Shown here: positions 1 to 64,000 of the stretch, piece by piece
How positions within the stretch are numbered: the first letter of the stretch is position 1
How the letters are laid out: every line of letters begins with the position of its first letter
NCBI GenBank assembly: GCA_003220535.1
Contig: QHSU01000059.1
Location: forward strand, 124,001 to 188,000
Origin: Candidatus Rokuibacteriota bacterium
GTDB taxonomy: Bacteria > Methylomirabilota > Methylomirabilia > Rokubacteriales > CSP1-6
Length of the DNA stretch: 64,000 bases
Reading direction: 5' to 3'
The notes under the pieces: generated by a model
Told to the model about the DNA's origin: nothing
Seen by the model: the letters and a program-made list of their open reading frames with translations, nothing else
Database searches by the model: none
Translations under genes and position numbers: made by a program

Positions 1-96
1 GATCCCCACGACCAGGTCCGCGATCTGCGCCTCGGTCAGGGGCGCGCCGTCTCGCTTGCGGCGGATCAGCTCCGCCGTCGTGGCGCGAGCCGTCAC
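1..96 (-). CDS. pyrimidine-nucleoside/thymidine phosphorylase, N-terminal fragment (runs off window)
   Basis: Only the first 32 codons are present; the gene continues beyond base 1. The reading TAELIRRKRDGAPLTEAQI after a GTG start matches the N-terminal helix of thymidine/pyrimidine-nucleoside phosphorylases, which carry a conserved I-x-x-KRDG-x-x-L-x-x-x-EI signature. Such enzymes split thymidine, uridine or deoxyuridine with phosphate in the cytoplasm. The GTG start overlaps the TGA stop of the upstream LLM oxidoreductase (GTGA), so it is the last visible gene of the permease - cytidine deaminase - LLM operon, a typical nucleoside-salvage partner. The identification rests on a short stretch. 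Confidence 0.62.
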   Translation of the reverse strand, partial: MTARATTAELIRRKRDGAPLTEAQIADLVVGI

Positions 97-1160
97 ACGC
101 CCTCGAACACGGCCGCCCATTCCTCCAGCATCTCGGGATACCCGTGGCGCACGGTGAGGCCGACGTGGTCGAAGCCGGCCCGTCCGAGCTCCCGGATCTG
201 CTCGCGCAGCTCGGCCCGCGGCCCGGTGAAGGTCGTCGCGCGAATGAGCTCGGCGGTGCAGATCGCCTGCTCCTCGGGCCGCAGGAACATCAGATGCCCG
301 CGGTGGTTACTCAGATATCGGGCGTCCGACGGCTCGTACTCGAGGTAGATCCGGCGATACTGCTCGATCAGCGGTGCGAGAGCGGGCGGGATGGGGCGGC
401 CGAGATCGCCGAACTCTTCGCGCTCGACCAGGCTGTGCAACGCGATCGTGGCCGTCGGCCCGGCGTGAGCTTTCGCCCGTGGGCTGTCGCTCGGCTCGTT
501 GTCCCCGAGGACGCAGCCGGCGATGGCGGCTGTCGCGGGGAGCCCGGCCGGATCGCGGCCCGCGTCCCGCCACGCGACCTGCATGTCGGCGATCGCGGCC
601 CGGGCGTGGCCGACGTTGGCGGTGGCGTGAATCCACCCGGCGCCGAGCTTCGCCGTGAGCCGTCGGGCGCGCGGCCCCAACGCGGAGACGTGCACGGGAA
701 TCGGGTCCTTGATGTTGACCGCCCCGACCTCGGGGTTGAGGAAGCGGATCTTGCGCCGCTTGCCCTCGAACGTCCATTCGAGCGTCTGCCCCGCGAGCAG
801 GCCGCGCACGACGCGCACGTATTCCTCCATGTCCGCGAGCTTCACCGGCCGGAGCCCCATCGTCCGACGGGCCGTGAAGCCGGTCGAGATCCCGAAGTCG
901 ATCCGGCCCGGCGCCAGCGCGTTCAGGGTGGCCAGCCCGCTCGCCGCGACCGGCGCGATGCGATTCGACGGAATCAGCACGCCGGTGGCGAGACGAATCT
1001 TCGACGTCTGCATGGCGGCGGCGGCCATCGAGGCGAAGAGCTCCGAGTTGAGGAGCTGCGTGTCATAGAACCAGGCGCGGCGGAAGCCCAGCTCTTCGGC
1101 CCGCTTCACGACCTTCCAGGAATCCGCGGCGGGTGCCAGAAAAATGTCGAAGTCCATCAC
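93..1160 (-). CDS. LLM class flavin-dependent oxidoreductase
   Basis: A 355-residue protein of the bacterial luciferase/F420 methylene-H4MPT reductase-like superfamily. Family features are the N-terminal DIFLAPAADSWKVVKRAEELGF strand-helix, ATGVLIPSNRIAPVAASGLATLNAL, and RIDFGISTGF, the phosphate-binding turn near residue 85. Members use FMN or F420 for oxidation or reduction of small molecules; the substrate cannot be read from sequence. It lies 28 bases after cytidine deaminase and overlaps the nucleoside phosphorylase by 4 bases, so a role in pyrimidine or nucleoside breakdown (compare RutA, an LLM enzyme) is a reasonable inference. The ATG at 1160 is followed by a second Met; either could start. 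Confidence 0.85.
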   Translation of the reverse strand: MMDFDIFLAPAADSWKVVKRAEELGFRRAWFYDTQLLNSELFASMAAAAMQTSKIRLATGVLIPSNRIAPVAASGLATLNALAPGRIDFGISTGFTARRTMGLRPVKLADMEEYVRVVRGLLAGQTLEWTFEGKRRKIRFLNPEVGAVNIKDPIPVHVSALGPRARRLTAKLGAGWIHATANVGHARAAIADMQVAWRDAGRDPAGLPATAAIAGCVLGDNEPSDSPRAKAHAGPTATIALHSLVEREEFGDLGRPIPPALAPLIEQYRRIYLEYEPSDARYLSNHRGHLMFLRPEEQAICTAELIRATTFTGPRAELREQIRELGRAGFDHVGLTVRHGYPEMLEEWAAVFEGV

Positions 1161-1188
1161 GGCTCTCCAGGGGTGATCGGCGTGATCG

Positions 1189-1611
1189 TCACGTCGGGCG
1201 TTTCAGCGTGTTGGGTCCGAAGGCCATCGGGAGGAGCTCGCCCAGGGTCGCCGTGACGCGAACGCCCTCCGGCCCGCAGAGATGAAGGCGAGTGTCTGGG
1301 CTCGCGAACTCGGCGAGCTGCTGGCGGCACCGGCCGCAGGGCGGACAGGGCTCGGCGCCCTCGGTCACGATCACGGCCTCGACGATCCGCCGGTCACCCG
1401 CGGCGACCATAGCCCCGATGGCGCTGGCCTCGGCGCACTGGGTGACCGGGTAGGACACGTTCTCCACGTTGCAGCCGGCGTACAGCCGGCCGCTCGCGGC
1501 CCGGACGCATGCGCCGACCCGAAAGCGCGAGTAGGGCGCGTGCGCGTTCGCGAGCGCCTGGCGCGCCAGATCGAGCATGGGCTCGAGAAGCTCGCGGCGG
1601 TCAGCGTCCAC
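1189..1611 (-). CDS. cdd: cytidine deaminase
   Basis: A 140-residue homotetrameric-type cytidine deaminase, converting (deoxy)cytidine to (deoxy)uridine in the cytoplasm. The zinc site is complete: C59-A-E61 (Glu61 the proton shuttle) and the PCPPCGRC motif at 88-95 giving Cys92 and Cys95; CNVEN at 47-51 binds the ribose. Length is normal for the family. It begins 18 bases after the permease stop and is followed after 28 bases by the LLM oxidoreductase and then the nucleoside phosphorylase, so cytidine imported by the transporter could go directly to uridine and then to uracil. Confidence 0.95.
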   Translation of the reverse strand: MDADRRELLEPMLDLARQALANAHAPYSRFRVGACVRAASGRLYAGCNVENVSYPVTQCAEASAIGAMVAAGDRRIVEAVIVTEGAEPCPPCGRCRQQLAEFASPDTRLHLCGPEGVRVTATLGELLPMAFGPNTLKRPT

Positions 1612-1629
1612 GGTGGGTCGCGCGTGGGC

Positions 1630-2604
1630 TCATCGTTCTTTCAGGTACGGTACGCCGATCGCTCGCGGAGCGACCGCGCGTCCGACGAAGCCGGCCAGCA
1701 GGAGCACCGTCAGGACATACGGAATGGCCTGGATGAGCTGGACCGGCACCACGCCGACGAGCGGCAGCGGCGTCCCCTGCAGGCGTGCTTGCGCAGCGTC
1801 GGCGAACGCGAAGAGCAGACAGGCGCCGAGCGTCGGCAGGGGGCGCCACTGGCCGAAGATCAAGGCGGCCAGCGCGAGGTAGCCCTTGCCGGCCGACATG
1901 TCACGGATGAACGACGCGTGGTGGGCGATCGAGAGATACGCGCCGGAGAGCCCGCACAGCGCCCCGCTCACGATGAGCGCCTGATAGCGCGTGGCGGACA
2001 CCGAGATGCCCGCCGTGTCGACGGCGCCGGGGCTCTCCCCGACGGCGCGCAGTCGCAGGCCGAAGCGCGTCCGATACACGATCCAGGCCACGACCGGCAC
2101 GGCCGCCGCAGCGACGTAGACGAGAAGGTTGTGGCCGCTCAGGACCTCGCGATAGATCAGGCCGAGCCCCGGTATCGCCCCGAGCGCGGCGGCACCCGGA
2201 AGCTCGATGGGCGCGAAGCGCGCGCCGGGACCGAGGAGCGGCGTCTGGCCACCCTCCTGAAACCATGCATAGCCCAGCACGACGGTGAGTCCCGAGACCG
2301 TGATGTTGAGCGCCATGCCCGACACGACCTGGTTGCCGTGGTGCGTGATGCAGGCGAACCCGTGCACGAGCCCCACGAGCACGGACGCGGCGATCCCGGC
2401 GGCGAGGCCGGCCCAGGCGGAGCCGGTGACCGCCGCGGTCGCGGCAGCCGAGAACGCGGAAGCCAGCATCTTGCCCTCGAGCCCGATGTCGACGATGCCC
2501 GATCGCTCGGCGAAGAGCCCGCCGAGCGCCGCCAGCACCAGGGGCGCGGCCCCGCGCGCGGTCGCGGCGGCGAGCAGCGCCAGGAGCAGGAGCGATTCGC
2601 TCAT
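1630..2604 (-). CDS. nucleoside-type ABC transporter permease (second subunit)
   Basis: A 324-residue inner-membrane permease of the BPD_transp_2 family, with about eight to nine hydrophobic segments. The EAA-like stretch GLYGSYLSIAHHASF-type region appears here as GLSGAYLSIAHHASFIRDM, and GLEGKMLASAF and the SATRYQALIVSG loop are typical of BMP-dependent nucleoside importers (NupQ/YufQ type). Its ATG overlaps the stop of the first permease (ATGA). The cytidine deaminase follows at once, supporting nucleoside import. No ATPase or binding protein adjoins the pair; candidate partners are at 17.5-20.2 kb. Confidence 0.88.
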   Translation of the reverse strand: MSESLLLLALLAAATARGAAPLVLAALGGLFAERSGIVDIGLEGKMLASAFSAAATAAVTGSAWAGLAAGIAASVLVGLVHGFACITHHGNQVVSGMALNITVSGLTVVLGYAWFQEGGQTPLLGPGARFAPIELPGAAALGAIPGLGLIYREVLSGHNLLVYVAAAAVPVVAWIVYRTRFGLRLRAVGESPGAVDTAGISVSATRYQALIVSGALCGLSGAYLSIAHHASFIRDMSAGKGYLALAALIFGQWRPLPTLGACLLFAFADAAQARLQGTPLPLVGVVPVQLIQAIPYVLTVLLLAGFVGRAVAPRAIGVPYLKER

Positions 2605-3779
2605 CGATGCTGGGGGGGAGCGATCGCCGCTCCTCCCCCAGACCCCCCCACCGGCTCCGCGGCGATGGCTGAGCCCGGGTCACTGCGCCGGCGGAACAGC
2701 GCGTCGAGGGGCACGCGCAGCGCGTGCTCGAGGGCGCCGCAGACGAGAATGATCAGCCCCTGGATGACGACGACCATGTCGCGCGTGAGCTTCGGCATGT
2801 CGAACGACAGCTCGGAGCCGCCCTGATAGAGGGCGCCGAACAGGACCGCGGCCACCACGATCCCGACGGGATGGTTGCGGCCCATGAGCGCCACCGCGAT
2901 CCCGACGTAGCCCGCGCCGCCCGGGAAGTTCAGGAGCAGGCGATGCTGCACTCCCATGACTTCGTTGAGGCTCATCAGTCCGGCGAGCGCGCCGGAGATC
3001 GACATGGCCACGATCACCGTGCGCGCGGGTCGAATGCCACCATAGACGGCGGCCGTTTCGTTGTGGCCGAGGGCGCGCAGCTCGTAGCCCCAGCGCGTGT
3101 GCCAGAGATAGAGCCAGACGAGGCCGCCGGCAGCCAGCGCCAGGAGCAACGACAGGTTGAGCGGCGAGCGGCCGATGTCCCAGCCCGCGGCCCGGGCCAG
3201 GTCGTGGAGCTGGGGCATCCACGTGCTCGGGGCGAACTCCCGCGTCTCCGGCGATTGCTGACCCGGCTTGATCAGGACGTTGACGAGGAGATGCGTCATC
3301 ACCGCCGAGGCGATGAAGTTGAACATGATCGTCGTGATCACGACGTGGCTGCCGCGTTTGGCCTGGAGCCACGCGGGCACGAACGCCCAGGCGGCGCCGC
3401 CGGCCGCCGCCATGACGACAGCGCCTGCGATGACCAGCGCGGTCGGCCAGCCGCCCGCGCCGAGACAGAGCAGCGCCACGCCGAGGCCACCGATATACGC
3501 CTGGCCCTCCGCTCCGATGTTGAAGAGCCCACAGTGGAAGGCGACGGCGACGGCCAGACCGGTGAAGACGAAGTTGGTCGCGTAGTAGAGCGTGTAGCCG
3601 ATCGCCTCGGCGTTGCCGAACGCGCCGCTCGCCAGAAGGCGAAGCGCTCGCGTGGGACTCTCGCCGATCAGGAGGACCACGACCGCGGACAGGAGCAGCG
3701 CCAGCGTGAGATTGATCGCCGGCAGCAGTGCTGGGGCCACCCAGCCCCGCCGCACACGCCTCGAGTTGGACGCGTTCAT
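2601..3779 (-). CDS. nucleoside-type ABC transporter permease (first subunit)
   Basis: A 392-residue permease of the same family as its downstream partner, larger because of a periplasmic loop (residues about 170-220). The signatures FHCGLFNIGAEGQAYIGG and LRALGHNETAAVYGGI are characteristic of the first subunit (NupP/YufP type). The ATG at 3779 (MNASNSRR) is preferred over an in-frame start 96 bases upstream, because it directly precedes the arginine-rich n-region and first membrane helix. The C-terminal tail is glycine and proline rich. First gene of the visible minus-strand nucleoside operon. Confidence 0.87.
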   Translation of the reverse strand: MNASNSRRVRRGWVAPALLPAINLTLALLLSAVVVLLIGESPTRALRLLASGAFGNAEAIGYTLYYATNFVFTGLAVAVAFHCGLFNIGAEGQAYIGGLGVALLCLGAGGWPTALVIAGAVVMAAAGGAAWAFVPAWLQAKRGSHVVITTIMFNFIASAVMTHLLVNVLIKPGQQSPETREFAPSTWMPQLHDLARAAGWDIGRSPLNLSLLLALAAGGLVWLYLWHTRWGYELRALGHNETAAVYGGIRPARTVIVAMSISGALAGLMSLNEVMGVQHRLLLNFPGGAGYVGIAVALMGRNHPVGIVVAAVLFGALYQGGSELSFDMPKLTRDMVVVIQGLIILVCGALEHALRVPLDALFRRRSDPGSAIAAEPVGGSGGGAAIAPPQHR

Positions 3780-3885
3780 TCGGGGATTATCGCGCGGCCT
3801 CCAGACGATGTCGACGCGCGGAGCGTGGGCCAGGCCGGGGGGCGCGGCGGACACCCGACCGGCTGCGTTACCCACTCGCCCGAAT

Positions 3886-3904
3886 CGCAGCTCTTCGAGC
3901 TGCG
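3886..3904 (-). terminator. small perfect hairpin after the MFS gene
   Basis: An 8-bp perfect stem (cgcagctc / gagctgcg) with a 3-base loop lies 74 bases beyond the stop of the minus-strand MFS gene and before the permease start at 3779. No T-run follows, so an intrinsic terminator is only a possibility. The rest of the 200-base gap shows no gene. Confidence 0.3.
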
Positions 3905-3977
3905 GGCGGGACGAGGGGGCCCACTGCGCCGGTTGTGTGTCCCCCCGCGCCGCCCGGCCTGCCGCGGCTCCCGGCGG

Positions 3978-5171
3978 TCACTCTTCGAAGGCGTGGATCC
4001 GGCGGAGCTCGGGGAAGAGAAGCATCCAGAGCGCGGCGACGGCGATCGTTCCTATCCCGCCGAGCAGCACCGCCGGCACGGTCCCGATGAGGGCGGCGGC
4101 CAGGCCGGACTCGAACGTGCCGAGCTGGTTCGAGGTCCCGGTGAACAGCGAGTGCACCGCGCTCACGCGCCCGCGCATGGTGTCGGGTGTTCGGATCTGC
4201 ACGAGCGTGGCGCGGATGACCACGCTCACGACGTCCGACGCGCCCAGGACACAGAGCGCGGCGAGCGACAGCGCGAAGTTGGTCGAGACGCCGAACACGA
4301 CGGTGGCCACGCCGAAGGCCATGACGGCACGAAACAACGTCGGCCCGATTCGGCGCCGGAGCGGATGCTGCGCGAGGAACATCGACGTCGCCAGCGCGCC
4401 GACCGCCGGCGCCGAGCGCAAGAGCCCGAGCCCACCTGGGCCCGTGCCCAGAATGTCGCGAGCGTAGATGGGCAGGAGGGCCGCGGCGCCCCCGAGCAGC
4501 ACGGCGAACAGGTCGAGCGACATCGTGCCGAGCAGCACGCGGCGGCTGCGGATGAAGACGACCCCGGAGAACACGCTCTCGAGGGTCAGCGGCTCGGACG
4601 CCCGCGCCACGCGCCGAGCCCGGATGACGGCGGCGCACAGACCGGCGAGGACGAACAGCGCGCCGGCGGTGATGTAGGCCGCGGCCGGGCCGAGCGCATA
4701 GAGGAAGCCGCCGAGGGCCGGACCGACGATCTGCGCCGTCTGATTCGCCGAGATCAGCCACGCCATGGCCCGCGCGATGAGCGGTCGGGCCACGACGTCG
4801 GACACCAGTGCCGTCGTGGCCGGGCTCTCGAACGCCCGCGCCGCGCCGACCAGCGACACGATCGCGAAGATGCTCGTGTTGCTCAACCAGCTCCCGAGGG
4901 TGCCCACCACGAGCAAGGCCGCGGCGCCCGCCTCGACGATCTGGCAGGTCGCCGCCACGAGACGGCGATCGTAGCGGTCGGCAACCTGCCCGACGATCAA
5001 GGTCAACAGGACCATCGGCACGAACTGCGCGAGGCCGACCAGCCCGAGGTCCAGCGCGCTGCCCGTCAGCTCGTAGAGTTGCCAGCCCACCGCGACGCCC
5101 AGCATCTGGAACGCCACGTTGGCGAGGACCCGCGAGCACCACAGGAAGGCGAACGCGGGGTGACCGAGCAC
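3978..5171 (-). CDS. MFS transporter (MFS_3/EntS-like exporter)
   Basis: A 397-residue major facilitator protein with about 12 membrane helices. The loop 2-3 signature appears as GQVADRYDRRLV, and PDTMRGRVSAVHSLF matches the MFS_3 subfamily, which includes the enterobactin exporter EntS and many drug or siderophore exporters. The substrate is unknown. The chosen GTG at 5171 (VLGHPAFAFLWCSRVLA) is where homology to the family starts; the open frame extends far upstream, but through GC-rich repeats and the opposite-strand amidohydrolase. It diverges from the gene at 5433 across a repeat-filled intergenic region. Confidence 0.85.
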   Translation of the reverse strand: MLGHPAFAFLWCSRVLANVAFQMLGVAVGWQLYELTGSALDLGLVGLAQFVPMVLLTLIVGQVADRYDRRLVAATCQIVEAGAAALLVVGTLGSWLSNTSIFAIVSLVGAARAFESPATTALVSDVVARPLIARAMAWLISANQTAQIVGPALGGFLYALGPAAAYITAGALFVLAGLCAAVIRARRVARASEPLTLESVFSGVVFIRSRRVLLGTMSLDLFAVLLGGAAALLPIYARDILGTGPGGLGLLRSAPAVGALATSMFLAQHPLRRRIGPTLFRAVMAFGVATVVFGVSTNFALSLAALCVLGASDVVSVVIRATLVQIRTPDTMRGRVSAVHSLFTGTSNQLGTFESGLAAALIGTVPAVLLGGIGTIAVAALWMLLFPELRRIHAFEE

Positions 5172-5210
5172 CGGCGGATCGTAGCAGAATGCGCCTGGCT
5201 GCGCGGCGCA

Positions 5211-5260
5211 GTGCGCGCCGCAGGCCGTCGCGGGGCTGGGGCCCCGCCGGGCCGAGGCGC
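5211..5260 (+). repeat. dispersed GC-rich intergenic repeat, copy 1
   Basis: A 50-base element starting gtgcgcgccgcaggccg and containing the palindromic core cggggctggggccccg. It is nearly identical to the inverse of copy 4 at 11253-11301 and related to copies at 5305, 5333 and 32671. It lies between divergent genes (5171 minus, 5433 plus). Confidence 0.8.
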
Positions 5261-5304
5261 GGCTATGAGTGAAGTCGCTGCGTGATACTGTCTGACCCGC
5301 GGTG

Positions 5305-5332
5305 GTGCGCCGCAGGCCGTGGCAGGGCCGTA
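5305..5332 (+). repeat. dispersed GC-rich intergenic repeat, partial copy 2
   Basis: A 28-base fragment with only the gtgcgccgcaggccg head of the element and a shortened tail (ggcagggccgta). It sits between copies 1 and 3 in the same orientation, so the family is tandemly clustered here. Confidence 0.6.
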
Positions 5333-5392
5333 GTGCGCGCCGCAGGCCGCCCGGGGACTGGGGCCCCCACGCCCGAGGCGAGCCATCCGAAG
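5333..5392 (+). repeat. dispersed GC-rich intergenic repeat, copy 3
   Basis: A 60-base copy with head gtgcgcgccgcaggccg and tail cgaggcgagccatccgaag. It ends 40 bases before the amidohydrolase ATG at 5433. Its tail matches copy 5 at 32671-32730, which likewise lies just upstream of a start codon. Confidence 0.75.
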
Positions 5393-5432
5393 AGCCCTGC
5401 CGGCCGAGGCGATAAAGAGAGGAGAGGGCACG

Positions 5433-6644
5433 ATGAGGCAAGGCTTTCGAGTGATCGATTCGGACACTCACGTGAATCCGTCCCTGGACGTGCTCCTGCG
5501 CTACGCCGACAACGAGCTCAAGCAGCGTATCGACGACCTCCAGCCGTACCGGCGCACCGTGAAGACGGTCCCCGGCCGGGGCGACGCCGAGGACGTGGGC
5601 TCGTCCACGATCCTGTCGGTCAGACCCGTGCGGCTGCAGCGGGTGGCCGGCGAAAAATCGGCGCCCGCGACGCAGGGGGACGGCGATCGCGGCTTCCTCT
5701 CCGGACGCACGCAGATGGTCACGCGGCAGCCCATTACCGCGCGCGTCGCCGAAGACAATGGCCGAGGGCGCCTGCGCGACATGGACCTCGAGGGCCGGGA
5801 CATCGACTTCATCATCCCCGGGCCGTGGGCGTACGGCGCACCGGCGCTGGCCCCGCACCTGGCCCAGGGTCTTTATCGCGCGTACCACCGCTACATGGCC
5901 GACTACTGCGCGGCGGATCCGCGCCGTCTGAAGAGCATGGTCCTGGCGCTCGCCACCGACCCACGCTGGAGCGCCCGGATGATCAAGGAGCACGCGCGCG
6001 AGGACTGGGTGGCGGCGGTGTGGCCGCTCTTACCCGAGGGGATGCCGATCGACGATCCCGACCTCGAGCCCATCTGGGCGGCCGCCGACGAGGCCGATCT
6101 GCCGATCATGTACCACGCGTTTACGATCGAAACGCCGTACTTCCCGGGCTATCGGGACATCTGGGACAACCCCGCGATGGGCCGCTGCGCCGGCCAGACC
6201 TGGGGCGGCCAGCGCTTCCTCTCCTTCATGCTCATGGGCGGGATGCTGGACCGCTATCCTCGGCTGCGGGTCGGCGCGCTCGAAAGCGGCCACGGCTGGC
6301 TCCCGCACTGGCTCGTGCGCTTGAGCCGCCAGATCGACTACGTGCGGGGCTCGGTGTCACCGGGCCTCAAGCACACCCCGCTCGAGTACGCGCAGATGGG
6401 TCGCGTCTTCGTGAGCATCGATTTTTCTGAAGGGGTAGCGCTGACGAAGGCCGCGATCGATCTCCTGGGCGATCACGTACTCATGTTCGCGTCGGACTAT
6501 CCGCACCCGGAGACCATCTTTCCGGACCACGCCGACACGGTCATCGGGTGGCGCCAGGTGCTGGGCGAGGAAGCGACCCGGAAGCTGATGTGGCAGAACG
6601 CGGCCCGCTTCCTGCGCCTGGCATCCACGCCGTGGAGCGTCTGA
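5433..6644 (+). CDS. amidohydrolase family protein (amidohydrolase_2)
   Basis: A 403-residue TIM-barrel metal-dependent hydrolase or decarboxylase of the amidohydrolase_2 (ACMSD-like) group. Visible features: the N-terminal IDSDTHVNP (metal-binding D-x-H variant), the YHAF strand, ESGHGWLPHWLVRL and the C-terminal FASDYPHPE holding the catalytic Asp. These enzymes act on carboxylated aromatic or similar acids; the substrate is not predictable. The ATG at 5433 has a GGAGAGG ribosome site 6 bases upstream. An extra segment at residues 45-105 (about 60 residues, RTVKTVPGRG onward) is longer than in compact members. Convergent with the serine hydrolase, 11 bases apart. Confidence 0.85.
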   Translation: MRQGFRVIDSDTHVNPSLDVLLRYADNELKQRIDDLQPYRRTVKTVPGRGDAEDVGSSTILSVRPVRLQRVAGEKSAPATQGDGDRGFLSGRTQMVTRQPITARVAEDNGRGRLRDMDLEGRDIDFIIPGPWAYGAPALAPHLAQGLYRAYHRYMADYCAADPRRLKSMVLALATDPRWSARMIKEHAREDWVAAVWPLLPEGMPIDDPDLEPIWAAADEADLPIMYHAFTIETPYFPGYRDIWDNPAMGRCAGQTWGGQRFLSFMLMGGMLDRYPRLRVGALESGHGWLPHWLVRLSRQIDYVRGSVSPGLKHTPLEYAQMGRVFVSIDFSEGVALTKAAIDLLGDHVLMFASDYPHPETIFPDHADTVIGWRQVLGEEATRKLMWQNAARFLRLASTPWSV

Positions 6645-6655
6645 GTGTCCGCCGG

Positions 6656-8089
6656 TTACTCCGCGTACGAGCGAACGTCGGCGAGCCGCTCGTCGTCGGT
6701 CACGGCGAAGGTGTAGTAGCGCGTCTCGCGGTCCGTCACCAGCTCGTAGTGGTCCAGGCGCACGATCGGGACGCCGAACCGGAACAGCGCCCGCCCGCGA
6801 ACATCGTCGCTCGCGATGTAGGTAAACGACCGACGCGCGGTCAATCGTCGTTCGGTCGTTTGGCGAGCCTCGGCGTCGGCCGACCGGAGCACGACCGCCA
6901 ACGGGGCCGTCACCCGATCGGGAATCTCGTCACGGGCGAAGGCGGCCAGGGCATCGAGGTAACGCCGGCCGCGCTCGGGCGCCGCGTCCGGCCGTCGCGC
7001 AGCGGTGCTCGCGAACAGGCCGGGCACCCAGTGCCCGGCCAAGAGCTCGCCCAGCCACGAATCGACGTCGGGGTTGACGTCAGCGAAGAGATTGCCGAGA
7101 TTGGTGAGCGCGATGACGGTCAGTCCGTCGTCCGGTAGCTTCACATAGTCCACGCCCGTGATGCCGGAGTGCGCGATCACGCGATGGCCGCGTCGATCGC
7201 CGAGCTGCCAGCCGAAGCCGTAGGGCCAGTGACTGCCATCGTTCAGGATCACCGGCGTCCACATCTGTTGCAGAGCCGTCCGCGGGAGGACACGTCCGGC
7301 GTCGAGCGCCGCGTCGAACTTCGCCAGATCGGCGGCGGAGGAGAAGAGACCTGTGTGCGACGCGAGCTCGAGCTGCGCATCCCGGCGAATGCGCGCCAGC
7401 GCTCCGTTGCGCAATGTGTACCCGTTTGCGCGCCGCGGGAGGACTTGCCAGGGGTCGGGCACGGTCGTCGACGTCATCCCGAGGGGTCGAAAGAACCGAC
7501 GAGCGAGGAACTCGCCGTACCGCTCTCCGGTAACGCGCTCGATGATCATTCCGAGCAGGAAGTAGTTCGTGTCGCGATAGACGTGGCGCTCTCCGGGAGC
7601 GTAGCGAACCGCGTCGCGCGTCGCCGCCTCGAACAGCTGCCGTGTGGTGTAGTCCGCGAGGAACGGCTGTCGGGGTGTCAAGAGCGAGGAAAAGCTCAGC
7701 GGCGGCGCGATGCCCGAGGTGTGCGTCAAGAGCTGGCGCACGGTCATCGCGGACCAGCCGGGCGGGGTGCCGTCGATGTACCTGGCGATCGGATGATCGA
7801 GTGACAGCTTGCCGTCGGTCGCGAGCGCCATGATGGCCATCGCAGTGAATGGCTTCGTGACGGATGCCAGGTCGAACACCGTATCCGGCGTCGCCGGAAC
7901 AGCGAGCTCCACCGACGAAACCCCGTACGCGCGCAGGAGTACGGGTTGTCCAGCGCGGAGCACCGCCAAGGCGAGCCCCGGGACGCGACGCCGGGCCAGC
8001 TCGGCCCTGATGTAGTCGTCGAGCCCGTCCGCGGCGACCGTCGTGGGGAGCGCCGCACACAAGAGCACGAGCACGGCGACGCTTCTCAT
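6656..8089 (-). CDS. secreted serine hydrolase, class C beta-lactamase/esterase family
   Basis: A 477-residue protein with a signal peptide (hydrophobic residues 4-19, likely cut after TVAA). The active-site S76-V-T-K79 is present, and HSG (in VIAHSGITG) stands in for the KTG box. The second motif reads Y171-R-D173 instead of the usual Y-x-N, in the context YRDTNYFLLG. Such proteins are mostly esterases, D-aminopeptidases or peptidoglycan-related hydrolases, seldom true beta-lactamases. A C-terminal domain of about 110 residues follows the catalytic part and is not recognised. Start chosen for the signal peptide. The enolase-family gene upstream on the same strand ends 19 bases before this start. 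Confidence 0.85.
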   Translation of the reverse strand: MRSVAVLVLLCAALPTTVAADGLDDYIRAELARRRVPGLALAVLRAGQPVLLRAYGVSSVELAVPATPDTVFDLASVTKPFTAMAIMALATDGKLSLDHPIARYIDGTPPGWSAMTVRQLLTHTSGIAPPLSFSSLLTPRQPFLADYTTRQLFEAATRDAVRYAPGERHVYRDTNYFLLGMIIERVTGERYGEFLARRFFRPLGMTSTTVPDPWQVLPRRANGYTLRNGALARIRRDAQLELASHTGLFSSAADLAKFDAALDAGRVLPRTALQQMWTPVILNDGSHWPYGFGWQLGDRRGHRVIAHSGITGVDYVKLPDDGLTVIALTNLGNLFADVNPDVDSWLGELLAGHWVPGLFASTAARRPDAAPERGRRYLDALAAFARDEIPDRVTAPLAVVLRSADAEARQTTERRLTARRSFTYIASDDVRGRALFRFGVPIVRLDHYELVTDRETRYYTFAVTDDERLADVRSYAE

Positions 8090-8108
8090 GACGCCGGGCT
8101 CGGGCCGG

Positions 8109-9227
8109 TCAGGCGCTCGGCGCCGACGACGTCCAGGGGATCATGCGCTTTCGCAGCTCGTTCTCCTCGAGCTCGAGCCCGAGCCCCGGCGCGTCGGAGA
8201 GGACGAACTTCCCTTGGACCGGACGCACCGGCGTCCTGAACACCACGTCCTGGACCTGGTGCGGGCCGTTGTACTCGGCCGGGTAGTGCGCGTGGGTGAG
8301 CGACGCCACGAAGTGGAGGTTGGCGGTGTGACCGATCGAGGGCTGCGTCTGATGCGGGACCAGATCGACGCCGTACGCGCGGGCGAGCGCCGCCATGTCG
8401 GCGAGGCCGGTGAAGCCGCCGGTCTTCACGATGTCGGGCTGGACGATGTCCACGCCCGCCTCGATGAGACGCTTGATGCCCTGGAGCGTGTACTCCTGCT
8501 CGCCGGCGGAGACGGCGATGTCGAGGGCCGCCGCGACCTTGGCGAAGCTCTCCACGTGGTAGTGCTGCACCGGCTCCTCGAACCACACGTAGCCGAGCTC
8601 CTCCAGCGCGCGGCCGACGCGGATCGCGCCCTGGACCGAATAGCCGTTGTTGGAATCGAAGGCGAGGGGGAAGCCGGCGCCCACCAGCGTGCGCACGGCC
8701 CGCGCCTTGGCGATGTCGCCGGCGAGGTCGGCGTCGCGCCCGGTCTTGTCAGCGTCGAAGCGGATCTTCACCTGGACCGGTCCCAGCTCGAGCCACTTCT
8801 CGACCACGCGGCACACCTCGTCCACGCTTCGTTGGCCGTTGCCGCCGATCGAAGCGTAGAAGGGGAGCTTACGGCGCCAGGCGCCCCCGAGGAGCTTCCA
8901 CACGGGCTGGCCGAGCACCTTGCCTCTGAGGTCCCACAGCGCGATGTCGATAGCGGCCAGCGCTCCCGCGTAGGCGCCTTCCGGCCCCACCTTGATGTGC
9001 TGATGGAAAAGCCGGTCCTGGATCACGCGCGGCTCCAGCGGGTCGGCTCCGACCAGCATCGGCGTGAAGGCGCTGGCGATGATCTCGAGCGAGGCGTTGC
9101 CGTGCACCATCGGGCTCGCCTCGCCGAGGCCCGAGACGCCGGTATCGGTCCAGACCCGCACCCAGGCGCTGCGGCTCCGGCCGGCGCCCCAGTCCACGTG
9201 AAACGGCTCGACGCGCGCGATTTTCAC
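8109..9227 (-). CDS. mandelate racemase/muconate lactonizing enzyme family protein
   Basis: A 372-residue enolase-superfamily enzyme. The barrel carries a K-x-[KR] base (VQVKIRFDAD), the three metal-ligand strands FDSNNGY, WFEEPV and SAGEQEY, then QPDIVKTGG, and the His of VPHQTQPSIG. The set fits proton abstraction alpha to a carboxylate: an acid-sugar dehydratase, racemase or cycloisomerase. The GTG at 9227 is chosen because GGAGG lies 6 bases upstream (aaggagggcgaagtg); the ORF extends 11 codons further without homology. Same strand as the serine hydrolase, 19 bases apart. Exact substrate unknown. Confidence 0.85.
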   Translation of the reverse strand: MKIARVEPFHVDWGAGRSRSAWVRVWTDTGVSGLGEASPMVHGNASLEIIASAFTPMLVGADPLEPRVIQDRLFHQHIKVGPEGAYAGALAAIDIALWDLRGKVLGQPVWKLLGGAWRRKLPFYASIGGNGQRSVDEVCRVVEKWLELGPVQVKIRFDADKTGRDADLAGDIAKARAVRTLVGAGFPLAFDSNNGYSVQGAIRVGRALEELGYVWFEEPVQHYHVESFAKVAAALDIAVSAGEQEYTLQGIKRLIEAGVDIVQPDIVKTGGFTGLADMAALARAYGVDLVPHQTQPSIGHTANLHFVASLTHAHYPAEYNGPHQVQDVVFRTPVRPVQGKFVLSDAPGLGLELEENELRKRMIPWTSSAPSA

Positions 9228-9328
9228 TTCGCCCTCCTTGGCGCTCCGGAACGACAGCATAGCCCGCGCGGGCCTCGCGTGTCGCTCGTCAGTGAAAAAG
9301 TCGCCGCGCGCTGTTACAGTTCGATCTC

Positions 9329-9514
9329 GTGATCGACCTCAAGACCGCGAAGACGCTCGGGCTGACCCTGTGCGTCGCCGTCGCGTCGCTCGTCGCCGGC
9401 TGCGCCTCGGGTGGTGAGGATGTCCGCATACGGAGCTCACCTCCGCTCCACCGAGGACCTGGCGGCACCTACGTGCCCGGCGACACGAGCTACCACGGCA
9501 GCGGGGGACCCTAG
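9329..9514 (+). CDS. small putative lipoprotein
   Basis: A 61-residue ORF from GTG with a hydrophobic stretch and the lipobox LVAGC (Cys25), followed by a short Gly/Pro/Ser-rich tail. It would be exported and lipid-anchored. There is no clear ribosome site. The first 13 residues, VIDLKTAKTLGLT, are almost the signature found near the C terminus of DUF534-type ABC binding proteins (compare VINLKTARALGLT in the gene at 12397), and the reading continues upstream as LLQFDL to a stop at 9293. This may therefore be a recombination product rather than an ordinary small gene. Confidence 0.45.
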   Translation: MIDLKTAKTLGLTLCVAVASLVAGCASGGEDVRIRSSPPLHRGPGGTYVPGDTSYHGSGGP

Positions 9515-9721
9515 GGGAAGGCCGTCTCCCTCCGCCCTCATTTCGGCTGAGCGCCGTCCCGCCAGTTTCCACGTGGTCACGTGCGCGAGAATGTCCTTCA
9601 CCGACCAGTCGCCCGTGGCGCCGGTCTCCAGCAGCCGCGAGTCGGGCTCGCCGGCGTAGGAGTCCTTGAAGGCCGACCAGGCCTCGTCGAGCCGCTTCAG
9701 GAGCCGCTGTCGACCCGTCAC
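9437..9721 (-). pseudogene. truncated DinB/ClbS-like gene
   Basis: From GTG at 9721 the first 51 codons read as a good N terminus of a DinB-superfamily (ClbS/DfsB type) protein: RLLKRLDEAWSAFKDSY, then GDWSVKDILAHVTTW, where the His is a metal ligand. Past about base 9569 the similarity stops abruptly and the frame reads through low-complexity residues and over the small lipoprotein gene to a stop at 9437. The other three helices are missing. It begins 2 bases after the alkB stop, so it was probably the last gene of the oxygenase operon before a deletion or rearrangement near 9569. Confidence 0.6.
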
Positions 9722-9723
9722 GG

Positions 9724-10398
9724 TCAGCCGGCCTTGCGGAACGTCAGATTGATCCGGTGATGGCCGGTGAGCGGGTGGTGTCCATCGGCGAGCGGCTCGA
9801 TCCCGTGGAAGGCGAGCCGCGCAGGGCCACCCCACACGACGACGTCGCCGCTCTCCAGCCGGACGCGACGGGGTCTGTCGGCCCGGCGCGCGCCGCCGAA
9901 AAGAAACACCGCCGGCAGCCCGAGCGAGACCGAGACGATCGGCGCGCCGAAGTCGCGCTCGTTCCGGTCCTGGTGCATCGAGAGGCGCGCGCCGGGCTCG
10001 TAGCGGTTGATCAGGCACGCATCGGGCTCGAAGCCCGCGAATCCACCCGCGGCGGCGGCGCGCGTGGCGAGGCGGTGAAAGACGTCTGGCAACGACGGCC
10101 AGGGCCGGCGCGTCAGCGGATCGATCTGCTCGTAGCGATAGCCGGCGCGATCCGTCACCCAGCCGAGGCGGCCGCAATTGGTCGTCGCCAACGACATCGC
10201 GTGGCCGCCCGGGGTAACCATGTGGCGGAACGGTGCCGCCGCCGCGAGGCGGTGGATCGCCTTCACGAGCTCCTCCGCCGCGGGCTCGGCGAATCGCCTG
10301 AGGACCATCGCGCCGTCGGCGAGTGTCTCCACGGCAGCGCCCGCGTGCGGAAGGCCACTCAGCAAATCGCCGCTGGCCGCGTCACCGCGCCGGATCAT
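9724..10398 (-). CDS. alkB: DNA oxidative demethylase AlkB
   Basis: A 224-residue 2-oxoglutarate/Fe(II) dioxygenase closely following E. coli AlkB: RHMVTPGGHAMSLATTNCG (substrate lid), LGWVTDRAGYRYEQIDPLT, CLINRYEPGARLSMHQD, then GDVVVWGG and RINLTFR. Iron ligands His142, Asp144 and His198 and the 2OG-binding Arg215 and Arg221 are present. It reverses 1-methyladenine and 3-methylcytosine in DNA. It is 16 bases downstream of another 2OG-Fe(II) oxygenase on the same strand. No ada gene is visible nearby. Confidence 0.95.
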   Translation of the reverse strand: MIRRGDAASGDLLSGLPHAGAAVETLADGAMVLRRFAEPAAEELVKAIHRLAAAAPFRHMVTPGGHAMSLATTNCGRLGWVTDRAGYRYEQIDPLTRRPWPSLPDVFHRLATRAAAAGGFAGFEPDACLINRYEPGARLSMHQDRNERDFGAPIVSVSLGLPAVFLFGGARRADRPRRVRLESGDVVVWGGPARLAFHGIEPLADGHHPLTGHHRINLTFRKAG

Positions 10399-10414
10399 AT
10401 TGAGCGTAGCGAAT

Positions 10415-11164
10415 TCATCGTCCGTCGTGAAAGATGATGCCGAGCGTATGGCGGTGGCCCGAACGAAGCCGGCTCACCCCATGGCGCATGGCGACCCGAT
10501 AGCTCCCGCGCGTGCCGTGCACGGGCCGATGACGCACCGGGAAGATGACGCAGTCGCCCTGGTCGAGCGGCACGACCTCGGCCCGGGATTGAGCGCGCGG
10601 CCGCTGCTCCGTCAGCACGAACTCGCCACCCGTGAAATCCCGTCCCGGGGCCGACAGGAGGACGGTGACCTGCAGCGGGAACACGTGCTCCCCGTACACG
10701 TCCTGATGCAAGCAGTTGTAGTCGCCCTCGGCGTACTGCAAGAGGAGCGGCGTCGGCTTGGTCTGCCCGGCACGATGACAGCGGTCGAGAAAGTCCGCGT
10801 GGTCGTTCGAGTAGCGCACGTCGATCTCCATCGCCTCGTTCCAGCGGTTCGCGATGCCGGCCAGGGGTGGGTATAGGGCCGCCCGGAGCTCGGCGACGAT
10901 CCGCGGAAGCGGATAGGCGAAGTACTTGTACTCGCCGCGTCCAAAGCCGTGGCGGGCCATCACGATCCGCGCACGGAACGCCGCGTCGGCTCCATAGCCC
11001 GCGGCCAGCGCGGTACTCTCCTCCGGACCGAGGAGAGCGTTCACGACGGCGCAGCCGTGAGCGTCGAGCGCGGCGGCGATGCCGCGCCAGTCGATCGCCG
11101 CGATGCGCTCGGCCATGGTGGTCCCAGGCGGGCCTGTCCGGTCGCGCGCTGCCACGTGAGCCAT
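10415..11164 (-). CDS. 2OG-Fe(II) oxygenase (prolyl-4-hydroxylase/PKHD type) upstream of alkB
   Basis: A 249-residue double-stranded beta-helix oxygenase. Iron ligands are His153-Q-Asp155 (CLHQDVYGEHVFPLQ) and probably His216 (RPVHG), followed by a basic RHGVSRLRSGHRHTLGIIFHD end that should hold the 2OG-binding Arg. The N-terminal IDWRGIAAALDAHGCAVV is typical of small hydroxylases of this class. The ATG at 11164 has GAGGAG 7 bases upstream; a later ATG at 11116 is possible. The tight linkage to alkB (16 bases) suggests a role in alkylation or oxidative damage response, but the substrate is unknown. Confidence 0.85.
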   Translation of the reverse strand: MAHVAARDRTGPPGTTMAERIAAIDWRGIAAALDAHGCAVVNALLGPEESTALAAGYGADAAFRARIVMARHGFGRGEYKYFAYPLPRIVAELRAALYPPLAGIANRWNEAMEIDVRYSNDHADFLDRCHRAGQTKPTPLLLQYAEGDYNCLHQDVYGEHVFPLQVTVLLSAPGRDFTGGEFVLTEQRPRAQSRAEVVPLDQGDCVIFPVRHRPVHGTRGSYRVAMRHGVSRLRSGHRHTLGIIFHDGR

Positions 11165-11252
11165 GATCCCACTCCTCTTCGATGTTGTCGTCCAGCCCTG
11201 CTGGTACGTCCCGACCCATCGTTGACATATAGCTGCCCCTCGATTTATGGCT

Positions 11253-11301
11253 GCGCCCCGGCCGGCGGGGCCCCAGCCCCGCGACGGCCTGCAGCGCGCA
11301 C
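11253..11301 (-). repeat. dispersed GC-rich intergenic repeat, copy 4 (inverse)
   Basis: A 49-base element whose reverse complement reads gtgcgcgctgcaggccgtcg onward and aligns to copy 1 (5211-5260) with only a few differences, including the cggggctggggccccg core. It sits in the 337-base gap between the divergent genes at 11164 and 11502. Apart from this element and the promoter at 11426 the gap shows nothing else. Confidence 0.8.
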
Positions 11302-11425
11302 CGCCGCGACCATGGTCCCCCGGGGCACTCTGGCGCTTGCTCCCGAATCGACGATGCTCAGGCCGGCTCGTGATGGTTATACGCACCAGGGGGCGAAGAG
11401 GGTGGAAGAAGCCTGTGACATGTCG

Positions 11426-11454
11426 TTGACGAGTCTCGACGGGACATACATAGT
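11426..11454 (+). promoter_or_regulatory. sigma-70-type promoter for the epimerase gene
   Basis: TTGACG and CATAGT are separated by exactly 17 bases, 47 bases before the ATG at 11502. A good -35 and a fair -10 in an otherwise GC-rich region. Confidence 0.5.
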
Positions 11455-11501
11455 GCTGGCCTGAAGACGGAGAGCGTGCCTCTCCATACAGGAGACGAAC
11501 A

Positions 11502-12368
11502 ATGGCCAAGCGACGCGTCGTGATCACGGGGGCGGCCGGTTACGTCGGTCAGCGGATGTTCAAGGAGCTCGCCGAGCGGTGGGATGTGGTCCCGATCGAC
11601 GTCACCGCCACGACCCGAAGCGGCGAGAAGGTGCCGGGTCTGGTGGTCGCCGATCTGACCCGCCCGGATCGGAACGCGTATCGCCAGCACTTCCGCGGCG
11701 CCGACGCGGTGATCCACCTGGGCTACGTGCGCGCGCCCGGGATGGACGCCACGACGTGGCAGGAGAACAACGATGCGAAGTTCTGGGCCGAGCACCAGAA
11801 CGTCGCCCTCGCGTACAACGTGTATCGCGTCGCCCTCGAGGAGGGTGTGCGTCGCGTGGTCGTTGCCAGCTCCAACCACGCCTCGGACTACTACGAGCGC
11901 CTGGTCTGGGACGGGCGGGTCGACATGGTCACGCCCGAGATGCCGCCGCGGTCGGACAACTGGTACGGCTGGGCCAAGGCCTCCTACGAGCTGCTGGGCT
12001 TCGTGTTCGCCACCGGGAAGGTCGACGGCCGGAAGCTCGAGGTCGTGCAGTGGCGCATCGGCGGGCCCCGCGACGACGACATCGAGCACGTGCCGCCGGG
12101 GGACATCAAGATCATGCATCGGGCGCTCGGCGCCTATCTCTCGCGGCGCGATCAGGTCCAGCAGGCCATCCGCATGGTGGAGACCCCCGACATCACCGAC
12201 GAGCACGGCGTGCCGTTCCTGATCGTCTACGGCATCAGCGGCAACACGCATCGCTTCTGGAGCCTGGCCAGCGCCAAGACGAAGATCGGCTACGAACCTC
12301 AGGACGATAGCCAGGTCAACTTCGCCGACACGATCGCCGCCATCGCGCGGCGAGCGCCGAAGGCATGA
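11502..12368 (+). CDS. NAD-dependent epimerase/dehydratase family protein
   Basis: A 288-residue extended short-chain dehydrogenase. The N-terminal Rossmann motif is VVITGAAGYVGQRM, the HLGYVRAPG and VVVASSNHASDYY strands hold the catalytic Ser region, and YGWAKASYE supplies the Tyr-x-x-x-Lys pair. The overall pattern resembles uronate dehydrogenases and related sugar-acid enzymes. A gaggagacga-like Shine-Dalgarno (caggagacgaac) precedes the ATG. It is followed after 28 bases by an ABC binding protein and a PhyH-type oxygenase, but these need not share its pathway. Confidence 0.85.
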   Translation: MAKRRVVITGAAGYVGQRMFKELAERWDVVPIDVTATTRSGEKVPGLVVADLTRPDRNAYRQHFRGADAVIHLGYVRAPGMDATTWQENNDAKFWAEHQNVALAYNVYRVALEEGVRRVVVASSNHASDYYERLVWDGRVDMVTPEMPPRSDNWYGWAKASYELLGFVFATGKVDGRKLEVVQWRIGGPRDDDIEHVPPGDIKIMHRALGAYLSRRDQVQQAIRMVETPDITDEHGVPFLIVYGISGNTHRFWSLASAKTKIGYEPQDDSQVNFADTIAAIARRAPKA

Positions 12369-12396
12369 GGAAAACCGCGAAGGCGTTGGGGCTCAC

Positions 12397-13386
12397 GTGA
12401 TCGGCCGCCGCTCGTTCGTCGGCTCCCTGCTTCTCGGCGCGATTACCGCGCCGCGCGGGGTGGCGGCGCAGGCGCGGAAGGTCTCACAGATCGGGGTTCT
12501 GTCTCCGTTCTCCTCGGCCGCGGGCGCCGCTCCGTCGTTCCACGTCTTCCGCGACCGACTCCGCGAGCTGGGCTACATCGAAGGCGAGAACGTCGCCTTC
12601 GAATACCGGTGGGCGGAGGGCAACTACGAGCGACTGCCGGCGCTCGCTGCGGAGCTCGCGCGGAGCAAGGTGGACGTGGTGCTCTCCGCCTGGAGCACGC
12701 CCGCCGCCCTGGCCGCGAAGCGCGCGACGACGACCATTCCCATCGTCTTCATCGGCGTCGGCGACGAAGTGGGTGTCGATCTCGTCCCGAACCTCGCACG
12801 ACCCGGCGGGAACATCACGGGATCGACGTTTCTCTCGGAGGAAACCGTCGGAAAGCAGCTGCAGCTCCTCAAGGAGGTCGTTCCCCGGGCGTCGCGAGTG
12901 GCGACGGTGTCGAATCCGGCCAATCCCGTCTACGGTCCCATGCTGCAAGGTATCGAGGCGATGGGCCGCGCGATCGATGTGCAGGTCGTGCGGCTCGGGG
13001 TCCAGGGTCCAGCCGACGTCGAGGCCACCTTCGACTCCGCCCGGCGGGAACGGGTCGAGGGTCTCGTGGTGCTCCGGGATCTCGTGCTGATCACGTACCG
13101 AGAGCGCCTCGTGGCCCTCGCCGCGAAGCACCGGATGCCGGTGATGTACGGGATGAGGGAATTGGTCGATGCGGGCGGCCTCATGTCGTTCGAGCCCAGC
13201 CTTCCCGAGCTCCACCGGCGCGCCGCCGACCTGGTGGCCAAGATTCTCAAGGGCGCCAAGCCGGCCGCCCTGCCCGTCGAGCAGTCCAGCCGGTTCGAGC
13301 TGGTCATCAATCTCAAGACCGCCAGGGCGCTCGGCCTGACGATCCCGCCGCCGGTGTTGCTACGGGCGGATCACGTGATCGAGTGA
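12397..13386 (+). CDS. ABC transporter substrate-binding protein (DUF534/ABC_sub_bind family)
   Basis: A 329-residue periplasmic binding protein. The GTG start gives an IGRRSFVGSLLLGAI signal with twin arginines (Tat-like) cut near VAAQA. Family signatures: GVLSPFSS near the N terminus, ELGYIEGENVAFEYRWAEG, DVVLSAWSTPAALAAKRAT, VGVDLVPNLARPGGNITG, and the C-terminal VINLKTARALGLTIPP motif. These proteins occur in large numbers in some soil bacteria, often without their own ATPase and permease, as here. Ligand unknown. Confidence 0.9.
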   Translation: MIGRRSFVGSLLLGAITAPRGVAAQARKVSQIGVLSPFSSAAGAAPSFHVFRDRLRELGYIEGENVAFEYRWAEGNYERLPALAAELARSKVDVVLSAWSTPAALAAKRATTTIPIVFIGVGDEVGVDLVPNLARPGGNITGSTFLSEETVGKQLQLLKEVVPRASRVATVSNPANPVYGPMLQGIEAMGRAIDVQVVRLGVQGPADVEATFDSARRERVEGLVVLRDLVLITYRERLVALAAKHRMPVMYGMRELVDAGGLMSFEPSLPELHRRAADLVAKILKGAKPAALPVEQSSRFELVINLKTARALGLTIPPPVLLRADHVIE

Positions 13387-13446
13387 CTCGGGCTTCTGCT
13401 ACTCTGAGGCTGTCGGATCGGGGTGAACGAGCGGGAGGATGACGAC

Positions 13447-14274
13447 ATGAAGCTCACATCGGCACAGCTCGAGCAGTTCGACCGCGACGGGTATCTGTTC
13501 TTCCAGAGTCTGTTCTCTCCCGCGGAGATCAAGGTCCTCACGGACGAGGTGCCGAAGCTCTACGCGCAGCGCCGGCCCGAGAACGTGCGCGAAAAGGGGA
13601 GCGACGCCGTGCGGACGAACTTCGCCGCCCACATGTACAGCGCCCCCTTTGCGCGGCTCGCGCGGCACCCGCGGATGATCGACCCGGTCGTCCAGATCTT
13701 CGGCGAGCCGGTGTACATGCACCAGTTCAAGATCAACGGCAAGATGGCCTTCGACGGTGACGTGTGGCAGTGGCATCAGGACTTCGGCACCTGGTTCAAC
13801 GACGACCAGATGCCCGAGGCGCGCGCCATGAACGTCGCGATCTTCCTGGACGACGTCAACGAGTTCAACGGCCCGCTGATGTTCATCCCCGGCAGCCACA
13901 AGCTGGGCGTGCTCGAGGCCGGGCACGACATCACGACGACCAGCTATCCCCTGTGGACCATCGACCACGAGACGATCACCAGGCTCGTCGCCCGTGGCGG
14001 CCTCGTGGCGCCGAAGGGGCCCGTGGGCTCGATGATCGTGTTCCACTCGTGCCTCGTTCACGCGTCGACCTCGAACCTCTCGCCGTGGAACCGGGTGAGC
14101 GTCTACCTGAGCCTCTGCGCGGTGTCCAACCACATCCGCCGCTTCAAGCGGCCGGAGTACATCGCCCACCGAGACTTCACGCCGATCGAGTGTCTCCCCG
14201 ACGACTGCCTGCTCCGTCCCTACGAGGTGGCGCTGCCGTGGAAGGACGGCACGCCCGAGGCGGCGCTCAGGTAG
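13447..14274 (+). CDS. phytanoyl-CoA dioxygenase (PhyH) family protein
   Basis: A 275-residue 2OG-Fe(II) oxygenase. Iron ligands His110 and Asp112 (WQWHQDFGTW) and His205 (HSCLVHAS), with Arg216 for 2-oxoglutarate (SPWNRVSVY). Members hydroxylate acyl-CoAs, ectoine, mercaptohistidine precursors or secondary metabolites. The ATG at 13447 is preferred because GGGAGGA lies 7-8 bases upstream; a GTG 24 bases earlier is in frame. Its stop overlaps the 3' end of the convergent amidohydrolase by 8 bases. Confidence 0.87.
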   Translation: MKLTSAQLEQFDRDGYLFFQSLFSPAEIKVLTDEVPKLYAQRRPENVREKGSDAVRTNFAAHMYSAPFARLARHPRMIDPVVQIFGEPVYMHQFKINGKMAFDGDVWQWHQDFGTWFNDDQMPEARAMNVAIFLDDVNEFNGPLMFIPGSHKLGVLEAGHDITTTSYPLWTIDHETITRLVARGGLVAPKGPVGSMIVFHSCLVHASTSNLSPWNRVSVYLSLCAVSNHIRRFKRPEYIAHRDFTPIECLPDDCLLRPYEVALPWKDGTPEAALR

Positions 14275-15340
14275 TCCGTCGCGGCTTGATCTTGAGGAGC
14301 CTCGCCGCATTGAGGCCCAAGATCTTCGCCCTGTCGGTGTCCTTCAGGAATTTGCACCCGTCGACGAATCCGCGGGGATCGTACCAGCCCATGTCGTAGG
14401 GATAGTCGGTCCCGACGACGATGTGATCGGCGCCCCACAGGTTGACGAGGTGCCGGAGCTGCTCGCGGTCGAACACGATCGTGTCGAAGTAGAGCTTGGC
14501 GAGCGACTGGCGGGGCTTCCGCTTGAGGACCGTGCGCGGATCGATGCGGGCGCCCCACGCGTGATCCATGCGGGCCGGATAGTGCGACACGTAGCCGCCG
14601 CCGTGCGCCGACACGACCTTCAGCCTGGGGAACTTCTCGAGGATTCCGTCGAACACGAGATGCCCGATCGCGACCGTCGAGTCGAGTGGGTTGCCGATGA
14701 TGTTGATGAAGTAGTGGTCCGCCAGCCGCTCGCCGCCGGTGAACCCGTTGGGGTGTATGAACACCATGACGTCGAGCTCCTGCACCTTTGCCCAGAAGGC
14801 GTCGCGATCCCGCGAGATTTCCCGGCCGGCGACGTTCGTGCCGATCTCCACGCCGCGGAAGCCGAGTCGCTTGACGCAGTATTCGAGCTCCTCGGCCGCC
14901 GCGTCGGGCGCCTGCAGCGGGACGTCGGCCAACGCGACGAAGCGGCTCGGGTGCTTTCGCACGATCTCCGCCAGGTTCTCGTTGATGGCCCGGGCGGTCT
15001 TGCGGCCGATCTCGGGGTCGAGCGAGTACATGAACTGGAACGGCGAGCACGAGATCGCCTGCACGTCCACACCCATCTTGTCCATGTCGCGCAGGCGCTG
15101 CTCGACGGACGTGAGACAGACGAAGACGTTCTCCGCCTGCTTCTTGTTCGTCGCGCGCGACAGGTCGTTCGTGAACCGCATCGCCGGCTCGTCCTCACGT
15201 CGGAAGACGTCTTTCACCATCTCGTCCGCCAGCGGGTCGTGGACGTGGCAGTGGACGTCGATGCAGAGGTGTCGGCGGCGGCCCTTGGCCTGCCGCGAAT
15301 CGCCACCGCGCGCTACCGGACCGGGACATGTGAAGAGCAC
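14267..15340 (-). CDS. amidohydrolase family protein (ACMSD/gamma-resorcylate decarboxylase-like)
   Basis: A 357-residue amidohydrolase_2 protein with a complete metal site: IDVHCHVH at 28-34 (H-x-H), the barrel-strand His of VFIHPNGF, the AHGGGY motif and the GTDYPYD aspartate near the C terminus. Such enzymes decarboxylate aminocarboxymuconate semialdehyde or hydroxybenzoates, or hydrolyse related compounds. The GTG at 15340 is supported by an AAGGAGG site 6 bases upstream. It follows the membrane glycosyltransferase by only 12 bases, so it may be co-transcribed with the BMP-type transporter genes. Confidence 0.87.
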   Translation of the reverse strand: MLFTCPGPVARGGDSRQAKGRRRHLCIDVHCHVHDPLADEMVKDVFRREDEPAMRFTNDLSRATNKKQAENVFVCLTSVEQRLRDMDKMGVDVQAISCSPFQFMYSLDPEIGRKTARAINENLAEIVRKHPSRFVALADVPLQAPDAAAEELEYCVKRLGFRGVEIGTNVAGREISRDRDAFWAKVQELDVMVFIHPNGFTGGERLADHYFINIIGNPLDSTVAIGHLVFDGILEKFPRLKVVSAHGGGYVSHYPARMDHAWGARIDPRTVLKRKPRQSLAKLYFDTIVFDREQLRHLVNLWGADHIVVGTDYPYDMGWYDPRGFVDGCKFLKDTDRAKILGLNAARLLKIKPRRTT

Positions 15341-15352
15341 GTGGATCCTCCT

Positions 15353-17490
15353 TTATCTCGGGGGCGCCAGCTCCAGAAGCCAGAATTTCCCGTCGCCGCG
15401 GAGCAGGCGGGTCTGACGCGTGAAGAAGGTCGTCATCAGCTCGAGCTTGGCGAGGTTCTCCTCGCGCGGCCGGCGGTCGTCCACGATCGGGGACCGCGCG
15501 TAGTCGAGCAGGAGCTCGTGACGGAGCAGAATGTGCGTGATGCCGGCCCTCCGCACGCGGGCGGCCAGCTCGTCGGTGTCGCGCGCGGCTTGCAGCCACT
15601 GGCGAAACGTCCAGTCCTCGAAGATGAAATCGGAGAAGTACGGCCGTTCCAGATGGTAGGTGTCGCGTCGCATGTCGATGAGCCAGACGCGCGCCGTCGG
15701 CGGGAGCTGGCGATTGATGACCTCGTAGTACCGGTAGTAGTCGAGCCGGCGCTCCAGGTACCCGTTCCGCGGCTCGCCGCCGAGGACGACGCGCAGCGGG
15801 TCCACGAACGCGAACCACGAGAGGACGACCGGCACTCCCGCCGCGGCGACACAGAGGACGACCCACCAGAAGGCACGGCCCGATCCAGGGCCCAGTGCGC
15901 CGGCCGCGGCGCGGCCCGTCACCGCGAGCGCGACGGCCAGCGCCGGCGTGGCCGGCATAAGGTAGCGAAGCTGCTGACTCGAGAAGAGCCAGAACACGTA
16001 GAGCACCGACGATACCAGCAGCGCGAGGCCGAGCTCTCCTTCCAGGCGCCGAGTGGCGAGGGCCCAGAGGACGAGCGCGACGGCGAACAGAAATGCGACC
16101 CCGAGCACGCCGTCGTAGTAGACCGGCTCCTCCGGCTGAGCGGCCAGCGCCAGACGCACGGGCGAGAGCAGGTAGTCGAGCGGTGTCAGCGCGTTCCCAT
16201 AGAACGCGAACATGCTTTCGTAGAGCCGGGAGCGCTCGAGGTCCCAGCCGGGCGCCTGGCCTCCGAAAAGGCTGAGGAAAAACGGGAACACTGGATTCCC
16301 GGTGCGCACCCAGTTGCGCACGTACCACGGGGCCGCGAGCAAAGCGCCGAGCGCGAGCGCGCCGAGGCCGGCGAGGACGAGGCGGGCGGGCTCGTGCCCC
16401 GGCGGTAAGGTCGAGCGGGCCGCACGGCTCGCCCGGAGCGCGCGGATCAGCACCGCGAGCGCGAGGGCGAGCCCGAGAGCCGCCGCCGTGAGCTTGATCG
16501 CCAGCGCGAAGCCGATCGCCAGCGCGGCGGCGGGGAGCCACCCGGCGTCGAGGGTCGTCCACCACCGGCCCACAGCGCGCACGGCCAGGGCGGTGTACGC
16601 GACGAGGGCCAGATCGATGTAGCCGCCGGCCGCGACGTCGTACGCGGTTGGGATCGCGGCGACGCTCAGCGCGGCGAGCGAGGCCCATGGCGGATCGGCG
16701 CCGCGCTCGCGCGCCCAGCCGTAGGTGACGAGCGCCAGCAGGGGTGCGAAGGCGAACAGTGTCGCTCCCGCCGCCGCCTCCGCCGTTCGCGGACCGACGA
16801 GGCCGCCCAGCAGTAGGGCCCACACGTCGTGCATCTCGGCGCCGAGCGGATAGAAGCTCGCGATGTTGTACGGGGTGTCGACCGTGCCGCCCGCCGCGAC
16901 GTACGCCTTCGGGAGCGCGAGATGGTATAGCAACGTGTCGTTCGCCGTGGGCGGCGCCAGGGCCGCGACCAGCGCCAGTGTCTGGACCAGGGCGATCAGC
17001 ACCAAGCAGATTCGCGGGAAGCGGGCCACCGGCTCCGGCGCGCCCGGCGCCGAGCGAAGGCACGCGCGTACCCCGAGTGCGACGCCTCCGAGCATGGCCG
17101 CCACGGCGACTGTCGGGCGATACAGATGGGCGACGCCGAGGGCGAACCAGGCGATCGACCAAGTGCCGGCGCCGACGAGCGCGCGACTCGCCAGGTCGAG
17201 GGCGCGCGACTCTGCCCCACTCGCGGGGCTCGCGGCACACGCGCGCACCACGAGATCGCCCACGCCGAACCAGGCGAGAACGAGTGACGTGGCGACGACG
17301 AGGCCGCCGAGAGATGCGCCCCAGCCGGCGGCGTCGAAGACGGGCCCGCGGGCCAGCGAGGCGATCAGCGCGCCGAGGAGCTCGCGCAGATGTCCGACGT
17401 CTCCATCGCGGCGCTGAAAGAAGAACGCCAGCAGCGTCAGGCCGAAGCCGCTCGCGAGGAGGGCGGCGACGGTGCGCGGGGCACGCGCCG

Positions 17491-17494
<4 letters not shown>
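15353..17494 (-). CDS. polytopic membrane protein, PMT/ArnT-like glycosyltransferase family 39
   Basis: A 713-residue protein with 12 or more predicted membrane helices and a soluble C-terminal part (from about residue 570) with DYYRYYEVINRQLPPTARV and DERPYFSDF-like segments. The loop NDTLLYHLALPKAYVAAGG after an early helix holds the acidic residue where dolichyl/undecaprenyl-phosphate sugar transferases bind substrate. It would add a lipid-linked sugar to an acceptor on the outer face of the inner membrane. The GTG overlaps the stop of the ABC ATPase (GTGA), an odd partner; translational coupling is likely, function shared or not. The open frame extends upstream inside the ATPase gene, which is a shadow. 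Confidence 0.78.
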
Positions 17495-19095
<1,601 letters not shown>

Positions 19096-19120
19096 TCGAT
19101 TTCTGTTCTGGGAGAGGTAT

Positions 19121-19147
19121 CGGAGGGGGCCGTCGAGGCCCCCTCCG
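19121..19147 (-). promoter_or_regulatory. intercistronic hairpin between binding protein and ATPase
   Basis: A perfect 11-bp stem (cggagggggcc / ggccccctccg) with a 5-base loop lies in the 73-base gap between the BMP gene stop (19169) and the ATPase. Such stems often protect the upstream mRNA or partly terminate transcription, keeping the binding protein in excess. No T-run follows. Confidence 0.5.
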
Positions 19148-19168
19148 AAGTTAAGCCCCCCTCCGAGG

Positions 19169-20161
19169 CTATTTAGCCATGTAGTCGGTGACCTTGATTT
19201 TCCCGGCCACGATGTCGGCGCGCGCCTGCTGGAGCCGCTTTTCCATCTCCGGAGTGATCAGGCTGCGGTTGTATTGATCGAGCGAATAGCCGACGCCGCC
19301 CTCGGCGACACCGAGCGAGCGCACGCCGGGCTTCCACGTCCCGTCCTTCGCGGCCTTGAATGTTTCGTAGACGGCGAGATCGACGCGCTTGATCATCGAG
19401 GTCAGGATCGAGCCGGGATGGATGTGGTTCTGGTTCGAGTCGACGCCGATGGCGAGCCGACCCTTGTCCTTGGCGGCCTGGAGGACGCCGAGCCCGGTCG
19501 CGCCCGCGGCGGCGTAGACGACGTCGGCGCCCCGATCGAACTGGCTCCGGGCCAGCTCGCCACCACGCGTCGGATCGTTCCAGGCCGCCGGTGTCGTTCC
19601 CGTCATGTTCTGGAAGACTTCGATCTTCGCGTTGACGTACTTCGCCCCTTCTTCGTAGCCGAGGGCGAATCGCCGGATCAGCGGGATGTCCATGCCGCCG
19701 ACGAAGCCGACCTTGCCGGTCTTCGAGGCCAGCGCGGCCGCCATGCCCACGAGGAACGACCCCTCGTGCTCCTTGAAGACGATCGACTGGACGTTCGGCA
19801 GATCCACGACGGCGTCGACGATGGCGAACTTGAGATTCGGAAATTCCTTGGCGACTTTTTCCATGCCGCTGGCCTGGGAAAAGCCGATTCCCGCGACGAT
19901 CCGGGCGCCCCGACGCGCCATGTTGCGTAGCGCCTGCTCGCGCTGGGCCTCGTTGGTCACCTCGAACTCGCGATACGCGATCCCGGTCTCTTTCTTGAAC
20001 CGCTCGGCGCCGGCGTAGGCGGCCTCGTTGAACGACTTGTCGAACTTCCCGCCCATGTCGAACACGACGGCGGGCACGAAATCCTGGGCGGCGACGGGAC
20101 CGACCAGCGTCATCGCGATGAGGACCAGAACGGCAACGGTGAGTGGTGTCGAGCTCCTCAT
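19169..20161 (-). CDS. BMP family ABC transporter substrate-binding protein (nucleoside-binding)
   Basis: A 330-residue periplasmic or surface protein of the Bmp/Med/PnrA family, which binds purine or pyrimidine nucleosides. It has a signal peptide (VAVLVLIAMTLVGPVAAQ) with no lipobox Cys. Family motifs: VFDMGGKFDKSFNEAAYAG, IAGIGFSQASG-like IVAGIGFSQASG, VGFVGGMDIPLIRRFALGYEEG, DVVYAAAGATGLGVLQAA and GVDSNQNHIHPGSILTSMIK. The ATG at 20161 is chosen for the signal peptide and a GGGAG site upstream; the ORF reads 55 codons further without signal. Divergent from the deoxyribosyltransferase gene. Confidence 0.93.
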   Translation of the reverse strand: MRSSTPLTVAVLVLIAMTLVGPVAAQDFVPAVVFDMGGKFDKSFNEAAYAGAERFKKETGIAYREFEVTNEAQREQALRNMARRGARIVAGIGFSQASGMEKVAKEFPNLKFAIVDAVVDLPNVQSIVFKEHEGSFLVGMAAALASKTGKVGFVGGMDIPLIRRFALGYEEGAKYVNAKIEVFQNMTGTTPAAWNDPTRGGELARSQFDRGADVVYAAAGATGLGVLQAAKDKGRLAIGVDSNQNHIHPGSILTSMIKRVDLAVYETFKAAKDGTWKPGVRSLGVAEGGVGYSLDQYNRSLITPEMEKRLQQARADIVAGKIKVTDYMAK

Positions 20162-20372
20162 GGGTTCGGCTCCCTTTGGGCGATCAGGTCCCGGCCGCTC
20201 ACGCTCCGCACTCGTCGGCGATCGGCCCCGATGATAGCGCATCTCGAAGAGGGCTTCGCCCAGATGGGGATGCGCCGGCGGGGGCCGGCCGTCGAACGGG
20301 CGGCTTCGACCCGCGCCCTGGCGCACCGGCTAGCGAGGCGTGCGCGATTCGGCTACGCTCAGGGCCCAAAGC

Positions 20373-20891
20373 ATGAAGGGCAGGGCGCGGATTTACATGG
20401 CGAGTCCCCTGGGCTTTTCCGAGGCCGGCCGGCACTTCTACAACTCGGTGCTCGTTCCGTTCGTGGCGAGTCTCGGCTACCACGTGCTCGACCCCTGGAC
20501 GCTGACCGACCCGCGGAAGATCGAGGCCGTTCAGCGCATGCCCTACGGGCCGAAGAGGCGGGAGGCGTGGCGCAAGCTCAATCGACGGATGGGAGCGACC
20601 AACCAGGCGGCGATCGACGACGCGCACGGGGTGGTCGCGATCCTCGACGGCACCGACGTGGACAGCGGCACCGCGGCGGAGATCGGCTACGCGTTCGCCC
20701 GCGGGAAGCTCATCGTCGGCTACCGCGGCGATTTCCGCCTGAGCGCCGACAACGAGGGCAGCACCGTCAATCTCCAGGTCGAGTTTTTCATTCACGCGAG
20801 CGGCGGTGCTATCGTGAGTCGCTACGAGGATCTGGAGCTGCGCCTGCGCCGCTTGCGCGCGCCGCGGCGTCCGAGAGGGGGAACGGCATGA
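20373..20891 (+). CDS. nucleoside 2-deoxyribosyltransferase family protein
   Basis: A 172-residue protein starting ARIYMASPLGFSEAGRHFYN, with GVVAILDGTDVDSGTAAEIGYAFARGK: the D-x-x-D and the catalytic Glu of the D-S-G-T-x-x-E-I-G-x-A motif of nucleoside deoxyribosyltransferases. These exchange bases between 2'-deoxynucleosides, or hydrolyse deoxynucleoside monophosphates. The ATG at 20373 is 33 bases inside the longest frame. It overlaps the acid phosphatase start by 4 bases (ATGA) and is divergent from the nucleoside-binding protein, so nucleotide salvage is a coherent reading. Confidence 0.85.
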   Translation: MKGRARIYMASPLGFSEAGRHFYNSVLVPFVASLGYHVLDPWTLTDPRKIEAVQRMPYGPKRREAWRKLNRRMGATNQAAIDDAHGVVAILDGTDVDSGTAAEIGYAFARGKLIVGYRGDFRLSADNEGSTVNLQVEFFIHASGGAIVSRYEDLELRLRRLRAPRRPRGGTA

Positions 20892-21766
20892 CCGCCGCGA
20901 TCGGCAATCGCCCATGGGGCAGGTGGCTGGCGATCCTGGTCTTGTTCGTGGCGCTGGGATCGACGGCACCGGTCCTGGCCCAGCAGGCTCCGGATCCGCC
21001 CGCCAGCGACCTTCTCAACGCCGTCCTCTGGATGCAGCGGTCGGTCGAGTACAAGGCCAGCGCCCTCACGGCCTTCGCGCTGGCCCGGATCCGTCTCGAC
21101 CAGGCGCTGGCGGACACGACCTGGACCGGCGCGCCGAAGGAGCAGACCGGCGCCTACCAGGCTCTTCCGCCTGCGGTGATCCTCGACATCGATGAGACGA
21201 TCCTCGACAATTCGGGCTATCAGGCGTGGATGACGCTCAAGGGCACGAGCTTCGACCCGAAGACCTGGAACGCGTACGTCAACACGGTGACGTCGGTGCC
21301 CATCCCCGGCGCGCTCGAGTTCGCCAAGTACGCCGACGCGAAGGGCGTGAAGGTGTTCTACATCACCAACCGGACGGCCGAGGAAGAGCCGGCGACACGC
21401 AAGAACCTCGAGAAGTTCGGCTTCCCCATGGGCGGCAACGTCGATACGGTGCTCCCGACCCGGAAGCAGCCGGATTGGGGTTCCGCCAAAGGCACGCGCC
21501 GCGCCTACGTCGCCAAGACCTACCGCGTTCTCCTGAATATCGGCGACAACTTCGGCGATTTCGTCGACGAGTACCGCGGCACCGAGACCGAGCGCTTGAA
21601 GGTCATGGAGCAGCACAAGGATCGCTGGGGGCGCGAGTGGATCATGATCTCGAACCCGAGCTACGGCTCCTTCGAATCGGCGCCCTTCGGCCACGATTTC
21701 AAGCGGCCCGAAGGCGAGAGGCGCAAGTTGAAGCGGGGCGTGCTGGACGCCTGGCCGGGCCCATGA
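20888..21766 (+). CDS. secreted HAD-family acid phosphatase (e(P4)/class C-like)
   Basis: A 292-residue exported phosphatase. The signal peptide spans residues 12-31 (cut near VLAQQ); unlike Haemophilus e(P4), no lipobox cysteine is present. The HAD core is LDIDETILDN (Asp100, Asp102 and Thr104), FYITNRTAEEE, a Lys in the KGTRRAY region and NIGDNFGDF. Such enzymes release phosphate and nucleosides from 5'-nucleotides or NMN outside the inner membrane. Translationally coupled to the deoxyribosyltransferase upstream (ATGA) and to an MFS protein downstream (ATGA). It fits as the first step feeding the BMP-type nucleoside importer next door. Confidence 0.88.
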   Translation: MTAAIGNRPWGRWLAILVLFVALGSTAPVLAQQAPDPPASDLLNAVLWMQRSVEYKASALTAFALARIRLDQALADTTWTGAPKEQTGAYQALPPAVILDIDETILDNSGYQAWMTLKGTSFDPKTWNAYVNTVTSVPIPGALEFAKYADAKGVKVFYITNRTAEEEPATRKNLEKFGFPMGGNVDTVLPTRKQPDWGSAKGTRRAYVAKTYRVLLNIGDNFGDFVDEYRGTETERLKVMEQHKDRWGREWIMISNPSYGSFESAPFGHDFKRPEGERRKLKRGVLDAWPGP

Positions 21767-23001
21767 GCGGGACCGGGACCCTGAGCGGTGTCCACACCCG
21801 CATGACGAACGCGAGCCCCACCGCGTTGCTGCTCAACGTCGGGCACGCCCTCGACCATCTCTTCCTGTTGATCTTCGCCACCGCCGTGTCCGCGATCGCC
21901 GCCGAGTGGGGAATGCTCTGGCAAGACTTGATGCCCTACGCGGTGGGCGCCTTCGTGCTGTTCGGCCTTGGCTCGCTCCCCGCCGGCCGCCTCGGTGACC
22001 TGTGGGGGCGTCGCGCGATGATGGTGATCTTCTTCCTCGGCATGGGTCTTTCCGGCCTGCTCATCGCCGCGGTGCCCGGCGCGTGGTCGCTGGCCCTCGC
22101 GCTCACGCTCATGGGAGCGTTCTCGTCGATCTATCACCCGGTGGGCATCCCCATGCTCGTGCAGAACGTGACGAATCCCGGGTTCACCATCGGCCTCAAC
22201 GGGCTCGCCGGCAACCTCGGCATCGCCATCGCCGCCGTCCTGACAGGCTTCCTCGTGAAATACGCCGGCTGGCGCACCGCCTTCGCCGTGCCCGGCCTGA
22301 TCGCGCTCACGTGCGGGGTGGTCTTCGTGCTGGTGGTCCCGCGAGAGGATACGCCGCCCTCCCGGCGCCCCCGGAAGATGGTGGACCTCCCCCGCTCGAT
22401 GCTGGCGCGCGTGCTGACCGTGATGACGCTGGCCGCCATCACCAGCAGCCTCATCTTCAATTTCACGACGAACGGCAACGGCCAGCTCCTCGCCGAGCGG
22501 CTGCACGGGATCGTCGACGATCCCGCTACGCTCGGCGCGCTGCTCGCGGCTGTCTACACGGTCGCTTCGCTCGCTCAGCTCGTGGTCGGCAAGCTGATCG
22601 ACCGGGTGCCGCTGAAGTGGGTGTACCTGCCGATGGCGGCCGGGCAGGTGCCGCTGTTCCTCGTCGCTTCGCAAGTCACCGGCTGGCCGCACTACGTCGC
22701 CATGTTGTTGTTCATGGTCTTCGTCTTCGGGGCAATCCCGTTCATCGACGCCATGATCGTGCAGTACGTCGACGATCGGATGCGGTCGCGCGTGGCCGGA
22801 ATCCGGTTGGCGGTCGGGTTCGGCGTCAGCTCGCTCGCGGTATACCTGCTGGGCCCGACGGTCAAGGCTGCCGGCTTCACCACGCTCCTGACCGTGCTGG
22901 CGGCGCTGGCGACCCTCACCACGCTGTTCGTGTCGTTTCTGCCGAGCCAGGCTCCGAAGGCCTCGACCGTTCCTCTGCCGGCGGCCGAACCGGCGGGCTA
23001 G
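21763..23001 (+). CDS. MFS transporter
   Basis: A 412-residue major facilitator with about 12 helices. The loop signature is [15 protein letters not shown], and the N-terminal [13 protein letters not shown] with [29 protein letters not shown] is like fosmidomycin-resistance/NarK-type exporters. Start ATG at 21763 overlaps the phosphatase stop (ATGA); an internal ATG at 21802 ([11 protein letters not shown]) is also plausible. The substrate is unknown; the operon position suggests export or import of a nucleotide breakdown product, but this is a guess. Confidence 0.83.
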
Positions 23002-23042
23002 ACGGTCGGCGCGGAACCGAGCCGCGTGACCGCAAGACGCTG

Positions 23043-23981
23043 ATGGCGCTGTCCCGATATCAGCGCTTCACGCGAGCCGAATGGGCTCGACTGCGCGCAG
23101 ATACTCCGCTGACCCTCACCGAAGACGACCTGACCCACCTTCGCGGGCTCAACGAGCGCGTCTCGCTCGACGAGGTCGCCGAGATCTACCTGCCACTCTC
23201 GCGGCTGCTCAATCTCCACATCGGCGCGAGCCAGGCGCTGCACGGCTCGACCGCCGCCTTCTTGAACACGAAGATGGCGAAGCCGCCGTTCGTCATCGGG
23301 CTGGCTGGTAGCGTCGCCGTCGGGAAGAGCACGACGGCTCGTATCCTGAGAACCCTGCTGGCGCGCTGGCCGAATCACCCGCACGTCGACCTGGTGGCCA
23401 CCGACGGCTTCCTGCACCCCCGGCGGGTTCTCGAGGAGCGCGGAATCTTGCAGCGCAAGGGGTTCCCCGAAAGCTACGATCTCCGCGCGCTCATCCGGTT
23501 CCTGTCGGAGGTCAAGGCGGGTCGGGCCGAGCTCGCCGTCCCCGTCTACTCGCATCTCACGTACGACATCGAGCCCGATCACTTTCAGGCCATTCGCCAG
23601 CCCGACGTGCTGATCGTCGAGGGTTTGAACATCCTGCAAGCAGGTGACCGGGCAGCGCGGCCGTCCCGGCACCTCAGCTTCGCCTCGGACTTCTTCGATT
23701 TCACGATCTACGTCGATGCCGAGATCAGGGCCATCCGCCAGTGGTACGTCGAGCGCTTCTTCGCGCTGCGGAAGACGGCCTTTCAGGACCCGTTGTCGTA
23801 TTTCCACCGCTACGCCGATCTCACCGACGAGGAGGCGGAGACGGTAGCGACCCGTATCTGGCGAGAGATCAACGAGCCGAATCTCCTCGAGAACATCCTG
23901 CCCACGCGCGACCGCGCCAACCTGATTCTCGAGAAAGGCCTGGATCACACCGTACAGCTCGTGCGCCTCCGCAAGCTCTAG
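23043..23981 (+). CDS. coaA: type I pantothenate kinase
   Basis: A 312-residue kinase (E. coli CoaA has 316) that phosphorylates pantothenate in the first step of CoA synthesis. The Walker A loop GSVAVGKST is at 89-97. [12 protein letters not shown], the RKGFPESYD loop, [22 protein letters not shown] and the C-terminal [17 protein letters not shown] are all CoaA hallmarks. The N-terminal [13 protein letters not shown] is also typical. It starts 41 bases after the MFS gene and ends before a large inverted repeat. Confidence 0.96.
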
Positions 23982-24030
23982 CGACGACGTGGTTCTAAGG
24001 CAAGGCAATCGAACACGCACCGAGATTGAC

Positions 24031-24183
24031 CGGGGAGGGGATCCGGCCGGGGGACGGGGGGTCCCGGCTGGGATCCGTGGAGTCAGGCTCGTCCGCGTGT
24101 GGCGCGTACCATCTACACGACCCGGATCGCAGCAGTCGGATCCCAGCCGGCACCCCCCGTCCCCCGGCCGGCTCCCCTCCCCG
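24031..24183. repeat. long inverted repeat (47-base arms) between convergent genes
   Basis: Arms at 24031-24077 and 24137-24183 are reverse complements with 2 mismatches in 47; the loop is 59 bases (24078-24136). The arms begin cggggaggggatccggccgg. It fills the gap between coaA (plus, ends 23981) and the enolase-family gene (minus, stop at 24189), so it could end transcription from both sides. Its size is far beyond an ordinary terminator. Confidence 0.9.
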
Positions 24184-24188
24184 CCGCC

Positions 24189-25355
24189 TCACTCGCGCGC
24201 GTGGCGACGCACGAAGTCTTCGTTGACCGTGATGCCGAGGCCCGGGCGGTCGGGGATCTCGAGCTGTCCGTCGGCCACGGTGAATTTCTCGTGGACCAGG
24301 TCGTGCAGGAGCGGGTTGGCGCCGAGCGAGTACTCGAGGATGAACCCGGCGGTCTGGCTCGCGGCGAGGGCGACGCCCGCCGCGAACGCCGGCGCGCCGG
24401 ACCAGAGGTGCGGCGCCAGGCGCAGGTTGTACGACGCGGCGATCGCGCCGATGCGCACGCCCTCGGTGAGGCCTCCGGCGATCGCCAGGTCGGGCTGGAG
24501 CACGTCGGCGGCGCGCAGCTCGGCAAGCTCGCGGAAGTCGTGCCGGGTGAACTCGCTCTCGCCGGTGGCGATCGGCACCGCCGAGGCGCGGCGCACCTCG
24601 GCGAGGCCGGTCTTGTCGTCGGCGGTCACCGGCTCTTCGAGCCAGTAGAGGTCGCAGTCTTCGACCATCCGGCAGAACGCCTTGGCTTCCGACACCGTCC
24701 AGGTGCCGTGGGCGTCGGCCATCAGCTTCACGCCGGGCCCGAGCGCCCGGCGCGCGGCACGTACGCGCGCCGCCGACTGCCGTGGCTCGCCGTCCATCAC
24801 GCCGACGCGCATCTTCACGGCGCGGAACCCCGCTTTGTCGACGTAGCCGAGCAGCTGCTTGCCGATGTGGGCCTCGTCGGCCCAGCCGCCGGAGGCGTAC
24901 GCCGGCATCCGTTCGGCGCGGCGCCCGCCAAGCAGGCGCCAGACGGGCGCGCCGAGCGCCTTGCCCAGGAGATCCCAGAGCGCCAGGTCGACGCCGGCGA
25001 TCGCCGAGATGGAAAGGCCCCGCCGCCCGAGCTGCGGGAGGACGTGGCCGCGGTCGAGGGCATAGCCCTCGCGCGGCGTGTTGTACATCACGTCCCAGAG
25101 GCGGCTCACGTCGCGCGGGTCCTGCCCGACGAGCAGCGGCGCATAGTCGCGGTTGATGATGGTGGCCAGCCCGTACGCCGACGACGCGCTGCCGACGCCG
25201 GCCTTCGCCTCGCCCCAGCCGACGAGGCCGCTGTCCGTCTCCACCTTCACGACGACGGAGTCGAACGACGCGATGCGACCGAAGTCGCTGATGTGCTGCC
25301 GCTCGTACGGAATCGGGACGTGCACCCACGTCGCCTGAACGCTCGTGATCTTCAT
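24189..25355 (-). CDS. mandelate racemase/muconate lactonizing enzyme family protein
   Basis: A 388-residue enolase-superfamily protein. Barrel motifs: K-x-R base (AVKMRVG), metal strands MADAHGTW, YWLEEPV and IATGESE, then QPDLAIAGG and the HLWSG histidine. The DAHGTW motif and HLWS resemble mandelate racemase and acid-sugar dehydratases. The ATG at 25355 (MKITSVQATW) begins the capping domain; upstream frame is an extension through an inverted repeat. The gene stands alone, with a long inverted repeat on each side. Confidence 0.88.
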   Translation of the reverse strand: MKITSVQATWVHVPIPYERQHISDFGRIASFDSVVVKVETDSGLVGWGEAKAGVGSASSAYGLATIINRDYAPLLVGQDPRDVSRLWDVMYNTPREGYALDRGHVLPQLGRRGLSISAIAGVDLALWDLLGKALGAPVWRLLGGRRAERMPAYASGGWADEAHIGKQLLGYVDKAGFRAVKMRVGVMDGEPRQSAARVRAARRALGPGVKLMADAHGTWTVSEAKAFCRMVEDCDLYWLEEPVTADDKTGLAEVRRASAVPIATGESEFTRHDFRELAELRAADVLQPDLAIAGGLTEGVRIGAIAASYNLRLAPHLWSGAPAFAAGVALAASQTAGFILEYSLGANPLLHDLVHEKFTVADGQLEIPDRPGLGITVNEDFVRRHARE

Positions 25356-25401
25356 TCCGGGGAGCGTAGAGCTTCCTTGCCGGACGCGCAACCGTCGGCG
25401 T

Positions 25402-25564
25402 CGGCCGGTCGTGGGGCAGGGTGGCGGGTGGGGTCGCTCGACCACGCCGCACGCGTTCGCCTACCCTTTGCGGCTGGGCTCCATCCGGGCGCGGCGTGTC
25501 CGTCGCCGCGTTGCGGGAACGGGTCTCGTCGACCCCGCCCGCCACCCTGCCCCACGACCGGCCG
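25402..25564. repeat. long inverted repeat (35-base arms) between divergent genes
   Basis: Arms at 25402-25436 and 25530-25564 pair with one mismatch in 35, with a 93-base loop. The arms include ggtcgtggggcagggtggcg. It lies between the enolase-family gene (start 25355, minus) and the dienelactone hydrolase (start 25651, plus), that is over both promoters. Its sequence is unrelated to the repeat at 24031. The rest of the 295-base gap carries only a promoter-like patch near 25599-25619. Confidence 0.9.
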
Positions 25565-25650
25565 GTTTCCGTCGAGGACATCTCGGACTGGCGGGCATTG
25601 CGTGATTCGGCTACTCTCAATGCTCAATGCAGGTCCCCCAGGAGGGAACA

Positions 25651-26526
25651 ATGGCGACGGATCGCCTCGACTTCGAGCTTCAGAGCCTCAGGCCGCCGAC
25701 GGAGTTTTCGCGGCGGGGGTTTTTGACGACGAGTCTGATCGCGGGGTTCACGCTGGCGACCGGCCCCGTCAACGCGCAGAGCGTCATCACCACCGACGCC
25801 AGCGGCCTCACCGCGGGCGAGGTGAAGGTCCCGGTGCCCGACGGCCAGCTTCCCGCCTACCGGGCGATGCCGGCGACGGGCGGGCCGTTCCCGACCGTGC
25901 TGGTCGTGCAGGAGATCTTCGGCGTCCACGAGCACATCAAGGACGTCTGCCGCCGCTTCGCCAAGCTCGGCTACTACGCCGTGGCGCCCGAGCTCTTCGC
26001 CCGGGCCGCCGACGTCACGAAGCTCACGTCGATCGACGAAGGCCGCGCCGCGGCCGCCAAGGTCGGCGACAAGCAGGTCATGGCCGACCTGGACTCGGCG
26101 ACGGCCTTCGCGAAATCCGAGAAGGGCGACACCGCACGACTCGGTATCACCGGCTTCTGCTACGGCGGCCGGGTCGTCTGGCTCTACTCGGCACACAGTC
26201 CCCAGCTGAAGGCCGGGGTCGGCTGGTACGGCCGTTTGACTGGCCCGACCAACGATCTGCAGCCGAAGCACCCGCTCGATCTGGTCGACAGCTTGAAGGC
26301 GCCCGTGCTGGGCCTTTACGGCGGCGCGGACCAGGGCATCCCGAACACGGACGTCGAGAAGATGCAGGCGGCGCTGAAGGCGGCCAAAAAGCCGTCCGAG
26401 ATCGTGCTCTATGACGGTGCGCCCCACGGGTTCCACGCCGATTACCGGCCGAGTTATCGCGAGACGCCTGCGAAGGACGGTTGGCAGCGCCTGCGCACGT
26501 GGTTCCAGCAGAACGGAGTCGCGTGA
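25651..26526 (+). CDS. Tat-exported dienelactone hydrolase family protein
   Basis: A 291-residue alpha/beta hydrolase (carboxymethylenebutenolidase type). The N terminus carries [14 protein letters not shown] (twin arginines at 21-22), a Tat signal probably cut near VNAQ. The catalytic triad is Cys in GFCYGG (in place of Ser), Asp in YGGADQGIP and His in [29 protein letters not shown] is the dienelactone hydrolase entry motif. It hydrolyses lactones such as dienelactone in chloroaromatic routes, or other esters, here in the periplasm. ATG at 25651 follows an AGGAGGG site. It is coupled to the LLM gene (TGATG). Confidence 0.9.
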
Positions 26527-27542
26527 TGCGTTTCGGGATCTTCGGAAGCGCGCAGGCGAAGCGGGGCGGACCCGACGTCGACAGCGGCGCCGGGTTCCGG
26601 GAGTTCGTCGAGAACAACGTCCGGGCCGAGGCGCTCGGCTACGTGAGCTCCTTCGTCGTCGAGCACCACTTCACCGGCTTCGGCCAGATCTCGGCGACCT
26701 TGAACTTGCTGACCTGGGTCGGAGCGCGGACGACGACGCTGCGGCTCGGCACCGCCGTGATCACGCTGCCCTGGCACAACCCCGTGCTGCTGGCCGAGCA
26801 GATCGCGACCATGGACCTGCTGTCGGGCGGCCGAGTCGACTTCGGCATCGGTCAGGGCTACCGCCACAACGAGTTCGCCGGATTCTGCATTCCCATGGAG
26901 GAGGCGGACGAGCGCTTCGACGAATCGCTCGAGGTGCTTCTCAAGGCGTGGACGTCGGATCAACCGTGGTCCCACCGCGGCAAGTACTGGCAGTTCGAGA
27001 ACGTCGTCGTCGAGCCCCCGACAGCGCAGAAGCCGCATCCGCCGCTCTGGATGGGCGCCGGGCGCCCGCAATCGATCAAGAAGGTCGCCGGGCTCGGCTA
27101 CAACCTTCTCCTCGACCAGTTCGCGCCCATCGACCAGATCGGCGAGCGGATCGCCCTCTTCAAGGCCGAGGTGGAAGCGCGCGGTCGCCCCTTCGACCCG
27201 ATGAGCGTCGCGGTCACCCGCTCCATCAACGTCGCGATGACTGCTGCCGAGCGGCAGAAGGCGCTCGAGACCCGCCTGGCGGCGCGCCGACGCGTCCACG
27301 ACCTGGCCCAGCGTCCGGACGGGCAGAACAAGTCGACCATCCTGACCTACGCGAATACGCTCGAGGCCGCCGAGGCCGGCGCGCTCTACGGCACGCCCGA
27401 CGAGATCGCCGCCAAGCTCCAGGCGCTGCGTGACGGCGGGGCGGAGTACGTCCTGCTCAACAGCACGGGCGGGATCGAGACACTGCGCCGCTTCGCGAAG
27501 GAGATCATGCCCGCGTTCGCCGGCGAGCCCGCGCTCCGGTAG
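26526..27542 (+). CDS. LLM class flavin-dependent oxidoreductase
   Basis: A 338-residue luciferase-like monooxygenase. Typical pieces: FVVEHHFTGFGQISATLNLL, LRLGTAVITLPWHNPVLLAEQIATMDLLSGGRVDFGIGQGY, then HRGKYWQFENVVVEPP and KPHPPLWMGAGRPQSI. The EHH and the GRVDFGIGQGYRHNEF loop match LLM enzymes with two-component FMN reductases. The ATG at 26526 shares its A with the dienelactone hydrolase stop. With that hydrolase the pair could oxidise a ring and open the resulting lactone, but the substrate is not known. Confidence 0.88.
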   Translation: MRFGIFGSAQAKRGGPDVDSGAGFREFVENNVRAEALGYVSSFVVEHHFTGFGQISATLNLLTWVGARTTTLRLGTAVITLPWHNPVLLAEQIATMDLLSGGRVDFGIGQGYRHNEFAGFCIPMEEADERFDESLEVLLKAWTSDQPWSHRGKYWQFENVVVEPPTAQKPHPPLWMGAGRPQSIKKVAGLGYNLLLDQFAPIDQIGERIALFKAEVEARGRPFDPMSVAVTRSINVAMTAAERQKALETRLAARRRVHDLAQRPDGQNKSTILTYANTLEAAEAGALYGTPDEIAAKLQALRDGGAEYVLLNSTGGIETLRRFAKEIMPAFAGEPALR

Positions 27543-27552
27543 GGGTTCTCGC

Positions 27553-28542
27553 TCAGGGCTTGAGGACGAGCTTTCCCATCACCTGGCCGCTCTCGAGCAG
27601 TGCCTGGGCGCGCCCGGCCTCGGCCAGCGGTACCCGTTCTTGGATCGGCGGGCGGATCGCGCCGTCGCTCAGCATGCGCAGCAGCGCCAGCGTCGCGCCG
27701 CGCCGCGACTCGGCGTCGTCGTCGAACGTGTGCATCGAGAACAGCCTGAGCGCGGGGCTCAGGCCGGACTTTCGCATCGTCGGCACCACGTCAGCGTCGG
27801 GCCAACCGTCGAGGGAGCCGTAGAGGATCACCAGACCGAGCGGGGCCAGGTGCTGGAAGAGCCGAGCGAAGCGCGGCCCACCCACCGGATCGAGGATGAG
27901 GTCGACCCCATCGCCGCCGGTCGCCGCCGCGATCCGCTCGTCCAGCCCCGCCTCGCGGTAGTTGATCGCGACGGTCGCTCCTTGAGCCAGCGCGAACTCC
28001 GCTTTGTCCTTCGAGCCGGCGAGGGCGATCACCCGCTTGCCGCTCGCGCGCGCGAGGTGGACGAGCGCCGACCCGATGCCGCCCGCCGCCGCCTGCACCA
28101 GGACCGACTCGTAGCGGAATCCGCGAGTGGCGCTGTGGAGCAGGTGATAGGCGACCTGATAGGCGGCGAGCGTGGCGACGGCGTCGAGATCGACACCCGG
28201 GGGAACGACATAGACGGCGTGCTCGGCGACGGCGATGTACTCGGCGTAGCAGCCCCCGCGGTGCACGAGCTCGCGCGCCGACACGTAGACGGGCTGGCCG
28301 ACGCGCCGCGTGCGAACGTCGGCGCCGGCCTCCACGATCACGCCGCTCATCTCGATGCCGGGAATCGCCGGCAAGGGCGGCATCCACCCGTAGGTGCCGC
28401 GCCGCACGAGCACCTCGGGCATGTTGACGCCGATGGCGTGGGCTTTCACGAGCACGTCGCTCGGCCCGGCCACCGGCGTCGGCAGGTCGACGTAGGCGAG
28501 CACCTCGGGCCCGCCCGTTTTCGTGATCTGAATCGCCTTCAT
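27553..28542 (-). CDS. zinc-independent quinone oxidoreductase/alcohol dehydrogenase-like (MDR) protein
   Basis: A 329-residue medium-chain dehydrogenase of the NADPH:quinone reductase type. MKAIQITKTGGPEVLAYVDLP is the usual start; the cofactor motif is VQAAAGGIGSALVHLARASG, followed by VIALAGSKDKAEFA and GLVILYGS. The structural zinc cysteines are absent, as expected for quinone reductases. The ATG overlaps the stop of the HpaB-like gene (ATGA). It is the last gene of the LLM - binding protein - HpaB operon and could reduce a quinone formed by the hydroxylase. Confidence 0.9.
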   Translation of the reverse strand: MKAIQITKTGGPEVLAYVDLPTPVAGPSDVLVKAHAIGVNMPEVLVRRGTYGWMPPLPAIPGIEMSGVIVEAGADVRTRRVGQPVYVSARELVHRGGCYAEYIAVAEHAVYVVPPGVDLDAVATLAAYQVAYHLLHSATRGFRYESVLVQAAAGGIGSALVHLARASGKRVIALAGSKDKAEFALAQGATVAINYREAGLDERIAAATGGDGVDLILDPVGGPRFARLFQHLAPLGLVILYGSLDGWPDADVVPTMRKSGLSPALRLFSMHTFDDDAESRRGATLALLRMLSDGAIRPPIQERVPLAEAGRAQALLESGQVMGKLVLKP

Positions 28543-30077
28543 GGTCTGGAGGATTCCGTCGGCGACTTGCGCGCCCAGCGGGCATCGGCGAACGCCTGCC
28601 CGACGGCACCGTAGTCGCGTCCCTGGCCACGAGCCGCCTTCGCGGCGTCCGCTGCGGCGGTCTCGAGCGAGCCGATTCCGGCTGTCGCTCGGGCCAGTCG
28701 CCGGTAGGGCTCGAGGTCGAAGCCAGCCACCAGCAACCCGCGTTGCCCTGTCCAGGGAAGGGCATTGAACAGCTCGAACAACGTCTGGCGGCTGCCGAAG
28801 GAGTCGCACACCATGTCCCACGCCAGCCGCGTGATGCGCGCCCGCTCGCGCGCGGACGCGCGGGGGCCGGCGAACATGCTCTCGAGCGTGGGGCCGATCG
28901 TCGGGTTGTCGAACGCCGCCTGGACGGGCATGTTGATCAACCCCTGACTGGCGATGTCGTGCAGGTAGCCGGTCACGCGGCGGTAGTGCTCCACCGAGTA
29001 GGCCCGCCCGGCGGTCACGTACTGCGGGCTCGGCATGCAATGACCGGCGGCAGTCACGCTGCTCTGGTCCTCCGAGGCGTGGATGAACGCGCGCAGGGTG
29101 ATGAGGTATCTGAGAATTTCGCCCACCGCCTCCTGGGACTGCGGCTGCTGCGCGCGGCCCATCATGTCGGGAATCAGCGCGTACAACCCGGCCAGCACCT
29201 CGGCCTTGACCGCCAGACGCACCAGGATGCTCCAGTGCGCCCACTCGGTGATGCGCGGGAAAATGGTCGCGCAGAACTTCTCGTCGGCCATGCTGAACAC
29301 GCGCTCCCACGGAACCAGCACGTCATCGAAGATGATCATGCAATCGTTCTCGTCGCCGTACTGGCTCACCGGATGATCGAAGGCGTTTCCGGTTCCATAG
29401 ACGGAGCGGGCGACGACCCGCAGCCCGGGTGTGGCGATGGGGATCGAGAAGTACACCACGTGGTCCTCGGTGAGTCCCGCGCGGGGGACGCTCCCGATGA
29501 GCACTTCGTCGGCATGAGTGGCGAACGTGGCCACCGTCTTCACGCCGCGGACGATGATCCCGTCCGCGTTGCGGCCGACGATCCTGGGCACGACGGTCTC
29601 GTTGATGGGCTGGGACGGACGGGATTGCACGTCGATGAACCCATGGGAGAGCATGAGGTCCTTGTCCCGAGCGTGCCGCCAGTACCGTTCGATGTTCTGC
29701 TCGAAGCGCTTGTCCCCGCGGCTGAAGTCGGTCTTGACGTCCAGCATGCCCAGGTGAAACAGCGGCACGTAGTCTTGCGGCCGCCCGAACAGACCGCCGG
29801 TGTGGCGCGCGATCGTCTCGGTGAACAGCCGGCGCCAGCCGAGCTGATCGCGGTCGCGCGGCTGGAGCCACGTGCCGCTGACCGGTCGACCTTCCTCGTC
29901 TCGCCAGGTCAACGCCTCCTGGTTCGCGCCGACCAGGTCGTACATGCGGGCGAATGTCCGGCCTACGATGGAGAGCCCCGGCTCGGTCGTCACATCGTCG
30001 ACCCGTTTACCGTCGAGATAGACTTCCCGCCCGTCCCGCAACGCCTGGAGGTACTCGGCTCCGGTACGCAGCGCCAT
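28539..30077 (-). CDS. 4-hydroxyphenylacetate 3-hydroxylase (HpaB) family flavin monooxygenase
   Basis: A 512-residue protein (E. coli HpaB has 520) aligned throughout: LRTGAEYLQALRDGREVYLDGKRVDDVT, RNADGIIVRGVKTVATFATHADEVLIG, NDCMIIFDDVLVPWERVF and ARITRLAWDMVCDSFGSRQTLFE. These FADH2-dependent enzymes ortho-hydroxylate phenols or open-ring related substrates; they need a separate flavin reductase, which is not seen here. The ATG at 30077 is preferred for the family start MALRTGAEYL and a GGGAAG site upstream. It is flanked by a binding protein and a quinone reductase, consistent with phenolic catabolism. Confidence 0.9.
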   Translation of the reverse strand: MALRTGAEYLQALRDGREVYLDGKRVDDVTTEPGLSIVGRTFARMYDLVGANQEALTWRDEEGRPVSGTWLQPRDRDQLGWRRLFTETIARHTGGLFGRPQDYVPLFHLGMLDVKTDFSRGDKRFEQNIERYWRHARDKDLMLSHGFIDVQSRPSQPINETVVPRIVGRNADGIIVRGVKTVATFATHADEVLIGSVPRAGLTEDHVVYFSIPIATPGLRVVARSVYGTGNAFDHPVSQYGDENDCMIIFDDVLVPWERVFSMADEKFCATIFPRITEWAHWSILVRLAVKAEVLAGLYALIPDMMGRAQQPQSQEAVGEILRYLITLRAFIHASEDQSSVTAAGHCMPSPQYVTAGRAYSVEHYRRVTGYLHDIASQGLINMPVQAAFDNPTIGPTLESMFAGPRASARERARITRLAWDMVCDSFGSRQTLFELFNALPWTGQRGLLVAGFDLEPYRRLARATAGIGSLETAAADAAKAARGQGRDYGAVGQAFADARWARKSPTESSRP

Positions 30078-30109
30078 CGACGTTCTTCCCTCGAATCGAG
30101 CGCGGCGCT

Positions 30110-31339
30110 CTACGGACTCGGGCTCGGGTAGATGAGGCTGACGCCGGGGGCCGTCCACTGCTTGGGCCAGACGGTCACCCAGCGGCCTCCCTGGACCTGC
30201 TTGACCTTGACGAGGTCCTCACACGTGGAGTTGTTGAGACAGCCGAATCGCTCCCGACCGATGATCGTGTTCACCGTGTTGGTCTTGAGCCACCGTGCGA
30301 GCACCTTGTCGTCGAGGCTCTTGGTGGCGGTGACCGCGGCTTCGAGGATCTCCCAGATCGCGTAACCGAGCGCCGACTGATGGTCGACCTGGGTGTAGGT
30401 CAACCCCGCCTTGGCCGCCCGCTCGTGATAGAGCTTCACGAACTCGGCCACGATCGGGTTGTCGGTGAACGGAGGATGCTCCTCGAAGACGGACATGGCC
30501 ATCGCGTACTTCGTGTCCGGCGACTGCGCCATCGGCGCCGGCGCCGGGAAGAGCATGAACTGGCCCTTGGGCGTGTAGTCGAGCTTCTTGAGCGCCTCGG
30601 CCAGCAGGACCAGGTCCACCCCGACGCCGCCGACCCACAGGAAGTCGGGATTGGCCTCCTTCACCCGTGCGGCGATTGCGCCGAAGTCGCGGTTGCCGAA
30701 CTCGTACTCGAGATCGAGCACGATAGTGAACCCGCGCTTCTGCATGACCTCCTTGGCCCCGATCGAGACGAAGTGCACCGAGGGGAACTTGCTCGCCACG
30801 ACGGCGATCGTCTTCGGTGGCCGCCCGGTGGAGACGAGCGCGTCGAGGACCGAGCCGGGCATGGTCGCCTGCGGCTCCGGGCCCATCGCCTGGGTCGGGA
30901 AGTACATGTCGTACGTCTGACGTCGCGGATCGATGAGCATGGTGCTCGCGAGGAAGAGCTTGCCGTATTTCTGGGCCACCGCCATGGCCGCGAGGTTTCC
31001 GGCGGTCGCGTGCGCGCCGATGATGAGATCCACCTTGTCCACCGTGATCAGCCGCTCGTAGAGCGTGCGCGTGACCTCGGGCTTGGACTGGTCATCGAGC
31101 AGGATGTATTCGACCGGTCGTCCGAGCAGCCCGTTGCGCTTGTTGAGCTGCTCGAGGTAGATCTCGGCGGCGATCTTGTGGACGATCGCGGTCGAGCCGA
31201 GCGGCCCCGTCAAGGCGAGCGTTCCGCCGATCCGGATCGGCGGCCCCGCCGGCGCGCCGGACGTCGGCCAGGGGAGCAGGGCGAGGCACAGCGCGCCGCC
31301 GGCGCCCAGAATGGCCAGGCATCGAAGAAGACGTTTCAT
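30110..31339 (-). CDS. ABC transporter substrate-binding protein (branched-chain amino acid/LivJ type)
   Basis: A 409-residue Peripla_BP_6 protein with signal peptide (hydrophobic residues 7-23). Motifs: IRIGGTLALTGPLGSTA, YLEQLNKRNGLLGRPVEYILLDDQSKPEV, and DLIIGAHATAGNLAAMAVAQKYGKLFLAST. In aromatic clusters such proteins often bind aromatic acids rather than amino acids. No Liv permeases or ATPases are nearby. It overlaps the LLM gene (ATGA) and is followed after 32 bases by the HpaB-like gene, so the ligand is probably the operon's substrate. Confidence 0.9.
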   Translation of the reverse strand: MKRLLRCLAILGAGGALCLALLPWPTSGAPAGPPIRIGGTLALTGPLGSTAIVHKIAAEIYLEQLNKRNGLLGRPVEYILLDDQSKPEVTRTLYERLITVDKVDLIIGAHATAGNLAAMAVAQKYGKLFLASTMLIDPRRQTYDMYFPTQAMGPEPQATMPGSVLDALVSTGRPPKTIAVVASKFPSVHFVSIGAKEVMQKRGFTIVLDLEYEFGNRDFGAIAARVKEANPDFLWVGGVGVDLVLLAEALKKLDYTPKGQFMLFPAPAPMAQSPDTKYAMAMSVFEEHPPFTDNPIVAEFVKLYHERAAKAGLTYTQVDHQSALGYAIWEILEAAVTATKSLDDKVLARWLKTNTVNTIIGRERFGCLNNSTCEDLVKVKQVQGGRWVTVWPKQWTAPGVSLIYPSPSP

Positions 31340-32406
31340 CGCGCGGCCTCCGTGAGTGGAATGACCTCCCGGGCGAAGCGCCGCATGTTGGCATGTACTA
31401 TCGCCTCGGGCAGCCCGCCCCAGCTCGGCATGATGGTCGTGCAGGTGATCCCGACCTCACGTCGCCAGAGGTCGAGAACCTGAGCGCAGTGCTGAGGAGT
31501 CCCGAACAGCGCCTTGTTGCCGCCGTGCAGGCTGTCGTAGTTGAAGTACTGCATCTTCTCCAGCAGGTTCGCGAAATGCGCGTACTGGGCGGGGTCGCGA
31601 TCGCCGCGCATCTTCCGTTCGGGCAGCTCGTTGACCTGGCCATAGGCGCGGATGCGGTCGGCGATCTGCGCGCGGAGATCGTGCGTGTCGTCGGTGACGT
31701 AGACCATGAAGAAGGCCAGGACCTCCGGCTGGTGGCGGTGGCCGGCCGTCCGGAAGGCCTCGAAATAGAGGTGCACCCGCTGCTTGAGCTCGTCCACGCT
31801 GGGCGCGATGTACGGCACGATCATGACGGCGAACCCGAGCTTGCCGGCGTTGGCGTAGCTCTCCGGCGTGGCGGTCGCCGCCGCCCAGATCGGCGGGTGC
31901 GGCTTCTGGACCGGCTTCGGGACCAGCTCGACGTCTTCGAACTGGAAGAACCGGCCTTTGTGGGTCACCTCATGCTCCGTCCAGACACGACGCAAGACCT
32001 CGAGGCTTTCGGTGAAGCGCGGCCGACTCTCGGCCATGGAGATGCCGAGCCCGTCGTATTCGATCTTGAAGAAGCCGCGGCCGATGCCGACATCGACGCG
32101 GCCGTGGCTGAGATTGTCGAGGCAGGCGATCTCTTCGGCGACCAGCAACGGGTGCCGGTAGGGCAAGAGTGTGACCGCGGTGCCGAGCCGCAGCTTCCGC
32201 GTGCGCGCGGCGATGGCGGACAGCGCCACGAGCGGGTTCGCGTGAGCGCCGCCTAACCAATGGAAGTGGTGCTCGGTGAGCCAGAAGCTCTCGTAGCCCA
32301 GCTCCTCGGCGAGCACCGCGCGGGCGACCAGCTTGTCGTAGAACTCCGGGAGCGACCCGTGCGTCTCCTCGTGATAGTCCTCGATGGTGTGAATGCCCCA
32401 GCGCAT
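31336..32406 (-). CDS. LLM class flavin-dependent oxidoreductase
   Basis: A 356-residue luciferase-like monooxygenase. FWLTEHHFHWLGG, LRLGTAVTLLPYRHPLLVAEEIACLDNLSHGRVDVGIGRGF, and KPHPPIWAAATATPESY are the standard blocks; the EHHF histidine pair is present. It is the first intact gene of the aromatic operon. An insertion at about 245-275 (ERKMRGDRDPAQYAHFANLL) is longer than in the other LLM proteins here. Upstream are a tandem repeat and the remnant of a ring-cleavage dioxygenase on the same strand. Confidence 0.88.
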   Translation of the reverse strand: MRWGIHTIEDYHEETHGSLPEFYDKLVARAVLAEELGYESFWLTEHHFHWLGGAHANPLVALSAIAARTRKLRLGTAVTLLPYRHPLLVAEEIACLDNLSHGRVDVGIGRGFFKIEYDGLGISMAESRPRFTESLEVLRRVWTEHEVTHKGRFFQFEDVELVPKPVQKPHPPIWAAATATPESYANAGKLGFAVMIVPYIAPSVDELKQRVHLYFEAFRTAGHRHQPEVLAFFMVYVTDDTHDLRAQIADRIRAYGQVNELPERKMRGDRDPAQYAHFANLLEKMQYFNYDSLHGGNKALFGTPQHCAQVLDLWRREVGITCTTIMPSWGGLPEAIVHANMRRFAREVIPLTEAAR

Positions 32407-32434
32407 GGCTCCGCTTCCTCGTCTTTCTCGCGAG

Positions 32435-32509
32435 ACTCAGGCCGTGGACCCGGGCTCGGACTCACGCCGTGGATCCGGGTTCAAACTCAGGCCGTGGATC
32501 CTGGTTCCA
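32435..32509. repeat. 3 x 25-bp tandem direct repeat
   Basis: Three adjacent 25-base units at 32435, 32460 and 32485, each of the form actcaggccgtggatccggg plus five variable bases. Units differ at a few positions. The array sits between the LLM start (32406) and the remnant dioxygenase on the minus strand. The unit length is not a multiple of three and no ORF uses it. Confidence 0.9.
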
Positions 32510-32625
32510 GATGCTCGGCCACAGTGCGGAAGAGCTGCCGTCTCGCACTGGGGCCCGTCGCGGGCGACCAACGCCGGAAACATCGGCGTGTGGGGCACTC
32601 CAAAGCCCGCGACGATCTCGCCCAT
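32510..32625 (-). pseudogene. 5' remnant of an extradiol ring-cleavage dioxygenase (LigB-like)
   Basis: From ATG at 32625 the minus strand reads MGEIVAGFGVPHTPMFPALVARDG, the usual start of LigB-type extradiol dioxygenases (G-x-x-H-T-P with a metal-binding His). After GPQCETA the sense continues only in the next frame (QLFRTVAEHLE), so there is a 1-base frameshift near 32550, and the similarity ends at the tandem repeat. Only about 38 codons of roughly 300 survive. Same strand as, and directly upstream of, the aromatic operon. Confidence 0.6.
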
Positions 32626-32670
32626 GCTCCGGCCTCTTCGCATAGACCACGCGTGTCGTCAAGGAAAGTT

Positions 32671-32730
32671 GTGCGAGCCGCAGGGCCGCCCCGGGGCTGG
32701 GCCCCCAGGCCCGAGGCGAGCGAACGAAGA
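32671..32730 (+). repeat. dispersed GC-rich intergenic repeat, copy 5
   Basis: A 60-base copy, gtgcgagccgcagggccg then a cccgaggcgagcgaacgaag tail, most similar to copy 3 at 5333. It ends 17 bases before the methyltransferase ATG at 32748, so it lies in that gene's leader. Again between divergent genes (32406 minus, 32748 plus). Confidence 0.75.
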
Positions 32731-32747
32731 AGGAACTTGGAGGACCC

Positions 32748-33608
32748 ATGAGCGACACGAGCGATGCGCGCGCCACGAATGCCTACTGGGGACGCGACGG
32801 GCTGGAGCGGCTGATCCTCGACGCGCTCGCCGCCGCGGGCAAGAACATCGGCGCGCTGACGATCGACGACCTGGCGCCGGCCGACCAGTTTCACAGCGGT
32901 GGCAAGGGCGCGACCGAACGGCTGGCGCGTCTGGCCGCGCTGCGGCCCGGCATGCGCGTTCTCGACGTGGGCGGCGGGCTGGGCGGTCCCGCGCGCACAC
33001 TGGCCGTCCAGTTCGGCTGCCACGTGGCCGTCGTCGACCTGACCGAGTCGTACGTGCGGGCGGCCGCGGCGCTCACGGCCCGGCTGGGGTTGTCGGATCG
33101 CGTCACGCATCGCATCGGTGATGCGCTGGCGCTCGATGTGGAGGCCGGCCTGTTCGATGTCGTGTGGACCCAGAACAGCGGAATGAACATCGCCGACAAG
33201 GAGCGGCTCTACGCCGGCTTCGCCCGCGTGCTGCGTCCGGGTGGCCTGCTGGCGCTCCAGGAGCCGATGGCCGGACCCGTCCAGCCGGTCGTGTTTCCGG
33301 TGATGTGGGCGCGCGACGCGGGCGCGAGCTTCCTGCGAGCACCTAGCGCGATGCGCGCGGTGATCGAGACTGCCGGGTTCCACGTCCGCGTCTGGGACGA
33401 CGTCACCGAAGAGGTACCGAGCGTCGCACCCACCCCCGCGCACAGCGTCCAGCGCATCGTCATGGGCCAGGCGCTCGACGCGATCGTGCAGGCCGGCCAG
33501 CGGAACCGCGAGGAGCGACGCATCCTCATGGTGCAGGCGGTTCTGGAGCGGCGCGCGCCGCTCGCGTCGTCAAAACCCGCCGATCTGGCACAATCAACCC
33601 CGAGGTGA
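32748..33608 (+). CDS. class I SAM-dependent methyltransferase
   Basis: A 286-residue methyltransferase. Motif I VLDVGGGLGGPARTLA at about 71-86 binds AdoMet; VVDLTESYV supplies the acidic residue of motif II, IGDALALDV motif III and VLRPGGLLALQEP the later strand. The N-terminal YWGRDGLERLILDALAAAGK and DQFHSGGKGATERLA are like sterol/tocopherol-type and glycine/sarcosine methyltransferases. The substrate is unknown. GGAGGACCC gives a ribosome site just before the ATG. Confidence 0.87.
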   Translation: MSDTSDARATNAYWGRDGLERLILDALAAAGKNIGALTIDDLAPADQFHSGGKGATERLARLAALRPGMRVLDVGGGLGGPARTLAVQFGCHVAVVDLTESYVRAAAALTARLGLSDRVTHRIGDALALDVEAGLFDVVWTQNSGMNIADKERLYAGFARVLRPGGLLALQEPMAGPVQPVVFPVMWARDAGASFLRAPSAMRAVIETAGFHVRVWDDVTEEVPSVAPTPAHSVQRIVMGQALDAIVQAGQRNREERRILMVQAVLERRAPLASSKPADLAQSTPR

Positions 33609-33729
33609 TCGCCACCTCGGCCTCAGCGTGGGCCGGGGCAAGCTCGAGACGGCGATCACGATGAAGCGGGCGCTCGCGTCCGTGCTTTAATCGGCTTACC
33701 GGTAGTCGCGGACAGAGGAGACGCAGACC

Positions 33730-34188
33730 ATGACCGAAAAGAAGGCGACCGACCAGGAGATGAGGGCGAAGCTCACGCCGGCGCAGTACGAGGTCACGCA
33801 GTGCAGCGCGACCGAGCCACCGTTCCGAAACGAGTTCTGGAACCACCACGAGCCGGGGATCTACGTCGACGTCGTGTCGGGCGAGCCGCTGTTCGCCTCA
33901 ACCGACAAGTTCGACTCCGGCACCGGCTGGCCGAGCTTCGTGCAGCCGCTCGAGAAGGAGAACGTGACGGAGCTCTCCGACACCTCGCACGGGATGCGCC
34001 GCGTCGAGGTGCGTTCGGCGCATGCCGATTCGCACCTCGGCCACGTCTTTCCCGACGGCCCCGGCCCGAACGGTCTCCGCTACTGCATCAACTCGGCCGC
34101 GCTCCGGTTCATTCCGGCGGCGAAGCTGGAAGAGGCCGGGTACGGCAAGTACAAGGTGCTGTTCGAGAAGGCGACGCCGAAGCGGTAA
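33730..34188 (+). CDS. msrB: peptide-methionine (R)-S-oxide reductase MsrB, zinc-less form
   Basis: A 152-residue MsrB that reduces methionine-R-sulfoxide in proteins. [30 protein letters not shown] and the catalytic Cys119 (RYCINSAAL) are complete. The two CxxC zinc motifs are missing (VVSGEPLF where CxxCG is expected), so this is the metal-free type; Cys25 may act as resolving cysteine. No MsrA is next to it. The 120-base gap upstream has no recognisable gene. It ends at a strong hairpin shared with the convergent TPR gene. Confidence 0.93.
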
Positions 34189-34196
34189 CCGAAGCT

Positions 34197-34229
34197 CGCG
34201 GCGGTGGGGTCTCGGGCCCCACCGCCGCG
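34197..34229. terminator. bidirectional hairpin between msrB and the TPR gene
   Basis: A perfect 13-bp stem (cgcggcggtgggg / ccccaccgccgcg) with a 7-base loop lies between two convergent genes, 9 bases after the msrB stop and 8 bases from the other stop. A T-run is lacking, as is common at this GC content. Confidence 0.65.
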
Positions 34230-34236
34230 TCGCAGT

Positions 34237-35856
34237 CTACTTCGCCAGAAACGCCTTGGCCTCGCGCAGCTCCGGACGCTCGGTGTCCGCGTTGCCGCAG
34301 AGGTTCACGAGGGTCGTATAGAAGCTCCGCGCCCGCGCCTGGTCGCCGGCGAGCTGGGCGGCGCGCGCCGCGCCAAAGAGGCTGCGGAAGCGATTGGGTT
34401 CGGTGACCAGCGTGGTCTCGAACTCCTTCAGAGCGTCAGCCGGCCGGTTCACCTCGAGCAGAAGATCTCCGAGCAGCTCGCGCGCCGGTACGATCGGCGC
34501 GGGCGTGACGGGGTGCTTCTCCATCGTGGCCTCTAGATCGGCAGCGGAGCGCAGCAACGTGAGAGCCTCAGCCGTGTTGCCTTTCGCGCGGGCGACAAAC
34601 GCTGCTGCCGCCCGGCGCTGGACCTCGACCTGGTCCGCCCAGTACGTATTCTTCCCCTGGGTCAGTGTGTCTCGCAGCGCCGCCAACCGATCCACGTCCT
34701 TCTCGGCGGATGCCACGTTGTTGGTGCGCGAGGCGCCCAGCGAGCGCGTGAACGCGGTGATGGCCTCGGCCCAGGGGTAGCGCGCCCACGGGAACGTCGC
34801 TTGTGGCACCGTCATCGTGGCGGCGTCGCTCCAGCTCCGGCGCTCCAGGGCGTAGCGGGCCGGGACGGCCACGAGCGCGTAGGCGGCCGCGAGGCTCTCC
34901 GGCTCCGCCTTCCGATACTCCGCGACCTCGTCGACGACGCGTCGGGCCGCGACGTCCCGGGCGCCCTGCAGATACCCGTAGGCCAGGTAGTCCTGAGCGT
35001 GGAGCGTCTGGTCCCAGGCGTAGGCGCCGCCTTGCTGGGCCACGTACGCCTTGCCAGCGTCCGCGGAGGCGCGGTTGGAGTCGATCGACTCCTGCCACAG
35101 GCCGAGCCGCGTAAAGATGTGCGACGGCATATGGAGCGCGTGCGGCGCGGCGGGCGCGATCTTGGAGTAGCTGCGCGCGGCCACGAGTGACCGGCTCGCC
35201 AGTGGCGGGACGTCGTAGCTGTGGATGATATAGTGCGCGACGCCTGGATGATTCGGTTGTTCGACGAAGACCTTCTCGAGAATGGCGGCCGCCTTGAGCT
35301 GGTTCGCGTAGGTCTTGTCGGTGGGTGGCGCCGTCGCGTCGAGCGCCAGCGCGTAGAACACCGCCGCTTCCCGGTCCTCGGGGTAGCGCAGTGAGACTTG
35401 CTCCATCGCCTTCTCGTAGGTGACGGCGCGCGTACGGTGGTCGAGCTTGTCGGAGTCGCGATAGAACGTGGCGAGCGCGGTGATGTAGTCCTTCTCGCGC
35501 GGCGTAGCGGCCAGTGTGCCGGCCTTCTCCACCGCGGTCCGGCCGCGGGTCAGCATCGCCTCGCTCGGCGGTTGCCAGAGCGGATAGTAGACGCTCATCC
35601 CGATGCCCCAGTAGCCCATCGCGCAGCTCGGGTCCGACGCCGTCACGGTCGTGAACGTCTTGAGCGCCTCCTCGTACCAGAAGGAGTGAAGCAGAGCGAC
35701 ACCGCGCTCGAACACGGGCTGCGTCGAGGCGGCACACGAGGTGGGGAAGCGTACCTGGCCGAGTCCGCCGGGCACGGTCTCCTCGTGGGCGAGAGCACCG
35801 CCTGCCCAGAGGCAGGTCACGAGGGCCACGACCAATAGCGTGATGACTCGCTTCAT
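34237..35856 (-). CDS. exported TPR-repeat protein
   Basis: A 539-residue protein with a signal peptide (VITLLVVALVTCLWAGGALAH). Helical repeats of TPR/Sel1 style run throughout: SFWYEEALKTF, CAMGYWGIGMSVYYPLWQPP, AAVFYALALDAT, HYIIHSYDVPPLA, HALHMPSHIFTRLGLW and ADALKEFETTLVTEPNRFRSLFGAARAAQLAGD. The HIIHSYD and HMPSHIF blocks mark a recurrent but poorly studied periplasmic TPR family. It probably scaffolds other proteins; no enzyme motif is seen. The ATG at 35856 has AGGAG upstream. No gene is visible in 35857-36069. Confidence 0.82.
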   Translation of the reverse strand: MKRVITLLVVALVTCLWAGGALAHEETVPGGLGQVRFPTSCAASTQPVFERGVALLHSFWYEEALKTFTTVTASDPSCAMGYWGIGMSVYYPLWQPPSEAMLTRGRTAVEKAGTLAATPREKDYITALATFYRDSDKLDHRTRAVTYEKAMEQVSLRYPEDREAAVFYALALDATAPPTDKTYANQLKAAAILEKVFVEQPNHPGVAHYIIHSYDVPPLASRSLVAARSYSKIAPAAPHALHMPSHIFTRLGLWQESIDSNRASADAGKAYVAQQGGAYAWDQTLHAQDYLAYGYLQGARDVAARRVVDEVAEYRKAEPESLAAAYALVAVPARYALERRSWSDAATMTVPQATFPWARYPWAEAITAFTRSLGASRTNNVASAEKDVDRLAALRDTLTQGKNTYWADQVEVQRRAAAAFVARAKGNTAEALTLLRSAADLEATMEKHPVTPAPIVPARELLGDLLLEVNRPADALKEFETTLVTEPNRFRSLFGAARAAQLAGDQARARSFYTTLVNLCGNADTERPELREAKAFLAK

Positions 35857-36069
35857 AGGGTCTCCTTTCGAGGGTCGCACCGTTGGCGCGTAGGCATCAT
35901 AGGCACCGCAGACCAGACGCAAAGAATTTGCCATGTGGATGTGACGGTCTTTGCAATCACTCGACGCTGCCGCCGAGGCTCGGCCTCGGGCGATATGCCC
36001 GGAGCGGGCGAACTTCCCCGGGCGCGCGGGACCGGCCGGCGCGCGACCAGCGCCGCGCCCAGCCCGCGC

Positions 36070-36543
36070 TCAGCGGTCGGCGCCCAGCCTCGTCGCGCCG
36101 CTGTTCGGCTTGAGGTGCGTCAGATTCCCCAGCTCCTGGAGCGCGGTCAACATCTCGACCGGAATCGGCTGCGAGCTCAGCGAGCCGTCCTCGTTGATGC
36201 GGGCGTAGACGCGAGTGGCTTTGCCTTCGCTGACTGGAGCCCCGGTCACGGCGTTCTTCGCCTTGCAGTTCCAGTGCAGCGTGCGAGCACCGACCTCCGC
36301 GAGGGTGATGGTATTCACGATCCGGTCACCGTAAGCCGCCGGACCGATGAAACGAAAGTGGATCTCGCCCATCACGAACGTCGTGCGGTCGTTCTTGATC
36401 ATGTGCTCGATCGGATAGCCGATGACGCGGAACAGCTCGTGCTCGGTGTCGTTGAACCAGGCGACGATCCGGGGGTAGTACACGAGGCCGAAGGGGTCCG
36501 ACTCGCCCCAGTTGACCGTGATCTCCTTCCAGTACATGGCCAT
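36070..36543 (-). CDS. acyl-CoA thioesterase, 4-hydroxybenzoyl-CoA thioesterase family
   Basis: A 157-residue single hotdog-fold protein. NWGESDPFGLVYYPRIVAWFNDTEHELF carries the active-site Asp of 4HBT-type thioesterases (W-x-x-x-D-P-x-G-x-V-Y-Y-P), and FRFIGPAAYGDRI the following strand. It would hydrolyse an aromatic or short acyl-CoA in the cytoplasm. The ATG at 36543 or a second at 36537 may start; GGAGGAAG is upstream and a sigma-70 promoter is at 36581-36609. No CoA ligase is adjacent. Confidence 0.87.
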   Translation of the reverse strand: MAMYWKEITVNWGESDPFGLVYYPRIVAWFNDTEHELFRVIGYPIEHMIKNDRTTFVMGEIHFRFIGPAAYGDRIVNTITLAEVGARTLHWNCKAKNAVTGAPVSEGKATRVYARINEDGSLSSQPIPVEMLTALQELGNLTHLKPNSGATRLGADR

Positions 36544-36580
36544 GATGCTCTTCCTCCGTTCGCGCGCGGCTCGTCACGCC

Positions 36581-36609
36581 GGTATACGGGATCGTCGCTC
36601 TTGCGTCAA
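36581..36609 (-). promoter_or_regulatory. sigma-70-type promoter for the thioesterase gene
   Basis: On the minus strand TTGACG and TATACC are separated by exactly 17 bases, placing the start of transcription about 30 bases before the ATG at 36543. One of the best -35/-10 pairs in the window. Confidence 0.55.
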
Positions 36610-37315
36610 GTCGGCGCCCCGGGCGGAGCACGCACGGCCAGCGGCGGACGGGGCCGGGCGCCGGGGGCCGCGCCCCCGCGGTCGGCTCCGTCACCCGGGC
36701 GAAGAGGGGTCGTGAGGTCGGCGAAGGAGGGGAAGCGCTGGGCGACGTTGTCGCACTCGCCGAAGCCGTAGTCGACGTAGAGGAAGGGAGCGCCGCACTC
36801 GCGCGCCGCGGCCTGATCGCCGGGCGTGTCACCGACGAAGACGGGGTGGCGAAGCTGGTTGCGCTCGATCAGCGCGCGGAGATTGTCCGCCTTGGACCGG
36901 CCGGTGTTGCCCCAGCACTCGAAGTCCCGGAAGCACGCGCCGAGCCCCGACCATCGAAGGAAGACCTCGATGTAACCGGTCTGGCAGTTGCTGACGATGA
37001 AGAGCGGATACCGCACGCTGAGCCGCCTCAAGCCGGCCTCGACGTCGGGGAACACCTGCCCGCCCAGCTCGGCGACGACCTTGTTGTCCTCGAGCTGGGT
37101 CTCCGCGACGAGCGTCAACACGTGCGCTTCGGGCAGACGAAGACCTCACGAATGCATTGCTCGTGCGGCTTGCCGGTGACGCGTCTGACGTCGTGCTCGG
37201 TGATGGGCCGGAACGCGATGCCGTGCCGGCCGAGCACTCGGTTCCACCCGATGGCACACGCCGCCGACGTGTCCCACAAGGTGCCGTCGAGATCGAACAC
37301 GACCGAGTCGATCAC
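36606..37315 (-). pseudogene. HAD-family phosphatase, frameshifted
   Basis: ATG at 37315 gives MIDSVVFDLDGTLWDTSAAC (D-x-D-G-T nucleophile motif) to CIREVF, then the frame runs to a stop at 37115. The rest of the protein continues in another frame: LPEAHVLTLVAETQLEDNKVV, FIVSNCQTGYIEVF, RSKADNLRALI and VFVGDTPGDQAAARE. One extra base near 37130 (ttc-gtctgccc) would restore a normal phosphoglycolate-phosphatase-like enzyme of about 220 residues. Either the gene is broken or the assembly has a 1-base error. A further 30 residues at the C terminus have no homology. Confidence 0.8.
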
Positions 37316-37318
37316 CGG

Positions 37319-37738
37319 TCAGGGCGCCGGCACGGGTCGGCATCCTCGGAGGCGCTTTCGCTCTTGCTCGCTCAGCGGGTAGTCCTGGATCGGACGACGC
37401 GTCGGTGACCCGGCCTCCCGCAGCGCGTCTTCGATGACGCTGCGAGTCCTGACATCGGCGGCCGCCGCCAGCCCCTGCCGCAGGCCCTGCTGTCCTTCTG
37501 CGCCCGGGTCGGCCAGGACGTTCGCGGCCGACAACTGGGTCACGTAGTCGCGATCGGCTAGCATCCGCGTGAGCACCGGAATGTCCCGCTCGGTCACGCA
37601 GCTCCGGAGCGCGACCAGCGTGTACATGTTCATGCCCCGCGTCATGTGCGCGAAGCCGGTATTCCGGTCGATCACGCGCTTCAACTCGTCGTAGCGCGAG
37701 CGCTCCGCCGCCCCCGGGCGAGACGGCGCCGTTGCCAC
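37319..37738 (-). CDS. hypothetical exported protein with HEAT-like helices
   Basis: A 139-residue ORF from GTG. NMYTLVALRSCVTERDIPVLTRMLADRDYVTQLSAANVLAD resembles HEAT-repeat helices. In-frame codons upstream (RRWPGALSAAGRVCVACVAFLVATA) read like a signal peptide, so the true start may be a non-standard codon before 37738; no ATG, GTG or TTG was found there. It is 3 bases upstream of the HAD pseudogene. Function unknown. Confidence 0.6.
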   Translation of the reverse strand: MATAPSRPGAAERSRYDELKRVIDRNTGFAHMTRGMNMYTLVALRSCVTERDIPVLTRMLADRDYVTQLSAANVLADPGAEGQQGLRQGLAAAADVRTRSVIEDALREAGSPTRRPIQDYPLSEQERKRLRGCRPVPAP

Positions 37739-37877
37739 CAGAAATGCGACGCACGCAACGCAGACGCGCCCGGCCGCGGACAGAGCCCCCGGCCAGCGCC
37801 GGATGGGTGGCGCCCCGGCGCCAAGCCCCGTCCGGCGCTGGACGGGCGCGCTGTGCGCGGCCGTCAGCGGTCGCCCA

Positions 37878-39539
37878 CTAGTGACCGCCCGAAGCGGCCC
37901 TGACCCAGCCGCCGTGAACCGGATGGTGCGAGCAGATGAACTCCAGGAACGCCGGGCGGCCTTTGGCGTTTTCGTCCAGGGCGCGCTTGAGAGCCGGCAG
38001 CACTTCCGACGGCGCCGTCACGTCCTCGCTGTAGAAGCCGACGGCCTTCGCCATGTTCGCCATGCAGGCGGAGGAGTGATCCGACACTTTCCACGTGTAG
38101 GGATCGTGTCCGCCGCCCCAGAAGCCGGGTCCGTAGCCGGAGTAGCCGCCGTTGTTGATGTGGAGGGTCGTGATGCCGATCTTGTAACGCGCCACCGCCT
38201 CGAAATTGCCCATCATGTAGCACACCCCCGCGTCGCCGGTGACGTGGACGCACTGGCGGTCGGGATACGCGAGCTTGGCCCCGACAGCGCCGGCCAGGCT
38301 GAAGCCCAGCGTCGAGACGTTGCCCCAGCCCAGGTGTCCCCGTGGAATCTGCGCCTCGTACACGGTGCTGGTCTGGTCGCGCGTGTTGCCGGAGTCGGCG
38401 GTGACGAACGAATTCTTGGGGTCGAGCACCTTCATCAGGTCGCCCAGCACCCGGTACGGGTTGATCGGCGTCTCGCTCGACTCCATCCACGGACGGAACT
38501 TCGCGAGGAACGCCTCCTTGCCCTTGCGGATCTCCTCGACGAGCTCCGGGTTCTTGCGTGCGCCGCGAGCCGACACCTCGTTGATGAGGGCCTGTAGCGT
38601 GAGCTTGGCGTCGCCGATGACGGCGTGGCGAGTCTCGTAGCTCCGGTTGATGTCGAGGACGTCGACCGTGCACTGGATGATCGTCTTCTTGTCAGCGTTG
38701 GGAACGGCGTGGCTGAACCGGTTGGGGAAGAGGCTCGAGCCGATCGAGAACAGCAGGTCGCACTTGTTGAGGAAATGGTCGGCCAGCGAGCCACGGACAC
38801 CCACCGACAGCGGATGGTTTTCCGGGAAGGCGCCCTTCCCCTTGAGCGTCGTCAGCACGGGCACCTGGGCGAGCTCGGCGAACTTCAAGAGCTCGCTCGT
38901 GGCGTCGGCGTAGTAGACGCCCTCACCCACGTACAGGAGGGGATCCTTCGCGGCGAGCAGCGCCTTGACGGCGGCCTTCACGTCGTCGGGATCGGGGCCC
39001 GAGCGCCAGCCCTTCACGGGCGAGTAGGGGTGCTCGTCCGCCTCGTATTCACCGAGGTCGCGCGGGATGATGAGCAGCACTGGACCGGGCCGGCCGGAGC
39101 GAAGCTGCGTGAAGGCGCGACGCACGTAGTCGGGCACCAGCTCGGCGCGGTCGACCTTGCCCACCCACTTGGTCACCGGCTTGAGCGCCTCGGCCATGTC
39201 GAAGTGCGTGTGCCGGCTGGCACCCTGGCCGACGCCTTCGGTGATGACCAGGATCGGCGACGAGTCTTCCCAGGCCTGGCCGATGGCGCCGAAGGCCATC
39301 TGGATCCCGGCGGCGTTCAGGTTGGCCATGATCGTGCACACGCCGATCTGCTTGCCACAGGTCACCCGTGAGAAGGCATCGGCGACGGCCACCGCGAACC
39401 GCTCTTCGCCCATCATGAGGATGGGCACGCCCTCTTCTCCCAACGCATTGTTGACGTGGTTGGTCGGATAACAGCTCACCCAGGGAATGCCTTCGGCCTT
39501 GAGGGCTCGCGCGAAGCCGTTCGCCGCTTTGATTTTCAT
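37878..39539 (-). CDS. thiamine-pyrophosphate-dependent enzyme (acetolactate synthase-like)
   Basis: A 553-residue TPP enzyme. The N-terminal domain holds the activating Glu (GEERFAVAVADAFSRV, residues 45-46), the middle NAD/FAD-like domain runs through LYVGEGVYYADA to DINRSYETRHAVIGDA, and the C-terminal domain has the TPP motif GDAGVCYMMGNFEAVARYKIGITTLHINN. The TPP motif reads GDA instead of GDG. It resembles benzoylformate decarboxylase, oxalyl-CoA decarboxylase or acetolactate synthase, but the substrate cannot be fixed. A GAGAGG site precedes the ATG. It stands alone, divergent from the carboxymuconolactone decarboxylase-like gene. Confidence 0.85.
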   Translation of the reverse strand: MKIKAANGFARALKAEGIPWVSCYPTNHVNNALGEEGVPILMMGEERFAVAVADAFSRVTCGKQIGVCTIMANLNAAGIQMAFGAIGQAWEDSSPILVITEGVGQGASRHTHFDMAEALKPVTKWVGKVDRAELVPDYVRRAFTQLRSGRPGPVLLIIPRDLGEYEADEHPYSPVKGWRSGPDPDDVKAAVKALLAAKDPLLYVGEGVYYADATSELLKFAELAQVPVLTTLKGKGAFPENHPLSVGVRGSLADHFLNKCDLLFSIGSSLFPNRFSHAVPNADKKTIIQCTVDVLDINRSYETRHAVIGDAKLTLQALINEVSARGARKNPELVEEIRKGKEAFLAKFRPWMESSETPINPYRVLGDLMKVLDPKNSFVTADSGNTRDQTSTVYEAQIPRGHLGWGNVSTLGFSLAGAVGAKLAYPDRQCVHVTGDAGVCYMMGNFEAVARYKIGITTLHINNGGYSGYGPGFWGGGHDPYTWKVSDHSSACMANMAKAVGFYSEDVTAPSEVLPALKRALDENAKGRPAFLEFICSHHPVHGGWVRAASGGH

Positions 39540-39573
39540 GGACCTCTCCTCGTCGGCATGGTTGCGGTGCCCT

Positions 39574-39603
39574 GTCGTACCGCGGAGACGCGTACCCTGT
39601 CAA
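39574..39603 (-). promoter_or_regulatory. sigma-70-type promoter for the TPP enzyme gene
   Basis: A perfect TTGACA -35 box on the minus strand is followed after 18 bases by TACGAC, about 35 bases upstream of the ATG at 39539. Confidence 0.45.
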
Positions 39604-39657
39604 GGATCTCCCCGGAGCCGGCCGGCGATGGTACCGTGCAGCCGAACAGGAGGGGCC

Positions 39658-40059
39658 ATGGCGACCGTGAAACTGATCGAGTACGCGGAGGCGAGCGCCG
39701 AGGTCCGCGCGGTGTACGACGACATCATGGCCACGCGGAAGGTCGATCGCGTCAACAACTTCTGGAAGGCGCTGGCCAGCCACCCGCCCACGCTCCGGCG
39801 TACGTGGGAAACCCTCAAGTCGGTGATGGCGCCGGGCGCGCTGGACGCGCTCACCAAGGAGATGGTCTACCTCGCGGTGAGCGCCACCAACGGCTGCGAC
39901 TACTGCATCGCCTCCCACACCGCCTCGGCGCGCGGCCGCGGCATGACCGACGCGATGCTGGGCGAGCTGATGGCCGTCGTCGGCATGGCGAACGAGACGA
40001 ACCGGCTGGCCGACGGTTATCAGATCGAGGTCGACGAGATGTTCCGGTCGCCGGTCTAG
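39658..40059 (+). CDS. carboxymuconolactone decarboxylase/AhpD-like protein
   Basis: A 133-residue helical protein. The redox motif NGCDYCIASHTASA (Cys80, Cys83 and His87) marks the AhpD-like branch, which reduces peroxiredoxins or acts as a thiol peroxidase, rather than the true gamma-carboxymuconolactone decarboxylase branch. NFWKALASHPPTLRRTWE is the usual lead-in. The ATG at 39658 follows aggaggggcc. It precedes a peptide-type binding protein by 70 bases, with no evident link. Confidence 0.87.
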   Translation: MATVKLIEYAEASAEVRAVYDDIMATRKVDRVNNFWKALASHPPTLRRTWETLKSVMAPGALDALTKEMVYLAVSATNGCDYCIASHTASARGRGMTDAMLGELMAVVGMANETNRLADGYQIEVDEMFRSPV

Positions 40060-40129
40060 GGCGCCTTGCGCGCGTGGTAAGCTTGCGGCACCCGAGTCGA
40101 TCTTCTTCTCAGTGCGGAGAGAGACAGCC

Positions 40130-41686
40130 ATGAACGCTCGGCGTTCGCTCCCGATCCTGATCCTGATAGTGGCCCTGCTCGTTCCCTGCGTGCCCACGCC
40201 CGCCGAGGCGCAGGCGCGCTCGGATGCGGCCGCGTCGCAGATGACGTGGGCGGTCCACGTCTCCCTCGCGCCGATCTGGTTCGATCCGGCCGAGCACACG
40301 GGGATCATCACCGTGATGATGGTGCTCACCGCGGTGCACGATGCCATGGTGAAGCCGATGCCGGGCAACCCGCTGGCCCCGTCGCTCGCCGAATCCTGGA
40401 CGATGTCCAAGGACGGTCTCGTGTACGAGTTCGTCGTGCGCAAGGGCGTCGTGTTCCACAACGGCGACGCGTTGACGGCGGAAGACGTGAAGTTCTCCTT
40501 CGAGCGCTACCGGGGCGCGGCCGCCAAGCTGCTCAAGGACAAGGTCGCCGCCGTGGAAGTGGTCGACCCCTACCGCGTTCGATTTCGGCTGAAGGAGCCG
40601 TGGCCCGACTTCATGACGTTCTACGGCACGCCGGCCAGCGGCGCGGGCTGGATTGTTCCCAAGAAGTACGTCGAAAAGGTCGGCGACGAGGGCTTCAAGA
40701 AAGCTCCCGTCGGCGCGGGCCCGTACAAGCTCACGTCGTTCAACCCGGGGGTGGAGCTCGTCCTAGACGCGCACGACCGGTACTGGCGCAAGACCCCGGC
40801 GGTCAAGCGGCTCGTGTGGAAGGTCGTGCCCGAGGACCTCACGAGGCTGGCGATGCTCAAGCGCGGTGAGGTCGACATCGCGTACTCGCTGCGCGGCCCC
40901 CTCGGCGAAGAGGTGAAGCGCACACCCGGCCTCAAGCTCGTCGGTCTCGCTGGCAACGCGACCCAGTGGCTCAACTTTGGCGCGCCGCAGTGGGATTCGA
41001 AGTCGCCCTGGCACGACCGGCGCGTGCGCCTCGCCGCCGCGATCGCCTTCGACAAGGACGGCATCAATCAGGCGGAGACGCTCGGCTTCTCGCGGCCCAC
41101 CGGGAGCATCATCCCGTCGGCCTACGAGTACGCGCTGGCGATCCCGGCCTATCCGTACGATCCAGCGCGGGCGAAGAAGCTCCTCGCCGAGGCCGGCTAT
41201 CCGAACGGCTTCGACGCGGGCGAGTACGCGGCCGACGGCTCGTACGGGAGCGTCGCCGAGGCGATCGGCAATTATCTGGGCGCGGTGGGTATCCGCACGA
41301 AGATGCGGCCGATGGAGCGCGTGGCGTTCCTGGGCAACTGGAAGGACAAGAAGATCACCTCGATCATGTACTCGGGCGCGGGCGGGCAAGGCAACGCCGC
41401 TACCCGCATCCAGAACTACTTCATCAAGGACGGCCTCTACGCCTTCGGCGGCTATCCCGACATGGACGACCTCTTCGTCCAGCAGGCGCGCGAGCTCGAC
41501 GCCAAGCGTCGCGAGGCCCTGCTGCATCAGATCCAGCGCCTGGCCCACGAGCGAGTGATGTTTGCGCCGCTGTGGGAGCTGGGCTTCCTGAACGGCGTCG
41601 GCTCCCGTGTGGAAGAGTCGGGGCTCGGACTCATCGCGCTCCACCCCTATTCGGCCCCGTACGAGGACCTCAAGCTCAAGAAGTGA
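40130..41686 (+). CDS. ABC transporter substrate-binding protein (peptide/nickel, SBP_bac_5 family)
   Basis: A 518-residue exported binding protein: signal SLPILILIVALLVPCVPTPAEAQ, then FDPAEHTGIITVMMVLTAVHDAMV, LAESWTMSKDGLVYEFVVRKGVVFHNGDALTAEDVKFSFERY and YDPARAKKLLAEAGYPNGFD, all hallmarks of the DppA/OppA/NikA group. Ligands range from peptides to opines and glutathione. No permeases or ATPases follow; the next gene, 20 bases on, is a TauD-type dioxygenase, which may act on the imported compound. The ATG at 40130 is six codons inside the longest frame and has GGAGAGAGA upstream. Confidence 0.92.
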   Translation: MNARRSLPILILIVALLVPCVPTPAEAQARSDAAASQMTWAVHVSLAPIWFDPAEHTGIITVMMVLTAVHDAMVKPMPGNPLAPSLAESWTMSKDGLVYEFVVRKGVVFHNGDALTAEDVKFSFERYRGAAAKLLKDKVAAVEVVDPYRVRFRLKEPWPDFMTFYGTPASGAGWIVPKKYVEKVGDEGFKKAPVGAGPYKLTSFNPGVELVLDAHDRYWRKTPAVKRLVWKVVPEDLTRLAMLKRGEVDIAYSLRGPLGEEVKRTPGLKLVGLAGNATQWLNFGAPQWDSKSPWHDRRVRLAAAIAFDKDGINQAETLGFSRPTGSIIPSAYEYALAIPAYPYDPARAKKLLAEAGYPNGFDAGEYAADGSYGSVAEAIGNYLGAVGIRTKMRPMERVAFLGNWKDKKITSIMYSGAGGQGNAATRIQNYFIKDGLYAFGGYPDMDDLFVQQARELDAKRREALLHQIQRLAHERVMFAPLWELGFLNGVGSRVEESGLGLIALHPYSAPYEDLKLKK

Positions 41687-41706
41687 CCCGAGACCCCGGA
41701 GGCATC

Positions 41707-42651
41707 ATGGGCGCGGCGCTCGAAACGAGACCCCTCCATCCGCTCCTGGGAGTCGAGATCGTCGGCGTGGACGTCAGGCGCGTCGACGCCGACGTCTTCG
41801 AGCGCATCGTCGGCGCCTTCGACGAGCATTCGGTGCTCCTCTTCCGAGGGCAGAGGCTCGACGACGAAGCGCAGATCGCCTTCAGCCGCCGCTTCGGGCC
41901 GCTCGAGACGACGATCCGCACGGTGGTCTCGCAAACCCGATATCGCCAGGAAATCTCCAACCTTGCGAACGTGGACGCCGACGACCGCCTGATCCCGGCG
42001 GGTGACACGCGCAATCTCTTCAACGCGGGCAACCAGATGTGGCACACCGACAGCTCGTTCAAGCGGGTTCCGGCCCTGGCCTCGCTGCTCTCGGGGCGCG
42101 AGGTGCCTCCAGAGGGTGGCGAGACCGAGTTCGCCAGCATGCGGGTCGCGTACGAGCGCCTGCCCGACGCCACCAGGCGATTCCTCGAGGACAAGGTGGC
42201 CATTCATAGCTTCGAATACTCGCGCGGGCTGGTCGGGGAAGGGCTGCTGTCGCCCGAATATGCCGCTCAGGTCCCACCGGTGCCGCAGGCGCTGGTCCGC
42301 GCCAATCCCGCGCACGGCCGGAAGGCGTTCTTCGTCGCCTCGCACGCCTGCGAGATCGTCGGCATGCCGACGGACGAGGCGCGCGCGCTCCTGCGCGATC
42401 TTCTCGCGCGGGCGACGGCGCCCGAGCTCGTCTACACGCACCGGTGGCGGCCCGGCGACCTGGCGATGTGGGACAACCGCTGCGTGCTGCACCGCGGCCG
42501 CCCCTGGAACGAGAGCCGGTACCGCCGCGTGATGCATCGCACGACAGTGGCCGGAGACGGCCCGACCGCTCCCGACGTCGCCGAGGTCGCCGTCGCCCCG
42601 GCCCGCGAGGCCGACGTCGCCTGGTGCCGCACCCAACTCGAGACTGCCTGA
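41707..42651 (+). CDS. TauD/TfdA family 2-oxoglutarate dioxygenase
   Basis: A 314-residue Fe(II)/2OG dioxygenase. Iron ligands are His113-T-Asp115 (MWHTDSSF) and the distal His in CVLHRGRPW, with the 2OG-binding Arg in YRRVMHRTTVAG. N-terminal LLGVEIVGVDVRRVD and LLFRGQRLDDEAQIAFSRRFGPLE are the TfdA/TauD signature. Members cleave taurine, sulfonates, 2,4-D or quaternary amines. GGAGGCATC precedes the ATG. Its closeness to the SBP_bac_5 gene suggests import followed by oxidation of the same ligand. Confidence 0.9.
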   Translation: MGAALETRPLHPLLGVEIVGVDVRRVDADVFERIVGAFDEHSVLLFRGQRLDDEAQIAFSRRFGPLETTIRTVVSQTRYRQEISNLANVDADDRLIPAGDTRNLFNAGNQMWHTDSSFKRVPALASLLSGREVPPEGGETEFASMRVAYERLPDATRRFLEDKVAIHSFEYSRGLVGEGLLSPEYAAQVPPVPQALVRANPAHGRKAFFVASHACEIVGMPTDEARALLRDLLARATAPELVYTHRWRPGDLAMWDNRCVLHRGRPWNESRYRRVMHRTTVAGDGPTAPDVAEVAVAPAREADVAWCRTQLETA

Positions 42652-42663
42652 GAGGAGGACCCC

Positions 42664-43098
42664 ATGAATCGACGCATCATCGTTGAAATCCTCGTCATCG
42701 CCCTCGGCGCGCTCCTGACCTACACCGCTCCGGCCGTTGGCCAGACCGCCCCCAAGGACGCCACGCAGAAGACCGGGGACGCGTCCGAGAGGATCAAGGG
42801 CTACACCGTGGAGAAGAAGAACGAAGCCGTCGCCTACGGCAAGAAGCTGGTCAGCGATCTCGACAAGAAGATCAAAGATCTGGAGGCCCAGATCGCGCGC
42901 GACACGAGCTCCGCCAAGGCGGATCTGCAGCGGCAGCTCAGCGAGCTGAAGGCCAAGCGGGCTCAGGCGGGGAAAAAGCTCGACGAGCTCGGGAAGGCCT
43001 CCGCGGAGTCCTGGGACAGCGTGAAGCACGGGTTCGCCGACGCGTACAAAGATCTGCAGACCGCGTTCGACAAGGCGGCCGCCAGCATTCGGAAGTGA
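42664..43098 (+). CDS. exported coiled-coil protein
   Basis: A 144-residue protein with a signal peptide (IIVEILVIALGALLTYTAPAVGQ) and then an almost fully charged helix with heptads: KKLVSDLDKKIKDLEAQIARD, LQRQLSELKAKRAQAGKKLDEL and DAYKDLQTAFDKAAASIRK. Likely a periplasmic or outer-membrane-associated amphipathic stalk. Function unknown. It starts 12 bases after the TauD gene with a gaggagga site and is followed by a small lipoprotein of similar character. Confidence 0.7.
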   Translation: MNRRIIVEILVIALGALLTYTAPAVGQTAPKDATQKTGDASERIKGYTVEKKNEAVAYGKKLVSDLDKKIKDLEAQIARDTSSAKADLQRQLSELKAKRAQAGKKLDELGKASAESWDSVKHGFADAYKDLQTAFDKAAASIRK

Positions 43099-43106
43099 GG
43101 GAAGCG

Positions 43107-43316
43107 ATGCCGACCATCAGCAGTCTTCGCGTCGTCCTGGCTCTGGGGCTCGGTCTTGCTTTGATCGGCTGCGAGCAGCAAGGCCCGGCGCAGAAGGCGG
43201 GAGAGAAAGTCGACAAGGCCGTGGAGGGAGCGGGCAAGGCGATCGAGAAGGCCGGCGAAAAGACCGGCGAGAAGCTCGACGAGGCCGCGAAAAAGGTCAG
43301 AGACGCGACGAAGTAG
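43107..43316 (+). CDS. small lysine-rich lipoprotein
   Basis: A 69-residue protein: signal helix VVLALGLGLALIGC with lipobox LIGC, then helical repeats of the form AGEKVDKAVEGAGKAIEKAGEKTGEKLDEAAKKV with an 11-residue-like period, as in Lpp-like or LEA-like amphipathic helices. The ATG at 43107 has GAGGGAAG upstream; a GTG at 43095 overlapping the previous stop is possible. Probably an outer-membrane lipoprotein that pairs with the coiled-coil protein before it. Confidence 0.65.
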   Translation: MPTISSLRVVLALGLGLALIGCEQQGPAQKAGEKVDKAVEGAGKAIEKAGEKTGEKLDEAAKKVRDATK

Positions 43317-43328
43317 CCCCTCGTCCGG

Positions 43329-44114
43329 TCACGCGTCGCTCATGGGCCGCCCCCGGCGGGCGATGAACTCGGGGAAGGCCGCCTCGGCCTTGGCGCCTCG
43401 CATCACGTTCGTCGTGTAGTCGCGCTCGTTCGCCCACTGCTCTTCCAGGTCGCATCCCAAATCACGGAGCAGGAGCGCCTTCACGCCCATCACCGACTCG
43501 CGGCGGTTCTTCGCGATCATCGTCGCCAGCCACATCGTCTTGTCGAACAGCGCCTGGCACGGGACCAGATGGTTGAGCAGACCGATGCGATGGGCTTCCT
43601 CCGCCTCGACGACGCGGCCGGAAAACAGGAGCTCCTTGGCGATGGGCCAGCCGACCTGGTTCGGCAACGTCCAGGTGCTGTTGATGCGGCCGTAGGCAGC
43701 GGCCAGGAAGCGGAAGCTCGCGTGCTCGCACCCGACGCGCATGTCCAGCGACGACGCCAGCACCGCGGCGCCGCCGTACGCCAGGCCGTTCATCATCCCG
43801 ATGGTGGGTTTGGCGCAGGCGCTGATCTCGTAGCTCCCGCGGGCGCGCACGGCGTTGCGCGCGTCGAGCTCCGCCTGCGTGTACTTGCGATCGTCCTCGC
43901 GTTGCTCGTGGATGTCACCGCCGGCGGAAAACGCGCGGTTGCCCGCGCCCGTGAGGACGATGCACCCGACCTCGTCATCGGCGCTCATGCCCGCGACCGC
44001 CTCGCGGAGCTCGGTGGAGAGCTGGGCGTTCATCGCGTTGAGCTGCTCCGGGCGATTCATGGTGAGAATCGCCACCCCTTGCGTCTTCTCGACGACCACG
44101 TACTGGTCCGCCAT
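43329..44114 (-). CDS. enoyl-CoA hydratase/isomerase family protein
   Basis: A 261-residue crotonase-fold protein. AILTMNRPEQLNAMNAQLSTEL, the oxyanion-hole block FSAGGDIHEQ and the second block GMMNGLAYGGAAVLASSLDMRVG are clear. One of the usual two catalytic Glu is replaced in the segment FRFLAAAYGRINSTW, so isomerase or other crotonase chemistry is as likely as hydration. The ATG at 44114 has AGGAGG upstream. It is divergent from the glyoxalase-like gene. Confidence 0.87.
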   Translation of the reverse strand: MADQYVVVEKTQGVAILTMNRPEQLNAMNAQLSTELREAVAGMSADDEVGCIVLTGAGNRAFSAGGDIHEQREDDRKYTQAELDARNAVRARGSYEISACAKPTIGMMNGLAYGGAAVLASSLDMRVGCEHASFRFLAAAYGRINSTWTLPNQVGWPIAKELLFSGRVVEAEEAHRIGLLNHLVPCQALFDKTMWLATMIAKNRRESVMGVKALLLRDLGCDLEEQWANERDYTTNVMRGAKAEAAFPEFIARRGRPMSDA

Positions 44115-44180
44115 TCTTTCCTCCTGCCCATGGCCCATGCGCGACGTGGGGTGTAGCATACACCGCTCGGAGGAGCCAGC

Positions 44181-45056
44181 GTGCTGACCCGTATCGACCA
44201 CATGATGATCTGTGTCCCGAAGCTGGACGAGGCCATCGACGCCTACACGCGTATCGGATTCAACGTCTATCCCGGTGGGGCGCACGCGGGCCGGGCGACC
44301 CACAACGCGATCGCCTTCCTTCAGGACGACTATCTCGAGCTCTTGAGCCTGCGCGATACCGCTGCGCCCGTCCCCGGCAGCTCGGATGCGCGCCTCGCCG
44401 AGTTCCTCGCCCGCGGCGGCGGCTTTCGCTACGTGGCCGTGCAGAGCGACGACCTGGCGGCCGACGTGGCAGCGATGCGAGGGCGCGGCGTCGAGGTGAG
44501 CGACGTTGCCGAGGGCGCGCGGCGAACGCCGGGCGGCCAGGAGCTACGATGGAAAGCGGCGAGCCTCGGGTCGCGCAACCCGCTGCCGATCTTTTTCATC
44601 GAGCATTTGACCCCACTCGAAGTTCGGCGCCGGCAGGTGGCGCGGGCCGGCGATCATCCCAACGGGGTGCTGCGCGCCGATCGGGTGTACATCGCGGTGC
44701 CCGACCTCGCCGTGGCGGCCGAGTCCTATGGCCGAGTGCTGGGCATGCCGGTGCCCAAAGTGCAGCGCGGCGCGGTCATCAAGGCGGACATGGCGGTCTT
44801 CGACCTGGGGCCGACGGGCTTGACCGTGGCTCAGCCCGCTGAGCCCGGTCCGGCCGCCGAAGCGCTCGGGCGCCGCGGACCCGGCCCCTTCCAGGTGCTT
44901 TATCGCACGCGCAGCATGGACGGGGCGGCCCGCTGGATGGTCGGCCACGGCCTGCCGCCGCCGTCGCGCGGCGTCCGCAACACCGGCGAGCAGGTGATGC
45001 TGGTCGGCCCGGACCACGCCTGCGGCGCGTACATCGGCTTCGTCGGTCCGGCCTGA
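44181..45056 (+). CDS. VOC/glyoxalase-like domain protein
   Basis: A 291-residue protein of two vicinal-oxygen-chelate modules. RIDHMMICVPKLDEAIDAYTRIGF opens the first with its metal-ligand His; ADRVYIAVPDLAVAAESYGRVLGMPVPKVQRG opens the second. The group (glyoxalase_3 type) includes dioxygenase-like and isomerase enzymes, but the function here is unknown. GGAGGAGCC precedes the GTG start. A candidate promoter, GGGTGTAGCATA, lies 20 bases upstream and recurs before the LLM gene at 47522. Confidence 0.8.
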   Translation: MLTRIDHMMICVPKLDEAIDAYTRIGFNVYPGGAHAGRATHNAIAFLQDDYLELLSLRDTAAPVPGSSDARLAEFLARGGGFRYVAVQSDDLAADVAAMRGRGVEVSDVAEGARRTPGGQELRWKAASLGSRNPLPIFFIEHLTPLEVRRRQVARAGDHPNGVLRADRVYIAVPDLAVAAESYGRVLGMPVPKVQRGAVIKADMAVFDLGPTGLTVAQPAEPGPAAEALGRRGPGPFQVLYRTRSMDGAARWMVGHGLPPPSRGVRNTGEQVMLVGPDHACGAYIGFVGPA

Positions 45057-45078
45057 GAAAAGTGGCGGCGCTGGTGGG

Positions 45079-45708
45079 TCAGGGCAAGAGATCGGCGACA
45101 GGGATCGAGCTGCCGGGCGCCGCGAGTGGCGCGACGGTCGCGGGAGGGCGCTGCGTCGTCACGTTGCGGTATCGCCAGGCGTAAGGCGCATCCGGCGACG
45201 CCTCGGGTTCACGGTAGACCTCGAGAGAGTGGTGGAGAAGATCGATGATCCAGCACTCGGGGACGCGGGCGCGTGCGTAAAGGCTCGTCTTGTGCTCGCG
45301 ATCGAACCGATACGACGCCTCGGCGACCTCCACGATCAGCGCTGCTCGGGATGGATGCGCGTCGACGTACGCGCCAGGATCGTGGGGCACAACGGCGACG
45401 TCCGGTTCGGGCTCCGAATCGTCGTCGAGCGCGATGGGAAGCTGCGAGTCGATCTGCCAATCGTCGCCGAGCGCACGGCGAAGTGCCGCGAGCACGCGGC
45501 GGATCGTTCCGGCATGCCGGCTGCCTTGCGGCTCGCGGACGACCAGCACACCGTCCATCAGCTCGAGGCGCTCGCACGGTTGGAAGACACCCAGCTCGAC
45601 GAGTCGCTCGTACTCGACACGGGTCCAGCGTCGAGTCTGGGGCGAAAGGGCTGACGTCGAGGCCGGGGCCGTCACATTCACGAGCTTACCATCTACCGCT
45701 GATGGCAT
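45079..45708 (-). CDS. Uma2 family putative endonuclease (DUF820)
   Basis: A 209-residue PD-(D/E)xK-fold protein of the Uma2 group: RWTRVEYERLVELGVFQPCERLELMDGVLVV, then EPDVAVV, LIVEVAEASYRFDREHKTSLYARARVPECWIIDL, the last carrying the E-x-E/K metal residues. The cellular role of these proteins is not settled. The ATG at 45708 overlaps the end of the TPR lipoprotein gene by 16 bases; later GTG codons at 45681 or 45675 are possible starts. Confidence 0.85.
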   Translation of the reverse strand: MPSAVDGKLVNVTAPASTSALSPQTRRWTRVEYERLVELGVFQPCERLELMDGVLVVREPQGSRHAGTIRRVLAALRRALGDDWQIDSQLPIALDDDSEPEPDVAVVPHDPGAYVDAHPSRAALIVEVAEASYRFDREHKTSLYARARVPECWIIDLLHHSLEVYREPEASPDAPYAWRYRNVTTQRPPATVAPLAAPGSSIPVADLLP

Positions 45709-46715
45709 CCCACGCAGGCGTACGGTGATCGGATCATCATCGTCGCGCTGCCCGGGGCGGTGTCTGGCCGGCGGAACGCTTCGACGTTGCGGGAGGCGTT
45801 GGCGATCCGGTCTTCGAGCACGCTCTTGTAGGGCCAGCTCGCGAAGTCCGACGTCAACCGCGCGTTGCGATACATCGTCACCGCCTTCTCGGGCTCGCCG
45901 GCCTTCACCAGCATGTCGCCGAAGTTCAGGAAGAACCCCTCGACGTTGTGCGGCGCGATCCATGAGTTCCAGCACACGCGCTTGGGCCCCTCTTTGGTCT
46001 CCAGGCGCATGTAGCGAGCGTAGTCGGGATTGGCGCGGTCGACCTTCTCGCCCACGCATACGTCGAGGTTCAGCCACTGGGCCTCGAGCCCCTCGCGGAA
46101 GCGCGCCGCATCGTAGGGCTGGGCGCCCGCGCCGTATCCGGCGGTGAAGTAGTTGAACTCCGGCCAGGCCGCGACGGCGTCGCGCATGGTGTAGTAGCCC
46201 CGCCGCACGAGCTTCTCGTCCCGGTGAATCGTCCCTTCCGTCATCAGGAGGGAGGCGTAGAAGCCGAGGTACCGGGCCTCGCGGGGATTCAGGCGCACCG
46301 CTTCCTCGAAGTACTTGCGGGCGAGCACGGCGTCGTCGGTGATCTCGGGACCGGGACGCGGCGCGAGCCGGGCCCGCTCGGCGAGCCGCCAGATGTGCAG
46401 CCAGCCGATGTGGGCGGCGGTGACGGGGTCGTTGGGATTCGCCAGGTAGGCGGCCTTGAGCGCCGTCAGCGCCTGGGGGATCCGGTCGTAGGCGCCGGCG
46501 TGCAGCGTTTGCCAGAACAGCTCGTCGGCCCGCACCGCATCGGCCGTGCGCTCGGCGCTCGGGCTTTTCTCGGGCGCGGACCAGACGGCCACGGTGCTGC
46601 ACCCGGCCGCGAGCACCATGGCCGAGAGGACCGCGGCTCCGAGCAGCGCCGCCAGGATGTTCGCGCTCCGGCCCGACCATAGCCGCTTGGCCGCATCGAC
46701 GAGTTTCTGGACCAT
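45693..46715 (-). CDS. TPR-like lipoprotein with C-terminal CxxCH motif
   Basis: A 340-residue protein with an N-terminal hydrophobic segment and lipobox-like LAAGC at about 39. The middle is helical and TPR-like: AELFWQTLHAG-type, ALTALKAAYLANPNDPVTAAHIGWLHIWRLA, EAVRLNPREARYLGFYASLL and FLNFGDMLVKAGEPEKAVTMYRNARL. The end, YACVGCHQR, is a single cytochrome c-type CxxCH site four residues from the C terminus. It might bind heme, but no cytochrome domain precedes it. Divergent from the TetR gene, with an AT-rich operator between them. Confidence 0.75.
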   Translation of the reverse strand: MVQKLVDAAKRLWSGRSANILAALLGAAVLSAMVLAAGCSTVAVWSAPEKSPSAERTADAVRADELFWQTLHAGAYDRIPQALTALKAAYLANPNDPVTAAHIGWLHIWRLAERARLAPRPGPEITDDAVLARKYFEEAVRLNPREARYLGFYASLLMTEGTIHRDEKLVRRGYYTMRDAVAAWPEFNYFTAGYGAGAQPYDAARFREGLEAQWLNLDVCVGEKVDRANPDYARYMRLETKEGPKRVCWNSWIAPHNVEGFFLNFGDMLVKAGEPEKAVTMYRNARLTSDFASWPYKSVLEDRIANASRNVEAFRRPDTAPGSATMMIRSPYACVGCHQR

Positions 46716-46760
46716 GGTACCCTCCTCCCGCCGGGATCCCCAGGCAACCGACCGTGCTAG

Positions 46761-46799
46761 ACTTTAACGTCGTTAATGGCGAGACTAACAACGTTAAGT
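46761..46799. promoter_or_regulatory. palindromic operator in the TetR divergent region
   Basis: Two AT-rich elements, actttaacgtcgttaa (46761-46776) and ctaacaacgttaagt (46785-46799), form an inverted repeat (ACTTtAACGTcGTTA against ACTTAACGTtGTTA), and each is itself palindromic around AACGTT-type cores. They stand out in the GC-rich surroundings, 36 bases before the TetR start and 46 bases before the TPR lipoprotein start. This is the likely TetR binding site controlling both. Confidence 0.7.
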
Positions 46800-46834
46800 G
46801 AAGCCGTCAATCCCCGAACCTGAGGAGCGACCCG

Positions 46835-47488
46835 ATGCCGCGTCGGACGAGATCGAGCCGTACCGCCGCGGGACTCCGCGATACCCTCCTGAGCGCGGCC
46901 GCGGCGCTGATCGCCAAGAAGGGCCCTCAGGGCTTCAGCCTGCGCGAGGTCGCCCGCCGCGCGGGAGTGTCCGAGGCGGCGCCGTACTGGCACTTCGTCG
47001 ACCGCGAGGCGCTCCTGGCCGCGGTCGCCGAGCAGGGCTTTCTCGAGATGACCAGGGTGATGATGGCGACGTGGTCTCGGGTCGAAGATCCGCGCGAGCG
47101 GCTCCGCGCCCTCGGCGTCGACTACGTGCGCTTCGCGCTCGCGCATCCGGCGTACTTGCGGGTCATGTTCGGCTCGGAGGTCCCCGACAAGGCCGCGCAT
47201 CCGAGCCTGAAGGAGGCCGGCGACCGGACCTTCGCGCTGCTGGTGCAGGCGATCGTGGACTGCCAGAGGACGCGCCAGGTGCGCGCCGGGCCGCCCGAGG
47301 AGTTGGCGGTCGCCGCCTGGTCGATCGTCCACGGCCTTGCCGAGCTGATCGTCGACGGGAGGCTCAAGGAGCATGTCCGCTCCACCAGGGAAGCGACGCG
47401 GCTCGCCCAACGCGTGACGCATCTCTTCATGGTCGGGTTGGCGCCCGATCGAGCGCGCGCCCGGAAGTCGAACCGCGGACGGGTGTAG
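46835..47488 (+). CDS. TetR/AcrR family transcriptional regulator
   Basis: A 217-residue regulator. The N-terminal helix-turn-helix reads LLSAAAALIAKKGPQGFSLREVARRAGVSEAAPYWHF, the canonical TetR DNA-binding unit; the ligand domain (EMTRVMMATW onward, with YVRFALAHPAYLRVMFG) belongs to the TetR_C_33/WHG-type group. It would repress its own gene and the divergent lipoprotein gene through the palindrome at 46761-46799. The next plus-strand gene, an LLM oxidoreductase, starts 33 bases later. Confidence 0.92.
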   Translation: MPRRTRSSRTAAGLRDTLLSAAAALIAKKGPQGFSLREVARRAGVSEAAPYWHFVDREALLAAVAEQGFLEMTRVMMATWSRVEDPRERLRALGVDYVRFALAHPAYLRVMFGSEVPDKAAHPSLKEAGDRTFALLVQAIVDCQRTRQVRAGPPEELAVAAWSIVHGLAELIVDGRLKEHVRSTREATRLAQRVTHLFMVGLAPDRARARKSNRGRV

Positions 47489-47521
47489 CATAGCGGCCGA
47501 CCCGCAACGAGGAGGCTCACC

Positions 47522-48607
47522 ATGGACTACGGATTGTTCACGATGCCGTCGCATCCGCCCGAGCGTAGCCTGTACGACGGCCACCAGTGGGATCTGCAGC
47601 AGCTTCGCTGGGCGGACGAGCTCGGCTTCAGCGAGGCGTGGATCGGCGAGCACCACACGGCGCCCTGGGAGCCCCACCCGTCGCCCGACCTGCTCGTGGC
47701 CCAGGCGCTGATGCAGACCAGCCGCATGCGCATCGGTCCCGGCGGGTTTCTCATGCCCTATCACCATCCGGCTGAGCTCGCGCACCGCGTGGCGATGCTC
47801 GATCATCTGGCCCAGGGGCGCCTCAACTTCGGCGTGGCGGCGAGCGGACTGCCGAGCGACTGGGCCATGTTCAACGTCGACGGCAACTCGGGCCAGCACC
47901 GCGAGATGACGCGCGAGGCGCTCGACATCATCCTGCGCCTCTGGAGCGACGAGCCCGAGTTTGACCACAAGGGCAAGTACTGGCACGTCACCAAGACGGG
48001 CACGATGCTCGACACGCTGCGTCCGCACATCAAGCCGCTCCAGAAGCCGTATCCGCCGATCGGCGTGGCGGGGGTGAGCAAGGGCTCCGACACGCTGAAG
48101 CTCGCCGGCGAGCGGGGCTTCTGGCCGATGAGCCTGAACCTGAGCCCCGCGTACGTCGGAAGCCACTGGGACGCCGTCAAGCAGGGTGCGGCGCGGAGCG
48201 GCCGGACGCCGAAGCGCGCCGAGTGGCGCCTGGTGCGCGAAGTCTTCATCGCCGACACCGACGCCGAGGCGATGCGACTCTCGGCCGGCGGCATGATGGG
48301 CCGCATGATGCGGGAGTACTTCCTGCCGCTGCTCGCGTCCTTCCAGTTCACCGAGTTCCTGAAGCACAAGCCGGACGTCCCCGACTCCGACGTGACGCCC
48401 GAGTACTGCGCCCGCCACAACTGGCTGGTCGGCTCGCCGGCCACAGTGGTCGACAAGCTCCACGCGATCTACGAAGAAGTCGGCGGCTTCGGCACCTTGC
48501 TGCTGTTCTGTTTCGACTACTCGGAGAACCCCGGAGCATGGCGTCACTCGATCGAGCTCCTGGCGAAGGAAGTCATGCCGAAGTTCAAGGCGCTCGTCCC
48601 GAAGTGA
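47522..48607 (+). CDS. LLM class flavin-dependent oxidoreductase
   Basis: A 361-residue luciferase-like monooxygenase: MDYGLFTMPSHPPERS start, EAWIGEHHTAPWEPHPSPDLL, MRIGPGGFLMPYHHPAELAHRVAMLDHLAQGRLNFGVAASG. It resembles limonene/alkanal-type monooxygenases with a short W-x-x-PSPDL segment. GAGGAGGCTCACC precedes the ATG. It overlaps the DinB gene by 4 bases (GTGA), and the DinB gene overlaps the S9 peptidase likewise, so three unrelated proteins form one operon that may be under the TetR regulator. Confidence 0.9.
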   Translation: MDYGLFTMPSHPPERSLYDGHQWDLQQLRWADELGFSEAWIGEHHTAPWEPHPSPDLLVAQALMQTSRMRIGPGGFLMPYHHPAELAHRVAMLDHLAQGRLNFGVAASGLPSDWAMFNVDGNSGQHREMTREALDIILRLWSDEPEFDHKGKYWHVTKTGTMLDTLRPHIKPLQKPYPPIGVAGVSKGSDTLKLAGERGFWPMSLNLSPAYVGSHWDAVKQGAARSGRTPKRAEWRLVREVFIADTDAEAMRLSAGGMMGRMMREYFLPLLASFQFTEFLKHKPDVPDSDVTPEYCARHNWLVGSPATVVDKLHAIYEEVGGFGTLLLFCFDYSENPGAWRHSIELLAKEVMPKFKALVPK

Positions 48608-49368
48608 GCGACTTCGACGCGGCCTTGACCGACTGTGCGATGCTCGACGAAGAGGCGCTGGGGCGCCCGTGGTCCTGGCGTGGCCGGCCGCTGGACGTCC
48701 GGGAAGCGCTCTACCTGACCCTGGAGGACGTTCAGGAGGCGCACGCGCGCGCGTCCGCCGGCCAGCTGCCCGAATCGCGTCGCATCCTCGCGCTGGCGCA
48801 GCGTGCCTTCGGCGACCTCCGCGGTCTGCTGAGCGGACTGCCCGCGGATCTGCTCGACCGGGCGCCGCGCGAAGGCGAATGGCCGGTCCGGGAGACGCTC
48901 CGCCACATGCTGTGGGTCGAGCGACGGTACGCGCTGTCGACACGCCACGCGATCGATCGGGCGGACGGAGAGCCGATACGTCTTTCCGAGGACCGCTTGC
49001 CCACGCTGGCGCAGATGGACGTCGGCGGGGAGATCGGCGCGGTCCTCGCCCGGATCGGCGAGGCGCGGGAGGAGACGACCCGCCGGCTTGGCGACGTGGT
49101 ACCGGCGGCGATGACACGGCCGTCGGTGTGGGCGGGCCACGAGATCGACGTGCGGTTTCGCCTCCACCGGTTCGCCGTCCACATCGTGGAGCACACGATC
49201 CAGTGCGAGAAAGCGCTGCGGGCACTGGCGTGGTGTCCGACCGAGGGCCGGCGGATCGCGCGGCGCATCGCCGCGGCGCTCGGCGAGGTCGAGGGGCTCG
49301 GCGCCGTTACGGAGGCGCGCGAGGTCGAAGCCCGGTTGGCCGAGCGCCTAGCGTCGGTGAGGGTGTGA
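48604..49368 (+). CDS. DinB superfamily protein
   Basis: A 254-residue four-helix-bundle protein. DLLDRAPREGEWPVRETLRHMLWVERRY and VRFRLHRFAVHIVEHTIQCEK carry the spaced histidines of the DinB/YfiT metal site. Members include mycothiol- and bacillithiol-dependent S-transferases and maleylpyruvate isomerase; the function here is unknown. The GTG start overlaps the LLM stop (GTGA) and the end overlaps the peptidase start (GTGA). Confidence 0.82.
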   Translation: MSDFDAALTDCAMLDEEALGRPWSWRGRPLDVREALYLTLEDVQEAHARASAGQLPESRRILALAQRAFGDLRGLLSGLPADLLDRAPREGEWPVRETLRHMLWVERRYALSTRHAIDRADGEPIRLSEDRLPTLAQMDVGGEIGAVLARIGEAREETTRRLGDVVPAAMTRPSVWAGHEIDVRFRLHRFAVHIVEHTIQCEKALRALAWCPTEGRRIARRIAAALGEVEGLGAVTEAREVEARLAERLASVRV

Positions 49369-51338
49369 GCGCCGCCCGCCGGGGCATGGTGCCGGAGGAC
49401 CTGACGCGCGTCCAGTTCGTGACCGACCCGCAGCTTTCGCCTGACGGCCGGCGGATCGCCTTCGTCGTCACTTCCCTGTCCGAAGAGCGCGACGAATATC
49501 TCGCCAACATCTGGATCGTCGCGCTCGCCGGGGGCGCGGCCCGCGGCTTCACCGCCGGGCCCCGGCGCGACATCGAGCCGCGGTGGTCACCCGACGGCGC
49601 GAGACTCGCATTCTTGTCCGAGCGCGCGCCGAAGGACAAGCTGCAGCTCTACGTGATGCCGGCCGACGGCGGCGAGCCGACGAAGCTGACCACCCTCGAG
49701 AACGGCGTGACGAGCGTGGCGTGGTCGCCGGACGGCGACCGCCTCGCCTTCGTGTCGCCGGTGGGCGGCCAGCGCGAGCCCGAGAGCGAAGAGGAGAAAC
49801 GCAAGTCCCGGGCCGCTCGGGTCATCACGTCGGTCAAGTACCGCTTCAACGGCGAGGGCTTCATCTACGATCGGCGCCCGCACGTCTTCGTCGTCCCGGC
49901 TGCGGGCGGCGAGCCGGTCCAGCTCACCGATGGCGACTTCATCGACGCGGATCCCGCATGGGCGCCGGACGGCCAATCGATCGTCTTCGCCTCCGCGCGT
50001 CACGCGGACCGCGACGACGACGACGCGAGCGACCTCTGGCGCGTTCCCGCCACGGGCGGCACGCCGCTGCGCCTCACGACGACAACGGGACCGGTCGTGT
50101 TCCCGGCCTTCTCGCCCGATGGTCGCTCGATCGCCTACCTGGCCCGCCTAGGACGGAACGCCTACGGCCGCAACATTCGGCTCTTCACCGTGCCGTCGGA
50201 CGGTGGCGAGTCCGCGTGTCTTACGGCCGCGCTCGATCGCTCCTGTGGCGCGCTTCCCGTGCGCCCGCTCTGGTCGTCGGACGGCAAGTCGATCATCGTG
50301 GCCGCTGAGGACCGCGGCGACCTCGGTCTCTGGCGCGTGGCGACGCAGGGCGCCGAGCCGCCAGCACGGATCGTCGGCGGCGAGCGGGTGCTGAACGGGT
50401 TCTCGACCTCGGCCGACGGCGGCGTCGTCGCCTTCGCGGCGAGCCGTCCGGTGGTGCCCGCCGAGATCTTCGTCTGTCGGGCGGACGGGAGCGAGGAGCG
50501 CCAGCTCACGTGGCTGAACCGGAGCTGGGCGGACGAGGTCGCGCTGTCGGCGCCCGAGCGCTTCCGGTTCATGCGTGCGGGGTTCGAGGTCGACGGCTGG
50601 GTGATGCGGCCGGCCGGCTTCGTGCCGGGACAGCGCTATCCGGCGCTCGTCAACATCCACGGCGGCCCCCACGCGCAGTACGGCCACGGGTTCTTCGACG
50701 AGTTCCAGGTGTACGCGGGCGCGGGCTACGCCGTGATCTATGCGAACCCGCGGGGCAGCCAGGGGTACGGCGAGGCCTTCACGCAGGCGGTCGTCGGTGA
50801 CTGGGGCGGCGGCGACTACGCCGATGTCATGGCCGCGCTCGACGAGGCGCTGCGACGCCACGCGTTCATCGACCCGGCGCGGCTCGGGGTGCTCGGCGGA
50901 AGCTACGGAGGATTCCTCACGAGCTGGACGGTGGGCCACACGACGCGCTTCAAGGCCGCTTGCTCGGAGCGCGCGGTGAACTGCCAGTACACGATGTTCG
51001 GCACGAGCGACATCGGGCACATCTTCAACGTGGTGGAGCTCGGCGGGCCGCTGCCGTGGGAGGACATGGCGCGCTACATCGAGCGCTCGCCCCTGACGTA
51101 CGCCAAGGACATCGTGACGCCGCTGTTGATCCTCCACTCCGAGGACGACCTGCGCTGCCCCATCGAGCAGGCCGAGCAGCTCTTCGTCGCGCTCAAAAAG
51201 CTCCGGCGCGACGTGCGCTTCGTGCGCTTCCCCGGCGAGAACCACGAGATGTCGCGCTCCGGCAAGCCGCGCCACCGTCTCGAGCGGTTCCGCTACATCC
51301 TCGAATGGTTCGCGGGACATATCGGGTCGGGACGGTGA
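49365..51338 (+). CDS. S9 family peptidase (acylaminoacyl-peptidase/prolyl oligopeptidase type)
   Basis: A 657-residue protein with an N-terminal beta-propeller (repeated PDG-R-IAF-type blades: LSPDGRRIAFV, WSPDGARLAFLS, WAPDGQSIVFAS, FSPDGRSIAYLA) and a C-terminal alpha/beta-hydrolase domain. Catalytic triad: Ser513 in GGSYGG, Asp594 or 595 in HSEDD, His627 in ENHEM. No signal peptide, so probably cytosolic, removing acylated or short residues from peptides. Start: GTG at 49365 overlapping the DinB stop; an ATG at 49386 is an alternative. Confidence 0.92.
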   Translation: MSAARRGMVPEDLTRVQFVTDPQLSPDGRRIAFVVTSLSEERDEYLANIWIVALAGGAARGFTAGPRRDIEPRWSPDGARLAFLSERAPKDKLQLYVMPADGGEPTKLTTLENGVTSVAWSPDGDRLAFVSPVGGQREPESEEEKRKSRAARVITSVKYRFNGEGFIYDRRPHVFVVPAAGGEPVQLTDGDFIDADPAWAPDGQSIVFASARHADRDDDDASDLWRVPATGGTPLRLTTTTGPVVFPAFSPDGRSIAYLARLGRNAYGRNIRLFTVPSDGGESACLTAALDRSCGALPVRPLWSSDGKSIIVAAEDRGDLGLWRVATQGAEPPARIVGGERVLNGFSTSADGGVVAFAASRPVVPAEIFVCRADGSEERQLTWLNRSWADEVALSAPERFRFMRAGFEVDGWVMRPAGFVPGQRYPALVNIHGGPHAQYGHGFFDEFQVYAGAGYAVIYANPRGSQGYGEAFTQAVVGDWGGGDYADVMAALDEALRRHAFIDPARLGVLGGSYGGFLTSWTVGHTTRFKAACSERAVNCQYTMFGTSDIGHIFNVVELGGPLPWEDMARYIERSPLTYAKDIVTPLLILHSEDDLRCPIEQAEQLFVALKKLRRDVRFVRFPGENHEMSRSGKPRHRLERFRYILEWFAGHIGSGR

Positions 51339-51993
51339 CGATAGCATCTTGCGCCAAGGCCGCGGCGAACGAGCTCGAGCGCACCGTCAAGCAGCTCGGC
51401 TTCAAGGGCGCGATGATCAACGGCCACACCAGCGGCGAATTCCTCGACGACAAGAAGTACTGGACGATCTTCGAGGCGGCCCAGGCGCTCGGGGTGCCGA
51501 TCTACCTCCATCCGCGCGACCCGCACCCCGCCGTGATGAAGACCTATTTCGAGGGCTGCGAGGAGCTGGCCACCGCCGCCTGGGGCTTTTACGATGGACA
51601 CCGTCTCGCGCTTCTTGCGGATGATCTACGGCGGTGTGCTCGATGCCTTTCCGGACCTCAAGTTCGTCCTCGGCCATCTCGGCGAGGGCCTGCCGTTTTT
51701 CCTCCATCGCTTGAACGACCACACGCACTACTCGCTCGTGCGCCGCGGCCGGCGCAAGACGATGATCGAGTACATGACCGAGAACGTCGTCGTCACCTGC
51801 AGCAGCTTTTTCTCCGCCCCCCTCGCTGGTCTGCACGGTCATGGCCCTCGGCATCGACAACGTCCTCTTCTCGGTCGACTGGCCCTACGAGTCGAACCGG
51901 CTCGGCGCGGAGTTCCTCGCCAGCCTGCCGCTCAGCCAGGCGGACAAGGAAAAGATCGCCCACGGCAACGCCGAGCGCGTGCTAGGGATGTGA
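51335..51993 (+). pseudogene. amidohydrolase_2 remnant with two frameshifts and no N terminus
   Basis: Three consecutive segments in three different frames add up to the C-terminal two thirds of a gamma-resorcylate decarboxylase-like amidohydrolase. A (about 51360-51592): ELERTVKQLGFKGAMINGHT and IYLHPRDP (metal His). B (51594 to about 51820): MDTVSRFLRMIYGGVLDAFPDLKF, LGHLGEGLPFF. C (to 51993): ALGIDNVLFSVDWPYESN (catalytic Asp), GNAERVLGM. The H-x-H N terminus is missing; the upstream boundary is exactly the S9 peptidase stop. Confidence 0.78.
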
Positions 51994-52014
51994 ACATCTC
52001 CAGGAGGTGCGGTG

Positions 52015-52764
52015 ATGGGTAAGCTCGAAGGCAAAGTCGCCCTGGTGACCGGCTCGGGCCGCAATATCGGCCGCGCGACGGTCCTGAAGCTGGCCGCGGA
52101 AGGCGCGCACGTGGTCGTCAACTCGCGGACCAACAAGGCCGAGGCCGAGGCGGTCGCGCGGGAAGCGCAGGCCCGAGGCGTCAAGGCGCTCGCCGTCGTC
52201 GCCGACGTCGCCAAGAAGGATCAGGTCGACGCGATGGTGGCCAAGGCGATGTCCGAGTTCGGCAGAGTCGACATCCTCATCAACAATGCGGCGATCCGGC
52301 CTCACAAGCCCTTCACGGAATTGACGGTGCAGGACTGGGAGGCGGTGAGGGGAGTCGTGCTGGACGGCGCGCTCTATTGCACGCGCGCCGTCATCGACTC
52401 GATGGTCAAGAACAAGTACGGACGTATCTTGTTCTTCACCGGCGAAGGCGCCTTCATGGGCGGCTCCGGACGCGCCGCCGTCTCGGCGGCCAAGATGGGC
52501 CTCGTCGGGCTGGCGCGCGGTCTGGCCTCCGAGTTCGCCCCGCAGAACATCCGGGTCAACGTCGTCTCGCCCGGGAGCATCGATACCTCGCGCGCCAATC
52601 CCGAGTGGTACCAAGGACGGACGCCGACCGCCGCCGGCATTCCGCTGGGACGTCAGGGGATGGTGGACGAGATCGCCGCCACGTGCCTGTTCCTGGTCAC
52701 CGACGACGGGGGCTTCATCACCGGCCAGACCATTCACGCCAACGGCGGCGTCGCGTACTACTAG
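52015..52764 (+). CDS. SDR family oxidoreductase with substituted catalytic residues
   Basis: A 249-residue classical short-chain dehydrogenase by fold: cofactor motif ALVTGSGRNIGRA, NNAAI at 90-94, PGSIDTS, and GQTIHANGGVAYY at the C terminus as in FabG-like enzymes. The active site is unusual: where Y-x-x-x-K is expected the sequence is V156-S-A-A-Lys160, and the usual Ser is in an FFTGEG segment. Lys160 remains. It may be a divergent or non-reducing member. The ATG at 52015 has AGGAGGT 6 bases upstream, which decides the start over the GTG 3 bases earlier. Confidence 0.88.
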   Translation: MGKLEGKVALVTGSGRNIGRATVLKLAAEGAHVVVNSRTNKAEAEAVAREAQARGVKALAVVADVAKKDQVDAMVAKAMSEFGRVDILINNAAIRPHKPFTELTVQDWEAVRGVVLDGALYCTRAVIDSMVKNKYGRILFFTGEGAFMGGSGRAAVSAAKMGLVGLARGLASEFAPQNIRVNVVSPGSIDTSRANPEWYQGRTPTAAGIPLGRQGMVDEIAATCLFLVTDDGGFITGQTIHANGGVAYY

Positions 52765-52853
52765 TCGGGGCGAGTAACTGTCTCCCCTGTCAAGCAACAA
52801 CCGTGACGGACGGCTTCCACGCCGTCCATCGCGCTCATCGCGTTGAGTGATCG

Positions 52854-53093
<240 letters not shown>

Positions 53094-53212
53094 CTACGGC
53101 TGTATCAGGTAAAGCCCCGCCTCATTTCCCGAAAAACTTTGCTCAGTTTGCTGCAACTTTCTTCACAGTCCTAGCGGCGGCCACGGCCCGTGGACCGTCG
53201 TAAGCGTTCAAT

Positions 53213-53259
53213 TTCCGGAACGCTATCTTGAATTCCGGAAACGTGGAACGGTGCTTGCA
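53213..53259 (+). promoter_or_regulatory. sigma-54 (RpoN) promoter with two upstream TTCCGGAA palindromes
   Basis: TGGAACGGTGCTTGCA at 53244-53259 matches the -24/-12 consensus (TGGCACG-N4-TTGCA) with one mismatch and the exact GG-N10-GC spacing. Two identical 8-base palindromes, TTCCGGAA, at 53213-53220 and 53233-53240, are 20 bases (two helical turns) apart, as activator sites would be, though unusually close to the promoter. About 105 bases of leader separate the -12 element from the ATG at 53365. Confidence 0.65.
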
Positions 53260-53364
53260 CTCAGCCTGAGACGTGCGCATGCAATACCCCATTTGCAAGC
53301 GGCAAGTGGGTCCTGCGAATTGGTGCCTCGATTGTTGGCATCAACAGGTAGAAAGGACGGCCCA

Positions 53365-53646
53365 ATGCTGCGAACGTACCGTCTTTCCTTGTTCCTCGGT
53401 GCACTTCTTGGCCTACTCGGAGTCGCAATCCTCTTCGTGTTCGCCTATCGCCCGGGCCGGATCATTCCCATGATTCGGTTTCTTGTGGTGCTTGCCCTGT
53501 GCCTGGTGTGTCTAGCACCGGCCTCGGCAGACACGTTCTTCAGCGACGTCGGGTCACCGTTCCAACTCTTCACCGGGGAGTACACGCGAATCGATCGGAT
53601 GTCCGGGAGCTTCGTCCTGAGTAGCAGTTCGATTTTGCGGGCGTGA
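53365..53646 (+). CDS. short secreted protein, probably truncated
   Basis: From ATG at 53365 (gaaaggacggccca upstream) the product has 93 residues, with two successive hydrophobic segments: LSLFLGALLGLLGVAILFVFAY and, from an internal ATG at 53470, MIRFLVVLALCLVCLAPASADT, which looks like a signal peptide cut before DTFFSDVG. The mature part (FFSDVGSPFQLFTGEYTRI, MSGSFVLSSS) is like surface/PEP-CTERM-type proteins. It ends early at 53646, and a plausible continuation (DFAGVNWEVPVPAG) lies in another frame. No PEP-CTERM sorting motif was found downstream. Sigma-54 promoter upstream. Confidence 0.5.
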   Translation: MLRTYRLSLFLGALLGLLGVAILFVFAYRPGRIIPMIRFLVVLALCLVCLAPASADTFFSDVGSPFQLFTGEYTRIDRMSGSFVLSSSSILRA

Positions 53647-53976
53647 ACTGGGAAGTCCCGGTCCCCGCCGGCGTGTCCGACTGCTTCCCATTCGGATCCT
53701 CGATGTGGGAGGCCCGATCAGCTTCTGGAGAGCTTTGACGCTGTCCACGCGGCCCTCTCCACGTCGAAGGCACAAGCTTCGTGGTGTCCCGCGGTATTGA
53801 TACGTTCGCCCTGTTCCGGACAAGGGTAACAGAGCCAGATCTACGGGATGATGGCGAGGCTCCTGGGTCAGCGAGGCGCCTTCCGGTCACTCGTGGGGGA
53901 CGGATCTTCGACCGGTCGCCGGGCCAAGCCGGCGCTCGAGCAACGACGCGGAGCGACGTCGCGCTCCGGACGTCAA
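53647..53976. other. 330-base gap, no intact gene
   Basis: Between the short secreted protein and the MBL-fold gene (minus). Reading +1 relative to the upstream gene gives about 30 sensible residues and then a stop; nothing else recognisable. Probably decayed coding sequence. No tRNA, no strong hairpin. Confidence 0.4.
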
Positions 53977-54807
53977 CTAGTGCGCTGACGGCGATTTCCC
54001 GGCGCGCCAGGTGATCATGCCCTGGATGTTCAGGGCCAGGAACTCGTCGAAGCGCCGCCAGGCGCCGTACTTCGGGTGCAGGATGCTGCCCACCAGGGTC
54101 GCCATCTCGGGTGAGCCGTCGGCGAGTCCGGCCGCCCGCGCGGTCGCGATCGCGTCCGAGAGATCGCGGAAATACGCGCGCTGCTCGACGACGTCCTGCT
54201 TCGTGCCGCTCATCTGTGGTGTCGCGTGCCCGGAGACGATGACGTCGAAGTCCAGCTTCTCCTCGATCCACTGGAAGCGCTCGACGATGCGATCGGGATG
54301 ACCGAGCAGCGTCCGGAACGGGATGTTGCGCGGCTGGACGAGGTCGACGAACATGGCCAGCCGGCCCGCCGGGTAGTGGACGACGATGTAGTCGTCGGTC
54401 GGCGAAAGATCGGCCGGGTAGAGGTCGACGCTGCGCCCGCCCAGCTCCAGGGTCATCTTCTTGTCGAACACGATGTCGGGCGCCGGCGTCGTCGGGTCGT
54501 TGGCGGCCTTGATGCGGTCGACGGTGTTCTTGTGCCCGACGAAGCGGGCGGTATCGGCGAAGACGGCGCCACCGGTGCTGTGGTCGAAGGCCGAGTGGCT
54601 GTAGACGAGGTACTTCACGGGCTGCGCCGTCACCGAGCGGATCGCCTCCTTGATCAGATAGGGCGTGCGCGGATTGACCTGGCCGTTGGCGTCGACGAGG
54701 ATGACGCCCGCCTCCGTGACGATGAACAGCGCGACGTGATTCACCCAGCGAAAGCCGAAGGCATCGGGGGTGAAGCGGACCAGCTCGGCGAGTGACTCGT
54801 TGGGCAT
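53977..54807 (-). CDS. MBL-fold metallo-hydrolase with incomplete metal site
   Basis: A 276-residue metallo-beta-lactamase-fold protein. LFIVTEAGVILVDANGQ, VKYLVYSHSAFDHSTGG, FVDLVQPRNIPF and VIVSGHATP are the standard blocks. The H-x-H-x-D-H motif is here His71-S-Ala73-F-Asp75-His76: the second His is replaced by Ala, so only one normal zinc site may form. Alkylsulfatase- or quinolone-response-like MBL proteins are the nearest types. It is followed on the same strand (upstream) by an alpha/beta hydrolase 37 bases away that also lacks a catalytic residue. Confidence 0.87.
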   Translation of the reverse strand: MPNESLAELVRFTPDAFGFRWVNHVALFIVTEAGVILVDANGQVNPRTPYLIKEAIRSVTAQPVKYLVYSHSAFDHSTGGAVFADTARFVGHKNTVDRIKAANDPTTPAPDIVFDKKMTLELGGRSVDLYPADLSPTDDYIVVHYPAGRLAMFVDLVQPRNIPFRTLLGHPDRIVERFQWIEEKLDFDVIVSGHATPQMSGTKQDVVEQRAYFRDLSDAIATARAAGLADGSPEMATLVGSILHPKYGAWRRFDEFLALNIQGMITWRAGKSPSAH

Positions 54808-54844
54808 GGCTGCTCTCCTCGACCCGTCAATCCTTCATCGTCCG

Positions 54845-55705
54845 TCAGTCTTTGACGGCTTGATCGGCGAAGCTCGACAACGCCTGCGCGAGGCCAGCCG
54901 GGTTCTCCATCTGCAGCGCGTAGTCGCCCTCGACGTCGATGACGACCGCGCTCTTCCAGCAGCCGGCGATCTCCTTCGCCTGCGCGATCGTCAGCTCTGA
55001 GCTGTGGCTGCCGCGCAGGATCGCGACCGGGCAGGTGGCCCTGGCGGCGTACTTCCTCAAATCGTCCGCCATGTGGGCGAGGCCGAGCGCCACGCGCACC
55101 TTGTCGTACTTGACGGCCACGCCGCCGCCGGCCGGAACGAAGTTGTACTCCAGGCGATGGCGCAGCGACGGCTCCTGGTCGCGGGGACGCGCCGAGCGCA
55201 GGTACCCGAGCGCCGCCTCTCGAGACGGGAACTCGGTCGGCGATTCGAGCATGCGGTGCGACGAGACCAGCACCTTGATGACTTCCTCGCGCGTGGGGAA
55301 GAAGTTGCTGATGTGTGGCCCGCCGACCAGGCCGAGCCCCTGGATCTCCCCTGGATAGACCGCCGCGAAGACCTGTCCGACCCGGCCGCCGAGGGACTGG
55401 CCGGCGACGATCGCCTTGTCGATCCCGACCTGCTGGAAGAACAGGTGCAGGTCCTGGGCGTACTCCTCCGCCGAGTAGTCGCCGTCCGGTCGCCCACTGT
55501 CGCCGTGCCCCCGCTGATCGAGGCCGTACACGTGGAACCGCGGGCCGAGGGCATTGGCCGTCCCTTCCCACATGCGACCGTAGCCGGAGGACGGATGCAG
55601 CAACACGAGATTCGGCCTGGGCCCGGGCCACTCGTAATAGTGGACTTTCAGCCCGTTCGGCAGGGTGACGTTTTTCTCGAGGAAGTCACGCGGATGTTCG
55701 GCCAT
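54845..55705 (-). CDS. alpha/beta hydrolase with catalytic His replaced
   Basis: A 286-residue alpha/beta-hydrolase fold protein. LVLLHPSSGYGRMWEG, GLDQRGHGDSGRPDGDYS and the nucleophile elbow AGQSLGG (Ser104) are intact. Near the C terminus, where family members have a GDH motif before LENP, the sequence is EGD-Tyr262-ALQMENP, so the catalytic His is a Tyr (codon TAC). It might be inactive or use another base. Upstream on the same strand is a 42-residue membrane protein. Confidence 0.88.
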   Translation of the reverse strand: MAEHPRDFLEKNVTLPNGLKVHYYEWPGPRPNLVLLHPSSGYGRMWEGTANALGPRFHVYGLDQRGHGDSGRPDGDYSAEEYAQDLHLFFQQVGIDKAIVAGQSLGGRVGQVFAAVYPGEIQGLGLVGGPHISNFFPTREEVIKVLVSSHRMLESPTEFPSREAALGYLRSARPRDQEPSLRHRLEYNFVPAGGGVAVKYDKVRVALGLAHMADDLRKYAARATCPVAILRGSHSSELTIAQAKEIAGCWKSAVVIDVEGDYALQMENPAGLAQALSSFADQAVKD

Positions 55706-55738
55706 CGCTATCTCCCTTCCACCAGCATTCTAGGCTTC

Positions 55739-55867
55739 TCAGAGGGCTTCGCCCAGCACCCAGACGGCCAGCCCGAGCGGGACGAGCAGCACAGGCACTG
55801 ACACACCGAGCGCCGCCAGAATGAACAGAATACCCGCGGCGATCTTGCTCGCTCGTCCGATGTGCAT
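55739..55867 (-). CDS. small hydrophobic membrane protein
   Basis: A 42-residue ORF, MHIGRASKIAAGILFILAAL then VSVPVLLVPLGLAVWVLGEAL, made of one long or two short membrane helices with a basic N terminus. A strong GAGGAGG site lies 7 bases before the ATG at 55867. It precedes the alpha/beta hydrolase gene by 33 bases in the same direction. Function unknown; the ribosome site and helix are the only support. Confidence 0.6.
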   Translation of the reverse strand: MHIGRASKIAAGILFILAALGVSVPVLLVPLGLAVWVLGEAL

Positions 55868-55961
55868 ACGGTTCCTCCTCATAGATCGGGTGAAGGGAAC
55901 TCGGGCACCGTCTCCGACGCCAGGAGGCTACCATGCCGCACGTTTGAGCAGGAGGACGGGT

Positions 55962-55990
55962 TTGACGCCGCTCTCGCTCGGTGATACAAA
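55962..55990 (+). promoter_or_regulatory. sigma-70-type promoter for the molybdenum hydroxylase gene
   Basis: TTGACG and TACAAA with a 17-base spacer, ending 47 bases upstream of the ATG at 56038. No operator-like palindrome seen near it. Confidence 0.5.
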
Positions 55991-56037
55991 CCGACGCGCG
56001 CAGTGAACGAGCGAATCGATCTCTAGCCGAGGAGACC

Positions 56038-58341
56038 ATGGCGCACGCGAGCGATCCGGACAAATACGTCGGCCGGCCGATGAAGCGGCGGGAAGACCGA
56101 AGGCTCCTGCTCGGCGCCGGCAAGTACGTCGACGACCTCGCGCCGACGGGTTGTCTGTCCGTCGCCCTCCTGCGCTCGCCGCACGGCCACGCGCGCATCA
56201 CCCGCCTCGACGTCGCTGCCGCGCGCAAGGCGCCGGGCGTGGTGGTCGTCGTCACCGGCGACGAGGTGCGCCACCTGGCGCCGATGCCCGTGAACCCCGC
56301 GATCCCGGGGATGAAGATCCCTCCGCATCCGATCATCGCCGACGGCGCGGTGCACGCGACGGGCGAGCCCGTGGCCGCGATCGTCGCGGAGAGCGCGGCG
56401 GAGGCGTGGGACGCGGCCGAGCTGATCGAGGTGGAGTACGAGGAGCTCGCCGCGGTGTCCGAGCCCGAGGCGGCGCTCGCCGCGGGCGCGCCGGCGGTCT
56501 ATTCCGAGATCGAGGGCAATCGCTCGTTTCGGCGGGTGGTGAAGGGCGGCGATTCCGACGCCGCGTTCGCGAGCGCCGCGCACCGGGTGACCTTGCGAGT
56601 GGCGCAAGAGCGGATCTCCGCGGTCGCGATGGAGCCGCGCATGGTCGTGGCCAGCTACGACGCCGTGGCGGAGGAGCTGACGCTCTGGGTGTCGTGCCAG
56701 TCGCCGTTCCGCATCCGTGGCGAGGTGGCCCGGCTGCTAGGGCTGCACGAATCGCAGGTGCGCGTGATCGCGCCCGACGTGGGCGGCGGGTTCGGCGTCA
56801 AGACCGGGCCCTATCGCGAAGAGGTCTTGCTGGCCTGGCTGACGGTACGCCTCGGGCGACCCGTTCGATGGGCGTCGACCCGTCGCGAGGACTTCCAGAC
56901 GACGAACCACGCGCGCGGCTCGGTGTGCGAGAGCGAGCTGGCGCTGGACGCCGACGGACGCATCCTCGGCCTGCGCGCGCGCATCGTGTCGCCGCTGGGG
57001 GCGTCACTCATGTTCGCGGCGCCGGGCTCGCCGTCGAACCACGTGCGGTGCCTGCCCGGCGCCTACGTCGTGCCGAGCTGCGACATCGCGGTGGACGGGG
57101 CTCTGACCAACACGGCGCCGGTGTCGGCCTACCGCGGGGCCGGGCGCCCGGAGGCCTGTTTCGTCATCGAGCGGCTCATGGACACCGCGGCGCGGGCGCT
57201 GAAGCTCGACCCGGCGGAGCTGCGCCGTCGCAACCTGATCCCGCCGGATCGCTTCCCCTACCGCACCATCACCGGCCAGATCTACGACTCCGGCGACTAT
57301 CCGCAGGCGCTCGAGCGCGCGCTCGCCGCCGCGGACTATCCGGCGCTCCGTCGCGCTCACGAGGCGCGGCGCGCGCGCGGGGAAGTGGTCGGGGTCGGCC
57401 TCGTGAGCTACGTCGAGCCCTGCGCCCTCGGCTGGGAGAGCGGCAGCGTCAAGGTCGAGCGCTCGGGACGGGTGACTGCGATCACGGGCTCGAGCGCCCA
57501 CGGCCAAGGCCACGAGACGACGTTCGCCCAAGTGGTCGCCGATGCCGTGGGGGTCACGCCGGAGGACGTCACGGTGATCCACGGCGACACGCGACGCGGC
57601 CCCGAGGGGTTCGGCACGCACGGCAGCCGCAGCACGGCGCTCGGCGGCGGCGCCCTCGTCGAGGCCTCCGTGGTCGTGCGCGACAAGGGCCGCCGCATCG
57701 CCGCGAAGCTGCTCGAGGCCGGAGTGGACGACGTCGTCGGCGTGGGCGGCGGGTTCCACGTGATCGGCGCGCCGCAGAAGAAGATCACCTGGAAAGAGGT
57801 CGCGACCGCGGCCTACGCCGGTGGCACCGCGCTGCCGGCCGGCGACACGCCGGGGCTCGAGTCGTCGAGCTATTTCCAGCCCGAGGGCGAGGCCTGGAGC
57901 TCCGGCGCAGTCGTGGCCGCCGTCTCGATCGAGCGCGAATCGGGGCGGCTCGTCATCGAGTCGCTCACGTGGGTGGACGACGCGGGGACCATCATCAACC
58001 CACTGCTCGCCGAAGGACAGCTCCACGGCGGGCTCGCGCAGGGAATCGGCCAGGCGCTGATGGAGCGAATCGTCTACGACGAGCGCGGCCAGCTCCTGAC
58101 GGGGACGCTGATGGACTACGCGGTGCCGCGCGCCGATGACGTGCCGGCGGTGACGATCGAGAAGATGCACACGCCGTCACCGCGCAACCCGCTCGGCGCC
58201 AAGGGCCTGGGCGAGGCCGGCTGCATCGCCATCCCGCCCGCGGTCGTCAACGCGGTGGTCGACGCCCTCGTGCCGTTCGGCGTGACCCACGTCGACATGC
58301 CGCTGACGCCGGAGAAGCTCTGGCAGGCGATGCGGGGGTGA
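56038..58341 (+). CDS. xanthine dehydrogenase family molybdopterin-binding subunit (CoxL/XdhA-like)
   Basis: A 767-residue large subunit of a molybdenum hydroxylase. N-terminal RPMKRREDRRLLLGAGKYVDDL, CQSPFRIRGEVARLLGLHESQVRVIAPDVGGGFGVKTGPYREEVL, AYRGAGRPEACFVIERLMD and the C-terminal NPLGAKGLGEAG with its conserved catalytic Glu are present. The AYRGAGRPE loop is the aldehyde oxidase/isoquinoline type, not the CO-dehydrogenase AYRCSFR type. The medium (FAD) and small (2Fe-2S) subunits are not next to it, so it needs partners encoded elsewhere. ATG at 56038 has GAGGAGACC upstream. Confidence 0.93.
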   Translation: MAHASDPDKYVGRPMKRREDRRLLLGAGKYVDDLAPTGCLSVALLRSPHGHARITRLDVAAARKAPGVVVVVTGDEVRHLAPMPVNPAIPGMKIPPHPIIADGAVHATGEPVAAIVAESAAEAWDAAELIEVEYEELAAVSEPEAALAAGAPAVYSEIEGNRSFRRVVKGGDSDAAFASAAHRVTLRVAQERISAVAMEPRMVVASYDAVAEELTLWVSCQSPFRIRGEVARLLGLHESQVRVIAPDVGGGFGVKTGPYREEVLLAWLTVRLGRPVRWASTRREDFQTTNHARGSVCESELALDADGRILGLRARIVSPLGASLMFAAPGSPSNHVRCLPGAYVVPSCDIAVDGALTNTAPVSAYRGAGRPEACFVIERLMDTAARALKLDPAELRRRNLIPPDRFPYRTITGQIYDSGDYPQALERALAAADYPALRRAHEARRARGEVVGVGLVSYVEPCALGWESGSVKVERSGRVTAITGSSAHGQGHETTFAQVVADAVGVTPEDVTVIHGDTRRGPEGFGTHGSRSTALGGGALVEASVVVRDKGRRIAAKLLEAGVDDVVGVGGGFHVIGAPQKKITWKEVATAAYAGGTALPAGDTPGLESSSYFQPEGEAWSSGAVVAAVSIERESGRLVIESLTWVDDAGTIINPLLAEGQLHGGLAQGIGQALMERIVYDERGQLLTGTLMDYAVPRADDVPAVTIEKMHTPSPRNPLGAKGLGEAGCIAIPPAVVNAVVDALVPFGVTHVDMPLTPEKLWQAMRG

Positions 58342-58343
58342 CC

Positions 58344-58360
58344 GGCGCTGTCGCAGCGCC
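58344..58360. terminator. hairpin between the molybdenum hydroxylase and RidA-like genes
   Basis: A perfect 7-bp stem (ggcgctg / cagcgcc) with a 3-base loop, 2 bases after the plus-strand stop and 6 bases from the minus-strand stop. No T-run. Confidence 0.5.
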
Positions 58361-58366
58361 GCGTTC

Positions 58367-58756
58367 TCAATCGAGGACGGCGACCGCTTCGATCTCGACC
58401 AGGAAATGCGGCTCGGCGAGGCCCTGCACGACGACCAGCGTGTTCGCGGGATACGGCGGCGCGGGGAATATCTCGTCGCGCGCGGCGGCGACCAGCGGTC
58501 GATAGGCCCAGTGCGTGATGTACGTGGTGGTCTTGACCAGGTGGCGAAGGCCGCCGCCGTAGTGGGCGAGGATCGCCGCGAGGTTGTCGTAGCATCGGCG
58601 GGCCTGCGCTCGCGCGTCGCCCACGCCGACCACGGCACCCGACGGGTCCATCGCGAGCTGGCCGGAGATGTAGAGCGTCTTGCCCGCCCGCCCCACGTGC
58701 GAGTAGTGCGCCTGCGGCGTGTGCACGCCGGAAGGATTCAGGAACTCGCGGTCCAT
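58367..58756 (-). CDS. RidA/YjgF family protein (non-archetypal)
   Basis: A 129-residue trimeric-type YjgF fold: YISGQLAMDPSGAVVG, ARRCYDNLAAILAHYGGGLRHLVKTTTYIT, and the end VVVQGLAEPHFLVEIEAVAV. The arginine that makes archetypal RidA an imine deaminase (P-A-R-[ST]) is replaced by Asn here (YPANTLVVV), so it belongs with Rid groups of other or unknown function, such as RutC-like proteins in pyrimidine breakdown. The start overlaps the CodA-like gene by 19 bases; last gene of the operon that runs to 64000. Confidence 0.88.
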   Translation of the reverse strand: MDREFLNPSGVHTPQAHYSHVGRAGKTLYISGQLAMDPSGAVVGVGDARAQARRCYDNLAAILAHYGGGLRHLVKTTTYITHWAYRPLVAAARDEIFPAPPYPANTLVVVQGLAEPHFLVEIEAVAVLD

Positions 58757-60087
58757 CCGACGAGATCGTCCAGCTCGCGATAGTCGGGCAGCCGCCGCTC
58801 GATCGCCCGGCCGCTCCTGACGACGACCCGGTTCGCCTGCGGCCGCGAGAGGAGCTCGCTCCAGGTCCGGCCCTGGAAGAGCACGAGATCCGCGGGCAAC
58901 CCCGGCCCGATGCGGCCGCCGCCCGCGAGGCCCATCAGGTCGGCCGGCGTCGTCGTCACCGCGCGCGGCCAGTCGCCGTACGGCCGGTCGAGGTGACAGA
59001 TGCGCGCGGCCTCGCGGAACACTTCGAGCATGTCGTGGTCGCCGAAGCCGTGGAACGCGTCGCGGCAGTTATCGCTGGCCACGGCGACGCGCACGCCCCG
59101 CTCGGCGAACTCGTGGAGCAGCGTCACACCCCGCCAGCGCGGCGTGCGCCCGGGCACGCGATCCTGTAAATACTGGTTGCACATCGGCAGGCTCACGACG
59201 CTGATCCCGGCCTCGGCGGTGAGATCGAGTGTCTCGGCGACGACGTCGGGCGGCTGGACGGCCAGGCTGCAGCAGTGCCCGCAGACGACCCGGCCCGCGA
59301 AGCGTCGCCGCCGCGCCGCGCGCGCGACGTGAGCCAGCGCTCGCGCGCCGACGTCGCCGCTCTCGTCGCAGTGCAAGTCGACGTCGAGCCCACGCTCGGC
59401 GGCGCGGTCGAACAGGCGATCGAGCAGCGCATCGATCTCCGGCGACATGTAGGCGACCGCGCCGAGGATGCCGCCCGCCGCGGCGACGCGGTCCGCCAGA
59501 TCGTCACCTTCCGGCGTACCGAAGATCTGGAGCGGGACCAGCGAGACGGCCTGAAGCTCGACCCGCCCGGCCCACTCCTTGCGGAGCCCCTCGAACACGG
59601 GCCAGCTGATCACGGCCTGCGGCGCCAGAGAGTCGACGTGAGTCCGCACGGCCCTCGTGCCGTGCGCCCAGCTGCACCGGAGCCCGAAATCCATGCGCCG
59701 GCGGACGTCGTCGGCCGACCAGTGCACGGTGCGGTCAGCCGCCACGGCGCGGAGGGCGCCGGCGAACGTGCCGTCCGAGTTCGGCGCGCGCTCCCAGGTG
59801 TGGCCCTTGTCCAGGTGCGTGTGGACGTCGATCAGGCATGGCCAGACCTGGCCGCGCCGGAGGTCGACGCTGGGTTCCGAGGCGTCCGGCACCGACGCCG
59901 GCGGCTCGACGGCGGCGATGCGCGCGTCGCGAATGACGACGTCTACGACCGCCAGCCCGTCGGGGGATAGCGACACGCCTGGGGGGAGATCGGTCAGGAA
60001 CGCCGCCGGGACCGTGGCGCTCCGCAGCCGGTACGCACTCCGTTCAGGGACCGTGACGAAGTCCACCGCCGCCCCAGGCGAGCTCAC
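58738..60087 (-). CDS. cytosine deaminase-like cyclic amidohydrolase
   Basis: A 449-residue metallo-amidohydrolase of the CodA/N-isopropylammelide branch. PCLIDVHTHLDKGHTW holds the H-x-H metal ligands, DLHCDESGD is the CodA H-C-D-E signature, VVCGHCCSLA the next His and VAVASDNCRDAFHGFGDHDML the metal Asp (SDN where CodA has HDD). GHTW and W-x-x-P near the end fit. The reaction is removal of an amino group or opening of a ring in a pyrimidine, triazine or related heterocycle. GTG start, 9 bases after the permease gene. Confidence 0.88.
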   Translation of the reverse strand: MSSPGAAVDFVTVPERSAYRLRSATVPAAFLTDLPPGVSLSPDGLAVVDVVIRDARIAAVEPPASVPDASEPSVDLRRGQVWPCLIDVHTHLDKGHTWERAPNSDGTFAGALRAVAADRTVHWSADDVRRRMDFGLRCSWAHGTRAVRTHVDSLAPQAVISWPVFEGLRKEWAGRVELQAVSLVPLQIFGTPEGDDLADRVAAAGGILGAVAYMSPEIDALLDRLFDRAAERGLDVDLHCDESGDVGARALAHVARAARRRRFAGRVVCGHCCSLAVQPPDVVAETLDLTAEAGISVVSLPMCNQYLQDRVPGRTPRWRGVTLLHEFAERGVRVAVASDNCRDAFHGFGDHDMLEVFREAARICHLDRPYGDWPRAVTTTPADLMGLAGGGRIGPGLPADLVLFQGRTWSELLSRPQANRVVVRSGRAIERRLPDYRELDDLVGWTASS

Positions 60088-60096
60088 GATCGCCCT

Positions 60097-60951
60097 TCAG
60101 CCTTCACGCGCGACGGCGCTCTCGTGCCACTTCCGTAGGATCAGGTGCGACAGCGCCGTCAACGCCAGGAAGATGAGGATCCCCGTGCACGTGATCATCA
60201 AGAGCGCGGCGAACATGCGGGGGATCTGCATTGTGTACCCGGACTCGAGAATGCGGTAGGCGAGTCCCGACTGGGTGCCGCCCGTGCCGGCCACGAACTC
60301 CGCCACGACCGCGCCGATCAAGGCTAACCCGCCGCTGATGCGGAGCCCGCCCAGGAAGTACGGCATCGCGCTGGGCAGTCGCAGGTACCAGAAGACCTGC
60401 CGGCGCGAGGCGCCGTAGAGCTGCATCAGGTTCAATAGATTGTGGTCGGCGCTGTTGAGCCCGAGCGTGGTGTTGGACACGATCGGGAAGAACGCGACGA
60501 TCCATGCGCAGATCAGGAGCGCGACGGGGATGTTCTTGACCCAGATGATGATGAGCGGCGCGATCGCCACGACCGGCGTCACCTGGAGGATCACGGCGTA
60601 CGGGAAGAGGCTCAGCTCGATCAGCTTGGACTGGGTGAAAAGGATCGCGATGAGCACCCCGGCGACCGTGGCGACGAGCAGGGCGGCCCCGGTGATCGTC
60701 AGCGTGACGAGGAGCGAAGGGTAGAGCGTGCCCCAGTCCCGGACGAGCGTCCCCAGAACGAGGAGCGGCCCGGGCAGGATGTAGTAAGGGATCTGGTTCA
60801 GGCGCACGACCAGCTCCCACGCGACCAGGCCGGCGCCGCCGATGACCAGGGGTGGAAGCACGCGGCGCACCGCTCGCCCGATGTCGAGCCCGCGCGGCCG
60901 AGCGGGCGCGCTCGCTCGGGCTGTCTCCACGTCGCTCACGGCGGCGCTCAC
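60097..60951 (-). CDS. ABC transporter permease (SsuC/ThiX/TauC type)
   Basis: A 284-residue BPD_transp_1 permease with about six helices. LVIGGAGLVAWELVVRLNQIPYYILPGP is the typical opening and YGASRRQVFWYLRLPSAMPYFLGGLRISGGLALIGAVVAEFVAG the EAA loop that docks the ATPase. The relatives import taurine, sulfonates, nitrate, or pyrimidines and thiamine precursors. The GTG at 60951 overlaps the ATPase stop (GTGA). Follows ATPase and precedes the CodA-like deaminase. Confidence 0.92.
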   Translation of the reverse strand: MSAAVSDVETARASAPARPRGLDIGRAVRRVLPPLVIGGAGLVAWELVVRLNQIPYYILPGPLLVLGTLVRDWGTLYPSLLVTLTITGAALLVATVAGVLIAILFTQSKLIELSLFPYAVILQVTPVVAIAPLIIIWVKNIPVALLICAWIVAFFPIVSNTTLGLNSADHNLLNLMQLYGASRRQVFWYLRLPSAMPYFLGGLRISGGLALIGAVVAEFVAGTGGTQSGLAYRILESGYTMQIPRMFAALLMITCTGILIFLALTALSHLILRKWHESAVAREG

Positions 60952-61724
60952 GAGTGCATCGCTTCGGCCAGACGTGCCGAGACCTGCCGGCAGTACTCGT
61001 TGTAGAGCAGAGACGTTCGGAACGCCTCGTCGCGAGGCGTCGGCGCCTCGATGGCGACCTCGCTCGCCGTGCGCCCTGGCCGCGCGGTCATCACGGCGAT
61101 CCGCGTAGACAGGTACACGGACTCGTACACGCTGTGGGTCACGAACACGACGGTCCAGCGCTGGCGGGCCCAGAGCGCCAGGAGGTCGTTGTCGAGCTTG
61201 AATCGAGTGATCTCGTCGAGCGACGCGAACGGCTCGTCCAGCAGGAGCAGCCGGGGATGCGTGACCAGGGCTCGGGCGATCGACACGCGCATCTTCATGC
61301 CGCCCGAGAGCTCGCGTGGATAGGCGCGCTCGAAGCCGTCGAGGCCCACCATCCCGATCGCCTCCCGGACCCGCGCGGTCGCCTCCTCGGCCGGAACGCC
61401 ACGCAGCTTCAAGGGGAGGAGGACGTTCTTGAACACGGTCGCCCACGGCATGAGCGTCGGCTCCTGGAACACGAAGCCGATGTCGCCTCGCGGCAGCCCG
61501 GCGCGGCCATTCGCGCTTGGCCACTCGATGCGGCCGCCCGAGACTTCGCCCAGCCCCGCCACGAGCCGTAGCACCGTGCTCTTCCCGCACCCGGAGGGGC
61601 CGAGCAGGCTCAGGAACTCTCCCTCGCCCACGTCCAGGTCCAGGCGCCGCAGCGCGACGACGCCGTTGCCGTAGATCTTGTCGACGTGCTGCAGCTGGAC
61701 GACGGCAGGGATGCCGCGACTCAC
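60948..61724 (-). CDS. ABC transporter ATP-binding protein (SsuB/TauB type)
   Basis: A 258-residue ATPase. Walker A GPSGCGKST, Q-loop FVFQEPTLMPW, signature LSGGMKMRVSIARAL, Walker B LLLLDEPFASLD and H-loop VFVTHSVYES. Slightly unusual is MKMRVS where QQQRV is the rule in the signature, a change seen in this branch. GTG at 61724 overlaps the binding-protein stop (GTGA). Confidence 0.95.
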   Translation of the reverse strand: MSRGIPAVVQLQHVDKIYGNGVVALRRLDLDVGEGEFLSLLGPSGCGKSTVLRLVAGLGEVSGGRIEWPSANGRAGLPRGDIGFVFQEPTLMPWATVFKNVLLPLKLRGVPAEEATARVREAIGMVGLDGFERAYPRELSGGMKMRVSIARALVTHPRLLLLDEPFASLDEITRFKLDNDLLALWARQRWTVVFVTHSVYESVYLSTRIAVMTARPGRTASEVAIEAPTPRDEAFRTSLLYNEYCRQVSARLAEAMHS

Positions 61725-62746
61725 GACTTGCCGGGCTTGAGATTCATCCCGTGCTTCTTGTTGACGAACTGCAGCGTGTACGCGCGCTTGAGGTCGAGGT
61801 CGGGCGCGTAGAGGCCGGCCTCCACCATCGTCGCGTGGAAGTCCTTCCAACGCGCGTCGACCATGGCGCCGATCCCGAGCTTCTCGGCGTCCCCGGAGTC
61901 GACGATGCCGTACTTCTTCAAGGTCGCGAGGCTGTGCGCGATCTGGTCGTCGGTCATCTCCGGGTTGTCTTTCTTGATGAGCGCGTTGGCGGGGGCCCCG
62001 TCGCCGTAGAGATAGCTGTACCAGCCCTCGATGGTGCCGTTCACGAACCGCTGCACGAGGTCGGGCTTCTCGGTGACGAGCTTCCAGGACGTCTCGATCG
62101 TGGTCGCATACGACGAGTAGCCGCCGTCGGCGAGCAGGTGGACGACGAGCTTGGCGCCCGCTTTCTCGAGCTTGTACGGCTCGCTCGTCACGAAGCCCTG
62201 CTGGATCGCCGACTTGTCGGCGAGGAACGGCGCCATGTTGAACGTGTACGTGCGGATCTGCTCGTCGGCGTAGCCGTACTTGACCCGGAGGAACTGCCAG
62301 TAGCCGGCCCGCGCCACCGGCGAAATCATGATCGGCTTGCCCTTCATCGCCGCGAGCGAGTCGTTGCCCTGGCCGGCGTGGGCGATGAGCACCTGCGGAT
62401 CCTTCTGGAAGACGGTCCCGACGCACACCATGGGGATGTTGTTCTTGACGTAGTTCAGCGCGCTGAAGCAGTTGCTGCCCATGTTGAAGTCGATCGCGCC
62501 GGCGGCGAGGAGCTGGGGGTGGTTGATCTGCGGCCCGCCCATCCGGATCGTCGCGTCGATGCCGAGCTTCTTGTAGATGCCGGTGGCCACGGCCTGGTAG
62601 TAGCCGCCGTGCTCGGCCTGCGCCTTCCAGTTGGTGCCGAACGTGAGCTTGTCCAGCGTCTGCGCGCGCGCCGGCGCCACGCGCCGGGAGCCGATCGCGC
62701 CGGCCAACACGACGGTGGATGTCTTGAGGAACGTTCGACGGATCAT
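61721..62746 (-). CDS. Tat-exported NMT1/THI5-like ABC substrate-binding protein
   Basis: A 341-residue binding protein. MIRRTFLKTSTVVLAGAIGS is a textbook Tat signal (R-R-T-F-L-K). The mature part LTFGTNWKAQAEHGGYYQAVATGIYKKLGIDATIRMGG is the NMT1 signature found in ThiY, SsuA and related proteins that bind pyrimidine or sulfonate ligands. The ATG at 62746 is preferred over 62767 for this signal, with aaggaagg upstream; it is 1 base after the creatininase stop. Confidence 0.93.
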   Translation of the reverse strand: MIRRTFLKTSTVVLAGAIGSRRVAPARAQTLDKLTFGTNWKAQAEHGGYYQAVATGIYKKLGIDATIRMGGPQINHPQLLAAGAIDFNMGSNCFSALNYVKNNIPMVCVGTVFQKDPQVLIAHAGQGNDSLAAMKGKPIMISPVARAGYWQFLRVKYGYADEQIRTYTFNMAPFLADKSAIQQGFVTSEPYKLEKAGAKLVVHLLADGGYSSYATTIETSWKLVTEKPDLVQRFVNGTIEGWYSYLYGDGAPANALIKKDNPEMTDDQIAHSLATLKKYGIVDSGDAEKLGIGAMVDARWKDFHATMVEAGLYAPDLDLKRAYTLQFVNKKHGMNLKPGKS

Positions 62747-62747
62747 C

Positions 62748-63602
62748 CTAACCTTCCTTCGGCGCAAGATGGATTTCTCGCTTCGGGCTCCGGTAGATCG
62801 CCTCGAGGAGCTCGGCCAGGCGCGACGCCTTCGCGTCGCACATGAGCCGGCCCTTCTCGGCGGACGAGCGGTGGGGGTTGCCGATCGCGCCGGTCTTGGA
62901 GAGATCGGAGGCGACCCACGCCTCGATCACGTCATGGCCCTTGAACGAGTAGCCGATGTCGGGCGTCGGCTCGAACACGTAGCCCTCGGCCCGGTCCATG
63001 TGCACCAGCTCGGGAGCCAGGTGCCGGACTATCGAGGTCTCCGAGTCGCCGGAGTGCATCGCGATGGCCGCCTCGTCGGGCGCCACCAGGCCGGGCACCT
63101 GGCCGATGCCGCCCAGAAAGATCTTGAAGACTCTCAGATCGGTCTCCATCCGGAGATCGCGGAAGTAGTCGTCGGTGGTCCCGACGTTCCCGCCGTGGCT
63201 CCCGAGCAGCACGAGCTTCGTGAACCCGCTCCGGGCCACGGACGCCGCCAGGTCCTTCAGGACCATGCGCAGCGTCTCACCGCTGAAGGTCAGTGTCCCC
63301 GGAAACGTGATGTGCTCGACGCTCTTGCCGAACGTGGTTGGCGGCAGCGCCAGCACCGTCACGTCGTCCGGGAGCCGGGCGAGCGCGGCGCCGAGCACCT
63401 CCATGCCGACGAGCGTGTCGGTGATGAGCGGAAGATGCGGGCCGTGCTGCTCGACCGCGCCGACGTTGATCACCGCCGTGGCGTTCCGGTCGTGCTTCGC
63501 GATCGCGTCGATCTCCTGCCACGTGTAGTAGGCCCAGTACCGATGCGGCGGGATCGATCCGTGGAGACCCGTCCCGAGCTTCGCCGGCAGCTTCTTCAAC
63601 AT
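62748..63602 (-). CDS. creatininase family protein
   Basis: A 284-residue metallo-amidohydrolase of the creatininase/ArfB-MftE type. VINVGAVEQHGPHLPLITD (metal Glu, His, Asp), LLGSHGGNVGTTDD and IAMHSGDSETSIV with the later His/Glu are complete. Members hydrolyse creatinine (a cyclic amide), formamidopyrimidines or peptide ends. The ATG at 63602 is chosen because GGAGG lies 5 bases upstream; the GTG at 63617 overlapping the LLM stop is an alternative. Its place between an LLM monooxygenase and a pyrimidine-type importer suggests cleavage of a cyclic amide intermediate. Confidence 0.92.
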   Translation of the reverse strand: MLKKLPAKLGTGLHGSIPPHRYWAYYTWQEIDAIAKHDRNATAVINVGAVEQHGPHLPLITDTLVGMEVLGAALARLPDDVTVLALPPTTFGKSVEHITFPGTLTFSGETLRMVLKDLAASVARSGFTKLVLLGSHGGNVGTTDDYFRDLRMETDLRVFKIFLGGIGQVPGLVAPDEAAIAMHSGDSETSIVRHLAPELVHMDRAEGYVFEPTPDIGYSFKGHDVIEAWVASDLSKTGAIGNPHRSSAEKGRLMCDAKASRLAELLEAIYRSPKREIHLAPKEG

Positions 63603-63613
63603 TTTGTCCTCCG

Positions 63614-64000
63614 TCACACGCCGGCCGCGATCGGCCGGCTCGTCGGGGCGCGTGCCGCAAGCGCCGGCCGCACGTCGGCCCAGAAGCGCCCGAGCTGTTC
63701 GAGCGTCTCCGGCCGCCGCATCCCGGGCAGGTGGGGGAAGATCACGAGCGCCTCGAAGCCGAGCTCGGCCTGCATCTCGAGCAGGGTGTCTCGGGCCTGC
63801 TCGGGTGTGCCGACGATCCAGGACTTGCCCGCCATGCGCTCCTCGAGCGTGAAGGGCGGGCGGCTCGCGAGGGCCGAGTTGCGGCGAATGATGTTCGGCC
63901 AGAGCAGCTTGGTGAGCTCGTCGTGTCCGCGCCGCGCCGTCCGGATCGCCGCCGCCGCCGAGTCGGCGATGTGCAGCTGCACCTGGAGCATCCGGTCTTC
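63614..64000 (-). CDS. LLM class flavin-dependent oxidoreductase, C-terminal part (runs off window)
   Basis: 129 codons of the C-terminal end. GKSWIVGTPEQARDTLLEMQAELGFEALVIFPHLPGMRRPETLEQLGRFWADVRPAL is the standard closing segment of luciferase-like monooxygenases (VGTPEQ-type block followed by the last helix). The N-terminal flavin barrel lies beyond 64000. First visible gene of the operon with creatininase, importer, deaminase and RidA-like protein. Confidence 0.8.
   Translation of the reverse strand, partial: EDRMLQVQLHIADSAAAAIRTARRGHDELTKLLWPNIIRRNSALASRPPFTLEERMAGKSWIVGTPEQARDTLLEMQAELGFEALVIFPHLPGMRRPETLEQLGRFWADVRPALAARAPTSRPIAAGV

Follow-up and report, generated by a model that had tools for sequence, protein, structure and literature searches.

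A conserved rokubacterial gene set, built around a CodA-fold enzyme without the CodA glutamine, that may import and degrade an aromatic N-heterocycle

Seven closely packed, co-directional minus-strand genes in the stretch of rokubacterial DNA that we analyzed (64,000 nucleotides, here called the window) form a real, conserved, and apparently undescribed gene set. All seven genes of the original prediction are present, and Pfam names match every family that it called. We give about even credence to the reading that they make up a dedicated operon for the uptake and catabolism of one aromatic N-heterocycle, the likeliest being a 4-aminopyrimidine without a 2-oxo group (the thiamine-pyrimidine type) and not cytosine. 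Such a compound is favored because the glutamine of CodA is gone from the CodA-like enzyme and because the binding protein is akin to thiamin and aminopyrimidine binders. Literature searches, which covered titles and the starts of abstracts and had most subscription journals outside their scope, returned no paper describing the gene set. Its members, together with a possible eighth, are as follows:

63614..64000, minus strand: luciferase-like (LLM) flavin monooxygenase, C-terminal part; extends beyond the window to ~64777
62748..63617, minus strand: creatininase-fold amidohydrolase, HGG[NQ] subgroup (Pfam Creatininase, 208 bits)
61721..62746, minus strand: NMT1/THI5-type solute-binding protein with a twin-arginine-type signal motif (Pfam NMT1)
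60948..61724, minus strand: ABC transporter ATPase (Pfam ABC_tran, 111 bits)
60097..60951, minus strand: ABC transporter permease (Pfam BPD_transp_1, 87 bits)
58738..60087, minus strand: CodA-fold metal hydrolase of the PRK07583 group, Pro185 replacing the CodA glutamine (Pfam Amidohydro_3/1)
58367..58756, minus strand: RidA/YjgF-family protein, Asn replacing the catalytic Arg (Pfam Ribonuc_L-PSP, 87 bits)
54848..55705, minus strand: alpha/beta hydrolase, possible eighth member (Pfam and neighborhood comparison)

Three junctions, LLM/creatininase, NMT1/ATPase, and ATPase/permease, are 4-base overlaps (GTGA). The creatininase and NMT1 genes are separated by 1 base if the latter begins with the ATG at 62746, which GGAAGG precedes, and overlap by 20 with the alternative start, a TTG at 62767; the permease and CodA-like genes are 9 bases apart, and the CodA-like and RidA-like genes overlap by 19. 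Extension of the locus past 64000, as the original prediction had suggested, brought one correction, that the window ends within the LLM gene; we completed this gene to ~64777, with a start codon picked by eye. The full-length protein (L004:7618-8781) matches Pfam Bac_luciferase at 155 bits. Upstream lies a divergent dienelactone-hydrolase-like gene, and the contig stops 2,078 bases beyond the window. At the other end, the alpha/beta hydrolase gene shares the operon's strand, and a convergent xanthine-dehydrogenase-like gene lies between the two; in three rokubacterial loci (L006, L007, and L008), the alpha/beta hydrolase comes directly after the RidA-like gene among the matches.

A neighborhood search for the seven-gene set established that it is conserved outside the strain, with its core found even outside the phylum, which disposes of the concern that the arrangement is peculiar to one genome. 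The eight relatives whose CodA-like protein is 72–83% identical to that of the window are all Candidatus Rokubacteria. Gene order (LLM, creatininase, NMT1, ATPase, permease, CodA-like, RidA-like) is intact in six of these eight loci, with genes 72–94% identical, and the other two (L010 and L011) are truncated by a contig end, their sequence beginning within the set, so the gene set is not a chance assembly. Across the phylum, a CodA-like ortholog (at least 78%) occurs in 10 of 95 genomes, one of them the window's own, and was not found in the other 85 with the 20 best candidates per genome scored. Nine of the ten also carry an LLM ortholog (at least 85%; one a fragment); in the tenth, the CodA-like match starts 878 bases into its contig, leaving no place for the LLM gene. 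Since LLM paralogs at 33–43% are common in the phylum, a local family is the probable source of the operon LLM.

The closest folds to the CodA-like protein are CodA and 5-methylcytosine deaminase, and the metal and acid/base residues (His89, His91, His239, Glu242, His271, and Asp339) are kept in 63–65 of 65 aligned rows. The call of a CodA-like deaminase thus stands for the fold and these residues, but not for the CodA glutamine, which in a gap-free alignment with the E. coli enzyme falls on Pro185 of the window protein. A Gln after β-strand 3 occurs in 4 of 74 rows of the clade (L028, L029, L034, and L039) versus 19 of 22 outgroup rows. Compared with E. coli CodA and Klebsiella 5-methylcytosine deaminase, the window's clade therefore mostly lacks this residue, and it bears a HLDKGHTWxR signature of its own. 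According to PMC12828455, the glutamine binds the exocyclic oxygen of the substrate, is oxyanion stabilizing, and is required for activity; the CodA-cluster enzymes assayed there, AtzC and TrzC included, possess it. At both places described there, Gln is missing from nearly every row of our clade. What is new here is that a widespread clade called cytosine deaminase keeps its metal and acid/base residues and is mostly without the residue on which the cytosine reaction depends.

The second line of evidence comes from the importer. The binding protein carries an RRTFLK twin-arginine-type motif, which we take to be a putative Tat-type signal and which, with the Pfam NMT1 match, bears out the NMT1-type binding protein with a Tat signal originally called. 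Its nearest solved relatives, in sequence and in fold, are binders of thiamin or of its pyrimidine breakdown product (3ix1 and 4nmy); these outrank sulfonate, nitrate, bicarbonate, and PQQ binders in a fold ranking that speaks to kinship and not to ligand. The importer claim, for which a sulfonate ligand had been the stated worry, is strengthened by this order, and a sulfonate importer is disfavored, a weaker match being no proof. Despite the likeness to ThiY-type and thiamin-binding proteins and to THI5, identity is 16–21%, and the partners here look catabolic. No TPP riboswitch reached the Rfam gathering threshold in 14 loci, among them the window's own (L004), and no thiamine gene is found among the neighbor families present in at least 3 of 35 proteobacterial loci; the four recurrent families outside the operon set are instead peptidase S15, SDR, isochorismatase, and a branched-chain-type permease. 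Homology is thus the sole tie between the operon and thiamine. The R. leguminosarum ABC system RL4400-02 is described as a predicted HMP importer in PMC11103875.

The creatininase-fold (CREATININASE-fold) protein has EQHG, Asp, HGG[NQ], and E-T elements that all 29 relatives examined share, a His/Glu/Asp pattern that is presumably metal binding. It scores 90.1 bits against the NCBIfam creatininase model TIGR04448, whose cut-off is 235, and is far under the MftE cut-off as well, so creatinine, one of the substrates originally entertained, is not favored. The RidA-like protein was correctly described as being without the RidA arginine: in alignment, an Asn stands where RidA-type relatives have Arg, and of the 24 relatives examined, 8 have Asn and 16 have Ser at this position, the Glu being kept in all 24. 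According to PMC4433059, imine hydrolysis by RidA requires the Arg, a residue that varies in Rid5 and Rid6; the window protein is therefore unlikely, judging from this residue, to be a strict RidA-type imine hydrolase. It resembles the Arg-less subfamilies Rid4–Rid7 of that source in its replaced Arg and kept Glu and differs in the Asn or Ser that it and its relatives have at that place.

Beyond the phylum, some Cyanobacteria and many Alphaproteobacteria also have a core of NMT1-type binding protein, ATPase, permease, and CodA-like hydrolase, to which alphaproteobacterial loci often add creatininase-fold and Arg-less RidA-like genes. We counted partners up to 9 kb from the CodA-like gene, using fixed match thresholds. 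Among 23 cyanobacterial loci, these were permease (11), ATPase (7), NMT1 (5), and FAD oxidase (4, in L015 at ~8 kb from the CodA-like gene), with no creatininase and no RidA-like gene; among 42 proteobacterial loci, they were ATPase (32), NMT1 (30), permease (29), creatininase (24), and RidA-like (18). At these thresholds, the CodA-like gene had no partner at all in 12 cyanobacterial and 7 proteobacterial loci, so the seven-gene set is not obligatory; three of the latter (L136–L138) have an annotated ABC importer and a RidA gene of more distant kinds, which in L137 belong to the NMT1 and YjgF families. The tabulated loci, which omit L045 (an actinobacterium), L116 (the same stretch as L024), and L142, were gathered through either of two queries, CodA-like gene and binding protein, with plasmid loci partly hand-picked from match lists, 7 in one group and 7 of 8 in a second, and several close kin included, and the counts are thus not independent. 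With at most four candidates per genome scored, 18 of 385 genomes drawn from the class of G095 (a Rhizobium) had a match at E ≤ 1e-100, and 2 of 369 drawn from the class of G100 had one at E ≤ 1e-90.

It is the oxidizing gene that varies. Domain scans find LLM in Rokubacteria and an FAD_binding_4 oxidase or Rieske/2OG-Fe oxygenases elsewhere: of the 42 proteobacterial loci, 26 have an FAD_binding_4 oxidase, 25 a flavodoxin-like reductase, 10 a 2OG-Fe oxygenase, and 5 a Rieske oxygenase. The FAD_binding_4 oxidase is GlcD-like in Rhizobiaceae, Rhodobacterales, and the 4 cyanobacterial loci, and in proteobacteria, it is mostly accompanied by one or two Flavodoxin_2 reductases. A Rieske (VanA_C-type) oxygenase gene sits between the permease and CodA-like genes in L028 and L034, followed in L028 by a 2OG-Fe enzyme, and L107 has nearly all oxidizing modules and partners together. 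The genome of the window holds only partial matches to the FAD oxidase (31–34% identity, on other contigs), and the operon LLM had no plasmid match at E ≤ 1e-15. From gene position, we infer that these exchangeable oxidases fill one metabolic slot.

The Rut pathway combines a flavin monooxygenase, a RidA-family protein, and an amidohydrolase, a composition that the operon shares for what would likewise be N-heterocycle breakdown. The operon differs from Rut (RutA–G) in having an LLM that is not RutA, an ABC importer, a CodA-like hydrolase, a creatininase fold in place of RutB, and a RidA-like protein without the Arg. RutA is absent among the best 25 of 27 NCBIfam matches for the LLM protein; genome-wide, TIGR03612 (RutA) reaches at best 121 bits versus a cut-off of 498.3, with none of its 56 matches at the operon LLM gene, and TIGR03614 (RutB) at best 75.9 versus 377.95. 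The RidA-like protein scores 60.5 bits with TIGR03610 (RutC; cut-off 169.1). Three loci have an isochorismatase-family gene close to the set; the one scanned, in L107, reaches 130 bits against the RutB cut-off of 378. Membership in the Rut pathway is ruled out on these curated cut-offs. RutA-like oxidative ring opening, as first envisaged, accordingly lacks support, the LLM not being RutA and other lineages using other oxidases.

The sequences show the gene set, its conservation, the families and folds of its proteins, and the residue changes; we infer the ligand, each reaction, and the order of steps, the reactions after import from the protein families. The exported NMT1-type protein would capture the compound, and the ABC pair would import it; the CodA-fold enzyme would then hydrolyze an exocyclic amino (or amine) group. 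The product would be oxidized by the LLM flavoenzyme or, elsewhere, by the FAD_binding_4 oxidase, which in most cases is paired with a flavodoxin-like reductase, or by Rieske/2OG-Fe oxygenases. The creatininase-fold enzyme would cut an amide C–N bond, and the Arg-less RidA-like protein may handle an enamine, imine, or related intermediate. The originally proposed scheme of uptake, deamination, oxidation, and hydrolysis holds in outline, with its Rut analogy and its creatinine option weakened. When bacteria degrade vitamin B6, the opened ring retains an N-acetyl group on which an amidase acts; by this analogy, we speculate that a 2-methylpyrimidine would yield acetamide-like material for the creatininase-fold enzyme. 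A more specific proposal, tentative and in our judgment rather doubtful, is that the Gln-less CodA clade deaminates thiamine-derived 2-methyl-4-aminopyrimidines (HMP, AmMP, FAMP, or thiamine) and that the operon represents a widespread catabolism of the B1 pyrimidine with an exchangeable oxidizing module.

The annotation itself offers a competing account, in which cytosine or 5-methylcytosine is taken up and deaminated before oxidative pyrimidine breakdown. The NCBIfam cytosine deaminase model gives 666 bits against a cut-off of 403, and NF005759 is the curated model that names the clade; the nearest folds agree with this name, four clade rows do keep the Gln, and some loci include 2OG-Fe enzymes (DIOX_N plus 2OG-FeII_Oxy), the family to which thymine hydroxylase belongs. 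A model name is not an assay, however, and the glutamine required for activity, per PMC12828455, is missing from 70 of the 74 rows. We consider cytosine unlikely; with the Gln mostly absent from the clade and the binding protein nearest thiamin/pyrimidine binders, the label is doubtful and probably hides another substrate.

A creatinine, hydantoin, or triazine-type heterocycle, acted on by a CodA-like deiminase, with a creatininase-fold enzyme then opening the ring and an oxidase also taking part, is quite improbable given the creatininase score, a binding protein nearest pyrimidine binders, and the glutamine of AtzC and TrzC noted above from PMC12828455. We rate about equally improbable a different compound class (a purine or cytokinin base, a pterin, or a non-heterocycle) served by reused families: NMT1-fold proteins bind many ligands and nearly every row of the clade lacks Gln at both described places, but the ranking favors thiamin/pyrimidine binders over the other types. 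Very improbable is salvage, with the B1 pyrimidine imported for biosynthesis. The kinship to ThiY-type and thiamin binders would suit it, as would a ThiD2/TMP-synthase gene that lies ~1.8 kb upstream on the opposite strand in cyanobacterial L018; against it, deamination would ruin the precursor, no TPP riboswitch turned up in the 14 loci, and the set comes with oxidases and an amidohydrolase.

From the gene set follows a clear prediction of the substrate and of the fate of small-heterocycle nitrogen and carbon in soil, rhizosphere, and water. Were that substrate thiamine's pyrimidine, the operon would act as a sink within the vitamin B1 cycle, and B1-pyrimidine catabolism would be common to Rokubacteria, Cyanobacteria, and Alphaproteobacteria on a fixed importer–deaminase core. 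The exchangeable oxidizing module would be a natural example of several chemistries serving one slot.

Some rhizobia and agrobacteria have a second CodA-like copy, 45.6–49% identical to that of the window, which adjoins LysR and 2OG-Fe genes and in two of them also lies beside ABC genes. In Aminobacter, Shinella, and Phyllobacterium, another context includes isochorismatase, tautomerase, and a more distant RidA-type gene; the substrates of these second copies and contexts may differ.

Most of the rokubacterial CodA-type paralogues that we retrieved (loci L117–L134) keep the substrate-oxygen glutamine of CodA but carry serine, phenylalanine or leucine in place of the catalytic glutamate and asparagine in place of the metal-binding aspartate. 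Judged by these residues, the paralogues in which both acids are replaced are perhaps not deaminases. In one cyanobacterium (L040:10001-11379), the match to the CodA-like gene falls in two pieces that lie in differing frames.

Members of the clade of CodA-like enzymes that mostly lack this glutamine also occur on four Rhizobiales plasmids (L135, L136, L137 and L138), where their neighbors include an isochorismatase, a 2-hydroxymuconate tautomerase and an amidohydrolase, together with proteins annotated as dipicolinate synthase DpsA and octopine/nopaline dehydrogenase; the binding protein of L137 is likewise of the NMT1 family. This gene context is a separate, uncharacterized putative pathway. 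A second rhizobial/agrobacterial CodA-like paralogue (L113, L139 and L140) lies next to LysR and 2OG-Fe oxygenase genes, and in L139 and L140 ABC genes are present as well.

The following features lie outside the operon itself:

Window 55981-58341, convergent with the operon: xanthine-dehydrogenase-family large subunit
L004:8908-9064 (the window's locus carried past its edge; window about 64907-65063, just beyond its end): palindromic repeat between the LLM and dienelactone-hydrolase genes
Window about 3830-3943: palindromic-repeat copy

The large subunit matched 13 NCBIfam models without reaching the cut-off of any, the best being glyceraldehyde dehydrogenase (671 bits vs a cut-off of 790). 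The intergenic repeat, whose 51-nt arms are 94% complementary, looks like a REP/MITE-type element. When a 176-base query was searched against the window's own genome, 28 matches reached E<=1e-5, counting the query itself and its own reverse complement; the copy listed is the sole one within the window, and further matches lie on the same contig as the operon.
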